This document shows, piece by piece, positions 1 to 64,000 of a DNA stretch of 64,000 bases (the stretch's first letter is position 1; the number at the start of each line of letters is the position of its first letter). The stretch comes from Phorcus lineatus (lineage: Eukaryota > Mollusca > Gastropoda > Trochida > Trochidae): NCBI GenBank assembly GCA_921293015.1, contig OV121094.1:37570054-37634053 (forward strand), given 5' to 3'. The notes beneath the pieces were generated by a model. It saw only the letters and a program-made list of their open reading frames with translations. It ran no database searches and had not been told where the DNA came from. A program made the position numbers and the translations under genes.

Positions 1-124
1 GCTTTCAAGATTATTTCACTTAAATCGCGGCTGCTAGTATTATTGCAGGGAGAAAGCCCGCAACACCATTGTGGCTATGCATAGCGGTGAAACCTGAGAG
101 CTTCGGCTGGAACTAGCGAACCAT
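1..124 (-). repeat. SINE-B copy, cut by the window edge
   Basis: Matches the body of the SINE-B family seen at 12123-12430, 19029-19164 and 25137-25380 (TATCGCGGCTGCTAGTATTA, then GGGAGAAAGCCCGCAACACC). It runs on the minus strand relative to the tRNA-like head. The head is absent: similarity stops just after the GAACTAGCGAACCAT segment, so this copy is 5'-truncated. Its tail lies outside the window. Confidence 0.8.
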
Positions 125-3058
125 TAAAATCCCTGAATAAGCAGTGATACATCAACTGGAAGATATACAAGCTTCAAGGAAGGGGTGGTATGATAATATA
201 TCGTGTCCTGTTTTCATTAGGCTTTCGGAGGTAAAGGTTCGACATTAGGTGCACTACCGATGTTTGTTTGCAGGATCGAAAAGATATTATATGGTTAGAT
301 GAGACACGTGACTTTTTCTGCACCCACTGATATGAGAATGAAAATCGATAGTACATATAACGTTAATTCAAATTTCTCTAATTTCAGCAATGATATACAA
401 CGAGTATCTGCTGTATCCTATTACGATATTCCAGTTGTTACAGCAATGGTTTGAGTGCCTACATCAGTCTTGGTTGTTTATGTCATTGTAAAAACTGTCT
501 TGTTACATATTGACTCCTGGTTTCCCTCTTTCAAGTGGCAAATCAATACTTGTGAACACTTCTGTGAGCTTAGTCTTTAAATGACCCCCTGGCGTGTTCA
601 TGCTTGACATTTTTTTAAAATATTCAAATCCTATATTACCATGTCCAAAATGAAGATAATTGTATTTGAGTCATCAAAAAACAATAACAAATTGTCATAT
701 TGTAATGCAAGATTTTCAACATTGCTTTTACAAGTGGAGCAAAATTAAAAGCTCAAACGAAGGAAACATTTAAATTTTTAAATAGATGCCCGCATCCTAT
801 TATACCATGTCCAAAATTAAGAAAAATTATTTGAGTCCTCGAAAAACAATATCAAATTGCCTTATGGTAATGCAATATTTCCCATAGATTTTACCACATT
901 GCTTTCAAAACTGGAGAAAGATTAAAAATTAAAACGAAGAAACTGTTTCAACTATTAAATAGATTCCCACCTTTTAGTTTGATAACATAAAGGAAAAATA
1001 TTACCACGAACATAAAATCCCCTTCTTATTGAACAGATACCTTTCCCTCTATATACATCGTCCCTCAACTATATTTCGTTTTCTCCCTGATGAAATATTA
1101 ACTGCTGCCACATGGATAGGATGAAAAAGAAAGTGAAGGTTATGTTAAATCTCTTTACATCTTCTGTCACAACGTCAAAGAATCATGTTATATCTTAACG
1201 CAAAGCCATACTTGTACGACTATGTTTTATTTTAGACAAAGTTGACGAACGAAATGTCAGTAATAAAATACAGAGAAAATAAAGAAAAAAGAAAAAACGT
1301 CATTACATGAACATGAAAGTCACGTCGTCTTGGCTGCATTGTTATAAAAAGTAGAATTATTGTTCAAGGATCTAAACACCCTAACAAAAATAGAAATCAT
1401 CATGTTTAAAGCCAGAAGACATTAACAAGAAAAGAACAATAAATAGCTGAGGGTTATATCGTTATATAAGCTATTTCAATCTTTGACATTTGTTGGTTTC
1501 AACTTCCATGATGTTTCAAATTATTGTTTCACAATAGATCTTGTCATTCATTAAACGTCCTATATTGTGTTTGGATTTACCTTTAGATTACCAAAGATTA
1601 ACGGTTTAACTGTTGAAAACAAAAAGGTGGGTGATTATGTACGAGAGTATTACATTAACATGTAAGATGTTAACCATTTCATTTTAGTAGGATATTAAGC
1701 GATCTGCCTAATGGATTTTAAGATTATTCAATGAGTCGAATTAAGAAAAAAAGAAGAAATTATAGCATGTGAAGCACTGTGATGTTCCCGCCACCACGTA
1801 CAATCCAACCTATTAATCATACCCTTGTTTGGTACTAGAAACTAGAAAAATTAAATTTGGACTAATTTAAGCAGAATATGCATATTTTAACCACTGGGTC
1901 AATCACATACCAATAAAAATTACCTTTGATCCGGAAACCCCAATATGCACTAAGTTCAAATTATTTCCATGAAATCCAGAATAACCAAAGTAACAAAAGG
2001 CAAAACTTTACCACTAGGTCTAAGCACACACCAAATTTTGTATAAGATATTGAATCGTTTTTGAGATATGATCCAGATAAAAAAGCAATAGGAAATTACG
2101 GAAAAACAGAGACGAAAACTGTACGTCTCTTAAACTAGTTTTCAATGTATCCACACAAAAAGAGAGAACTTATTTTGCGCTCCATAGCTAGAAAAGGCTG
2201 AAAACTTCTATGGAGCTTGCAAATTAAAAATTAGATATTGATATGAAAGACACAATATTTCCCTATATGATATAGAATAACTCATTAATCGTGTGACGAG
2301 TACCCGATCCCTTTTCTGCGCACACTAACTGACCGATACAAAAGCATAAGTATAAATATATTTACTCTTTCATTACGCAAAGGGAGACTGCAAAGTTGTT
2401 AACGATTTCATATTGCATATATTTACAATCTGAAAAAAGGAAAAATATTACACGGATTTTCAGATTGTTTATACATCAGAGTTGGTTATCATCGTCTCCA
2501 CCAAGCAACGTTAACCTAGGTCTTCAGGAGGGTAGGGTATAGACCACTTCTATGTAAGATTTTGTAGGAGAGCACACACCTCGATTTGTTCTCAGGTCAA
2601 TCATTTCACCACAGAGTCAATCCATTATCTCTGATATGCCGAAGCCGATACACACGGTGTGCAACAATATATCACTGTATGTTTCATAGCACAGGTTAAA
2701 CCGTCCTTTCACTTTACCGAGCTTCCGACACGCCACAGCCTGTACTTACAATCGGGGAAATATGGATTGTGAAAATGGGGCTTATGTCATTTTTTAACAT
2801 CGCCATTTAAGATGACTTGAGCTTTAAACTGGCTTGTATCTTTTCCTATCCAACAAGTTTATCGTTCAAAGTGATACCCTATGTGAGATATTGATTGATT
2901 GTTTAATTCTGAAAAAAGTAAGATGAATTATTTTTGTAAAGAAAAGTAAAAAGAATTTTTGTTGATCAGTTTGTGAAGTAATTGCCTTGACGCTTTACCC
3001 TTAAGGTCTTGTTCATCTCTTTTAAGCCGTTAACATAGAGTCGAAAGTAATGAAATCC

Positions 3059-3061
<3 letters not shown>
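125..3061. other. Non-coding stretch without recognisable genes
   Basis: AT-rich DNA with no convincing reading frame. About 580-1560 resembles about 5880-6720 in the same order and orientation; shared landmarks include GAAATGTCAGTAATA and AAGTCACGTC followed by TTTCAATCTTTGACA. I see nothing else in it. Confidence 0.5.

Positions 3062-3146
<85 letters not shown>
3062..3146. repeat. (AT)n microsatellite
   Basis: About 85 bases of uninterrupted alternating TA. It is self-complementary and generates artefactual Tyr-Ile reading frames on the minus strand. Confidence 0.97.
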
Positions 3147-3148
<2 letters not shown>

Positions 3149-4791
3149 CATACTTTCTCTCATCTGTTGTGCATATCAAGTGCTTTAAAAGTATATATAG
3201 AATCTCACCCAAGTCTCACGAGTTGATAACAGGTAAGAATTTTTACTTATATTTTTTATATTTTACTTTTATCAACGAGTGTTGGTATATTTGATATCAG
3301 AAGACACGAGGGTGAGATTTTATTTATCATCCAAAATCATTTACATTTTGATTCCGTCAAAAATGTATATTATTGAACACTGCACTACTCAAAGACTCTC
3401 AGTGGAGTCATGTCATAGCATTGTTACGTCATCATGTTTATGACGTCATAGCATTGTGATGTCATTACTTGATGATGTAAAATAATTGTGATGTCATGAA
3501 CTTGACTGTAATATGGCATTGTTCAAAATCTACTGGCAAAACGATATCTCCTAGGCTCGCTTTATCTTCCACAAGCGATATCTCCTGTGGAACACAGTTT
3601 TGGATGATAACACATTATATAACCATACTATCTCATTGCCTTAGTGATTAAAATAATGAATAAGCTTATTCAAATTTCATTGGAATCTTTAATATTTAAA
3701 GTTAACGCGCAGATAATACAACAATTCATATTCGTTTTAAAGTCATATGATACATTTGGAAGTTTCTGTATAACCTTTTTTTATTACTCCTCCGTTGAAT
3801 ACCGCCGTTTGATATATCTAACATTGTCATAACATCGCCTGCTGATTGACGTCACATAACGTCACAATCTTTATGTATGACGTCACAATGTTAGCGGAGC
3901 GTCAGCATAATCTCGGCGATTCTCATCCTCTAACAGGACGTCGTTTAGTATTCCCTTTCTATTCCAACTTAATATTATTGAAATCCTCAACAAACCTTGC
4001 TACGGACAATGGTTTTATGACGTCACAGACGAGTCAGTACTCAAGAAATCCGATACAACTAGTTCTTTTAGATAATTATGTCTTTGCATTTATAACGTCT
4101 TCTAATCAATCTTTGGCCTCATTCCATATATAATAAACATATCTCTTTCTACGGAATTTTATATATTTGTATATTTGATTTCATGGAATATTCGAACTAT
4201 GTTAGTTGTCAGGTTAGATGTGAAAGGTACTTTGTGTATATCTGTTAAACTTTATTGATCGAGCATTGAAGAACTCTTTCTCATTTTCGATTGTATGTAT
4301 ATTCAGTCACTAACATGGCTTGGTGTTTCTTCCAATATGTCAAAAAAAGGTCTGCATCCTTGTCACATAGTAATATTGTTTTCAATTTAATATGGGATGA
4401 ATGGGGTGAATAGTTATATATTCATAGAACATTTTTTTAAAACCAATATATGATAAACTAAATATAATTATTGAGAAGTTATCTTACGTTTGTAGGTTTG
4501 AATCATAATTCATCATATTTGAGAAACTTACGAACATCAATAAGAATATCATTGATAAAAATACCCGCCTTTAAGGTATTCCTGTTGTTTATTGGCTTTT
4601 TGCTAATATTGATTTTATCATTTCTCCAGACTGGCTGAGGTAAGATAGCAGATTGGGTTGCAATACTATTGTTTTGTAAAGCGTTCCCATACCTGTGACA
4701 AATGTATCCAAATTCGAATTTTTCAGTAACACATCGTTGATTATTGATTCTTCATGGTACTTGTAGAAATCGTTATGTACAGGAGATACAC
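3147..4791. other. Non-coding stretch with several TGACGTCA sites
   Basis: No gene is recognised. Full TGACGTCA palindromes occur near 3438, 3846, 3877 and 4017, with partial GACGTC/ACGTCA sites between them. A short inverted pair, TTATCATCCAAAA near 3325 and TTTTGGATGATAA near 3598, may mark the ends of a small decayed element. Confidence 0.35.
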
Positions 4792-4795
4792 TTAA

Positions 4796-5500
4796 GGATG
4801 TTCGCTCCTCAAATTTAAAGTATTAAACTTTTTTTCTAACTTGTTTTTTTCAAAGGTTTAGTGTATATGCTTGAAATATCCACCCCAAAAAATAGGGGTT
4901 AGTGTGGGTTTTTTCGAGATATTCTAAGACAAAGATTCCTCTGTCAGTCAGGGTTTTAACATGGGAGTCTATGGAGAAATGATGACCTTTTCGGAGAAAT
5001 CTTAAATTTTAATTAGTTCCTGTATTAAACTTTTTTTAATATGAAAACATGTTACAGTTAACATAATCCTCTTCCAGAAAAAAGTAAAAAATATATATGG
5101 TAGTGTGGGTTTTTAGCCGCTACGGCACATAATGTATTCAAATATTTTAATTAAATTATCAACATTCAAGCTATTTTTGGACTAAAAACATGCTTTCTCC
5201 CACTCATTATCTTAAAATATACCTTAACGAATTCATACAAATCATTTTCATTGAACAACATCTACTTCTAAGAAAAACAGATAATAGAACTTGCTCAAAT
5301 AATAGTTACAATTAAAATTGCTGAGTCAGCAAAATTGTGAATAATTTCAAAATGAAAATACTACGTTTCTTTATTTTGATGAATATTTAGTCTGAAATCA
5401 TCAAAATTGAGAAATTACAGCTTCATTTTGGTTTATATATAAGAACATTATGATTTAAGGTTATTTGAATTTTGTAACTGTGACTGAGGAGCGAACATCC
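4796..5500. mobile_element. MITE with TTAA target duplication (Kolobok/piggyBac-like ends)
   Basis: The left end reads GGATGTTCGCTCCTCA immediately after TTAA (4792-4795). The right end is its reverse complement, TGAGGAGCGAACATCC, immediately before TTAA (5501-5504). The 705-bp interior is AT-rich and non-coding. TTAA duplication is known for the piggyBac and Kolobok superfamilies, but with no transposase in the element the family cannot be fixed. Confidence 0.75.
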
Positions 5501-5504
5501 TTAA

Positions 5505-8500
5505 TTTGAACAATTGCTTTAGTTTTGATTGATCATAAGAATGAAAATGTCTTTTGCCGTTTTGTGAAAACGATGCATGAATCAGGTAGTCTGAATAAAG
5601 GAATAGTAAGGGAGTACATTTGCAATCATATAAATCATAGAGGAGGCTTCTTACAGTGAAATACAAATACTTCAATTGAAAGCCTACCTAAGATGATTTA
5701 AAAAGAAACTTATAATTGCAATCAACACTTTAATCTATTCTGTCCAAACTGACAGTTTGGACTGGTGTGTCCAATACGACGGGTTGTTTTCAGCCGTAGC
5801 AATGTCAAACTGACCTGGTAATATATCTATTACAGGGATAGCTTAAAATAAAAAAAGTTCCTCTAATCGACTATTTTGGATGCTCAAGATATCTATTCTC
5901 TACATATCATGCCAAACATGTTTCTGTTAAGATTCAAATCCTACATAACCGTGAAAGAAATTAAGATGGGTTTTTTTCTGAGAAGAAAACAACATTTAAT
6001 ATGAATCTTGAAAAAAACATGTACATGAAACTGGATTGCTGGAGTAACTTAATTGAATGTTGAAATCGTAATGAAAGTTTTGTGTCCTTTCAAACTTACA
6101 ATGTTCTTTAAAAAAAATTAAAAAGAACATATTCCAAGCATTAAAGATACTCTGTCCCTTTGTTAAGTAACATAAAAGCAAAATATTTTTCACTAACATA
6201 TAACACACTTCCGATAGCAAATAATAAACTACAATTAGAATCAGAAGCAAAATAACTAAGAATGAGCATGTTATTATTATCACGTTATTCAAAACCACTG
6301 TAAAAGGAATAATTCTTCAAACAATAGAGTGAGAAAGAAATGATCATCCTGAATACATTAATCTTTTCATCTTCTAAAACAAAATTGAAATAACATGATA
6401 TTGTCTGATGCCTAGGGCATACATGTAAGACTGTTTCCTTTTAGAAAAGGTTGACAAATGAAATGTCAGTAATAGAAGTCAGGACAAGTATAGCATGAAC
6501 ATCAAAGTCACGTCTTCTTGGATTCATTGGTAAAAACAACAGTATTGTTGATGACACTTTTGAAACATGACACCATAATAACCTCGTACAGGATCATGTT
6601 TAAGACAAGGCAAGGGCAAGGAATAGTTTATACAATCTGAAGTTATTTCAATCTTTGACACGCATTGCTATTGTCTTTCATCAGGTCCAGACTCATACAG
6701 CAGGCCTTTTTGCATGACACAGTTTGCATTACATTTCAAACTGAGAATACCAAACTTAATTTCTGTAGTTCAACGTGGATATGTTTATATGAAACATGTT
6801 TTCAGAAGTATTAATTTCAGTATGGTTATTACACATGTAGGTTACATTATCATAAGTAGTAAAGTAACTAAGAATATTTATGAAATAATAATATAGGAAT
6901 AATTAAACTAATATTTGATAACAATAAACGACAAACATAGCAGGTAACGCTAAGAAAAAAACAATTATGAAATTATATATACATATATATCATAAACACT
7001 TTCTCTTGTATACACAAACTTAAAGTCCTCCAGGGATTAGGCTTCCTGCCATTCATTTCGTTTTAATTACTTTAAACTGTTGTGTTGTTACCATCAAATC
7101 TGAAGTACATATTGCCATTTAATTATGTAGGGACAATAGGTATAATGCTAAAGAATTAAAGATAAAAAGAATTTAAGTTAAAATGATTCGGAGAAAATGA
7201 TTGAATATCCATGGGCGATTTTAGTGAGAGCTAATATGGACACAGCGAATATGCACAATGATAATTCTGAATGTGACACAAGTTCTCTCTAAGTTATTTT
7301 AATATGATCCTATAATGTATTTAATAAGCGTGTAATTGAAAGTGAAATTGCATTCATGCCATCGTGTGCCAACAGTTTATAATTTCAAGTCTCAATGGAT
7401 TTAAGATTGGCCGTTTGCCATGTCGACAATCAAACTGATGTCTTCAAATATTGACCATAGGGATTTCAACTCTTATTCCTTCTTTCCTTTGAAACAATGA
7501 ATGACTGCCTCTATAAAAGGAAAGTGTTTTTTCAGAAAGTGTCAATATAAGCATAATGACAATTTCAAAAATAAACTTCAACAATAAATAAAGAGTAAAT
7601 ATCAATGGAACAAGGCAAGAATTCGTCAAAAAGGATTAAACAGCCTCGCGGAGTTGCTTTAGGATAAACTTGAATATTCAGCTGTGAGGGTTTGTAGGGA
7701 GTCTGTTTTTACCAACTTATTGTTTGCCAGATGTCTTCATAGACAAATCATTCTCTGTTAACCTCCTCAGTCAAGATTGTTGGTTCCTGCTTTCTTTAGA
7801 TAGATAAAAGGCAGTGGGATTTTACGACTGCCCTATTAATGAGCTAATATGCATTATAAGACAGAGCTGGCGTTGATCAAAATCACAATATTGCTTTAAA
7901 TGTTTGTTAAACTGTTTTTAAACATAATTATATTAGCCTCGTGTACGAGTGGGCCAATAGCCCCTGAAACGACCGACTCTGATTTATAAAGAAGGACTTT
8001 TATCAAAATGCAGTACATAATCACAAAGTATTTCATTCATGATTATCTTTTCACATAACACATCAAATACCAAATAGTAAGTGAAAAGGAAAAGAAACAC
8101 AGATGGGTGATTTTCATCTCCAAAATAGGTTTGATATTATAGATTTATGTTACTTTCATTTTTAAAGGGCTAATATTTTAATGATAAAGATAAATTAACA
8201 AGAGATAAGAAGTTATAAGAAAGCATTACAGACACATGTTAGCAATATGTGCTGATGAGACCAGAGGTAAGGAACTATCGAAGTATGTCAACAATTACCT
8301 GCATACTTTGTTAGGAATCCAGGTATTAACACGATTGAGTTTTTAGTCAACTCAGAGAAAGCTACTGTAAATGGTACCTTAGTAGTTTAAAAGTGGCCCC
8401 ATAAAACAATATTGATGGAAACGTATGTTCTTGATGCCATAGAGAGAGAGTAAAGTTTGGAAATCGGTGAAACATTGCCGAGAGGCCTGTTTGAAGACTG

Positions 8501-11500
8501 GCGTAAAGTATTTTGAAAAAGGCTGTTAAAATAAAATTCTGATCAGATTTGATGGCATGGTCTACCTTTTATCTCCAGGTAAAAGCGTAATGTCCTAAAT
8601 GATAGTACATATACAACAGCGTCCAAAGGGTTCAGGTTAGGGTTAACTGATAACATCATGACATTGAAGAAATTAAAGAGCAATATATAAAGTTTAAGTC
8701 TTTCGACTTTATATGTAGTAACATTTGTTTGCTGCAAAATTGAGGACGTTGACTCTTAAGTCTAAATGGAAACCTTATTCTCTGAAAGGTTCTTTTCCAA
8801 TGTTACCTAAAACTTGAACCTACGTCGGGGGTGTCTCAAATTTAGTCCTCTCTTTTCACATTCGAGTGCAATAGAAAACGATTATAAAGAAGATATAGTC
8901 TTTTTCACATATTTATTTCAGGAGAATAAAACGAAATGTTCAGAGACATAAAATGGGACATTAAAAAGTCATCAAAGGCTATAAAAAGAAGTTTGAAACG
9001 ATCATCTCTTACATAAGTGTAACAAGGTCTAAAGACTTTTTAGAAAAAAACCCGAATGCAGATGTATTCATCAATCTTTATACATTTTAATCAGTGCATG
9101 CAACTAATTCCTTAGTTACACCATTAAATTGTGGGCCTATAGAAGAAGTTTTCTCATTTCAAATATTTGGCGTTAGTCATTTCCTGCAAAAATATTATTT
9201 CAACATTATCTAGTGCTTTGGCAAAACAAGCCGCCAAACCTTAGGGCCAATTCGAAAATGTTTAAATCGTTTTCAAGACCTGCCAATTAATGCTAATTTC
9301 AAAATGTTTGTTTCTAAAATAAGTGAGGAATATTGGGTGTTTTTGTAAATGAACAAATAGAAAAAGTTCATAAAATATTTTGCAAACATGCTTTAAAATA
9401 ACTTAAAGATCTTCTTATGCTGCAGTTTTTGGTGAATATGGACGAATGCCCCTTATTGTATTATTAATAGTATCTACGTGCCATACAGTTTTTGGAGAGA
9501 ATTGAAAGAAAATCGTTTGACAAAACATTGTTATTATATGTTTAAAAATGTTGACTGTCAAGGTAATGATAACTGTGCACCTTGTATTGGTATCTTATCA
9601 TTTTCGTATGGGTTTGGGTATGTTTGGCAAGAGTATCTGAGAGTCTGAATCTGTTTAGAACTAAGATCAAGAATTCAAGTGAATTATATATACTACCATA
9701 TATCCCAATAAGAACATTAAAATAGATAATCCTGAAGTTAACATGGTTTGAAGAATGCTTTTTATATCATAAATGTTACAACAACGACTATTAGTGACAT
9801 ATTTCATATCAAAAGAACCATAAAATACAATTACATTTATAATAATGAGTATATATTTGCAAATATGTTCACAATTTAAAAACAAAGAATAAGCTTTTAT
9901 CAAGTCATAAATCTATAAATTATTTTTTCTCTTAATCCCATGCCCATTCTGTGAAAAGTTTGCAAATCTAACTATGAACTTAATTTAATTTTCCAAGTAA
10001 GAAATTGAGCAAGTCTGGAAAAATTTTAGAAAATAAATTGTACATCATGTGCTTCTTAAAGTTCTCAGTTAATTCCACAGGGTTAGACAAAGATAAGAAA
10101 CCCTTGTGTTTAACAACACATTTCAAAGTGCATACAGGGACAGGTGCTCTAACGCCTCATGAAGGATATGATGAAATTAGTTGAAGTATGTCTCTTTATA
10201 GCCATTTAAAATCCCATACTACTCAAATGTAATCACTACCAACTGAAAGAGATAAGATCACCTTCAGTTAATGATCTTCCAAATCTTGACGAAATCATAT
10301 TATGTTGAAGGAAAAATTGTATGATATGTCCCTATTAGTAGTGTCTGAAACGTGAAGAAGACTGTGGATATCAAGTTCTGTTTCACAGTTATCATATCAA
10401 TATTTTTTATCAATTATGAGTACTCGCGTCAATATTTTTTCAATCATCTGTGTTTAAACATCCTATAGTAAGTACTTGGGGCAGTGTATTCTATTCTGCC
10501 TTCGGCAGGAAGTTGCAATCCTAAAGACGGAAACATTGTGAGCTGAAAAACGTAGGCATTGGAAAATAAAGCCATATTTAGCTGAGGAGTGCAGCAGTAG
10601 ATCAAACATAAAACTTATTGAATGTAATATCGTTTATTCTAAGAGAAAACGTTTACTTTATCAATATAACCAAACCAAAACATGCATCAAATGTTGCAGC
10701 ATTGTTTATAGCTTTAAATTGGAAACATCTAAAGTGATGTTTCCCTTAAGCTGAATAGGGTCTACCTCGGTGGTGTCTAAAATAGGTTACCTTACCATGT
10801 GTCCTTGGACAAAAGATGATAACATTGTCCATTTTTTTCTAATTGAACAGAACCTTAATTCTTAAAAGAATCTTTGACATACGAATAACAAAATCTATAT
10901 AAAGGAATAAAGCTATATCAATTTTAAAAGCATTTAATAAACAACTGTTTTTATCTCTTTGAAATCTAATTGCATATATTATAAGTTTTATAAATGTAAA
11001 GTATATCCGTTATTTCACTTCACTTGTTAGAATTACGATATCGATTTGTAAATAGACTAGCAATCCTACATAACAAACACAATAAGAAAAAGTTTTGTTG
11101 AAGTATTAAAAAGAACCTTCCAGAAGTGAGTATTTATTGAATAACAATACCATTTTCCGTCTTGCAACCTTTTCTTTAACTTCTACAGTCATTTCATTGA
11201 CGTTTAGTGACGGTAAGTGGTCAACTAAGTGACACTTCAAGAGAACGTTACGTCAAGCACAATTGAATAATGGTTTCTCTCGTGGCAGCAGATGGCCAAC
11301 GGAAACCTCTGTGGGAATCCATCCATATAAAGAGCAATTTTTCCCTGAGTGATCTGAAAATCCTCTGCATTAAAGGGTTCTGAAAAACCTTACCATGAGA
11401 TAAACTTTGTGTAGGCAAAATTGTCCACGGTAAAGTTGAAGATATCCTTATGTGATGTATCTTACGGAAACAAGCTGTTTCACTAGATTGAAAACTAAAC

Positions 11501-12122
11501 CTGTGCCTGTGCATTTCGGTTGTATGGTATGATGGAGATGCAAATAAGATAGGTAACAAAGATACTATTCATTTCAAATTTTAAAGTAAGTTTTTATGAT
11601 ATTGCTGGCGAATCATGCTATTTACATAAGAGCAAGGCAATATTACTTGTTAATAATTGTACAAAACTATGTATACCCTGTTCACGTAGTGACCTTTTTT
11701 GATGATCATGCCTTGACGTGATGATCATGCCTTGACGTTTAGTGACAATAAGTGGTCAAGAAAGAGACAGTTCAAAGTAGCCAAGTCTCAAGGGTATTCA
11801 AGCTTGTACAGATGCGTGGGAGCATATGTCTTCTTTTCTAAGGTTGTCATCTCCACCAACACCCATGACCGAGGGGTTTTATGTTTAGTGTATGTTACAA
11901 GGGAAGGAAAGTGTTTAGAACCCGTTACTGTGTTGAGCTATTAACAAATGTATTTTGAATATATGTAACTATTAATGTAACTGTAAACTTTTACACGTGA
12001 CTGCCGTTCATATAACTCAAGATTTTTTCGTTTAGGTCTATTTATTCTATGATAGTGTCTACCTTTGGACTTATGAAGTCAAAATTTAGTACATAAGAAA
12101 TCTCCGGTCTTTTGTTGTTAAG
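5505..12122. other. Long non-coding stretch containing old diverged duplications
   Basis: No gene is recognised. About 5.88-6.72 kb resembles 0.58-1.56 kb. About 7.6-8.9 kb resembles 33.6-36.3 kb, and 10.77-11.12 plus 11.19-11.40 kb resemble 40.11-40.45 plus 41.70-41.92 kb. A short direct repeat of TGATGATCATGCCTTGACGT lies at 11700-11736. The longest open frame (11248-11559, minus) lies in a duplicated block whose partner does not preserve the frame, so it is not called. Confidence 0.45.
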
Positions 12123-12430
12123 TGAGGTGAGTTGGTGTTTTACGCCGCTTTCAAGATTATTTCACTAATATCGCGGCTGCTAGTATTATTGCAGGAAGAA
12201 AGCCCGCAACACCATTGTGGCTATGCATTGCCGTAAAACTTGCGAGCATAGGCTGGAACTAGCGAACCATGGGTGGTACTGCGCTGAAACTCAGTGTAGC
12301 ATTGCACCTAAACCTGACTGCGTGTAGAACAGTTCTCTACTGCAGACAAGGTTGCCGAGATCCTGGCGGGATTCAAACCACGGACCTCCTGATCCGAAGC
12401 AAAACGCGCTAACCACTGCGCTATCCCGCC
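12123..12430 (-). repeat. SINE-B, full length with tRNA-like head
   Basis: Best copy of a tRNA-derived SINE. Read on the minus strand it opens with GGCGGGATAGCGCAGTGGTT, a tRNA-like A-box region, and continues to GGTCCGTGGTTTGAATCCCG, a B-box-like segment. A roughly 200-base body follows, and the 3' tail ends GGCGTAAAACACCAACTCAC. The pol III promoter role is inferred from the box motifs. Imperfect direct repeats (TCTTTTGTTGTT and TCTTTTTTGTGG) flank it, suggesting an old target duplication. Confidence 0.9.
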
Positions 12431-15400
12431 CACTCTTTTTTGTGGTTTGATCATAGTTCTATTATTGGAGAAAAAGTTCCCTGACCACAACCTTCAGTCC
12501 TTGATTTTCGGAAAACTTCTGGAACATAAAACTATATAGCAAAATACTATTCCAAATATTCCAAATCAAGGAAATGTATAACCCCCAAATTTTGGCCATG
12601 ATAACCTCTTTCACTTACAATATCATGTAAGAACCCTCAAATATCTGTCGACAGTGATAACCATAATCTGAAAAATTAAGATAAGGTAAATGCAATATAT
12701 AATAAAATATCATTAATAAAAAAACTGCTTGAAGAAATGTTGACTTACATTGCCAGCTTAAAAATCAACAATACAATAAAGATAGGTAACGATTAATAGA
12801 AGTCTGATTTAAAACCCTTGGCACCTTTAAGCCTATTTGTCGGTCTCGTCAATTTCAACTCTAGATTGAATAGCAGCTCAACTTTGTTGTTATTTCTTTA
12901 ATTTTTTATGTGCATAACATTAAAAAAAATTACAAATGTTTAAAATGTTATCGTTTGCGAAGTATTCGTAATGTTTCTAGAGTTACTATCTATATCAAGA
13001 CTTTGTCACGAAAACACATATTGTCATCAGCTATATATAGTGATCAACTCAGTTTGACTTAAAAGAAATATATTAATGATTCTATGAGCGATGCATGAAT
13101 AGGTCGAAGGAGATCATTGGACTATCGAAGGTTAATTGAAGATACGCTGTAATATTCACATGTGACCCTCTCTAGGGAGCCTGCGCTTAAGACTAAAATG
13201 TATAAACTTATTGTTCGGCAGATGTTTCATTTGATAACCAATTGTCTGTCAATAGTAAAGCTGTTCAGTTCAAAATATTTGTCCCCTCATTCCTACCGTA
13301 GTCTACTAAAAATGGTTTATAATATTTGTGGGTTATTGAGAACTAAGTATTACTAATTCCTATTTGTGCCTAAATCAAGAACATTGCTGATTTAAACTCT
13401 ATGGTTTTCACTCCACACACAATATATGTACATGTAAGCACCACAAAGACTTAAAATGTATTCAGTAGACAATATTACGGTTGTAAATATCATGCTCAAG
13501 ACGATTGTTAATAATTTTATTGAAAAAAAGAAATCTTTTATTTCTGAAACCGGTGAGAAAATCCTCGAATTTTGTTGCTGACTTTCATCAGGGCATTAAT
13601 TAAGAACGACTCCACTTTGCTTCAGAGAAAGCATTTAGTTTGAAAAAGAATTTCTTTACGGCTGGACTGGGTATAAATAAATTGTGAATAAAGTGCAATT
13701 TCAATTGCAGATTCGTTTGTTAACATTTGACAGGATAACATATGTAAAATCTCTAATATTTATCTTTGACAAGTAAAGAGATTGCATATATTATAATACA
13801 ATCTCTGAGTTTGCTTGACCCTCCACTGTTCTTTAATTGAATGTCAACACTCATCTAATTAGTTAAGCCAGAGGGAAAGAACAAAGCTGTCTAGCAATAA
13901 GGTCTTTGTTTTCTTCATTACTAGTTTCGTGGACAGACTCCCTCAGGAAGTGTAAACTGTTTGATATTCAAGGTTGTCTGTAACTGATCAACTATGTGAC
14001 GAATAATCCCTCTGCTACACAGAGGACAGTCTCCCCCATTTTCATAGACCACAGTCTAACAGGTCTGTACTAAGGAATATAGTGCTTTCTTTGTGATATT
14101 TCTGTTGGTGCTTCTGCATGGAGGTGAAACATCTGATTAAGAATGAAATTCGGGTTGTCACAAATCGCACCAGATGACCATTACAAAAAGATTTTACTCT
14201 TAACAGTATACACAAAATATCAACTGATACATTGGAGGGAAAAAGTAGTATCTTAAAACTTAATTTAAAGGTACTAATGAATTTCATAAATATACTTATC
14301 AACCAATGCAATAAGAAAGTTAATAGAAATATAAGACACCGAATATTTTTTATAGAAATAGAACTGTAAAAACATAACTAAAATGGTCCATAAATTGATA
14401 AACTTACATATAATACTCCATGTTGTTTTGTTGAAAAACAGACAAACAGTTCAGATATATCTTACACGAGATCAATTAAATTTCATCCTATGGGATTTTT
14501 TCTATTTTGAACATTAAAATGTTTGTCTAAAGCAGAACATTTTTTCAAATGGGGATTAACTTAAAATGCTGTGATAGAAAACTAAATCGCACACTGTAAT
14601 CGAACCAAATCAATTAACAGTGCGTCTGAAAAAATTTTTTTGATAAGGACATGTTCCGATTTATTTGGCCCGACCATTATGTCATGAAACCAATAATGTA
14701 AATGGCTTTCATTTTGTAAACGACGTTCAAATGAAAAGTTCTAAGCATGTACAATAAAAGCTAATACTTGGGTCGAACACAGTGAATCGCGAATTTGTAT
14801 AATCGTTTATAGAGAGCTAACAACGTTGAGGTACAGATTGCGTTCCTCTCGCTTCCAGTCTCTATTCTGTGATTCAAGACAACATTTGATGTTATGTCCG
14901 AGATTTAAAAGGATATTAATCCCGCAAGTTAGCTTTCCAATTATGCTTTAATTGCGCTATCTGTAGTATAATCATAATCAACTCTCGTTTTATTTCCTGT
15001 TCCACTCGAGTCTGCGCAGTGCCACAGGAAGTCCTGATATGCGAGCGATCGAAATCCGCAAATGAACCACGATGTACGAATGACAGTTAACAATCTAACA
15101 ACATCCAGCATACTTTTGGGACGAACAAGGTTTTGTTCATACACTTCATCTCTTTACTCTTATCTCGTTACTTTTAATCATAACAGTAGGTCTCGTTCGG
15201 GCAGGTGGTCCATTGTGGCCTGAAATTTTATGAAACTTTGATTTCGTCAAAACACGTGCACAAATAATTTGAAATAGGGATAAGTAATCATCTTAGATCT
15301 GGTTGTCATGGTCTGTGAAGAAGGAATTTCAGTCGCTCTTATTGTCATTGCTGTAAAAATCAATGCTTTCTACCTTGAATATATGTTTAAGTCTGAAAAC

Positions 15401-15776
15401 GTTGATTATTAATCTAACAGTAATTATTAAAACTGAGCCACAGAATTAATTGCTCTATTGCGATAGTTCAATGATCTGATGTAGATAACTATAACTTTTT
15501 AAAAGATATGTATTGTAACAGACAAATGATTTATTCCTTTCTTGTTTTCAGATGTTTTACTTTGTAAAAGTAAAGGGTGTGCCGAATCAAGTTGGTACCC
15601 CGCTTGGCTGATCAAGCATGACCAACAGAACAGCTTCTTTATATTCAGAGTGATGATTCTGAGTAAGTATGCTTTGTTTGTTTTTTTGATAACGTGATCT
15701 AATTTGAATTTTGTTGTTGAAGTAACGCTACCGATCTTGTGTATAAATCTTGTTTAAATTCTTTTTTCGGTGCACA
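12431..15776. other. Non-coding stretch without recognisable genes
   Basis: AT-rich; no reading frame shows a family motif. Around 13155-13240 the sequence resembles 33610-33680 and 7670-7740 (shared AGGGAGCCTGCGCTT-like core), so it belongs to the same old duplicated family. I see nothing else in it. Confidence 0.4.
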
Positions 15777-15783
15777 GGGATGA

Positions 15784-16227
15784 TCATTCTCTCCCAATAG
15801 AGGTAGCTCCGTCATAACTTTCTATACAACCTCTGTCTTAATTCGAAGGTTTCTTGTGCACGAAATGTAGAACGCTGATTGGATGCAATCAAAGTTAGTT
15901 GTGCTATCAGCGACGCCGTTTCAAAAGTTATCATTCAAATCGCCTTAGTTTACTTCCCAAAAGCTAAACTTTATTCGAATATGCACCTTGCACTTTGAGT
16001 AGTCTTTACGAAACACAAACGCCTGTTTCATTGCACTGCCCTGTGTGAAATCAAATATGTTATTCATGCAGTCGTTGTTTCCATCGGCTGAAATATAGCC
16101 AGGTAGTTTCAGTTACAATATTGTCCCGCTAGGGGAAAGTGCCGGACGACCGAAAAACCTTAGTATAAAGACGGAATGATGTTGTATAGAAATTTATGAC
16201 GGAGCTACCTCTGTTGGGTGAGAATGA
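15784..16227. mobile_element. MITE (family M2) with 7-bp target duplication
   Basis: 444-bp non-coding element. The left end TCATTCTCTCCCAATAGAGG is matched by the reverse complement of the right end (TCATTCTCACCCAACAGAGG), and the inverted repeat runs on through GTAGCTCCGTCATAA to the ACCTCTGTCTTA region, about 50 bp. It is flanked by GGGATGA at 15777-15783 and 16228-16234. A second copy is at 38220-38499. Superfamily undetermined. Confidence 0.8.
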
Positions 16228-16650
16228 GGGATGATAACTTTCAGCTGAAATTAGGAGTGTATTAACTTAGGAATGTTCTAACGCGATTTGTTCCCCACAG
16301 TTATCGCCATCTTTTAACCTGGATTTCATGCCTTTTTCTACTCGCATGAATCAAATATTTAAATTACATTATAGCAAAGGTTAATAAATTTCTGATCTTA
16401 TTATTTAGATTCATCATCAAGAGTAAAAACGCAGTCCAAGCGACGGCTTCAAGTTATTCTCTCTACTTAGAGAATGCTCACAGTAAAGATGTTTATCAAT
16501 GACAATGTTGACAATTCTTTAACATTATTTTTGTTGTTGTTTAGAGTTCGGTTTTCAAGAAAATACAAATTAACTTGTTTATAAAATTGGATGTTTGGTT
16601 GTCACTAACAATCTTTTATAGTTTAAATGTCTTTTCCTTTCAATATTACC

Positions 16651-16948
16651 ACCACTTGACTCAATACCTTATCGTGGTGTGGTGGTTTGCGTGCTTCAGA
16701 GATCCCGAGAGCTATGTCAGCCGGAGCTTACATGCTCCTGGTAGGGTCACCCATGCTGGAAAGGTCGACGGGTAAAGCCAGACCAAATTTGAGTCGTTAT
16801 AAAACCTGCTTGCTATCTCTCACTATGCCTTTCTTTCCCCTCATTCTGTCGATCCCTTTTCTGTCCACTCTTTTGGATGCTTGTCATCCACGTGTTTAAT
16901 AACTGAAATATTGTTCAAAACACGTTAAACCCCAACTCACTCACTCAC
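16651..16948 (+). repeat. SINE-A copy
   Basis: About 300 bp. It begins with the ACTCAATACCTTATCGTGGT head, contains GGTTTGCGTGCTTCAGAGA and the TGTCCACTCTTTTGGATGCT segment, and ends CACGTTAAACCCCAACTCAC plus a TCAC tail. Imperfect target duplications TTTCAATATTACC and TTTCAAAAATACC flank it. The family has no obvious tRNA-like head, so 'SINE' is used loosely for a short tail-bearing retroposon. Confidence 0.85.
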
Positions 16949-17108
16949 TTTCAAAAATACCAATCAAGAGAATTAGATAAACTGACGCTAATCATTCCAG
17001 AACAAAATATGTGATTAACATGTTTCTTGCTTTTTGTTCTTGGGGTTTTATCTCATTAATGACTACCATTCAAGTTTCATTCAAAGTCTATCAAGGTTTT
17101 ATTCATGA

Positions 17109-17422
17109 CCACCACTTGACAAAAAACCTTACCTTATCGTGGTGTGGTGGTTTGCGTGCTTCAGAGACCCCGAGAGCTATGCCAGCCGGAGCTTATAATT
17201 ACTTGCTCCTGGTAGGGGCACCCACGCTGGACAGGTCGACGGGGTAAAAGCCAGACCAAATTTTAGTCGTTCTAAAACCTGTTCTATCTCTTACTTTCCG
17301 TCTTTTCCCTCATCCTGTCGATCCCTTTCTCCCTTATCTGTCCACTCTCTTTTGAATGCATGTCATCCACGTGTTTAATGACTGAAATATTGTTCAAAAC
17401 ACGTTAAACCCCAACTCACTCA
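17109..17422 (+). repeat. SINE-A copy
   Basis: Same family and orientation as 16651-16948. It is flanked by TTTTATTCATGA (17097-17108) and TTTTGTTCATGA (17423-17434), a 12-bp target duplication with one mismatch. This shows retroposition and fixes both ends. Confidence 0.88.
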
Positions 17423-17510
17423 TTTTGTTCATGAAACTATCATTGTTAGGTTTGTCCATATTTCACCTAAATCGTTATAATGTTGAACACACATTTGTAT
17501 AAAATATTAC

Positions 17511-18058
17511 GTGAGGTGATTTGGTGTGTGTGAGTGAGTGAGTTGGGGTTTAACGTGCTTAGAACAATATTTCAGTTGTTAAACAGGATGACAAGCATCC
17601 AAAAGAGAGTGGACAGATAAGGCAGAAAGGGAAAAGACGGAAAGAAAGGCATAGTAAGAGATAGACAACAGGTTTTAGAAGGACTCAAATTTAGTCTGGA
17701 TTCTACCAGTCGACCTGTGCAGCGTGGGTGTCCCTACCAGGAGCATGTTAGCTCCAGCTGGCATAGCTCTCAGGGTCTCTGAAGCACGCAAACCACCACA
17801 CCATGATAAGCTATTGAGTCCAGTGGTGGGTGATGTTTAACACCGATAGCGGCTGCTAGTATTAGTGCAGGGAGAAAGCCCGCAACACCAATGTGGCTAT
17901 GCAATGCGGTGAAACCTGCGAACCATGGGTGGTACTGCGCTGAATTTCAGTGTAGCATTGCACCCAAACCGGACTGCGTGTAGATTAAGTTGACGAGCCC
18001 CTGGCGGGGTTCGAACCACGGACCTTCTGATCCGAAGCCGAACGCGCTATTCCGCCCC
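17511..18058 (-). repeat. SINE-B copy split by a SINE-A
   Basis: The tail end GTGAGGTGATTTGGTGT lies at 17511-17526 and the rest (ATAGCGGCTGCTAGTATTAG through the tRNA-like head to TATTCCGCCCCC) at 17830-18058. The intervening 17527-17829 is a SINE-A. About 30 tail-proximal bases and some body bases are missing, so the copy is decayed. Confidence 0.8.
17527..17829 (-). repeat. SINE-A copy inserted into a SINE-B tail
   Basis: Reads GTGAGTGAGTTGGGGTTTAA, then the family body in reverse, ending TTGAGTCCAGTGGTGG. The short GGTGAT repeat on both sides fits a target duplication inside the SINE-B tail. It is younger than its host copy. Confidence 0.82.
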
Positions 18059-18266
18059 CTATAAAATATTAAGTGTGTAAGATAATTCAATTGCACTCAA
18101 AAATACATTTAGTTTTGAATCTTTATTTAGTTAAAATAAAAGATGTTATTTATATTTAGTATTTGGATAAAATTTCCCAATTATAAAATAATCTATTCAT
18201 CTTACTCTGAAATAATGAAACGATCATGAGTAGCATAATTTCATGAAATGAATGATTTTTTTAAAG

Positions 18267-18667
18267 AAATTCTGTCAAAGAGGCGAAAAGACTGGACAAT
18301 GACTGCGTACAACAATGATTGCCAGTGGATGTTCGAAGAGATGAAGGGTAAATCTTACAATTATTTAGTTTCAGTAAAATATCTAATCTGATACTTACAT
18401 ATTTTGACATAGCCGAGCAGCTCTCATACTTGTTGCTGATCGAACTGAGAGGTGTCCCAATTATTTTAAATAATATACACAAAGTGTATAAACAAGACCC
18501 AACTGTTCCTTGACACTCTTTTCTCTACAAGCATTTAAAGAACTGATGAACACATGCAGTGAACCAACGGAACTTCTTGATGGGACAGTGGGGGCAGACG
18601 CCATGGGGGATGCAGGCTCTGCCGAAGAAAAGAGTAGCAAAGCTTCATCTCCTTGTTTAAAGTCAGA
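18267..18667 (+). CDS. Two candidate exons of an unrecognised gene
   Basis: Exon 1 (18267-18347) follows TTTTTTTAAAG and ends before GTAAAT; exon 2 (18532-18667) follows a pyrimidine-rich TTTTCTCTACAAG and ends before GTGAGT. The phases agree: exon 1 ends one base into a codon and exon 2 supplies the other two. Joined, they stay open and read ILSKRRKDWTMTAYNNDCQW at the start, with SAEEKSSKASSP near the end. I do not recognise a family. The next exon would lie beyond the palindrome at 18671-19257. Matching phases and good splice signals could still be chance in 64 kb, so this is a weak call. Confidence 0.25.
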
Positions 18668-18670
18668 GTG

Positions 18671-19257
18671 AGTAGGAAGACCAGAGTGGATACATCAGCC
18701 TACAATCTTGTCATTGATTCCTCGCGGTTGAAAGGAATGGAGCTTGGAAATCCACATGAGTTCAAGATATCTTCTCTTGGTGGTTGTAGCAACAACATCA
18801 GGGTCATCTCTGAACTGTCCACATGAGTTCAAAAGATCTTCTCTTGGTGGTTGTAGCAACATCAGGGTCTTCTCGGAGCTGTCCGACAGCTCAGAGAAGA
18901 CCCTGATGTTGTTGCTACAACTACCAAGTGATCTCCTGAACTCGTGGATTTTCAAATACAGACAGCCCAGAGAAGACCCTGATGTTGTTGCTACAACCAC
19001 CAAGAGAAGATCTCTTGAACTCATGTGGGTGAGGTGAGTTGGTGCTTAACGCCGCTTTCAAGATTTTTTCACTTATATCGCGGCTGCTAGTATTATTGCA
19101 GGGAGAAAGCCCGCAACACCATTGTGGCTATGGGTTGCGGTGAAACCTGCGAGCATCGGCTGGAGAACTCATGTGGATTTTGAAGCTCCATTCCTTTCAA
19201 CCGCGAGGAATCAATGACAAGATTATAAGCTGAAGTATCCACTCAGGTCTTCCTACT
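18671..19257. repeat. Large palindrome with internal repeated arms
   Basis: The left arm starts AGTAGGAAGACCAGAGTGGA and the right arm ends with its near reverse complement; CTTGTCATTGATTCCTCGCG occurs in both arms in inverted form. Inside each arm a roughly 70-bp unit (core TCTCTTGGTGGTTGTAGCAA) is present twice, and the centre folds at GAGCTGTCCGACAGCTC near 18877. A 136-bp SINE-B interrupts the right arm. A transcript would form a long imperfect hairpin. It looks like a fold-back element or MITE, but no flanking duplication was confirmed. Confidence 0.85.
19029..19164 (-). repeat. Truncated SINE-B inside the palindrome
   Basis: 136 bp of SINE-B (GTGAGGTGAGTTGGTGCTTA through GCATCGGCTGGA). 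It is flanked by perfect 12-bp target duplications GAACTCATGTGG at 19017-19028 and 19165-19176. The tRNA-like head is missing, as expected for 5' truncation. Confidence 0.92.
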
Positions 19258-19372
19258 TTCTATATTTCTGATACTCTTTTCAGCCACATCTTACTGGTCA
19301 ACGGGCTACTCCTTTTCAGCTTCACTATTTACTCCAATTCTATTCTACATACACACCCGCACGACGTCACCA

Positions 19373-19400
19373 CCTATATATATATATATATATATATATA
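19373..19400. repeat. Short (AT)n tract
   Basis: About 28 bases of alternating TA. Confidence 0.9.
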
Positions 19401-19629
19401 ATTATTTAAAAACTTTTTTTTTATGTGTATATCCGATCAATAAGTCGCCTGAGACTTTTATATATACCAAACGATGTTTATATTACTCAATACACAATTG
19501 TTCTGAATTTCATGTGTTGCTCATTTATTCCTCTCTTACCAACCCGGTGGGAGAGGACCCAGAGCCTCTAATAGCATGGGACTCTACGTACGTAAAACAC
19601 CTTATAAAATGCACGTGTTGTGAACAATA

Positions 19630-20217
19630 TTTCAGTTATTAAACACGTAGTTTCAGAGACCCCGAGAGCTATGCCAGCCGGAGCGTACATGCTCCTGGTA
19701 GGGACGCCCAAGCTGGACAGGTCGATGGGTAGAAGCCAGACCAAATTTGAGTCCTTCTAAAACCTGCTTTCTATCTCTCACTAATGCCTTATTCAAAGCA
19801 CGTTAAGCTCCAACTCACTCACTGAAACACGTGGATGACAAGCATCCAAAAGAGAGTGAACAGGATAAGGGAGAAAGGGATCGACAGGATGAGGGAGTGA
19901 GTGAGTGAGATGGAGTTTAACGCGCTTTGAACAATATTTCAGTTGTTTAACACGTAGATGACAAGCATCCAAAAGAGAGTGGACAGATCAGGGGAAAGGG
20001 GATCGATAGTATGAGAGAAAAGACGGAAAGAAAGGCATAGTGAGAGATAGAAAACAGGTTTTAGAAGGACTCAAATTTAGTCTGGCTTCTACCCATCGAC
20101 CTGTCCAGCTTGGGTGTCCCTACCAGGAGCAAGTACGCTCCGGCTGGCATAGCTCTCGGGGTCTCTGAAGCACGCAAACCACCACACCACGATAAGGTAT
20201 TGAGTCCAGTGGTGGCG
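19630..20217. repeat. Cluster of rearranged SINE-A fragments
   Basis: Three pieces. 19630-19831 is a plus-strand copy lacking its head and part of its 3' region. 19832-19894 is a short minus-strand tail-proximal piece (CACGTGGATGACAAGCATCC). 19895-20217 is a nearly complete minus-strand copy ending TTGAGTCCAGTGGTGGCGG. The jumbled order suggests repeated insertion or unequal exchange. Confidence 0.8.
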
Positions 20218-20260
20218 GACAGAAAAGACGGAAAGAAAGGCATAGCAAGAATTAGCACGA

Positions 20261-20304
20261 CCCCCCCCCCCCCCCCCCCCCCCACCTCCCCACCCCCCCC
20301 CCAC
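20261..20304. repeat. Poly(C)-rich tract
   Basis: A run of 20+ C followed by interrupted C blocks (CCCACCTCCCCACCC). It produces artefactual poly-Pro and poly-Gly frames. The length may be unreliable in an assembly. Confidence 0.95.
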
Positions 20305-21339
20305 CTTGTAATCGTACTTGTGTGACATTTACGCTTAGTTGGCAATTATCGTATATTATAAATAGCTTTATTTTTTTTGTTTGCTTTACAGAAAAGGAGC
20401 AAAATATATCCACTCAAAGTCAGGTTAGCGTGAGAACGTCACGCTAGTTGTTTGCAGAAATGCAGCCTGAAGGCTCACAGACAGACACCTAATAACTTTA
20501 AGGAAACACTAAACCGGCACTTTAATCATGGGACACTGACCATGCAGTCACAGGATGATACACGTGCGATATCAAACTTGAGTGAGTGGGGGTTTAACGT
20601 GATATTCTATGTAGAAACTAACTTATTTTTAACAATGATAGATATGTTATTGTGACTCAATATCGAGTAAAGGCCAATTAATTCAATATGTTAATCATAA
20701 GCTATGCCTACTTTTACATTCTACACTTTATTCAGAAAAAAACTCAGTTGTTTTAATTGATGTTTGACTATCCTTGTTGCATTACCAATGAAAATAAAAT
20801 TTTAAGGACGTGATTCCACCTAGTTTCGGTCCTGCAATACCGCAAGTTCTCATCCTTTGACGGACATGACTCTCATCATCATGTGGAACTTATCAACACT
20901 TCAATGGAGCGAGTGAGTAGGGGTTTGACGTGCTTTCAACTCTATTTCAGTTAATAAACACGTGGATGACAAGCATCCAAAAGAGAGTGGACAGATCAGG
21001 GAGAAAGGGACCGAAAGGATAAGAGAAAAGACGGAAAGAATGGGAGAGAGAGAGAGAGATAGAAAGCAGGTTTCCGAAGGACACAGATTTGGTCTGACTT
21101 CTACCCGTTGGCCTGTCCATGGCCTCGTTCCTCAAAACGATCGTAACTACAACAGCTGCGATCAACTTTGCAACTGTCGTAAATAATAGTTTATTGCTGT
21201 TCCTCAAAGCCATTGTAAGGGAATTGCAAGTCAAGCGATTGTAAAAGTTGCGATCGTGATCTTCTGTGCGTGAGAAATATCGAATTGGCACTACATCCGG
21301 TAGGTGAGAGTTACCTCCACTTTCAAGCAAACGAACAAC

Positions 21340-21924
21340 ATGTCAGAGACGTCATAAAACAAGAAAGTGCGCAAGGCTAACTTCCAAGCGAATGAGATCG
21401 CTATCCTTGTGGAGGAAGTTTGCCACCATCAAGAGGCTTTGTTTGGGCCATTTTCTGCGAGTTTGACAGCGAAAGTGAAAGGCAAGTTGTGGCAGAGGAT
21501 CGCCGAAAAGTGAGAGTAGAATAATTCTTGACAATGATACTTGTTATACAGCCTGTCCCACTAGAAATGAGAGCGATATATAATCATAAGTGATTAATAT
21601 TTCACGTGTTGTTTGCGTAGATCCGAAAGCATATTTGTACCATGCTAAATTATCAGGTGTTTTTATGCTAATGGCCTCTATATGAACCTAATGGTCGTAA
21701 ATAATGTCTTTATTGTTAGGTTTTTCTATATTATAAGCATTTGGTTTAAATTTTCAGAATCAATGCAGTTCGTGCAACTAATAGAGGGCCGGTTGAGGTC
21801 CGAAAAAAATGGAATGATTATATATATATGCTACGTGAAGAAGCGGTCTATGTCCTTGAAGAAGGAGCAGAAGATGACGGGAGGCAGAACAGCTCCACCT
21901 AACCTCACAGTCATTGAAGAAAAG
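21340..21924 (+). pseudogene. Harbinger Myb/SANT-like DNA-binding protein, pseudogene
   Basis: Exon 1 (21340-21509) reads MSETS-stop-NKKVRKANFQANEIAILVE and onward to GKLWQRIAEK. Exon 2 (21758-21924) continues in phase after TTTTCAG with INAVRATNRGPVEVRKKWND. The spacing of Trp and the VRKKWND signature match the Myb/SANT-like domain of the Harbinger accessory protein (NAIF1-like family). Two lesions: a TAA at 21355-21357, and a frameshift at the ATATATATA run near 21815-21830, after which the family-typical KKEQKMTGGRTAPPNLTVIE appears in another frame. A third exon-like segment (22336-22452) follows a good acceptor but is not in a continuous frame. In active elements this protein binds the ends and helps the transposase reach the nucleus; that role is family knowledge. 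Confidence 0.8.
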
Positions 21925-22500
21925 GTAATCTATTTTGCATTTTTTTAATTACTATTGGTTAAGCTTATAATTTGCAAAAAAAACAAAGTTTTGAATGTTA
22001 AAGACTTTAAGGTTTGATAGTTAAAGTATTTATGTCGTAAATTTAAACCATTACTACCTACAGTACTGAGATATACAAATAATTTTAAATTGGATAACAA
22101 AATAAAAAATTAAATGAATAAGAAGTAAATTCATTATAGAAAACAAATGTGAAGTAAGTTATTTTACAATAAAGAAACAAAACAAAATATCGTTATTTTG
22201 ATAAATTGAATGCTAGACATATATTTCAAGTAATAGAATATATACATGAATTAATGGCCATTTTCTTAAAATATATTAACTTATTATTTGGTACAAGATC
22301 TTTGGTTTCACAAATGTATGTTTTATATTAATCAGCTCAAGTGGAAATAGGGTCAGCTAATGCATCCTCTTTTGCCAATGTGAGACACGCATCTCCTTCA
22401 ACTCCAACGCCATCACCACCTCAACTTCTGCAACAACAGTTTTGGAAATGAATGGCAAGTTCCACTGCAGAGGTGTTCACAGTGAAAGGTGAGTGAGTGA

Positions 22501-22807
22501 GTGAGTGAATTGGGGTTTAACGTGCTTTGAACAATATTTCAGTTATTAAACACGTGGATGACAAGCATCCAAAAGAGAGTGGAAAGATAAGGGAGAAAGG
22601 GATCGAAAGGTTGAGGGAAAAGACGGAAAGAAAGGCATAGTGAGAGATAGACAACAGGTTTTAGAAGGACTCAAATTTAGTCTGGCTTCTACCCATCCAG
22701 CTTGGGTGTCCCTACCAGGAGCATGCAAGCTCCAGCTGGCATAGCTTTAGGGGTCTCTGAAGCACGCAAACCACCACACCACGTTAAGGTATCGAGTCCA
22801 GTGGTGG
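22501..22807 (-). repeat. SINE-A inside the Harbinger element
   Basis: A complete 307-bp copy (GAGTGAGTGAGTGAATTGGG to GAGTCCAGTGGTGG), flanked by perfect 12-bp target duplications ACAGTGAAAGGT at 22489-22500 and 22808-22819. It is younger than the Harbinger insertion. Confidence 0.93.
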
Positions 22808-22989
22808 ACAGTGAAAGGTAAAGGATGCACTAAACTGTCACAATTATTAATGATGTATCTGCGTTATATAATCAAATATCTGTAAACTGTAGTTCAATCA
22901 TGCACCTGCACTGTATCCAATAGACATAATAAATTAAAGTGCAGAGTCTGTCCAAAATGTTTCAACTAATGTCCAACCTCTAATAGTTT

Positions 22990-23220
22990 ATTAAAGGGTT
23001 GGTAATGTTCTGTGATAAAAACATCGAGTAAGTAAAGCAAGTCCCGACAACACATCCGATCACCTTCAGAAATCCACCGATGTCATAAAACCCTATCATT
23101 GTTATGGGGGGCTGTTTCCACAGTAGGAAATAATATTGTATCATCCACCTCAATGATTCCATCAATAGTAGGGTGGAATACACGCGATACGCTTGACTTC
23201 ACTGCGCCATGAATGTCTCC
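22990..23220 (-). pseudogene. Harbinger (HARBI1-like) transposase fragment
   Basis: Minus-strand translation gives VSRVFHPTIDGIIEVDDTIL and FPTVETAPHNNDR in one frame, then FYDIGGFLKVIGCVVGTCF in another. The family pattern is FY.IaGFP.ViG.iDGTHI. The Asp of the DGTH motif, the first catalytic acid of the DDE triad, is Val here, and a frameshift near 23090 separates the parts. The rest of the transposase is not found, so this copy cannot be active. Confidence 0.75.
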
Positions 23221-23966
23221 TACAACTATTGTAACTTACAATTGCTTTGAGGAACAGTGGTAATTGTAAGAAAAGTTTACAATTGGATAGTAGTGATTCA
23301 CAACTATTGTGAGGTTACAATCGTTTTGTGGAACGGGGCCCAGAGTGGGTGCCCCTACCAGGAGCATGTTAGCTCCAAGTGACATAGCTCTCAGGGTCTT
23401 TGAAGCAAGCAAACCACCACACCACGATAAGGTAAAGAGTCTAAAATCCCCATTCATTATTCACAGTGGTTACAGCGTATGTCAGGTTTGGTATTTTCTC
23501 TTTTTCAAGTTGCTACAAATAAAAGTTTCGTGAACATTTTTTTAGTTGATTTTTGACCTTTCTACTTTCATCTTGTATTTAGGAATTACAAAATCATGCT
23601 AACAGAATAACCATGCATCAATTGTTACTGATACTATTTAATTTATTTTGCAGGACTGTATCTGTAACTTTCATATCGACTCCTATTTTAATAACTACAG
23701 AGCCCTGATTGCTTGCATCGTCAGCCAATGCAACTTCTTCCCCTTTTCAGACAGACGTGGTTGGGTCTCCTGGCGGACAGTCAGCTACTAGTCTCGGCAT
23801 TCAGAGAATACCGGGCTACATCCCTTCGATCCTGAGACAATTCTGGAACAGGCTTTTCTGGCGTCAACTATCAACAAATCTGCAAGTGTTGCAGGTATAT
23901 TAAAATACAAATAATGTAACACAAAATTAAAAGATGAAATGATTTGAAAGTTTTATTTTGTTTATA

Positions 23967-24078
23967 TCCAGCTTGGGTGCCCCTGCCAGGAGTATTAAAG
24001 CTCAGGCTGGCTTATCTCTCAGTATCTCTGAAGCACTCAACCCCCCACACCACGATATGGCATTAAGTCAAGTGGTGG
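23967..24078 (-). repeat. SINE-A fragment
   Basis: Only the head third is present: TCCAGCTTGGGTGCCCCTGC through CCACACCACGATATGGCATT to AGTGGTGG. Diverged and without flanking duplications. The 23441-23966 stretch before it holds no recognised gene; about 23709-23900 is open and Ser/Thr/Pro-rich but matches no family I know. Confidence 0.75.
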
Positions 24079-24550
24079 AAGATTGCGCTCTGTTCAGTCT
24101 TGGCATTCTTCAGGTCGCTGTACCAATGTTGTGTAGTCTGAATGAACAGCGGCTGATGTGGCTTTTTATACCCATAAAGCAGACGTGTCTGCATGTAAAC
24201 CTTCATGATCCCTTGCTGCACGTGCTTGGATAGAAATGCATTTGGACGAATCGGTCGTTTTCGTCCCTGAACACAACGTAGGCTTTTTGGGCCATTGTTT
24301 TTGGTAAATTTACACTTTTGAGCAAGCCTTTCTTTAAATTACAGGCATGTATCATGAAAAATATTGACCCGTTTCGAAATAATCAATTTCACATGAATGT
24401 CAAGTTTCTTTATTTAGTAGAGTTTAGTTTTCATTTAAGACTAAGATGTTTTAAATGCTAAGGAATTTTGAACATTTAAGCTGACATCCCTGAATTGATT
24501 CAAAATCATGAAATTATAAGAACTGTTAACACTTATGCACGTGTGTTTCT
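24079..24550. other. Non-coding stretch without recognisable genes
   Basis: No feature seen apart from ordinary AT-rich sequence. Confidence 0.4.
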
Positions 24551-24827
24551 ATCCTGCCACATCAGCGTAATTGAGTCCTCTGATCGAGCTCCTGACCTCT
24601 TTCGGGTCAAATCCCTCGTAGCTGTGCTCACCTGTTATTGTTTCAGCCAATGAAATGTATTCCAAGGAGCTTGAAGCTACTCTCTTGAACTTATCGGAAT
24701 TTTCCATCCGGGTTGTGCCGCTGGTGCTGGATAGATAGCTAGCGATACGAGACTTTTGGCCTAAATGAGATCAGTGTATATGGAAGGAGCTCGATCAACG
24801 GATTCAATTAAGCTGATGTAGCAGGAT
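24551..24827. mobile_element. MITE (family M1), complete
   Basis: 277 bp with about 44-bp inverted ends: left ATCCTGCCACATCAGCGTAA, right reverse-complemented ATCCTGCTACATCAGCTTAA, both running on to GATCGAGCTCCT. The interior holds AGCCAATGAAATG and CCGGGTTGTGCC, shared with the 34001 and 55002 copies. No clear target duplication. Probably a MULE-like non-autonomous element, judging from the 9-bp duplication at 34001-34460. Confidence 0.82.
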
Positions 24828-25136
24828 GTTTTGAATCCCTAGTGCCGTCAAACAGTTGAAATGTATAGGACAATCTTCATTTCTTCATTTATAGAATGAT
24901 ATCTCTCTTTGCCTTTCTCACTCATGAAACCTTAATGAATTAAAAAAAGGAAAAATTTATTTTACCTTTCATTATGTTCGCAAAATGCGTAAAAAAATTG
25001 TAATATCTGAAAGTGTTATGAATTTTCATTTTACAATGTTTCTAAAATATCAGTATAAATGTAAAGAGATTGATGAAAGGTTGACACTGATGCCATAAAT
25101 AACACATAACCGTGTTAAAACGTTTCTAAACTAGGA

Positions 25137-25380
25137 TCCAGCCAGGGGCTCGGTAACTTAGAGAACTGTTCTACACGCAGTCAGGTTTGGGTGCAATGCT
25201 ACACTGAATTTCAGCGCCGTAGCACCCATGGTTCGCTAGTTCCAGCCGATGCTCGCAGGTTTCACCGCAATGCATAGTCACAATGGTGTTGCAGGCTTTC
25301 TCCCTGCAATTATACTAGCAGCCGCGATATAAGTGTAATAATCTTGAAAGCGGCGTTAAATACCAACTCACCTCACCTCA
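25137..25380 (+). repeat. SINE-B, 5'-truncated, with target duplication
   Basis: Starts CCAGCCAGGGGCTCGGTAAC just downstream of where the tRNA-like head would be and ends GGCGTTAAATACCAACTCAC plus CTCACCTCA. Perfect 12-bp target duplications TCTAAACTAGGA lie at 25125-25136 and 25381-25392. The direction (truncated head, intact tail) confirms that the CTCAC end is the 3' end. Confidence 0.93.
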
Positions 25381-25392
25381 TCTAAACTAGGA

Positions 25393-26060
25393 ACATTTAC
25401 GTCTTTGTAGGGAAACTTATGGGTTAAATATTTCATTGTTCGTTATGTTGTATTTGTAAATAATTGAATTAATGATACTTATGGAGCTGAAAGAAAGACA
25501 ACATAATGATAAAGAACATATATCGCTTTAAGAGAGCAGCTGGTATTGTGGAAAAAATATTCTCTTGAGAAAATGAATGGTTACTCTATCATGGTCCACA
25601 GCCGTCTTTAGGATTCGGTTGCTATTTTTTGTTGGAAAATAACCTGACAAAAAGTATGATGGACAGCATTAGATGGCGTTAACAGACCTGTTAGCATGTC
25701 TTCAAATGTTACTTAAGCATTAGAAGAGATATGATGTTACCCATCTAATTTATAGTGGAAAATATATACATTACTCATTGACTCGAGCAGCAGCTGGCGC
25801 TTACTTATTCCGATTCTGAAATTGGGAATCTTTTTGTTTTATAGTTAGCTAAAATTGTTGATGGCTAACAAGTTCCTGCAATTTGTATACCTCGCAACAA
25901 CGATATTACTCACTTCATGGGACATACTGATAAACCAGGTCTGCCTTGGGACAATAGTCCTTACCGATAAGGTTATTTAAGTTGTCTCCCTTACCTTACT
26001 CTTCGTCATCTGAGGTACAACTGCAAGCTAGCGTTGACTTCCGTTGATGATTACGTCAAA
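25393..26060. other. Non-coding stretch before the THAP pseudogene
   Basis: No gene seen. AGTTGTCTCCCTTACCTTAC near 25980 is the 5' flank of the THAP reading frame; no matching inverted terminus was found at its 3' side. Confidence 0.4.
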
Positions 26061-27332
26061 ATGGATGACAAAGCTAAGATCAAACACTACTACACTGTAT
26101 GTTCCAACTACCGTGGTAAAATGGTTGAGGATAAAGTAGTATCGCTGCATAGATTTCCTGCTAGGGACGATCTACGAAAGACATGGATCAAACTCGTGCA
26201 GAAGGAACTTACAAATTCACCACCACTCTATGTCTGTGCTCGGAACTTTTCAAGGACGGCAAGTTTGAACGTGATACGAGTCCATCCGTGTTCGGCAAAA
26301 AGGCGTTCAAATCTTCCAAAGTAAGTGAATTCTTAAGTGCTACGAAACTCGAACATTATTAATTTCAAATTAAATTTTAACCAAATTATCTAGAAACACA
26401 CATGACAAACAATGTTATTATTTTCACATCAATAAAACGCTTTTCCCATTAGTGGCCGTGTCAAATAATTTTGGGTTACCTCGATAAACATGGAATTTCA
26501 AAACAATTTTACATGTAGGTGTATCTTACTTGATTATGTACATGTGTTAAGATCAAATTAGATCCAGTGTATCTATTACTTATAATACATCAAATTAATA
26601 TGATTTCATTGAAAGTTTATATTAAGAATATAATACTATAGTGTACAAACTCTTTATGCGACTCAAGAAATATAAACATATTAAAGTTTTTCACTGCATC
26701 TGACAACAAATGTCACCTGACTGGAGAGACTGGGGATCCAGTAAGACAGGATCAAGGACCAGCCGAAAGTTTAACTGAAGATTCGTTGGGCGAGGATTGC
26801 ATGCTATTTGCGGAAAATTATGTTTTCAGCATCGTGGAAATATGTTAAACTCTTGTAAACCTGAACATATCGGAACAAACGGATTTCGTATCGGTCTTAG
26901 ACATGTCCACTCAAACCCAACCAAATGTAAATATTCAACAAGATGTTTCGACACAAACTGATGCAAGTCCAGCAGACAGTGAAGTCAAGCGGCCAAAGAT
27001 GAAAGACGTTGGTATTCAGTGGAATAAACCGGTGTTAACTTTTGAAGATGCAGCAGATAGTGAAAACATTTGTTTTTACACAGGTGTGCCAAATGTGAAG
27101 GTATGCAATTTTTGCAGATAAGGGTTTTCTAATATCGGACTTGACTACATCAAAAGGCTTGAAACTGATCATTCCCCCATTTAAAAAAGCTCAAAGGAAA
27201 ATTTTCAGGCGAGAAATCGAAGAAACAAGACGCATAGCTAACCTGCGCATTTATGTTGAAATGGCAGTGAAGAGAATTAAAAATGTTCGTGTCCTCCAGG
27301 GTGTTATCCCAATCACATTATCACAAAGATAA
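26061..27332 (+). pseudogene. THAP / DDE_Tnp_4 transposase-like gene, internally deleted
   Basis: Three blocks of one family appear in order. The THAP zinc-finger block (from ATG 26061) reads HYYTVCSNYRGK, then VVSLHRFPARDDLRKTWIKL. A frameshift near 26225-26240 moves the rest, CSELFKDGKFERD, to another frame; the usual His of the CSEHF motif is Leu. The exon ends at a good donor (GTAAGT at 26322). The second block (about 26903-27121) has VSTQTD motifs, then FEDAADSENICFYTGVPN, the segment that normally precedes the DDE domain. The third (about 27130-27332) reads LKLIIPPFKKAQ, TRRIANLRIYVE and AVKRIKNVRVLQGVIP, the C-terminal end of DDE_Tnp_4 transposases. The catalytic core between blocks two and three is gone. 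Family knowledge places this with PIF/Harbinger- or ISL2EU-like transposons. Confidence 0.8.
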
Positions 27333-27893
27333 GGACAATATGTGTAAACTTATCTTATCTACAGCCATCTCTTGTACCACTTAAAAGTTGATACTACAAT
27401 TTGATAAATCTCAGTCTGAATATTTATATGTGAATTTAGAAACAATCCATGTGAGAGTTGACAGGTCTTTTGCCTTGAATAAATATAATGTTTGCCATAC
27501 TTTTTTCTTCTTATTGTTCAAGTTGTAACACAATTAAAAAAAGAGATGAAAATCTTTAAAATTTATTCATAGTGTAATAGTTTAGCAATTAGCAAATATT
27601 GTTATTGAATTCAATTACACACGATACTAAGCATCCTTTAGTCAAAGGTTCACCGTTGAAATAGATACAGTTCATTTGGATGCATGGCCACTCCCTTGAA
27701 AATATTACATAATCTTCATCAACTAATTAATTGTTTAGTTGAACACAGTTGTTTCACAGTGAAGTTTTCAAAGTCAATCAATATATCCGACGCCATGTTT
27801 TGCAACAATGTATCATGAGATATTTCTTCAACAAAGTATAGTCTTTGCGAAAAGCCTTTTGTAAATCCACCAGGAATGTCCAAACTAATATGA
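27333..27893. other. Spacer between two transposon remnants
   Basis: An AATAAA lies near 27478 and may have served the THAP gene. The open frame at 27719-27922 (minus) matches nothing I recognise and overlaps the next element. Otherwise nothing seen. Confidence 0.35.
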
Positions 27894-28016
27894 GCTGAGA
27901 AAGAAAAATATGCTGTCCTCAAGGAACTCCTAGGCGTTCAGCATCAAATACTTGCAGTGTCAGAACAGCGGATGAAGATAGAATCTGACCGACTTGCTCT
28001 GGAGAAAGATATTTGA
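27894..28016 (+). pseudogene. C-terminal exon of a second Harbinger Myb/SANT protein
   Basis: An open 41-codon segment ends at TGA (28014-28016): AEKEKYAVLKELLGVQHQIL, then AVSEQRMKIESDRLALEKDI. This heptad-rich, charged tail is typical of the C-terminus of Harbinger Myb-like proteins. It lies tail-to-tail with the transposase fragment at 28352-29875, the arrangement also seen in the 21121-23341 element. The Myb domain itself is not found upstream. Confidence 0.6.
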
Positions 28017-28351
28017 GTTTAAGAAACAGATTTTGAATATAGCTGAATACAAGAGTCTTTCGCCTGTAATAAAATTTCTACATGAATTTTAGTTGACAAA
28101 TTAGGTGCCGTACATACAGCGGTCAGAGTCTGGGTCCCTAATTTTGTTAATTTCTATGTATGTTACCATAATGCATACTTGCCAAAAATGATTAGAGATG
28201 TGGTTTTAGAATTTTTTTTCATTGATTATGATAATATCAGGAACTGTTTTTAATTTATGTATTAAATGTTATCAAATGCTAAAACGTAATGTTTTTACTT
28301 ACACATTAAAGAAAATCTTCAATTGATTGGTTCATCCTGGCTGTGTTTCCA

Positions 28352-29875
28352 TCAGGACACATTGGGAGCAGCAACTTCTATCTTTTCTGGTATGTCACCT
28401 GGGGGAACCTGGACATCCTTGGTGATGCAGTAATTATGGAGCTTAAAGCAGGCCATATTTGCCACAGAGCACCTCTCGGGGCTGAACCACAAACAGCCTG
28501 CAGATTTGTGTAAGCACCTTAACCATGTTGAAATTGATTAAAGGGCATTCCTATCAGGGTATTGAATTGAAATTATGGTAACTATGGTGATACCCTCATT
28601 TACTTATTTTCAGATAAGTGAAAAATATTCATGTAATAATCATATATAAGTATATACAGGGAAGTACTCTTGAATTTTGTTCCACAAAGAATAATCGTGA
28701 TATCACTGTCCCTTTAAAGCTCTTTTCAATTACATTCCAATGCCACATTAAGAAGGAAGCCACACATAATTGGAATACTGAAAGCAATGTCAAATAGAGT
28801 TGTGACGATGTAGACATCTCACGATACCATATGTATCACGTTACAAAATATTTAGGTTATTTCATTGATAAAACAACCACTGGACTCAATACCTTGTCAT
28901 GGTGTGGTGGTTTGCGTGCTTCAAAGACTCCGAGAGCTATGCCAGCCGGAGCTTACATGCTCCTGGTAGGGACACCCAAGCTGGAAAGGTCGACGGGTTG
29001 ATTCCAGACCAAATTTGAGTCCTTCTAAAGCCTGCTTTCTATCTCTCACTATGCCTTTCTTTCCATCTTTTCCCTCATCCTTTCGATCCCTTTCTCCCTG
29101 ATCTGTCCACTCTCTTTGGATGCTTGTCATCCACGTGTTTAATAACTGAACTATTGTTCAAAACACGTTAAACCCCAACTCACTCACTCATTGATAAAAA
29201 CCTAGTAACTTTGACAAACATTTGGATTTTTAGGTTGAATAAGCAATACGTAGCACGATACAGGCATCGTATCACAATCCATATATCGTTAGATAAAGTT
29301 TAATGATTCTCAATGCATCGATATATTTTCACAACTTTAATGTCAAATATTCTCAATACTGTCTTTCAAAACATTGAGAAACTACATTATCTTCTTACCT
29401 GAATCTCGCCCTTTCAAACCCCAAAAGCACGCTCGATGGTGTTTCTTGTCTTTATGTGGGCAATGTTGTACCTCTCCTGTGGCTTACCTTTAGGGTCTCT
29501 GAGTGGCGTCAACAACCATGTCGACATGCGTATTTGAAATACATCAGAAAATTATTGAAATCATTAACAAACTTTTACCTTTGATTATCTTTATTAAAGT
29601 GTAATGTCCTTTATTATCTCATAGGAAATCCAGGTTTGATTGGTTATAACAATACATATTCCTTGACATCAATACAATGAGTTACAAACTTATATCATCA
29701 ATTGTGAAACAAATATATCATGAACATAAAACTTGAAGCTTCCAAACATACCCAGGGTCACCGAGAAGCCATCCATCAGGTGCCATCTGTTCCCTTCTTG
29801 CTGACATACGCTATTGCTCCAAATCAGCGAATCATGTGTAGATCCAGGCCATTTCACCACAACATTAATGTGAAC
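28352..29875 (-). pseudogene. Second Harbinger (HARBI1-like) transposase, pseudogene in three exons
   Basis: Exon a (29875 down to about 29741) reads VHINVVVKWPGSTHDSLIWS after a good acceptor, then the family-typical LLGDPGYVWK in a shifted frame. Exon b (29518-29399) reads WLLTPLRDPKGKPQERYNIA, then KTRNTIERAFGV, then TGA at 29414-29416 where Trp is usual, and ends at GTAAGA. Exon c (28503-28352) follows CAAATCTGCAG and reads LWFSPERCSVANMACFKLHN to a stop. WPGSTHD, LLGDpGY, TR.tIERaFGv and LHN are landmarks of the DDE_Tnp_4/Harbinger transposase. The frameshift, the stop and the missing 5' exons make it dead. A SINE-A lies in its second intron. Confidence 0.82.
28874..29188 (+). repeat. 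SINE-A copy in the Harbinger intron
   Basis: A near-complete copy (CCACTGGACTCAATACCTTG to CACGTTAAACCCCAACTCAC plus TCACT), flanked by perfect CATTGATAAAA duplications at 28863-28873 and 29189-29199. Confidence 0.92.
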
Positions 29876-30224
29876 CTGTGAACGAAATTTATTCATAGTA
29901 AACGATTCAGCAATTTTTAACCACTATTTGGACAAAACAAGTAATTGTAGTTGTAATTTTACATTTATTCGAATTAAAATTGCAATATATTTAGTGTGAT
30001 ATTACTTATGGGAAAACTACCAAGAAAATGGAAAAGTTTGAGAATAATAAACACCTTACAAAAATGAAGCGCTAATAAAATGGCGAAGAGAGATTTGATA
30101 GGAAAATAGCATCAAAAGGTGATAGGTAAAGGTCGTTGCTAATGTAAATAATGAAGTGACGTACGAGGCTACGAGTCTAAATTGTTACAGTCTTAAAATA
30201 GATGTGCTACGTACATACCAGCAC

Positions 30225-30368
30225 AGGACTCGATACCTTATCGTGGTGTGGTGGTTTGCGTGCTTCAGAGAACCTGAAAGCTAAGCCAGCTGGAGCTAAC
30301 ATGCTGCTGGTAGGGAGACCCACGCTGGACAGGTCGACGGGTAGAAGCCAGACCAAATTTGAATCCTT
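30225..30368 (+). repeat. SINE-A, 3'-truncated
   Basis: Head half only: GGACTCGATACCTTATCGTG through GGACAGGTCGACGGGTAGAA to AAATTTGAATCCTTC, where similarity to the family ends. Loss of the 3' part is unusual for retroposition and suggests later deletion or rearrangement. Confidence 0.85.
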
Positions 30369-30389
30369 CCTGTCGTCTGTCCGTCCGTT

Positions 30390-33000
30390 ATACATTGTGT
30401 CCGGCTTATAACTTCGTAATTTATCAACCATTTCAATTTTAATTTGTCATGCACATTCATAAATATTAAATGATGTGTCTTGATTAACTGTTTTGAGAAT
30501 ATCTTTCGGGGAAAAGTGATGAATTGTAAAAAAAAAAAACTGATAACAAAACTGGCCCGGTCATATCGTCATAACTTGTCACCTAATCTTGATGAAATTT
30601 GGTATGAACTTCTATTAATACATGATGGCGTGTATTGATTAAAAAGTTTGAAAATAGTTGTATAAAATGTTATTTTGATAAACTATTCATCTTATTTTGA
30701 TCAAATTTGGTAGTGTGAACTTTTAATGTAATAATAATGTAATAAAAAAACTAATGATATTTTTGTGAAATTTGACTTTTTGGCAAAAGCTATGTGAACT
30801 ATTACATAACTGTTTCAAATGCAATCCGGCTCATAACTTCTAAACTAATCATCTGATTTTTATCAAGTTTATTATTACATTATGGTCATGAGCAGGCATT
30901 TTTACAATATTTCTGCAATTTTTTTTATTTACGTCCAAATCTGATTTTGTTACAAATTTTTACAAGTTCTCTCTTGTTCATAACTAGTGAACTAAAGATA
31001 TGATTTTGTTTAAAATTTGTATCAAATGCTATGTACAAAAAGGTGAGTCATTAAAATTTAGAAATTTTAAGAAAAATGTTTAGTATTGGAGAAAGAAACA
31101 TGTATTTGGAAATAATTATGTCATCTGCTTGTTTCTCTACGTTTATTGTCGTAAAGGGGATGGATGTATATTTATATTTTAAGAAGGAAAAGCGTATCAA
31201 TTCAATTGCTGTGGTTAATTTTTATCTTGTTGTAATGTAAAACTTTGATATAATGTTTACTCTTTTGCTTAAAGACCAAAGAGCATCAATATCAAAATAC
31301 AAGATCAGAAAAGTTCGACACATTATTAGACGAATCATTGAGTGAACATTTACTAAGCATTTATGGTACATATTTACTTAGTTACGGTTTTATTAAAAAT
31401 ATATCTAATAACAGTCTTTAATTTCATTAAACAGTAGACGTTGTATATCTAATTGTTCCTTCATCTTGAGCAAAGAGCATACTGCCATCACTTCAGACAC
31501 AGTATTAAACACATATGGCAAAACGGTTTTCAGTTTTTTAAATCTGAATAATAATTTCATGTAAAATCAGTAGTACTTCGGGGAACGTTTGGCAATGGTT
31601 TTAGTTGACAGATTGATTTGCCAAGAATCAATTTTTTTTCCCTCATTTGTAGAAATGACCCATTTACATTTTGTCCTACGACACAAACACCCAGCAGAGC
31701 GTTCAGAAGTAATGTTTCGCTGAGGTACACAAAGTGTGTTTACAGTACATGTTGATGAAAACAATTTTTCCTATTAACAGGTTTAAACACAAAAGTTTAG
31801 TCTATTGACTATTTCATTCTGTCATGTTATGAATTTTTTGACTGAATCCTTGAAATGTCAATTTTCATCATGTTTCTTCAGTTAATAAATCTTCCTAGGA
31901 ATTTGTATCTGATGTACAAAAGGATTAAATTGACTTTGAAAGTCTTAAATCTGTCAGAATCAAATTCAATCCCTGATTCAACATCGAACTCCACGCCGCT
32001 AATGGCTGAAATATTGCTCAAGCGGCGTTAAACAATAACTCACTCACTCACTCACTCAACATCGAACTGAGACTTTATGTCTGTCCAACAATTGAAAACA
32101 CAACAAACTTAGACATGTTAACGCCTGCACTTTTATTTTATAAGTGACAGATTCAATTCCTTAACGTGTTTCTGTTCATCTTCATATGATTATTGATTTG
32201 AGAAAATCATGGTAGAGATCGTATTACCCAAGGGAGAAGTGCAGACAGATTAATTTTCTTTTTGACTGAAGATAACGGTTGAGCACGTACAGTTGGAACA
32301 GCTTCGACACAGAACGGAGTTGATTCTGTTCTGTCACTGAATTTTAACAGTCGAGTAATATAATATCTATAACATTTTTTAATGATTCAATAAATTCGTA
32401 AATTCAATTAAGTGAGCAAAAAATGCAAAGGGAAAACGTTGTAACTCCTGCATTGCATGCGTTATTAAATAATATCAGTTAAACAATAATCTTTATTCAG
32501 TCAATTCTAACATCAATTGTAAGTAATGAATCTAGAAATATCTTTCAGTTCTTTTGTACATTCATACGTTAATATTTTTATATTTATAGACAAAATGTAA
32601 TGATGTGGTATATTTAATTATTTTAACAAAATATTCATAACATTTTGGAATTAGGGAGAAAAAGTGTTGAATATATCTATGAAAGTGTTACCAAGTCCTG
32701 TCCGGCTCATTATTTCCAAACTAATTATTTAATTTGAACACATTTTGTAGTGAGGTTCATGATTACGTGAAGGTGTGTCATGATAATTTTTTTTAAAACG
32801 TTTTCGTTTATTTATTTATTTTCAATTCCTGTTTGGCTGATAACTTCTATAGTAGTTTACTGATTTCAATCAACATTGTTATGTATCTCTTTATTTTCAA
32901 AGTTTTAGGTTCCAGAATGTCGATAACAATCTGCAAGTTGAGGAATTACGCTTTATCTGTTCTGAGTGGATTATTGTTATAATTCACGAGGGACAGATAA
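30390..33000. repeat. Degenerate, partly tandem repeat of about 120-150 bp
   Basis: A loose unit recurs: (C/T)CCGGCTCATAACTTC, then a ..ACTAATCATCTGATTT..-like stretch, then ATCAAATTTGG, then a GATG..GTGT.TTGATT block. Instances start near 30397, 30553, 30821, 30972, 32698 and 32826, with a partial near 30676. The copies are strongly diverged. No gene is recognised here. Confidence 0.5.
31991..32055 (+). repeat. 65-bp tail-only retro-insertion
   Basis: Contains just the 3' tail motif (AATGGCTGAAATATTGCTCA, AGCGGCGTTAAACAATAACT and five CACT units). It is flanked by perfect 13-bp target duplications TCAACATCGAACT at 31978-31990 and 32056-32068. It shares the GCGTTAAAC..AACTCACTCAC end with SINE-A and SINE-B and is best read as an extremely 5'-truncated copy of a related element. 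Confidence 0.9.
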
Positions 33001-34000
33001 ACCGTTATTCCGAGCTTCGAGTTCGTTATTCTTTTTCTTACCCAAGTCAAATCTAAGAATATTAACGATACTTTGTAAAATGCCTTCGTGAAGGCGAGTT
33101 GCAAGTGAAATCGGTCATTGTTTTCCTGCGCGACTAACAACGATTTTATCAGCGCACAGTTAAATGTAGTGTTGTGTCAAAACATTATTGTGGATCATAT
33201 ATTAAGCATGACAACCCTAACTGAACGAAATAGTAAAATGAAGCACATATAAATATTAAGCGTTTCATGTCATTCCATACGAGTGAATAAAAATGGGTTT
33301 TTAAGTCTCGTTGACGCGTGTTTGCTAGAGAATAGAAATAAGTTCTGTCAGCAAATCAGATCTCGAATTAATTTTAGAAAAACTTATTTCATTGATCATA
33401 ATGAAAATAATACCAGACATATTTGTGCCGGTTTGGATTAGAAAAGCACAATAATTTACTCCAAAATTGATATATAGAACCAATCAGAAAGCAGTATGTT
33501 CATACTTGATTTCGTGTATACCTTAGTAATCGTCAACAGTAAATAACAAGGTGTAATTGAGTTTTAACAGCGTATCAGAGATGATTAAGTTTAAATTCCA
33601 ATATTTAACTGTTAGTCTCTCTGGAGAGTCTGCGCTTTAACTTTGAATTCATCAACTTACTCTTTAGCAGACAGACCAACGATTTTCTGCTATCGTATTC
33701 ATTTCAAAAGTTTCGTTCTGGCTTTCATTCGATAAATAAAACGTAGTCTGAATTTTTTAAAAGAGTGTTTGGTGGTCTTTTAAGATAACTTTTACGTTGA
33801 TGAAAATGCAAATCCGATTTTGCTTTAATTGATCAAGTTTTCATGTACATGTGGGACAAATGACATGTGGGTTAAGAGTCCTTAAATGCTACCGACCTTG
33901 ATTTTGAAAATAAAAAGACTGTCATTGAAATATGCATGACAGTTTCAGGAACTTTTCAGATCATGATATTCCTCTATACTTTGATCAGTCTCGATAAGTT
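33001..34000. other. Non-coding stretch, part of an old duplication
   Basis: From about 33600 on it resembles 7.6 kb and 13.15 kb (shared GGAGAGTCTGCGCTTTAACT-like core). No gene seen. Confidence 0.4.
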
Positions 34001-34460
34001 CATCCGGCTAAATCATCGTATATGAATCCGCCCTCGTTCCTTTCTAATACCCTGATCGCCTTCGGGCTAAAATCCTCGTATGGCTTGCGGCTTGATATCG
34101 TAGCTGTGCTGGCATGTTATTTTATTCAGCCAATGAAATGTCGTTAATTAAGGAGATTCAAGCTACTAGCTTGAACTTTTTCAATCCGGGTTGTGCCACT
34201 GTTGCTGAATGCGAGTCGTCTCATTGGCTGGTTAGATGGCTAGCGAAACAAGGATTTTGGTTTGACAGATTTCAGGGTATAGTATGTTGCCGGGGGTCTA
34301 ATGATATGATAAAGCAGTGGGCGTTTATTTCTCCTTTGTTTTATGCTATAATAATATGTATCAGATATATGGGTTCATCAAGGTAATCAGAAAACATTTT
34401 TGGCTTGAAGAGATTAGGGTATTAGGAGGGCGGATTCATATACCCTGAATTAGTAGGATG
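34001..34460. mobile_element. MITE (family M1) with perfect 9-bp target duplication
   Basis: 460 bp. The left end starts CATCCGGCTAAATCATCGTA and the right end is ..CTGAATTAGTAGGATG. The inverted repeat includes TATATGAATCCGCCCTC and CTAATACCCT. CGATAAGTT flanks it at 33992-34000 and 34461-34469. A 9-bp duplication is the hallmark of Mutator-like elements; no transposase is encoded. Confidence 0.87.
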
Positions 34461-34633
34461 CGATAAGTTCTGATAACAAAATTTAGAAAGTTATCAGATA
34501 ACATCAACAGACAGATGTTAGCAGTAGGTGTAGATAACATCAGAAGTAAGAAGGTCACGAAGTATGTCAACAATTACCTTATACTAAGGTAGGAAACCAG
34601 GTAAGTACATATGATTGAATCCTCCAAAGAAAC

Positions 34634-35442
34634 ATCCTGTCTTAGGGTAAGACGTATAGCTGACGCTCAACTCTTCTTACCCTGGGAGTAAACCCCAGCA
34701 AAAACTTCGCGCCGTAACCCATGATTCAGCCAATCAAATACTTTAATCGCGATGGTGTGCGATAACATTTCAGCCAACCAAAGAGAGCCTCTCGCGTAGG
34801 AGTTGGTTTTCGCACTTACGCTTAATGGCGACGCCCATAGATAAACAAACTGGAATCGAAAGTTTTTTAACCGATCGACCATGGTGATAATGTCCCGAGT
34901 CCAATTTTGCGATTCTGATTAGTTTATTACAACAAATCATACATCAAGTTTTAAGAGATCGGTTTGATTTTCGACAACTTAACTCAATACCTTATCGTGG
35001 TATTTGAGTGGTCCAGACCCCTAGAGCTATGCCAGCCGGAGCTTACATGCTCCTTGCAGGGGCAGCCAAGCTTGATAGGTCGTCGGGTAGAATTCAGACA
35101 ACAGTTTTTAGAACGACTAAAATTTAATCTATCTCTCACAATGCCTTTCATTCCGTCTTTTCCCTCATCCTTTCGATCCTCTTTTGGATGCTTGTCATCC
35201 ACGTGTTTAATAACTGAAATATTGTTCAAAACACGTTGAATCAAAACTCACTCACCCACTCACTCGGTTTGAACTTGAAGGGATGGGCGCTACCATATCG
35301 ACTCGCCTTTCAATCACAGTCATTGGTTGATTATTTTTAGAAAGTTTGTAGGGAAAAGGACACGGCGCAAGTTTTTGCTGGGGTTTACACCCAGGGTAAG
35401 AAGAGTGGAGCGTCAGCTATGCGTCTTACCCTGAGACAGGAT
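34634..35442. mobile_element. MITE (family M3) with about 83-bp inverted repeats
   Basis: The left end ATCCTGTCTTAGGGTAAGAC and the reverse-complemented right end ATCCTGTCTCAGGGTAAGAC continue in parallel through AGCTGACGCTC, CTTCTTACCCTGGG and TAAACCCCAGCAAAAACTT. CCAAAGAAAC (left) and GGAAAGAAAC (right) flank it, a 10-bp duplication with two mismatches, or 8 bp perfect. The old paralogous sequence near 8340 lacks the element, acting as an empty site. A SINE-A sits inside at 34968-35263. Probably MULE-like. Confidence 0.85.
34968..35263 (+). repeat. SINE-A inside MITE M3
   Basis: A diverged copy (ACTCAATACCTTATCGTGGT to ACACGTTGAATCAAAACTCA) with internal deletions. TCGGTTTGA flanks it at 34959-34967 and 35264-35272. 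Confidence 0.85.
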
Positions 35443-37599
35443 GGAAAGAAACTGTTCAAGTACAGTTTTGATCAGATTGGATAGCATGGTTGTAGCCCGC
35501 CATTTCAAGAATAAAAGTATTACAAGGATAGTTCTTAGACGTTGGCCAAATAACTTATATCTGCTTCTGTGAAGTTTCAGTAAGGGTGTACTGAAACTAT
35601 CATGATATTGAAGAACTGTGCTGTGTTCAAATGAAAACTATCCTGAGTCTGCACATGTCAACACGGCTTCAAATCAAACTTGTTCTTTTCCATATTAATG
35701 CAAACAAGTCATATGATTGAGTAGTAGACTGTTTATATAAGAGTGAAGAAGTATGTATGCTTATTGGTAATGTAATGACTTCTATGCGTGCTTGTAGGAA
35801 ACTGCATGTCGACTCGTGTCTTTATCAGGTTTAGCCTACTGTAGTTGACATATCGGTCAGTATTTGATAAAATCCTCCTTTAATATTAGTCTACAAACAT
35901 AATAACAAGTAATGTGAAAGTGAAATAAAAGAAATCGCAAAGAAAGCTATCGAAGCAAGTTTTCATCATATTAGCGGTAGAGCGTCAAACTCGGCACAGT
36001 GTTGTTACGTGTCTTCTTTGCGTCGAGCCTTTGGGGAAGATGTATTCAAACGCGGTTAATCGGCTATAGATAAAATCGTTTTCGAACGTAGATTCGACGA
36101 TGAAATAAACCAATCAAAAACAATTTTTTTTAAATGTCATGGTAGAATGTTTAAAGGAAAGCCTCTCAATGGCTCCTAAAACTAGAACTAATGCTGGGGA
36201 TGTCTCAAAGTTCGTCCTGTCAATGTGCACTTCATTGCAAAAGAAAACCATTCTAAAGAAGATATCGTATAGTCTCAAATTATCTTAACTTTCCCAACCT
36301 TCATCTGAAGACGATAGACATAGAACTTAGACATTTTACATAAAACTTAAATACATGTATACAATACATATAAATGCATATAAAGTTAAGGCTGCAGCAA
36401 TGATATGTCACGTGATATGTCCCCAATGTGGTCAGGTCCTGACATAAATTCGGTCAGATGTATTCTTAAATCTGAATACCATGATTTATATCAATTTTTG
36501 CCCCCAAAAAGTTCAACCATAGTGCCATTGGTATCCAATCCCAGAAGGTTGAAACCTTGTGTTAAGGTATTGGCAAATTGGGGATATAGATAGTTAAGTT
36601 GATGATTCTGTAGCATCTTACAGGTTTATATTGAATATTGAATATTATATTTATATTAAAGCTGATATGTCACGTAAACACTTCTTGGAAAATGGAAAGC
36701 ATGTGTTGTGACGAATCATGGTCGCAGAAGGTACGACTTGTAAAATTTTAAAGTCACGGAACTGTAAGACTAAGATAGCTAGAAAAAATTGATACTTTTA
36801 TCTGTAAATATGATCACCCTAACGAACACATAGACCACACAACCTTAATTGGAACCTTTCAAAAAATATATCCATCATCACTCTAAAGCAATGATGCAGG
36901 GAAATGTATCTAATGGTTGTGAACCATTAGTGTAGTCATGTGTTGATGGCCTAATGTATTTAGGTACTACAGAATAGGAAAAACACTTGGAAACTAAAAA
37001 ACAGACAGCCATTTGTGGACTGTTTGAAAATGAAAGTGTTAAACCTCTGATAAATGCAAACTGTATTTGCTTTGATATGTAAATTTCCTAAATTTCATAA
37101 AATACCGCTTGTCGATCTTCACAGCCAATACCTGTATGTTTTTGTTAAAAGACAATAATTAATTCAAATTACATAATTTTAATAGTGCAAATATTGTTCC
37201 TTGGTTTAATATACATGAAAAGCTATGCTACCTTTCCATCATATTATGACATCTAGTTATACCACTTCCATTATTCCCCTGTGAATTAAACCTTCCAATA
37301 GTCCAGGAATGATGCTTTTAAACCAGGGTCCTCTTGATGCACATTCCATTTCAATTTTAGAGATAAATGACAGTAACTAAGTGACAGTTTTCAATTGGTT
37401 TCTAAACTTAGAAAATGATTTCCAAAGGGAATACACAATCTGAGCATTGAATCTAGAGGTAAGTGAACTGTCAAATCAGCGTCTTGGATGTTTTTTCTTC
37501 TGTTGCGATAATGGGCTATTATTACTATTGCAGATCAGTTTATTACATAATCACTTCAATGTCATTTGCAGGTTGAAAACGTGATAAATGGAGACTGTC
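35443..37599. other. Non-coding stretch, partly an old duplicate of 8.5-8.9 kb
   Basis: TTTTGATCAGATTGGATAGC (35465) and GGGGATGTCTCAAAGTTCGT (36195) correspond to 8540 and 8827. No gene is recognised from there to 37599. Confidence 0.4.
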
Positions 37600-37870
37600 A
37601 CAAGTAAGTCACACAACCCCTCTTCAGCACCTGCATCTGCACAAGCACGGAGACGGTGTGGCATCGACTGACACAGACGTCGCACAAATGCTTGAGGAAC
37701 GTTCCTCCACTCCTCTTTCAAGGCTACAGTCAGGTCACGAACGTCATGTGGTGCTGGTTGTCGTTGACGGTAACCTTTGACTGTGTCGGTGTTAAAGTGG
37801 AAGGAGAACTGGCCTCAAAATCACCCTTCTGGAGCATTCCAATAGCTCTCTCTCTGATTTTCACTCAACA
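37600..37870 (-). pseudogene. Tc1/mariner-like transposase remnant, internally deleted
   Basis: The minus strand reads KIRERAIGMLQKGDFEASSP near 37865-37805, which fits the N-terminal helix-turn-helix start of Tc1-like transposases. It then passes directly to LTVALKEEWRNVPQAFVRRL followed by CQSMPHRLRACADAGAEEG (about 37745-37605), the extreme C-terminus (pattern: L..EW..ip...v..li.SM..R). The DDE/D catalytic core between is missing. The two parts are not in one continuous frame. No inverted ends were located. Confidence 0.75.
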
Positions 37871-38219
37871 GTGGCAATGTTGAACTGAAGTACAGTCGTC
37901 CGCTGTCCTTGGCCTTTATCCTCCCCGGTCCAGGGTTTGCACGTGCAAAGCAAGAAACGTGTCATCCAGGAAACAAAAGCCCGATAATTGGCATGGGTTT
38001 GAACCGAAAATGTGCTCAGTACATGTTGAAAAATCTCATACGAATGTGTTTTTATTTATATTCCTTATCGATGTTGTTCATTTATTTTCAAAAGTTAGCA
38101 TTGCATTTTCAAAGTGTTTCAGTATATGTTACGATAATATTCCTTAATTAAAAAGGTGGTAGCTTAAATCAATAAAATCATTGGAAAATGAGGGCAAATG
38201 ACGACTATCCAATCAATCT

Positions 38220-38499
38220 TCATTCTCCCCACAGATATATAATCGTCATTAATTCCTTTACAACCTCGAGCTCGAGCTCGAGATAAAAGATAGCTTTCCG
38301 AAAGTATAGGGAAATGTCTGAGGCGTTTGAATGGTAACTTTTGAAACGGTGTCGCTGATTGGACAACTAACTTTGATTTCAAACAATCAGACGTATACAT
38401 TGATTGATTGATTGACATTTCTAGACCGAGAAACGATTGTATTAAGACAGAGGTTGTATAGGAATTTATGACGGAGCTACCTCTGTTGGGAACGAATGA
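38220..38499. mobile_element. MITE (family M2), second copy
   Basis: 280 bp. The reverse-complemented right end reads TCATTCGTTCCCAACAGAGG, then TAGCTCCGTCATAAATTCCT; the left end (TCATTCTCCCCACAGATATA) is diverged but recovers at CGTCATTAATTCCTTTACAA. An XhoI-type repeat, CCTCGAGCTCGAGCTCGAG, lies at about 38265. The flanking CAATCT and CAAATCT may be the decayed duplication. Confidence 0.75.
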
Positions 38500-38506
38500 C
38501 AAATCT

Positions 38507-41500
38507 TCTGTATCACATATTTCTTATTCTTTCTACAAGTAGTTATTAAGAATAGCATATATTTCTTTAGTGATTTAATGTGATGATTGATATCCTCTTA
38601 ATATAATAGCTATTATTTCAAAACATGCAGTCAAAAATACAAAATGTATAATATTATTTATAAATTAATCTTTCATAATTTGGGAAGATCAACAGCGTGT
38701 ACAACTTACTTCATTAAGAATTATTATGCGAAAACGAATATTTATGACACTCAGTCATATCGACTCATACCTAAGAACCATGAGAGTACAGGATACAATT
38801 AAACAAACGGAGTATGAATTCAAAGTTAAACAAATAGTAAGATTATCATCTATCCTGTCTGTTAAGATGAAAGATTGAGACGTGCGATCAAATACATAAT
38901 TGTTTTCTTCCAAAAGTGATCACTGAATTAGATGAACCTAGTGCTATTTGGACTTAAAATCATATCATCAAACAGCCCGTACTAAAATGGATATTAAGTC
39001 ATATAAACTAAGTTTTCAATTACGAGTGACGAGATTCACTGTCTAGATAGAATTGTGGATTGCATCTTATTGCTAATACGAACATTATCTAATGAAATAA
39101 ATAATGTTTTATTGCATCCTAGTATCCAAAAGTGTCTGAAGTATAAATTGTCTGTGTTACCATTGACGGAACTTGTAACGGCTCTTGTGTTCCATGATGA
39201 GATATGTTAAGACTGCAGTGTTGGTTAACTAATGTAAAATTTTGATTACATGTATGGCCTTTCACTCACTAATTAATGGTTTAATGTAAATACGTATTTT
39301 AATGATTATGTAATATGAGGATGTGCTGAGCTTTTAGTGTATGTAAATACATACGAGAAAACTTTGATCTTAACAGACTACGTGTAAGTGTCAACGATGA
39401 TTCTGACATAGGAATTATTTAAGTTTTGAGACTCATTACCCTCAGCAAATAGATTGTATGATTGTAAATCCAAGAGTGCAAACAATTACCATTTAAGTGT
39501 TTTTTCACCTGTTCCCTCATACTTCTTCCACTTTAGTTATACCTTTTTCTATGTGGAAAATATCAATATAGTTAGTTAAATATCTGAAGTGCTCAATATT
39601 TTAGTTTGACTTGAATGCTTTAAGAAAATTACTTTTTGAATATGAGGTGTGGAATATCTCCATCCTGCTAAATCAGTTTATCTATAACCATGAAACTTCA
39701 GCAGTATCTTGTTATTCATCAGCGCAAATGCTTCGTAGTCAATAAAAAAGACTTTCACTAAAAATATTAACGAAACATGATACTAGATCCTTGCATAACA
39801 ATATTTCATTACTAAAGTAAATAAATAACTAAAATAAATAAACCCTCTAATAGAACAAAATGAAACCAGAGAGTTACGATATCAAAATAATTTGGTCCTG
39901 CGACGTGTCTGTATGGTTTTGTAAGTTATGAATAATACATAACCAAAGGGCTTAACCCATTGGCAAGAAACCTTTAGTCTTATTGAGGGCACAGGTTATG
40001 TTTTATTAATTTTATAAACCAACGACGGATCTCGCAAAGGCAGAATATGTTCTGAAGCTCAATCAAAACGACATATCGTCAACATATGACAATTTATTTT
40101 AAGAGTTGCATTACCATTTGTTTTAAGATTAAAACTGATCACTTTGTCCAATCATTTTGACTTTAACAGAACCTTATTTCTTTGATATTCTGATATAAGT
40201 CTTTAGAAAAGATTATAGGTATATCATTTTCAAAATTGTTTAAGTTAAACAAACCCTTCTCTAAAATTTGATTGCATTAATTGAAAGTTACATATATTGA
40301 ATGTATATCCGTTACATCATTTTAATTGATATGTAACCAGTAATGCCCAGTAACCATTGAAATTAGAATTAACACTTTGTATAATGAATAACAAACATGT
40401 TGTGAAAAAGTCTAATTAAGTAAAATTGCTAAAGTATTCAAAAGGTTTGGTGCCAATGTGCCTACATCCCAATGTGCCTACACCCCAATATGCCTACAAA
40501 AAATGTCTAGGCCCTTTGGGAACTGAAAAAACATCACCTTCTCAGAAAATGGGTATGACCCGTAAGTCCTTTTTTGAACCAGTTGTTGATTATCAAATCT
40601 GGATTAAATCATAGCTGATTTAACCAGAGCGGTTGCATACTATTTTATTTATGTTATAGTCATTCATATCATAATTTCGAATATATCTAAACCAGGCGTC
40701 CAATGAATCCTTCTAAAAGGGTTTACATTTATTTTTTTTATATTCGCACCTAACATGAGAACATGTTTTATGGGAAAGCCAACTAGGCTATAGTAGTTTG
40801 ATTTAGAAACGTATCTCTTTAAACAAGAAATTTTCAATGAATTGACAAACGTTTTGATTTTATCCCTCTTTTCATTCCACATAAATTGAAAAATATATTG
40901 TTCAAATTTGCTATAAAATCCCTAGGAGGATTTGGAAGAGAAATGAGAAAAACAAAAGTGGATGAAGCCAATGTTTTGATAACTGTTATTTGTTATCAAA
41001 GTTAAGTTTCGTTTCTTCCAATTCAAAAGAATTATTTTTACATTTTCAAGTCTTTTTTTGGTATTGATCACCCAGAGGTTTTTCAACTCTGCTTTCAAGT
41101 CAAGAATGTCAACAGTTGTTACTTATAAAAGCAATTTTAAGTAAATTTAAGTGGTTAACACGCTGTGTAGCAGTGTTGACAAAACGTTATCAGCTTGTTT
41201 AATTCTTCCCCTCAGATGTCCTAATGAGTTAAGTTTGTGAACACACTTGTATAGTTCTGCTCCACACATGAAGAGTAGGGAGCTTTTGCTTTCAAAGTAA
41301 GCCTTATCAGTAAATGTAAAAGAATAACCTTTTTGATGAGTAAAAATATGGTTACAAATGAAAACGTCATAAACTTATATACAGTAGTAGATGTCTTTCC
41401 AGAGGAAGCGTGAAATGTCATGTGAAGTGTCAAGGGAAATTTGTCAGTCAAACTTCTCTTCAACACATTTCTTTTTACTTACTTCAAATGGATCAAATGG

Positions 41501-43260
41501 AAGAGTCAATTGTCAAACATAGGTTGTAGGAACCCGATACACAAACCACTCATGCATGGATTTGTTTTGATAGCAGTGTAGGCAAACTGGGCTGTAGGCA
41601 CATTGGGAACATACCATTCAAAATACCTTCAAGCGGAAAAAAAATAAATGGGGATAATTATAACAATACTATTCTAAGTCGTGACCTTTTCTTCCATTTT
41701 TCTCTAGTACTTTCACCGACGTTTAGTGACAGTAAGTGGTCAACCGAGTGACAGTTCAAGAGAACTTTACTTAAAGCATATTCACAATTGAATAATGGTG
41801 TCTGTCCTGTAAGCAGATGGCCAATACAAACCTCTTTGGGAAGCAATGATAAAGAGGAATACTTCCCTCAGTGATCTGAAAATTGTCTGCATTGACGGGT
41901 TTTGAAACATCTTAGCTAGAAATTTCCTGATTTATAAATTTAAGGTATTTTACACCTAAAATAGCCGTCGAATCCGTGAATAAGATACTCTCCAAAATAT
42001 TTTCAAAATGTTTAAGTTCTATCAACAAATACTGTCATTCACGTCCTAAATAAATATTATAACCTGTTTCACCGAATTAAAAAACGGTGTCTTTGGATAA
42101 AAGACTTCTTTAAGTTGTTAAAATCAGCAAAATATAATTTCTTCATTGTTATTCACATTGTTTCCATCGTTCTTTGTTTGATACCTGAACAAAGTATCAT
42201 GAAAATAGGATGTAAAAATACCAGCACACATGACTTTACAGGGCCAGTAGTAGTGGCTGTAATGTACTTGTCAAGTGTCGGTCTAGCATATCACATCCAA
42301 ATTTATTGCATAAAAACTTGATATCTTAAATGGGAGAGAACTTCTAAATAATAAACCCAGTACAGATTATATTGTTTTTACATACAAGCCAAGTATTGCC
42401 CTAGTCTGGCTAAAAAGCTAGGAGCCTGTATTGGACCAGTAGCAAGTCAGTGCGCAAGTTAGTGAAGGGCATGTATTGGATGTCTGAATCGAGCTAGGAC
42501 CGGATGCATTTTATAATCATTAAAAGTTTCATATTCCATTTTACCTAATCAAAGAAACAAATGGCAATGACTTAATTAAAATCCTGGCCAGGAATGAAAT
42601 AACTAAAGTACTCATTAGTGTGGAGACATCTAGTTTGAGGTACGTCATCACAAACTATTAATTTTGTTATCAATTAAGTTATAAGATTAGACAACCAATT
42701 TTAAGTAGTATGCTTTCATTTCAGATGTATTTTTTTCGCTATAAAGAAGTTGGTTATTTTCGGATAAGACTATCTTCAATAGAACAAAATCATGCACTTT
42801 TACGAATCGACAATCCTTGAGTGGGCGTTATCCATGTGCTACATGAGTCGACAAATAACTCATTTTTGAACAAGATTAATTAGATAAGTTATTCTAGTCA
42901 TCCAGTTGTATAAGTCACTTTACAATGCTTCAATTATAAGACCACCTACATGTAAGACAAAATAGTACGAGCAAAACGGATAGTGCGACGTGTTAACAAA
43001 GACATCCCAAGCTCTTTTAGGTGTAAGTTACAGTTATAAACCCTTAATGTATATAGTACATTCCTGAATAAGAATAGTCGCAGGTGGTAATGTCGACAAT
43101 GGATGTGTTGAATGACCTCTTGAGAACAAGGAAATAAAAGCATGATGATAAAACGATGTTACATGTATGTTATGTATGTTAAATGCTTGCTTTAAAGCAT
43201 CTAGGGAATTTACAATCGAGACGATATTAGAATGTTCTTTTGTCACTGATAAAGTGACTA
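38507..43260. other. Long non-coding stretch
   Basis: No gene recognised. 40.11-40.45 kb and 41.70-41.92 kb are diverged copies of 10.77-11.12 and 11.19-11.40 kb. At 40452-40498 the motif CCAATGTGCCTACA occurs three times with small changes. Short open frames such as 42115-42321 show no family motif. Confidence 0.4.
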
Positions 43261-43269
43261 TCTTTCTAG

Positions 43270-43588
43270 CGGTCTAATGATATTATGATAAATCAGTGGG
43301 CGTTTATTTTTTCCTTTGTTTTGTATTATATATATATATATATATAGGTATAGATAAAAAACAAAAATCATAAAGACCCAATGATGATCACTGAATAGTG
43401 TGAAACCGGTCGGGGATTGAAATCATTTCCAGGCTTTTGTTTTTTTATCTATTTATTACTTGAACTATAAAGACGTTTTTTGTGTTAATATATGGGCTCT
43501 TCAAGGTAATAAGAAAACATTTTTGACTTGAAGAGATCTTGGTATTAGGAAGGAGCGAGTGCGGATTCATATACGCTGATTTAGAAGG
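43270..43588. mobile_element. MITE M1 right half with a small inverted-repeat insertion
   Basis: GGTCTAATGATATTATGATA to TGCGGATTCATATACGCTGA matches the right half of the 34001-34460 copy. It is interrupted at about 43328-43490 by sequence absent from that copy. The insert contains ATAGATAAAAAACAAAA and, inverted, TTTTGTTTTTTTATCTAT, plus an (AT)n run, and may itself be a tiny MITE. Confidence 0.7.
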
Positions 43589-43994
43589 TAACTAAATAAA
43601 AATAAATAAACAAAATATATTTCTCTCACATTTCCCCATATCTTTATGATTAGTCATAGTGAGGCGTTTTTCGAGCAAAAGCATGAATGTTATTCATATC
43701 TCATTTTAAATAATAATTCAAACAAATTCATGAGGTCAACGTTAGGAGTATTAAGAGCAAAGACGGTGATCAAACGGTTCGAATAACATGAAATCAATAC
43801 AAGGTTAATGTTTTTTTAAAACTGGAAATTTATTATCTATTTCAAAATTTATTAATTATTTATTTATATTAAATATTAGCAGTTTCTGATAAGGACTGCC
43901 ACGGATAACAAACCATGAAATGATATTGCTAGTTTACTTAACTCGTTTGACATAAGTCTCGGCAGCAAAAGGTCAAACCGTTGTCACTTATGAA

Positions 43995-44120
43995 CGTTGA
44001 ATCCGACCTCAATAACCCAACCTAAAATAACAGAAGAAAAAAATCTCCCCTTAAGCTCGTTGAATCCCACCTCAATAACCCAACCTAAAATAACAGAAGA
44101 AAAAAATCTCCCCTTAAGCT
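43995..44120. repeat. Tandem duplication, 63-bp unit x 2
   Basis: CGTTGAATCCGACCTCAATA (43995) recurs 63 bases later with one change (CCCACC for CCGACC) and runs to CCCCTTAAGCT. High identity suggests a recent duplication. Confidence 0.95.
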
Positions 44121-44848
44121 CTAACAAACGATGTCCGATCACGGTATCAGTCTGATATCTCTACACAACAATGTGTTACTTTGTTACATGTTTATATAAT
44201 CACTTGAACAATATTGTGAAAAGGTCATTTGCTTCAGGCATCTAAAGAAATTCCGGTTGATGTTCAACCTTAACCGATTTCCGAGTTTAAATAATCAATC
44301 AAACTGCAAGCAATCTCGTACTGGTTGCCTCAATGCTTGGTTAAGTGCTCTCAAATCAAACGAATCAAAATGATGAATCTCAATGGGTTCAATGGACCCA
44401 CTGGGTGTCATTCACTGTGGAAATGATTTGGCCATCCAATGTTTTTAACACAGAGAACTCCAACGACTTAACCACCATTAACCGAACTGTGCTCAAATAC
44501 TCACGGAAATATAATTGAAATGATATCCAGCCCTCAATAAAACTCTGAAGATAGCCATAATGTTTTCTTTTATTAATGGTTCTTAAATATAGTAATTTCC
44601 TTTGAAATCGTTTAAAATGAATTTGAAATTCTATTTTTGAGAGAGTTAGTGACTTGAGATTTAATATGATTTGAACCTAATGTCAGTTATTAAACAAGAA
44701 ATTAAAAATCACCTAAAGGACAGAAGATTGTCGATAATTATGGCTAATAAGAAGATTAACCCTAGAATCATAGAATTTTATACATGAATGGAATACCTGT
44801 ATATGATCAAGTATATTTGTGCATTCATAATAACTTACATCTGGCTGC
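44121..44848. other. Non-coding; diverged repeat of 53.99-54.32 kb
   Basis: TTGGTTAAGTGCTCTCAAAT, TGAATCTCAATGGGTTCAAT and AACACAGAGAACTCC recur in the same order near 54080-54205. Both copies lie just outside annotated elements. The dispersed repeat family is unidentified. Confidence 0.45.
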
Positions 44849-46110
44849 TTGATGTGTGTTTATCATCAATTAATAAAATGTGCCCAAAACCCCAACCTAA
44901 AGAAACCAAGTCAATTTCCTTTTGATAAAATCTATAAACTAGGGGCAAATAATGATTTACATAAAGATTGTAGGAACCCTTTCTGGAGAAGTGTATTGAA
45001 TGCATGGTCTAAATATCTTAGATCTGAGAAAGATTATCCTGATAATATTGATTATATTTTATCCCAATCCTTATGGTTTAACCATCATTTTAAAGACAAG
45101 AAAATGTTTATTCAAAACTGGTACAATAAAGGATTGCACTGTATAAAGGATATCTGTAATTCTAGAGGGCTAATGACATTTGATGAATTGAAAAAGGTAT
45201 ATGACATTCGTGGAACATTCCTAGATTATCACAAATTGCTCTTTGGTTTCCCTGCTTTGTGGAAACAATGTATTAATCAGCAAACCTCTATCGTAAAAGT
45301 AAATCTGACTATTAGCAATAGTGTATTAGACTTGCTCAAGACAAAAAAGGGATCAAGATATTTTTATGACCGTATCATTACATGCAATAGTTACCCAAAG
45401 GTTTGTGATAAGTGGACAGCAAATTTTGATATCTCTTCTATGAACTGGAAATATATTTTTCTTCAGTACAGATGCTGTACAAAGGATGTCAAATTATTAG
45501 AATTTCAATTCAAATTTCTTCACCGGATTGTTTACACCAAGAGGGAATTAAAAGCTATGAAATTATTAAATGAGGATAATTGCTCTTTTTGTAAAACCGA
45601 GAAGGAAAACTTGGTTCATGTTTATATAGAATGTGAATTTGTAAAGGAATTTTGGTTGAGTGTGGAACTATTTTGTAATACCCATACAAAATTGGATGTA
45701 GTTTTGGACACAAATGCTATTCTATTTGGTTTTCCTGCCCAATATAGGATGTTAAATCATTTACTCCTATTGAGCAAAAGACACATCTTTTTAAGTAGCC
45801 TTAGAGGCCAAGCCTTATCGTTTGATAAGGCTCTCAAAAAATACAAAGAAGTCTATACCACAGAAAAATTTATTGCCTGTAAAAATCACAAAACTAATGC
45901 ATTTGAAAAAAAATGGTCTCCACTATCAAGCATACTAGAAAATTAATTATATATTACATTTGTATTCCCAATGTACCTAATACAGCCATTCTATTTCTCT
46001 TCAAATATTGTACCTTCTGAATGCTGTCATATTTTAGCCATGTCCATGTAACTCTACCGGATTGATTGCTGGAATAAAATTTTTTGAAAACAAATAAAAA
46101 ATTAATAGGT
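44849..46110 (+). mobile_element. 5'-truncated L1/Tx1-like LINE
   Basis: Only the C-terminal part of the reverse-transcriptase polyprotein remains open (44852-45946). A roughly 150-base 3' UTR follows, with GGAATAAAA near 46070 and an A-rich end (GAAAACAAATAAAAAATTAA). A stop codon lies shortly upstream of the frame and no reverse-transcriptase or endonuclease motifs precede it. No target duplication was identified. Confidence 0.75.
44852..45946 (+). CDS. LINE ORF2 C-terminal region, partial
   Basis: 364 codons from the first ATG. Residues 74-138 read LWFNHHFKDKKMFIQNWYNK, CIKDICNSRGLMTFDELKKV and FLDYHKLLFGFPALWKQCI, the region just after the reverse-transcriptase domain in L1/Tx1 proteins. 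Residues 220-268 (FKFLHRIVYTKRELKA, then C244, C247, H256, C261 and VKEFW) match the terminal zinc-binding zf-RVT-like segment. The end, LLLLSKRHIFLSSLRGQALS to NAFEKKWSPL, is also typical. In full-length elements this part is thought to bind nucleic acid during target-primed reverse transcription. The frame is intact, so the insertion may be fairly young, but it has no catalytic domain and no promoter. Confidence 0.8.
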   Translation: MCVYHQLIKCAQNPNLKKPSQFPFDKIYKLGANNDLHKDCRNPFWRSVLNAWSKYLRSEKDYPDNIDYILSQSLWFNHHFKDKKMFIQNWYNKGLHCIKDICNSRGLMTFDELKKVYDIRGTFLDYHKLLFGFPALWKQCINQQTSIVKVNLTISNSVLDLLKTKKGSRYFYDRIITCNSYPKVCDKWTANFDISSMNWKYIFLQYRCCTKDVKLLEFQFKFLHRIVYTKRELKAMKLLNEDNCSFCKTEKENLVHVYIECEFVKEFWLSVELFCNTHTKLDVVLDTNAILFGFPAQYRMLNHLLLLSKRHIFLSSLRGQALSFDKALKKYKEVYTTEKFIACKNHKTNAFEKKWSPLSSILEN

Positions 46111-46305
46111 TCATTGAGCATATTGCATCCTTTCAGTTTAATGTCATCCTGTTACATTCTAAGACAGTTGTAACAAACTACAGGTGATGATTTGAAAACG
46201 GTTTAGCCTTAACGGTTTAATATATTTATTTTATATCCTCATGTATCACATTTTCTTCATATATGTATGTAATTTGAACGATATGACCGTTCTCTTTTAT
46301 TGCAG

Positions 46306-46533
46306 TAAATATCAATGTAGACAAATAGACGACAGAAACATTGACAACAATGTAACTGCGGTTTTAAAAGATTTTCATATAACGTGTTTCGTTACTTACA
46401 ACAAGCGCAAATGTTCATATCCCGCTGTTTTATTCACAAATATGTACACCTGTGAAACAGACTCTGTTTACGTAATTCCGTTGCCAACGAAACATGGCAT
46501 AAATATTACTCTAATACAATTATCATTTCGTAG
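46306..46533 (+). CDS. Candidate exon of an unrecognised cysteine-containing protein
   Basis: Open for the whole span after the acceptor-like TCTCTTTTATTGCAG and ending at a possible donor (GTAGGT at 46530 or GTTTAA at 46534). It reads KYQCRQIDDRNIDNNVTAVL, then TCFVTYNKRKCSYPAVLFTN, then MYTCETDSVYVIPLP. Cysteine spacing and Asn-X-Thr sequons resemble an extracellular domain, but no family is recognised. It lies 200 bases after the LINE, so if real the LINE sits in an intron. Could be a chance open frame. Confidence 0.25.
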
Positions 46534-47750
46534 GTTTAAGATATTTACATTTCCGATTGTCTCATGTATAAGAAACATGCTTGATAGTAAATTATATTGA
46601 ATTGAAAACGGAATGAGGTGAATATTACATCTAGAACAGACTTGTGAAACGACTATTTTTCTATCCAGTGTGAGAGGTGAAATATCGATTTCTGACAATG
46701 ACAGCCATTCCTTAATAAAATGTCCTTACTTCCCCTGGTCAATGTCCTTATCTGTATCTTTGATATGAGAACCAAACGTCATGAAATATTATTGTCTAAA
46801 TACGTTATTATTACGAGACGTTAATCAGCTTTTCAGTCACTAATACTCTTATTGCATTTGATTCCGCCAACAGTGTTATTGTAATATAGTTCAGTTTAAT
46901 AATTTACCGCATTTTATATAATAATAATTACTGTTCATTTCACAAGTCTTTTTTTTGTAACTTAACGTCAGTTTGAAATTAGCATCATAATAACCATTAA
47001 ATCAAAAAGTAATTATTTGAAACTTTAAAAAAAAATCTTTTTATTTGATAAAATCTGTGGACACTGGCATTAGGAATGAGGAGGAACAAAATAGTTTGGC
47101 TTTTCCTCGGATTTCAAAATCAATACTCATCTTTTAGTAAAGCTTCCCGTTATCCAGTTAAACCAAACACACGAAATAAAGTACACTTAAGCCCAAACCA
47201 CAAAGAATATGCATGTAGTGAAGGCAAATGATCAAGTTGCAACGTAAAAACTGAAATCTCTTGATCTAGGAGGAATCAAATCATCATAATCTAAAATAGC
47301 AAATATCAGATAGTTAATCCAATTAATCACAGTTTCAATGGGTTGTCATTGCTGATATTCGTTACAAAATGAGGTATGGAATACTACAATGCTGACTATA
47401 TCACGTTCTAAGGATCATTGAGTTTTATTGGAAGACAAATTTAATATCATCTTTGGAAAACTTTGGAAAAAACTGCCAGTAATCTTTTCTTAAATACACT
47501 TTCGAAATTTCCAATAGTTTTCTAAATGTAAAGATTATATCAAATCTTAAAATCTATGAATATGCTATACATGTTCATATGAAAAGTTCCTTACCACCGT
47601 ACCTTGTTCACTTTTAATTCTACTTCATACCTCTTTTCATCAGAACAATATTTCTGTTTTTATTAGTTAGCAATATGAGATATTTCTCTGATACAACCAA
47701 ATCTTAATATTTTCTAGAAACATGATTGATTAAAGACACCTTGAAATTAC
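46534..47750. other. Non-coding stretch without recognisable genes
   Basis: AT-rich; nothing recognised. Confidence 0.4.
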
Positions 47751-47753
47751 TAA

Positions 47754-47950
47754 ACGTGTCCTTATCCAAAGGAAAAAGATAAGTTGTTACGAAATAAATT
47801 AACGTGTCCTAATCCAAAAGAAAAAAGATCAGTTATTACGAAATAACTAAACGTGTCCTTATCCAAAAGAAAAAGATAAGTTATTACGAAATAAGTAAAC
47901 GTGTCCAAAAACAAAAAAAGAGATAATTTATTACGAATTAACTAACGTGT
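47754..47950. repeat. Tandem repeat, about 48-bp unit x 4
   Basis: ACGTGTCC(T)TATCCAAAAG followed by AAGATAAGTTATTACGAAAT recurs at 47754, 47802, 47851 and 47899, with a partial unit at 47944. It runs directly into the (GA)n tract. Confidence 0.93.
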
Positions 47951-47962
47951 GAAAATCAATAG

Positions 47963-48125
<163 letters not shown>

Positions 48126-48331
48126 TCTTTATATAACCACTTTTAAAGACGGGCCTCTTCCCCTGAATACATATTAGCTCTTTTTCTTTTGTAATTGCCA
48201 TTTGTCTGCATTCGTTTCTTTCTTTCCTTGTGCTCTCCGTACTCTTTTAATCATTTAAAATTGACATAGGCAAATCTAAAATCATTATGTAAGTTACTCG
48301 ATATATTACTATATGTCTATATACGAGCATA

Positions 48332-48630
48332 TGAAACGCCGCTTTCAAGATTATTTCACTTGTTTCACGGCTGCTAGTACTACTGCAGGGAGAATATCCG
48401 CAACACCATCGTGACCATGCCTTGCGGTGAAACCTGAGAGCATTGACTGGCACTAGCGAACCATGGGCGGTGCTAGGGGCGATGCTATAGGTTGAATTCA
48501 GTGTAGCACCCAAACCTTACTGCGTGTAAAACATTTCTCTACTGCAGATAAAGTTGCCGAGTCCCAAATTCGAACCACGAACCTCTTGATCCGGAGCCCA
48601 ACGCGCTAACGCTACGCTACCCCCAACCCA
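48332..48630 (-). repeat. SINE-B copy
   Basis: AACGCCGCTTTCAAGATTAT through ACTAGCGAACCATGGGCGGT to the tRNA-like head region (ATTCGAACCACGAACCTCTT, then CAACGCGCTAACGCTACGCT). Nearly full length but diverged. Confidence 0.87.
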
Positions 48631-48806
48631 ACCCCCTCTCACTCGTGGAAGCTGCTTCTGACGTCAATTGATTGATATATGTTGACAAAGGGATTAATTC
48701 CCTGCAGCTAGTTATCGGTGTCTATTTGGTACAGTTTTTGCAACACTAATTTCCCATGCGCTATTGGGTGTATATCTGTAGTTGTAGATAAAAGTGTAAG
48801 TGTAAA

Positions 48807-48920
48807 TAGTCCAGTCAATCTATGGATAAACCTAGAACAAATTGCAAAAGAAATGTTTTTTGCTGGAAATGAAGTATTAGTATCAGTGTATCAACATATC
48901 AAAAATGTAGGAAAATGTAA
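48807..48920 (+). repeat. Left terminal inverted repeat
   Basis: Begins TAGTCCAGTCAATCTATGGA, then AACCTAGAACAAATTGCAAA, AGAAATG and TTTTTTGCT, a diverged middle, and ends TCAACATATCAAAAATGTAG plus GAAAATG. The outer 55 bases match the right repeat closely; an 8-base gap lies after the first 20. Confidence 0.88.
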
Positions 48921-49637
48921 TTAGTGCAACACAGTTTTTGTGTGCTTTAAACTCACAAATCAAAACCGCGAAGATGGTGTCTCGTAAAGGTCTCCGTAGG
49001 CCTAAAGGGAGACAACTCGCAATATAAACAACGGCGATTGACGTAGACGTTGCTCGTGAGAAATTGATAAACAAGCAGTACTCATCAAAATGGAATCCTT
49101 TCCTCAGTAAGTATATGACTCTTTCCATGTCCTAACAAAAAACTGTATGTGTAATCAAACTGAAAACACGGTGTAAATGTTCATAGATCACTTTTTTTAA
49201 AGTCTGTCGAGACGGCCGAATGACGTCATCATTTACCGCTCTTCAGAAATTTGTAGGATTCTACGAAATACTAGATCAACATTTCATGTTTTTTAGTTGT
49301 AAAAGGTTCAACAACATCAATCTTTCATTATGAACGATTTAAAATATCTGTATATTCACAGAAAACGCTAATTTTCTCATACCCTTCATTTCAAGGATTT
49401 AAAAACTATGGAAACATTTTCGGGTCATTTTTATTTTTCGTTTTATGACGTTTTTTTCTTTAATAACATATGTGGCGTCGATTAAACGATAAAGTTTTAA
49501 GCATTTATTCTAAAATACAATTTTGTTTACCGTTCTGGATGTATTTGTATTCAATATATTGATAATTGTACCAAATAAGACTTATTTAGCATTTCATTAA
49601 GAATTAGTTTTTTGGTCTTTTTTAGGTGAACCATACG

Positions 49638-52600
49638 ATGGATGTGTGTGTCATTTGTAACAAATCCCTTACAAATGGCCAGAGGACAGTTGTACTAAGG
49701 GAAAAGGGAAGTTTTGGTATAAATAGTGCCTCTATCTTGAGAAAGGACAGTATTTCTACACACCCAGGACAGTCTGTTCATCTTGATTGCCGTCAGCAAT
49801 ATTGTAACAAAAATGTTATCATCAAAGATCTAAAGAAAGACTGCAAGTTGATTGACTTATCAATCTCTCATCCAAGACTTCGGTCAGAACAACCAGTGTT
49901 TCAATTTAGTGAACATTGTCTTTTTTGTGCAAATTCAGCAAAACTAAGTGGGAAGAAAAGGGGGTATGATGTTTTCCCGGTTAGAACCAGTGATTTCCAG
50001 AAAACAGTTAGACAAATCTGCATTGATCGAGGGGATGACTGGTCGCAGAGGGTGCTGTCTAGGATTGACTTTGCACAAGATTTACATGCAGCAGATGCAG
50101 TATACCATCAAGTATGTAACATCAATTTCCGCACAGGTAAACAGACCCCTCTTTCCTTTCAATCTGACACACATGAACCGTCACCTGGCAGACCAAAAGA
50201 TAACATGAGGGAACGGACCTTTCTGAAAGTGATGGACTATCTATCTGAAAATGACAACGAGCAGAACACAGTCAGTGATCTTGTTCAGAAAATGAAGGAG
50301 TTTGGATGCTGTGATCCGTACAGCATTAAGTACATGAGAAAGAAAATTGAAGAACATTTTGGAAGTGATGTCATCATAACAAACATAAATGGAAGATCAA
50401 GTGTGGTTACCTTCAAGCAGACCGCTTCGGCTGTTCTTCATGAGTTTTATGATTCTCCAAAATTGAGTGACTGTGATGATGAGAAATTAAGAATGGTGAG
50501 AACTGTTGGAAACCTGATAAAGAATGACATTAAATCACTAGATACATCAAAACAGACATATCCTAACTCACAGGACATTTCATCTGTTGAGAACAACATA
50601 TCATTGCTGCCTGATTCTCTGTACCTTCTGCTGAAAACATTGTTTTCAGAAAAAAATGCTGACATCAAGATAGCATCAATTGGACAGGCCATTGTTCAAG
50701 CTACACGCCCAAGGGTTATTCTTGCTCCTCTCCAGATAGGTTTAGCAGTACAGATGCATCACCAGTTTGCTTCAAAGTTTCTAATCGATACCCTGCACAG
50801 TCAAGGATTCTGTTCATCATACTCAGAAGTGAAGAGGTTTGAGGTGTGTGCAGCAAAGACACATGGAACTGACATACCAGGTCTTCAAGCAGGCCATTTC
50901 ATCCAGTATGTTGCTGACAATGCTGACCACAACATCAACACCATTGATGGATACAACACATTTCATGGCATGGGAATTATTGCTGCCATCACTCCAGGAG
51001 TTAGAAATAAACTTCATATTCAAAGACACTTTGCATCAAATGAAGAAATTGAAGAAATAGGGAAAATAGACATCAAATTCTTCAAATCATCCCCTCTTGC
51101 AAGCCTACCCTTGACATATCATGAACTTGGTGACCTCAGCTGTGATGACACAACGTGGAAGGTGGATTTTCTGTGGAAGATTGTGTGGCCTCTACGTTCA
51201 CCTAGGCCTGGCTGGGCAGGATTGATGCAAACAGTAACAAAGGGGCAATACCCAGGAAAATCATCCATCTCATACATGCCAATGATTGACATGAATGCTA
51301 CAGACATGAGTTGTGTTTACTCCACTCTTCACTTTGTTTGTACACAGGCTAAAGCTCAGAATGTGACTCCGATCATAACATTTGATCAACCTTTGTGGTG
51401 GAAAGCTCAAATCATAGTTCAGAATGAACCGGTGAACAGTGAACTAAAGAATATTGTTCTGCGTCTTGGAGGTTTCCACACAGAAATGAGCTACCTTGGA
51501 TGTATTGGACATATCATGAGAGGTTCAGGTTTACAGGAATTGATGGAAGTTGTGTATGCTCCAACCACAGTCATGCACATGCTCAGCGGTAAAGCACTGT
51601 CACGGGCAGTCAGAGGACATTTCTTGATAAATGCTGCACTAAATGCCCTGTTAGTACAAAAGGCTTTCTCAATTCATCACACAGTGGCAAAACATGACCT
51701 TTCATCAGAAACTGACGCAGAGCAGATATGCCAATCAGAACAAAGTACGACACCCGATTCGGATCCTCAACAGCCATCACATGATGCAGAGCAGATATGC
51801 CAATCAGAACAAAGTACGACATCCGATTCGGACCATGTGTCAAGGAAATATCAAAACCCAGTCATAGTATTCGATGGATATGAGACAGGCCCATCGACTA
51901 AAGATGTTGCTCACATGAGACGCTCAAGGGGTATGGTAGCACCAGAGGTAATCTTTGTAGAAGACATGCCCGTTGCAACACGGAAGGATCATTTCCTAGC
52001 AAATCCCTCAAACAAACAAAGATTCATCAACATGCTCAGCAAGAAACTTGAAGAAACGGGTTTCAAGACCGTCCACGCCAGAGGTGATGCCGACCTCCTC
52101 ATTGTGCAGACTGCAGTGGAGAGTGCATCAAGTTACCCAACAACAGTCATAGGTGAGGACACAGATCTCCTTGTTTTATTGTGTTTTCATGCAGAACCAA
52201 CATCTCTGGGACTCTACTTCATGTCTGAGGGGAAAAAGATGATGAAGAAACAGAGGGTGTGGAACATAACTGAACTGAAGGTGAACATTGGAAGTGAAAT
52301 ATGTAACTACTTGCCCTTTGTGCATGCAGCTGGAGGATGTGACACCACATCACGCCTCTTTGGGATAGGAAAGGGTGTTGTCCTGAAGAAACTCATAAAG
52401 GACAGCTATTTCAGGGAACATGTTCATCAGTTCTGTACCGATCAAGTAAAAGAAAACATCATGTCAGCTGGAGAAACAATCATTGTTTGCCTGTACAATG
52501 GACTACCAGGAGAAAAACTAGATAGTCTGCGGTATCAGCGCTTCTCTGAAAAGGTTGCAACAAGTTCTTCCTATGTCCAGGTTCACACACTGCCTCCTAC

Positions 52601-52922
52601 ATCAGCAGCAGCACGCTACCACAATGCCCATGTGTATCTCCAGGTCAAGGAATGGATAGGAGATAGTAGCTCAATGGACCCTGAAGACTGGGGATGGATA
52701 AAAGTGGCCGACAAACTTGAACCACGCACAACAGATAAACCTCCAGCCCCAGACACACTTCTGAGAGTAATCCGGTGCAACTGTAAGACTGAGTGTGACA
52801 GCAGACGATGTACCTGCAGAAGACATGGTCTGGAATGCTCGGTGGCATGTGGACAATGCAGAGGTGTTGCTTGCAGTAACGCCATGTGTAACCTAACTGA
52901 CATGGTTTCTGGTGACAATTGA
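49638..52922 (+). CDS. Transposase-like protein with XPG/FEN-type nuclease and CXC-like domains
   Basis: 1094 aa from ATG 49638; the GTG twelve bases upstream is preceded by TTTTTTAG, so a spliced 5' leader is likely. N-terminus: Cys/His pairs C4, C7, H48, C51, C56 and H93, C94, C97, H157, C160, probable zinc ligands. Residues 579-590 (ITFDQPLWW) resemble the first acidic motif of XPG/FEN nucleases. VIVFDG (D746), GDAD (D817, D819), GEDTDLLV (D841, D843) and AAGGCDTTSRLFGIGKG (D902, then a GIGKG turn like the FEN H2TH) follow in family order. All expected metal-binding acids are present. C-terminus 1047-1084: C-x-C-x3-C-x4-C-x-C-x6-C-x3-C-x2-C, as in tesmin-type CXC DNA-binding domains. A 23-residue duplication (693-738) sits in the low-complexity linker before VFDG. 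Nuclease action on element ends is inferred, not shown. Confidence 0.8.
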   Translation: MDVCVICNKSLTNGQRTVVLREKGSFGINSASILRKDSISTHPGQSVHLDCRQQYCNKNVIIKDLKKDCKLIDLSISHPRLRSEQPVFQFSEHCLFCANSAKLSGKKRGYDVFPVRTSDFQKTVRQICIDRGDDWSQRVLSRIDFAQDLHAADAVYHQVCNINFRTGKQTPLSFQSDTHEPSPGRPKDNMRERTFLKVMDYLSENDNEQNTVSDLVQKMKEFGCCDPYSIKYMRKKIEEHFGSDVIITNINGRSSVVTFKQTASAVLHEFYDSPKLSDCDDEKLRMVRTVGNLIKNDIKSLDTSKQTYPNSQDISSVENNISLLPDSLYLLLKTLFSEKNADIKIASIGQAIVQATRPRVILAPLQIGLAVQMHHQFASKFLIDTLHSQGFCSSYSEVKRFEVCAAKTHGTDIPGLQAGHFIQYVADNADHNINTIDGYNTFHGMGIIAAITPGVRNKLHIQRHFASNEEIEEIGKIDIKFFKSSPLASLPLTYHELGDLSCDDTTWKVDFLWKIVWPLRSPRPGWAGLMQTVTKGQYPGKSSISYMPMIDMNATDMSCVYSTLHFVCTQAKAQNVTPIITFDQPLWWKAQIIVQNEPVNSELKNIVLRLGGFHTEMSYLGCIGHIMRGSGLQELMEVVYAPTTVMHMLSGKALSRAVRGHFLINAALNALLVQKAFSIHHTVAKHDLSSETDAEQICQSEQSTTPDSDPQQPSHDAEQICQSEQSTTSDSDHVSRKYQNPVIVFDGYETGPSTKDVAHMRRSRGMVAPEVIFVEDMPVATRKDHFLANPSNKQRFINMLSKKLEETGFKTVHARGDADLLIVQTAVESASSYPTTVIGEDTDLLVLLCFHAEPTSLGLYFMSEGKKMMKKQRVWNITELKVNIGSEICNYLPFVHAAGGCDTTSRLFGIGKGVVLKKLIKDSYFREHVHQFCTDQVKENIMSAGETIIVCLYNGLPGEKLDSLRYQRFSEKVATSSSYVQVHTLPPTSAAARYHNAHVYLQVKEWIGDSSSMDPEDWGWIKVADKLEPRTTDKPPAPDTLLRVIRCNCKTECDSRRCTCRRHGLECSVACGQCRGVACSNAMCNLTDMVSGDN

Positions 52923-53340
52923 AGTAAGCCAAGACAGTAATAGTGAATTATCAGAATGAATAGGCGGTTATTTCTAATCAGTAGAAGTCTGATATACAGT
53001 AAAAATACTATTGCATACTCAGACGTGAATCACTGTAGATGAAATTGATTTATACAATGACAAATTTGGACACGTTTGGGATGAACTGGGAAATAGTTGA
53101 TACTTTCGATTATCCAGTCATATAGTATGGATAAACGGGTTTGTATCAGCAAATCAAATGTATGAAATAATTTCTTATATCACAAAAAAATTAATTCCAT
53201 TATATGTATCAGCATATTTATTATATTTGCTGAAATGATGCTGTTATCTTAAAAATTTCCTTATAATTCCAATATTTGTGGTCACAGACGTAGGTCATAA
53301 GGTGTATTTCATCATGTAAAAAAATGAATGTTCCCCTCGT

Positions 53341-53462
53341 TCAATTTTTCTACATTTTTTATATGTTAATCTCGTAAACTCAAGGTTTTTGATGAAGCAA
53401 AAACCATTTCTTTTGCAATTTGTTCTAGGTTAGGGGTTTTTCTTGGTAAATTGACTGGACTA
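53341..53462 (-). repeat. Right terminal inverted repeat
   Basis: Reverse-complemented it begins TAGTCCAGTCAATTTACCAA, then AACCTAGAACAAATTGCAAA, AGAAATGGTTTTTGCTT and, after a diverged stretch, TTAACATATAAAAAATGTAG. It mirrors 48807-48920. Confidence 0.88.
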
Positions 53463-55001
53463 AAAGTGACAACCGTTTAATGTAACTTGTTTAAGATAAT
53501 ATAACGTCTAATGCCTCATTATGAATGTACATTTGTTTATGGGAAAAACACTAAATACAACAATGAATATAAATTTCCACATATACATATAACAAGCCAC
53601 TTACACGAATTTATCCATTTAAACTAGCCGATATGTTAGAAATTCAGTTCTCTACTGCAGACAAAGTTACCAAGCCCCTGGCGGAATTCGAACCATGGAC
53701 CTTTTCATACGAAGCGGAACGCGCTAACCACTGCGCCCCGATTGTGGATGGAGACGTGTAAGTGTTGAATGGCTGAAACACCGCTGACACGTTGAACCCT
53801 ACTCGCCTACATTTTAAAGGTCATCACGACAATATTCCCACTTAAAAATCTGGCATATGTATGTCGACCCTTTACTTCCTATTTAACAAAGACTACTCAA
53901 AATAATAATATATAAAAAAACGTGCGTGTAAGGGGTGTTTATATATTTACTAATATCAAAATTAAATGCTTTTATTTCTTCAAGCAACGAGTCTGTTCAA
54001 TCTTAAATATAACCTTGACTACTTTCATAGTGTGAGGTAATCAATCAAACTGCCACAGTCTCTTATATTGGGCTCAGTTCTTGGTTAAGTGCTCTCAAAT
54101 CAAATAAATCCAAATGACGAATCTCAATAGGTTCAGTAGACCCACTTGGTGCCAATCACTGTTATAATGAGTCGTCTATTCAATGTTATCAACAGATAGA
54201 ACTCCCACTACTAAAAGTGGCAGACATCCATTTATCCAGACTCTGTAATTAGACTCGTTGATAGAGCAACAGAATGAACCCTTGCCCAGAATAAAGTCGT
54301 TGTTTTTTCCTTAATTATCCACAAATTTAATCTCATGAGATCACATTAAACTTTGATAATAAATGTATATAGTTTCAATTCCATACTGGCATTATGGCAT
54401 GTAACAGGTCAACTAGAGTTATTAAAATCTGTCTTTATTCATGTTGTTTATCCACGGATCAGATTTAACTATCTTCTTTGAATATGATAAACAATAATCT
54501 TCTCCCCCGACATACCAGAAAGCGGAACAAGGGGCATTGTATTCAAAGCCGTCTGTAAATCCAGATTTCATTTCCCATTACCGATAACTTTCACGAATCG
54601 TTGCATTCGAAGTCCTGATGATTTGCGATAGGTCACCGCATCACTTTGGAAACTCTTGAAATCGCAAACTCTAATGAAGTGTTTCAACAAATGTCTTCAA
54701 ATTGGAAGACATCTGACATGTAGATCCACAGACATCTTTTGATAATGAAGAACTCAATCTCAATATCTCATTAACTGTTGCTCCCAATGTCTCGAATTTA
54801 CGCGGCGACCAGTTTGTTTAGACCTTAACCGTAAATCAATAGATACCACTGTCTTTAGGAGGGATAAGCTCTTGGATAGAGTGGTTATTTGGATATATCT
54901 TGTAAAATAAAGCATACACCTTTATCTTTTTCTTTGACTAGAATAATTGAATACATTGCATTCATTAAAGTTAGAACATAGCCATATTCCATGAAGAAAT
55001 C
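53463..55001. other. Non-coding stretch with a SINE-B piece and an old repeat
   Basis: 53646-53740 is a SINE-B tRNA-like head (see its entry). 53990-54320 resembles 44.25-44.56 kb. No gene seen. Confidence 0.45.
53646..53740 (-). repeat. SINE-B, tRNA-like head only
   Basis: TTCTCTACTGCAGACAAAGT, AATTCGAACCATGGACCTTT and CGCGCTAACCACTGCGCC cover the head and the start of the body. The body and tail are missing. Confidence 0.8.
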
Positions 55002-55152
55002 ATCCTGCTACATCAGCGAAATTGAATCCGCCGATCGAGCTCCTTCCATATACCCTGACATCCTTTAGGCCAAAAGTTTCGTATCGTTAGCATTTTAACC
55101 AGCCAATGAGACGACTCGCATCCAGCGACAGCGGCACAACCCGGAAGCCGTT
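55002..55152 (-). mobile_element. MITE M1 half copy
   Basis: ATCCTGCTACATCAGCGAAA through GATCGAGCTCCTTCCATATA to GGCACAACCCGG. On the minus strand this is the right half of the family as seen at 24551-24827. The other end is missing. Confidence 0.78.
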
Positions 55153-56085
55153 TCGAGAGATGATACTGCATGTAGCGGGAAATGTAATTTTGAAAAGGCA
55201 CAAACACGTCTACGTTGGTGAAGCTGCAAAAGGTGTGTACCTTCCCACTGTATCTTCAATTTGCAATTTGTGATGGTACAATCATAGAAATCATCCAAAT
55301 CGATTTCAATAAAGAAGAATGCCTGAGGTGATATGTCTGTTAATTTTATGGAAAAAATAGAGGTTATGTCTTGTACAAACGAATTAAATATGTCATTAAT
55401 CAATTACTATATTAATCAGTATTCTTTCCCGCATTTAGAGTCTATATGGAGTCTGAAAATCATTTTAATATCGCCAGTAAACACCACTTCATCTTCATTA
55501 CAGGCTGAAAAGGCAGATATTTACGCATGAGTACTCAAATGTTGCTTCTCTTGAACAATTTAAGTCCGAAATAATTCCTTAGTTAGTTTGTTAAAAGAAA
55601 TAAGCATCTCAAAATCTTCTTCGATTGAAAATAGCATCTTGTTAACCATCTAATCAACAAGTTGTAAACCTTTGGATCTTGTTTTGAAATTGAAATAAAT
55701 TGATATTTCCCTGGAGAGGGGGGGGGGGGGGGGGGGGGGTTGTTGGTTTGAGAAACATTTGCAATGGATAAGAACAAAATCACTTCGCTATTCAGAAGCT
55801 ATTTAAAATCAATGTTCCTTTCTAGATCACTAAATTTTAATTAAACCAAAAACCGAGTTCTTTCAAATTCAATCAATAAGATGGCAATGTGCTGAAGAAT
55901 CAAATAATTGTTACAATGACTATTATAAATGATAAAATCAACAATAAAACAACACGCCTTGTCAGAGAAAAAGATTCCAATTACATGTCTACATTTGTTA
56001 TAGGTATTAAATAGCATCACTTATATAATAAATGTAAAGGGTTTCGATCGACGCTCTACTAGTATAGACAGTTTCTTTGAGTGGC
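55153..56085. other. Non-coding stretch with a poly(G) run
   Basis: The poly(G) tract is at 55718-55739. On the minus strand short stretches such as NKMLFSIEEDFEMLISFNKL look coding-like but are broken by stops and match no family I recognise. Confidence 0.3.
55718..55739. repeat. Poly(G) tract
   Basis: An uninterrupted run of about 22 G; its length may be unreliable. Confidence 0.95.
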
Positions 56086-56087
56086 AT

Positions 56088-56330
56088 TTAACAAGTTGGT
56101 ATGATGAAGAAAATAGGAAATTTATGGATTAACAACTTCTTTATTGCAAAGAGATGCGACGTTTCGGTGTAGATACTAACACCGTTATCAAGCAAGTGAA
56201 GTTTCGGTGAAGATACTAACACCGTTATCAAGCAAGTGATTATACAAAGCAGTGGCTTGTTAACCGTATTTGAGGAACCAGGAGACACCTCTCCAGACAT
56301 CAGGAGCCCTTTAGTTAAATCCATTACTCA
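56088..56330 (-). repeat. Possible retroelement 3' end with a tandem 40-bp unit
   Basis: On the minus strand: CTTGATAACGGTGTTAGTAT, CTACACCGAAACGTCGCATC, TTTGCAATAAAGAAGTTGTT. The unit containing GATAACGGTGTTAGTATCTN and CACCGAAAC is present twice (56160-56239, period 40). GGTGT and ACACC can pair between TTGATAA and GAAAC, recalling the core layout of hammerhead motifs found in Penelope-like elements, but the core differs from CUGAUGA and no stem III is evident. AATAAA follows. No coding region of such an element is recognised. Confidence 0.35.
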
Positions 56331-56787
56331 CCCACCCACCGGGTCTGGTAGATTCTAATTCAACAGCTTTAGAAAAATACATAGAACAGCATAATTCAAC
56401 ATCAACGAAGTCAGCGGGGGCGTATAACGGTAATTTCGTCTCTCGTGTCAGTTTTGTTAAACACCATTCGGTGGATATCAACCATACTTTGCACAAATGT
56501 TAACCATGAATTTCCTGGTGTGAAAACAACGTTAAAACTTGATGAAGTAAAATTGTTTATTCCATGTAAAGGTACACGTAACCCATAGAAACGTCACCTT
56601 TGGACTATTACATGTCGATGAACGAAAGGTAGTTGTCGGTACACCTAATTATAGCCTTTATCTAGTTCAAAAGCTGATTTAAACATACCCTTTAAATCTG
56701 TAATTGAATTAAATGCGAATAGTGGTCTTATGCTCCAGTGGGGATAGTTTTTCTCGGAAACTCAGAGTTTGGTCGGGAATATACACC

Positions 56788-56892
56788 TCCTTTCGCATAG
56801 CCCTAAGGTGATCGTCAGTCCCTAAGGTAACCTTAAAGTTAGAGAATGGGAGTTAAGGTTAACCTTAGTAAAGGGTGCTTTGTGAAAGGCGG
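56788..56892. repeat. Short imperfect palindrome, MITE-like
   Basis: CCTTTCGCATAGCCCTAAGG on the left is mirrored by CCTTTCACAAAGCACCCTTT (reverse complement) on the right; the centre folds through TAAGGTAACCTTAA and TTAAGGTTAACCTTA. About 105 bp. Possibly a Harbinger-type miniature element; unconfirmed. Confidence 0.5.
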
Positions 56893-57737
56893 CTCTGATC
56901 GAGTTCAAAAGCCGTTCCCTAAATATCATGTTGAGAGAATTGCATATATGGCCCTTGAACATGTAATTTAATTTTGCTTTTTGAAGAAAGATATGAAATG
57001 TTAGAATACTCCTTTATTTTTTAACGTTAACGGTAATAGTAAAGGTGATCTTACAACAAACAAGTACTTTAATTTACAGAAGAATGACAGCAGTAAAAAT
57101 AAAGTTATAAAACCTTATGACTACAAATGGTTTATATTCAGGAAGTAAAACTGCAAATTGAAAACTAATGCATTTATTGTTTTACTATGGGCAAAACTAC
57201 ATAAACGTTAAATTTGGTTCCTCGACCCTGCACACAGATTACATATTTCTCGTTCTTATCACATTTTTCGTGATAAGAATAATTCCTGTAAGTTCTAATT
57301 CTATTACATCAATCCCGTAGAGCTTGGACGCACAGAAGACTGACTGTGGTTTGGGAAGCCTTTTATCTGAGATAAATCGTGTTGACATGTCCGGAACAAG
57401 TTTGCTACAGGCCAAGATCAGTACTCAGAGTTGTATTATTCATGTTTGCATATTCTGCATATGTTATTCCTTATACATATTATGTTTTTACGATGAGAAA
57501 CGATCATGCTGATTTATGGAACAAGGATTTACGAAAGACCGGAGACCGACTGTCGGACTCATTAACATAAGCACAGTCTTGAAAGTTGAAAAATAATTCA
57601 TTTCAATAATTGCAATTCTATTCAAACACACATTAACACATTTGCGCATACGCCCGACATGTCGAAAGAAGCCAGAGCAAATTTAAGTCTTCCTTTCACT
57701 TTTATCAGTTTGTACATCTTTTCCCCCAAGCTGATCT
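56893..57737. other. Non-coding stretch without recognisable genes
   Basis: Contains a short hairpin, TTCTTATCAC..GTGATAAGAA, near 57254-57285. Nothing else seen. Confidence 0.4.
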
Positions 57738-57994
57738 CCACCACTCCACTGAATACCTTATCGTGGTGTGATGGAGACCCTGAGAGCTCTACCAACCGGA
57801 GCTCACATGCTCCTCTGTCAGGTCACAAAAAATGCACATGTTCATGGGTAGACACCAGACCAATATGAGTCGTTATAAAATCTGCTGTCTTTCTCCCACA
57901 ACGCCTTTCTCACATCCAGTCGATCCCTTTTCTCTCTTGATTTATTTTGAATGATTTCAGTTAAAATCGCGCTAATTACCAACTCACACTCACT
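57738..57994 (+). repeat. SINE-A, diverged
   Basis: CCACTGAATACCTTATCGTG, a deletion of the GCGTGCTTCAGA part, AGCTCACATGCTCCT, TTATAAAATCTGCTGTCTTT and a tail CGCGCTAATTACCAACTCAC. The most decayed copy in the window. Confidence 0.75.
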
Positions 57995-58077
57995 TTCTGA
58001 TCGATCCACTGTCTTCTAAATGCTTTTTATCAGTGTGTTGTAGATATGAAAGCTTATCGAAGACACGAGAAAACTTG

Positions 58078-58340
58078 GTGCACGCGTTCGGCTTAGTTTG
58101 AAGAGGTCCTTTGTTCGAATCCTGCTAGGCAACTTTGTCTGCAGTACGACATGCAGTAAGGGTTGGGTGCAATGCTACACTGAATTTCAGCGTCGTACCA
58201 CTCAATTTTCGTTACTTCCAGCCGATGTTCGCAGGTTTTACAGTAATGCATAGCCACAATGGTGTTGTGGGCTTTCTCCCTGCAGTAATACTACCACCTG
58301 CGATTTAAGTGAAATACTCTTGAAAGCTGCGTTAAACCCC
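58078..58340 (+). repeat. SINE-B, diverged
   Basis: Part of the tRNA-like head (CGTTCGGCTTAGTTTGAAGA, then GTTCGAATCCTGCTAGG), GTGCAATGCTACACTGAATT, GCTTTCTCCCTGCAGTAATA and the tail AAAGCTGCGTTAAACCCCG. Confidence 0.82.
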
Positions 58341-58653
58341 GTATTACATTAAACAGTAGAAAACGGCAAGTTCTAAGCGCTAATAGATAATGGATTTTCG
58401 TTTATGAATAGTTTGCTCAATCTTGCATTTAGATTAAACGTCAATAAAATGTCCTATTTCCATGGCGAAGTTGAGATTAAACATATCATACGCATGTTTT
58501 TTTCAGACATTGCGTTCAAATACATGCGTTTCAATGAATATATAAGACGGAAATAAGGTTTATTTTTGCCTCTGCAAAGAATATGTAGATGACCTGATGG
58601 TTATCAATACACCTGTCCAAGATTGTATATCTCATGCAATGAAAAGTAAAACA

Positions 58654-59038
58654 AATGATACATGTACATCTTGTTATGAATAAGTTACATGAGGAGTTTG
58701 ATGTAAGTAATGATACATGTACATCTTGTTATGAATAAGTTACATGAGGAGTTTGATGTAAGTAATGATACATGTACATCTTGTTATGAATAGGTTACAT
58801 GAGGAGTTTGATGTAAGTAATGATACATGTACATCTTGTTATGAATACGTTACATGAGGAGTTTGATGTAAGTAATGATACATGTACAACTTGTTATGAA
58901 TAGGTTACATGAGGAGTTTGATGTAAGTAATGATACATGTACATCTTGTTATGAATAGGTTACATGAGGAGTTTGATGTAAGTAATGATACATGTACATC
59001 TTGTTATGGATAGGTTACATGAGGAGTTTGATGTAAGT
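58654..59038. repeat. Tandem repeat, 55-bp unit x 7
   Basis: AATGATACATGTACATCTTG opens each unit at 58654, 58709, 58764, 58819, 58874, 58929 and 58984. Each ends GAGGAGTTTGATGTAAGT. Units differ by only a few bases (AATAAG/AATAGG/AATACG/GATAGG), so the array is recent or homogenised. The period is not a multiple of three. Confidence 0.97.
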
Positions 59039-61415
59039 AATGAGCCTCACAGAGAAAGTGAGAAGGTATTCATGCTGTGCATTACTTTGTCAGCGATATC
59101 GGTATTCAGCATCAACACCTCTGTCGCAATGACGTCATCGACGGATCGCATATTCACCTCGGAATGACATTTGTTCATAGCAGGAGAGAGATTTAGGAGA
59201 ACCAAATCATGCAGTAGGTTGGATGCTGAAGCAATTGAAATCCACAGTGAAGAATTATTGAAAGGGCAACAGCTGATACGTGCTTTGGCACATTGTCTTG
59301 ATAGAACATACAACCTTCGCGCGATCGGTTCATTTCCTTGTTTCATTGTTTCAATGTCTTGCCTAAATTACTTTATACATACAGGCATAGCATGTGGCGT
59401 TAACTGTGACACATTTGGAGGTAATACGCCTTGAGAAAATTCTAAGAATCCCAGAATACTGAGGTCATCACATGTTGCTGCTGACGAACACTCTTTGCCT
59501 AATGTGACGTCGCCTGCTTACATTGCTTTCGACTTTGTTTCGTGTTGAAAGTGGTGGGAACAGAATTCATCTATCGTTTTGATTCGTTTTAGGAAACTGT
59601 CAGGACCTCTTGCAAATGACAGATTGTCCTTTGACAGGTTGTGTCGTGACTGGGATCAGCTATCAAGGGTTTTTGGCACCCATCAGTTCCGAAGTTGGTG
59701 ATAATGAAATGAACTCGCTCCTGGCTTAGTCCAACACTGGAGTAACGCGCGTTCATTCCATAACTTTCCAAATTTGGCAAGGCGGTCTTGCCAAAAACTG
59801 AAAGGCGTCCTTTCCACACTAAGGAAAGGTCGCCTTTCCGTTGCCTATCTTTCCAAATCGATTAAGTCAATGAAGCGCGCATAAAATCGCACTTTACGTT
59901 TTTCTCAATTCTAAGCAGTATGGTTGAAAAGGGTTTTTTTATTTCTTATTTGAAACATGAATTTGATTTCATGAAATTACGAGATCATGAAACTGTGTTA
60001 ATCATGGACGTGGAACGATTATTTTTAAATTAATAACCAGGAGAAAAGTGAAATGAAAAGCTGTTAAGAAGTCATTTTGAATTAAGTTAGTAGTTCAACA
60101 TGTATTAAATCGAGTGGTTGAGTGGCATATATAAAGAAACAGTGTCATATTTAATTGGATAACATAGTTCACATATCTATAAAGGTCATCAAAGGGATTT
60201 ACTTTATAGTTATTTAACGTATAACGTGATTGTTATAATAATTTTATGGATAGTTATATGGCACTTTTCCACGCACTGATACATGCTTAAAGTGCATTAC
60301 TCTAAAGGTAACGAATTTGCAAAGCGCTAAATTAAGTAAGGTAAAAATGGAAAGCTGCCTCATATACTTCTTTCATAAATCAATAAAGCATGTGTTAGTT
60401 GATCAGTTAAACATGTGGAACGTACCTTTTCAGTGAATGTATCCACAAGAAAATAAATATCCAAGTCCTTTTTAGCGTAAGAACAGAACGAAAAACCCAT
60501 CACTGATCAGTGGCTAAACAGATAAACGACACAATCTCTACATCCAGCTATCACATTCAAACAATAATGGCGACCAGATGAGAAAAAAAGAGAACCGATG
60601 CAAAATTAGTTTGATAATTTCTTATCTAACCTCTCAGATTTCATTGGATAACAGGATGCGGTAAAGCAGTGTATCCTGTTGTTTCAAGACAGGAGAGACA
60701 CCGTCCTGACAAATCAGACTGATACATGGTCACTTGTCTACAAGCCACCTGCATGTGTTTGTACAGCACGGTTGACACCTGCTCAATACCTGAAGCTGAC
60801 AACTGGTCATAGTCTGATAGGTTTTATTGGTCTGAGATGCTAAATGGTATTATCTGACGCTAACGAGGACTCGTTGTTTTAGTAACATCTGTTAATTTTT
60901 CTAAAATCAGAACAACATAACAATAATAAACTCTCAATTTGCCCATGCTGATCTCAGGAAAATAAGCCACTCACTGTAAAAAATAATATTGAATGCTGGA
61001 TGACATAGATGAAAGAGAATGACCACACAAAATCATTTTTCATAGAGGCACGAAAAAGGATGAACATACATCTTAATAAATAAAAGATCAGCACACACAT
61101 CTCATATGATTTCCTCTGAAATTAAAATATTTAGTGATATTCGGAATTTTACCATGAGTTTATAACAACATGCTGTTTTTTCTATAGTTTGCTTGAGGTA
61201 TCAAGTCAGAACATATTAATGAACATAGAAACCTATGTTTTAAGGTAGAGGAATTTGGATGAGGTACCACTTTTTATAAAATAAACAATTTAACTTAGAA
61301 TAAAGCCACTTTAAGTAAAAGGCATCAAGTTATTTTCATATATAAACAGTTGATATGATAAACTTTTGTCATATGCTCTATTTAGCCATTAATATAAGAA
61401 AACAAGTTTGAAATT
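59039..61415. other. Non-coding stretch without recognisable genes
   Basis: Short open frames at 58985-59434 show no family motif. AAAGGCGTCCTTTCC and GGAAAGGTCGCCTTTCC near 59800-59840 form small palindromes. Nothing else recognised. Confidence 0.35.
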
Positions 61416-61419
61416 AAGA

Positions 61420-61690
61420 ACCCTGCAGAAGCAGGGAGCTTGGATCTAGATGGATCTTGATGTTGTTATAGATAGGATTATTGTTAACTAAATGCTTGTT
61501 AAGGACCCTTCTTTATTTAATGTAAAGTGGGTATGCAGTGTAATCTGTTATTTCTGTTTTGATAATAAAGCTTTTAGAAGAATCCCGGAGTAGCAGTGAG
61601 CTTGGGTCTAGATAAATAAGTCAATCTTGATGTTGTTTTAAATAGGATTACTGTTAACTAAATGCTTGTGAATGACCCAATGTCAATAAT
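61420..61690. repeat. Diverged tandem duplication, about 150-bp unit
   Basis: GAGCTTGGATCTAGATGGAT, ATCTTGATGTTGTTATAGAT and GTTAACTAAATGCTTGTTAA recur about 150 bases later as GAGCTTGGGTCTAGATAAAT, ATCTTGATGTTGTTTTAAAT and GTTAACTAAATGCTTGTGAA. Confidence 0.8.
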
Positions 61691-64000
61691 TTACAGAAGA
61701 ACATTGCAGAAAAGAGTAGGGGATGTCTACATCAGTATTACACTATGTATTCTTAAATGGGGCGTGTACATTTTGACGCTCCAGAAGCAAGAGTGAATGT
61801 GTTTATGAATTTGTTGGATAGAAAGTTTGAAGGGAACTAACCCGAATGCGCCAGACCATTCTTCATTCTGAGGTAAGTGATTGACATCAATAATGCCGAA
61901 ATCAAGGTTATTTTGTTGTATAAAGTACATCTCTTGGTTAGATCAATGCCTACCAAATATAGATCACTGATATTCTAACATAGATTATGAATAACGAGAC
62001 ATATATCTACAGCCACCTTGACTTGCAAATGAATCAGAATTTGTCAAATAATATATTGCTCTCTTCGACTTGAATGCAGCGACCTAAATGAATATAAAAT
62101 GAACGTTTTATATATCCAACATCAGCCCGTTCTTTGGGCGTTAATTATGAAGCCTCTCTTCATTATTTCATATCATTTTGTGATTTTCGCCAAGACATGT
62201 TTTACTATACTAAAGGATTTGATTTAAAGCAATATTATTGGTAATCATAACTTGTCTTCAGTTGAAAAAAGTTAAATGCTAAATTCAGTCCACATGCTGT
62301 TAAATTTAACAGGCAGATATTTTCCAACATAAGGTTCACATGCCATACATGTAGTCATGTGGATGACCAAAAGCATGAATTTTTCTAGTTGAATAAAGAC
62401 ATTCATTGAAATAACCAGCCTTTTCAATATTCGAAAATAATTTTATGATTTCATATTTTTTTAATTCTAACAACAGTATATATATCATTATATTTTCATG
62501 AAACCGTTGGCATACTTTATACTTTGGGGGAGGATATGCCCTATTAATTAATTAATTTCTTATTTTGATCTCGTTAATCTTTGTTGTCAAACAACGTCAC
62601 TTCTTTTGCTGACTCTCTCCCTGCCCCTCACACACGCCCATCAAGTTTATTGTCATGTTGAGATCAGAGAGACATCTTTGATTGTCGGCTAGACTAGGTA
62701 ACGAACGGTTAATTACCATGTAATAAAATTGTGCAACATCCTTTCTCTGAGTTGACAGAGACATCTGTGTAGTTACTTAGCAAGGTAAGCCGTATTATCA
62801 AATTGTATGAGATTGTTTAATAACCATATTTTTATTTCGTACAAAATTTGGACTGGCGAACAAGTCATTTGGCCTATTTCAACGTCGTACCAATACAAAA
62901 TTAAACAATACATGGATACAGAACATAACAACGAATTAGAGAAGTAAAAAACTTGTGAGAACTTGTGCTATAAATAACAAAGCATAGCGAAAATTTTCAA
63001 AATTGTTGCTCAACTGAAGCACGTGATTATAAACGTGAATTAAATTCAAAATAATCTTAGTAATTGAAGAAATCACGAAAATCGTTTACTTATGTGTAAA
63101 AAACGTGTTGAATTGAATTAAGGATGTTTCTTTTCGTTAAGTAGCTCAAATTGCCACTACCGTATAGAACTCTTATCCATGAATATATAAATATATTTTC
63201 TCTTAAAATTTTTGACAAATTAAGAGAAAATGTAACATACTTTGTCAATTTCCGCAAAAACTTCTGGACGTGTCCGATATTTGTCTATTAAATTTTTTGC
63301 ATTCACTACAATCGAGCTTGAGGCGCACTTGATTATTTGACATAATCAAGAGATTGAATGTGAAATGTATGCAACATTATCACATGGTATGAAACCGTTT
63401 GTTGAACGGCAAAGAGAACATTCACAGAAAGACATATGAAGCAAGATCTGGAGCATGTAGAGTTAATAAAAGAAATGTAAGACATCTTATAACATGATAT
63501 AAAACCCGTTGTTGATTGTCTTAACCATCCATTTATTTCACTGTTAGCACACCATGGAAGCAAGTCCAAATTTTACTTATTAGACAGAGGTTAATACGCG
63601 AGGTGAAGTCTTTATTTATAATATTTACCACTCTTAATGGACATGTGCACATATTATAGTATCAGTATGTATAAAGTATCGTCAGTTGATTATAAATATC
63701 CATTAATATGTTTTCATACATCCGTTCCTGTGTTCTTTTACAAAAATAGACTTGATATTATTGATAATGTTACTTTACACGGTGTTTCTAACCGTGACAC
63801 AGAAATTTAAATTATTTCCTTATTTCCTTAAATTTCAAAAGAATTGATACAACATAGGAATTGTCAGAAAACAATCTTATACCGTTTCATGTATGAGCAA
63901 ACCTATCAACAGAAATGAATTGTTCATAAAACTATATTTTAAGGTTTGTATGAGCCGATTGAGCTTTCTATAAAATCTTTTGTGGACATTTGAGGTTTGG
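61691..64000. other. Non-coding stretch without recognisable genes
   Basis: AT-rich with only short open frames lacking family motifs. Nothing recognised to the window end. Confidence 0.4.

Follow-up and report, generated by a model that had tools for sequence, protein, structure and literature searches.

A probable young, internally deleted Academ-type DNA transposon in the genome of Phorcus lineatus

Analysis of a 64,000-nt stretch of Phorcus lineatus DNA (the window) revealed a transposon with exact ends at positions 48807–53462 and long imperfect inverted repeats. We found that this copy is very probably a young, non-autonomous, internally deleted DNA transposon of the Academ type, most like the AcademX lineage of the Academ superfamily. 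A preliminary description had placed a 1094-codon gene between these ends, and a single open frame of that length is indeed present (49638–52919 plus stop). The same description had called the copy undamaged and intact, a view overturned by comparison with a sister copy in the same genome (C2), which revealed that 1314 in-frame bases are missing from the window copy. The features of the element are given in Table 1.

Table 1. Positions in the window of the element's ends, gene parts, putative catalytic residues and deletion junction
Feature	Positions	Strand	Basis
Target-site duplication, left copy (AAA)	48804..48806	.	Flank comparison
Left terminal inverted repeat	48807..48939	+	Alignment of ends
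5′ part of gene, residues 1–732	49638..51833	+	100% identical to C2 residues 1–732
D427 (putative DDE core)	50916-50918	+	Conserved in 11/11 rows covering the residue
D583 (putative DDE core)	51384-51386	+	Conserved in 10/10 rows covering the residue
69-bp tandem repeat, two copies	51713..51832	+	Repeat detection; deletion junction at end of second
Deletion junction, 1314 bp absent relative to C2	51832..51833	.	Comparison with C2 copy
3′ part of gene, XPG/FEN-like motifs 2–5 and C-terminal cysteine cluster	51834..52919	+	
Right terminal inverted repeat	53319..53462	-	Alignment of ends
Target-site duplication, right copy (AAA)	53463..53465	.	Flank comparison

The boundaries and long inverted repeats noted previously were both recovered, with AAA on either flank and a local alignment score for the inverted ends of 85, compared with 30 for the best of 200 shuffles. 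The ends match in blocks of 16 nt (94%), 36 nt (97%) and 42 nt (79%). Specifically, the outer 16 bp of the left repeat read TAGTCCAGTCAATCTA, while the inner part is imperfect and includes the 36-bp 97% block; this outer 16-bp sequence recurs, with 0–3 mismatches, at the ends of related, diverged families. An exact 3-bp target duplication was present in 11/11 elements with both ends located, the window copy included (~10 of the 11 being independent, as L035 and L037 have common flanks; the one-end copies L014, L027, L029–L031 and L033 fall outside this count). The absence of further genomic copies had been named beforehand as evidence against a transposon, and a genome search in which 40 of 78 candidates were scored found other copies of the element; copy numbers are lower bounds, with 31 of 647 candidates scored in another search. 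The possibility of a single host gene was ruled out, as the copies carry different target duplications.

C2 has an unbroken frame of 1532 aa and is 99.7% identical to the window copy, with differences at 13 of 4656 shared bases (7/3026 and 6/1630). Since the 1314 extra bases of C2 are in frame, the frame in the window is the product of an in-frame deletion that removed 438 codons, i.e., residues 733–1170 of the C2 protein. The transposase gene of the window copy is therefore incomplete (1094/1532 codons), short of that of an autonomous transposon. The junction shows 2 bp of microhomology (GA), and the adjoining 69-bp tandem repeat extends to 3.1 units in C2. Upstream of the junction, the gene encodes a Cys/His-rich N-terminus followed by the first part of a putative transposase core. 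The deleted segment contains E917, the putative third acid of the DDE core, and D1145, which would be the first aspartate of the XPG/FEN-like domain, and conservation of the deleted block extends to the other families read (E917 in 9/10, D913 in 9/9 and D1145 in 9/9 rows, some of which are close kin). Because the 438 codons are lost from the middle of the protein, the window protein is probably dead; hence, of the earlier suggestion that the copy is young or active, recent movement stands, but activity from its own protein does not. The window copy is the only one known to have this 1314-bp deletion, so the deletion may postdate the insertion, and mobility of the deleted form is conjectural.

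The family seems to possess both a DDE-like core and an XPG/FEN-like domain, as judged from motif order and marginal profile matches, and the window copy has neither of them whole. Since the lost segment holds both E917 and D1145, the preliminary claim of an XPG nuclease rather than a DDE transposase is probably wrong, given the conserved D427, D583 and E917 and a sub-threshold similarity to Pfam DUF6589 (PF20231). Residue 917 is P in 1/10 rows, and D430, D510, D913, D986 and E1096 are other fully conserved acids in the family, making D427/D583/E917 a candidate catalytic triad chosen among several. Neither the window nor the C2 protein matched any Pfam family in a Pfam search; the DUF6589 similarity was detected below the cut-off in 3/6 aligned proteins (from 5 loci; E 1e-4 to 7.6e-4) and covers residues 580–896 in Academ family numbering. 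Family residues 370–1130 scored 27.1 against the DUF6589 profile, which was reached by 0/100 column shuffles (HHalign probability within 1.5–2.6%), with the alignment in register at two D motifs and an FH..M motif; for residues 370–740 alone, the score was exceeded by 1/100 shuffles.

DUF6589 is multicopy in this genome, and its elements share GDN, GDQ (or GDY) and FH motifs with the Academ family, in the same order, in 8/8 proteins, with a D-D spacing of 153–159 compared with 156 in the Academ family. However, their longest frames span 613–839 aa, and the D...E motif pattern occurs in only 3/8 proteins. Within the limited flanks of the 8 DUF6589 loci, no inverted pair of the 16-bp Academ end was seen, and the name DUF6589 was not found in the literature searched. 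Searches for other relatives yielded no credible solved structure for the window protein by PDB sequence search, two chance-level matches of the family profile to the PDB (best E 0.35), no NCBIfam match and a single PHROGs match (E 0.22); no relative was found in the viral contigs searched. Two segments of the window protein were modelled with single-sequence AlphaFold2, and both models were uninformative (mean pLDDT 33.6 and 35.9).

Regarding the nuclease, the ordered XPG/FEN acidic motifs described previously held from the second motif onward (VFDGY, GDADLL, GEDTDLL and GCDTTS..GIGK), but the putative first motif, VLDGG (D1145), is missing from the window copy, leaving the set of FEN1/XPG catalytic acidic residues incomplete. 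All five motifs occur, in order, in the full-length C2 protein. We compared family residues 1131–1400 (11 of 33 Academ rows, those below 35% coverage being dropped; HHalign kept 9) with archaeal FEN1 (49 of 53 loci; three partial loci left out and one dropped by length). The two aligned over 180 columns in register at motifs 2–5 with a score of 24.5, a score reached by 2/100 shuffles and a length reached by none (HHalign probability within 1.5–2.6%); a different Academ region, aligned with FEN1 over 33 columns, came close to this with a score of 23.1. The alignment begins downstream of D1145, so the role proposed for this residue follows from motif order only. Some of the later XPG acids are not constant among decayed copies (D1257 is found in 9/11 rows and D1281 in 8/9). 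Overall, the Academ family resembles FEN1/XPG nucleases in its collinear acidic motifs, and its GCDTTS..GIGK block resembles the GTDY..GIGLKK block of FEN1, whereas the window copy differs in the absence of the putative first aspartate and the profile support is marginal.

The AcademX nuclease is of the XPG type. The window family shares with AcademX its inverted ends, 3-bp duplications and a nuclease-like domain carried on one large protein, which supports the Academ assignment made in the preliminary description, a likeness drawn from features and published descriptions; the window copy differs in lacking 438 codons. AcademX is characterized in one report by 3–4 bp duplications and a nuclease (PMC10045372), to which the 3-bp duplications in all 11 elements fit. 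Two further reports place Academ among the DDD/E or DDE/D superfamilies (PMC9587614, PMC10294476).

Besides the window copy, 24 of the 32 loci L009–L040 were searched (8 superseded or overlapping loci were left out). In another family, L036 (C9) shows an independent in-frame loss of residues ~894–1167, and L018 shows a loss of residues ~665–1173 that is out of frame (both alignment estimates). The right deletion ends of the window copy, L036 and L018 lie within ~10 codons of each other, a post hoc remark on 3/25 loci (24 plus the window).

One report describes Drosophila KP and other P elements as internally deleted with the ends kept and a full-length copy present, and defective P proteins as occupying transposase sites (PMC12393704). 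The window copy is similarly deleted with its ends retained and full-length C2 in the genome, but its spread, expression and repression would be conjectural. By analogy with the KP protein, the short frame could be a functional variant, an end-binding repressor of the full-length transposase, which we consider unlikely. The frame is preserved, the 732 residues upstream of the junction are identical to those of C2, and L036 retains intact ends and a TAT duplication. However, one-third of deletions stay in frame by chance, the window deletion is known from one copy, L036 is otherwise decayed and the L018 deletion is out of frame. Moreover, the window-specific changes (three synonymous ones upstream of the junction and three that alter amino acids downstream of it) are too few to demonstrate selection; for dN/dS by segment, the copies were too few, too decayed or saturated to be informative. 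The broader idea that Academ transposons repeatedly lose the catalytic glutamate and first nuclease aspartate while keeping the N-terminal, presumably end-binding, part, with in-frame products acting as dominant-negative repressors of their own family, is likewise doubtful.

It is less probable still that the window holds an intact autonomous XPG-nuclease transposon moving without a DDE transposase: one long open frame, good ends, a duplication and very close relatives would suit it, but the 438 codons lost belong to a block conserved across the family, the XPG-like domain lacks its putative first aspartate and DDE-like motifs with DUF6589 similarity occur in the family. Least probable of all, and rejected, is mis-assembly around the 69-bp repeat, with whose end the junction coincides, because the sequence right of the junction is not repeat, so that a collapse of identical repeats would not yield it, and relative to C2 and C5 the window copy has ten private substitutions, five on either side.

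For the preferred reading, an internally deleted Academ-type element, the full-length C2 element encodes a 1532-aa protein whose N-terminus is Cys/His-rich and is followed by a DDE-like core, in which a large insertion precedes the E, and by a downstream XPG/FEN-like domain. The family protein may bind the element ends, its DDE core may cut and then insert with a 3-bp stagger at the target, and flaps or ends may be trimmed or resolved by its nuclease domain. The window copy would derive from a full-length parent through the in-frame loss at the 2-bp microhomology, possibly by interrupted gap repair or end joining, matching expectation. Since both ends are kept, it could be mobilised in trans; its 1094-aa product, without E917 and D1145, is expected to have neither activity.

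An intact transposon cannot be presumed from a long open frame flanked by good ends; here the loss was revealed only through comparison with a sister copy. The full-length C2 copy and its deletion derivative in the window form a natural helper/donor pair for testing Academ chemistry. The link between the Academ core and DUF6589, if true, gives a candidate catalytic triad and would bear on DDE chemistry in XPG-like transposons.

The transposon at 48807..53462 is a real and young element, and the preliminary description placed its boundaries exactly. The 1094-codon frame claimed for it is present at 49638-52919, and its ends do carry inverted repeats (16 nt at 94%, 36 nt at 97% and 42 nt at 79%), whose local alignment scored 85 compared with a best of 30 among 200 shuffles. 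An exact 3-bp target duplication, and no longer one, was found in all 11 elements with both ends located (window copy counted), which represent ~10 independent elements, since loci L035 and L037 have flanks in common. The proposed search for further copies covered the 957.8-Mb assembly (74 contigs) and yielded at least five close copies with both ends beside the window copy; because only part of the candidates was scored in either genome search, copy numbers are lower bounds and further copies may exist. C2 alone among them keeps the full-length frame uninterrupted, at 1532 aa.

Comparison with C2 revealed that the element is not intact, contrary to what had been proposed: the window copy equals C2 minus 1314 bp, with 7 differences in 3,026 bases before the junction (51832/51833) and 6 in 1,630 after it. 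The junction joins C2 position 3026 to 4341, with GA common to both sides, and the loss amounts to 438 codons (residues 733-1170 of the C2 protein), so that the reading frame survives. Polarised with copy C5, ten of the 13 differences are assigned to the window copy and three to C2; the window-side coding changes (three synonymous before the junction, three amino-acid changing after) are too few for inference. The best interpretation makes the window copy a non-autonomous derivative in which both ends remain. Locus L036 (C9; another family) independently lost residues ~894-1167 in frame, with ends and duplication intact and the 5′ part broken, while the decayed L018 shows a comparable loss out of frame. 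The right ends of the three deletions lie within ~10 codons of one another, a post hoc observation among 25 loci in which two ends are alignment estimates.

The lost segment includes E917 and D1145. Across the aligned family rows, some of them close kin, conservation was complete at D427 (11/11), D583 (10/10), D913 (9/9) and D1145 (9/9) and reached 9/10 at E917. D427, D583 and E917 are candidates for a DDE triad, with equal conservation at other acids such as D430, D510, D913, D986 and E1096. A Pfam search of the window and C2 proteins returned no family, and single-sequence structure models were uninformative. Six family proteins from five loci were aligned, and three of them matched DUF6589 below its cut-off, with E-values of 1e-4, 3.4e-4 and 7.6e-4 (residues 785-875, 599-896 and 580-880, respectively). 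Genome-wide, 64 of 65 DUF6589 matches exceeded the cut-off, three of these only with neighbours, and the sole one below it was the Academ copy L036 (26.3 bits); none of 14 control genomes had any match. The HHalign alignment of Academ with DUF6589 spans 220 columns, at a probability of only 1.5% and P = 0.033, and pairs ADNADHN with GDNVNF, TFDQPLWW with GGDQLT and FHTEMSYL with FHLQMSLL. This score was reached by 0/100 column shuffles for residues 370-1130 and 1/100 for 370-740, the aligned length by none, and other Academ regions scored lower (20.2 for 1-370, 16.5 for 1131-1532). A D...E likeness (DLVIEQ/DMAMEH), was seen by eye outside the alignment, and its pattern was found in three of eight DUF6589 proteins. 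The fetched DUF6589 loci (L094-L101) are dispersed copies, and some look mobile, since L095, L096 and L098 are >99% identical; DUF6589 thus resembles the core of a transposase more than it does a host domain.

The family protein also carries the series VLDGG (D1145), VFDGY, GDADLL, GEDTDLL and GCDTTS..GIGK, which we take to be XPG/FEN-like, motif roles included. HHalign of this region against 49 archaeal FEN1 proteins spanned 180 columns and kept register at motifs 2-5, the first motif falling outside (probability 2.6%, P = 0.018, score 24.5); 2/100 shuffles reached the score and 0/100 the length, and a different Academ region scored 23.1 over 33 columns. One member had a sub-cut-off NYN_YacP match (E = 0.0016, residues 1243-1284). 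A DDE-like domain together with an XPG/FEN-like domain is supported but not proven. A second Academ-type family (L029, L030 and L032, i.e., C7, C13 and C12), each with a 1479-codon stop-to-stop frame, also moved recently, given only 4 (L029/L030) and 6 (L030/L032) residue differences.

Read by eye, the 5′ leader of the transposon gene has splice-site consensus sequences, namely CA|GTAAGT and a run rich in T that ends TTTTTTAG, which suggest a candidate intron; if it were spliced out, the ATG at 49090 would open a six-codon frame ending in TGA upstream of the main ATG (49638). A short interspersed repeat flanks the transposon on both sides and recurs elsewhere in the window; it looks tRNA-derived by eye, and ARAGORN found no tRNA in it.

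Features of the window and copies of the element
Feature	Position in window	Length	Detail
Target duplication	48804-48806, 53463-53465		AAA, both flanks
Candidate intron	49107-49625		
Short interspersed repeat	48500-48660, 53645-53728, 12304-12427, 17960-18049, 25159-25194		CTCTACTGCAGATAAAGTT..AATTCGAACC
Open frame, probably 3′ end of a non-LTR retrotransposon	44834-45946	370 aa	zf-RVT domain (PF13966, E = 1.6e-6)
Tandem array	58654-59043	55-bp unit	7.1 copies, 98% matches
Copy C2		5970 bp	both ends
Copy C5		7264 bp	both ends, insertion inside
Copy C9		4384 bp	both ends
Copy C11		6036 bp	both ends
Copy C41		3669 bp	both ends

The transposon belongs to an already known kind of element. Two papers count Academ among the DDD/E (PMC9587614) or DDE/D (PMC10294476) superfamilies, and a third gives duplications of 3-4 bp for AcademX and 9-10 bp for AcademH, a difference tied to nuclease versus helicase (PMC10045372). 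The Academ placement proposed earlier is supported, in that the 3-bp duplications and nuclease-like domain fit AcademX as described there. Most likely, the family would move by cut-and-paste with a DDE core, and the FEN-like domain may process ends or flaps. According to work on P elements (PMC12393704), proteins of some internally deleted copies may be repressors, and full-length elements may mobilise internally deleted ones; the window copy likewise carries an internal deletion.
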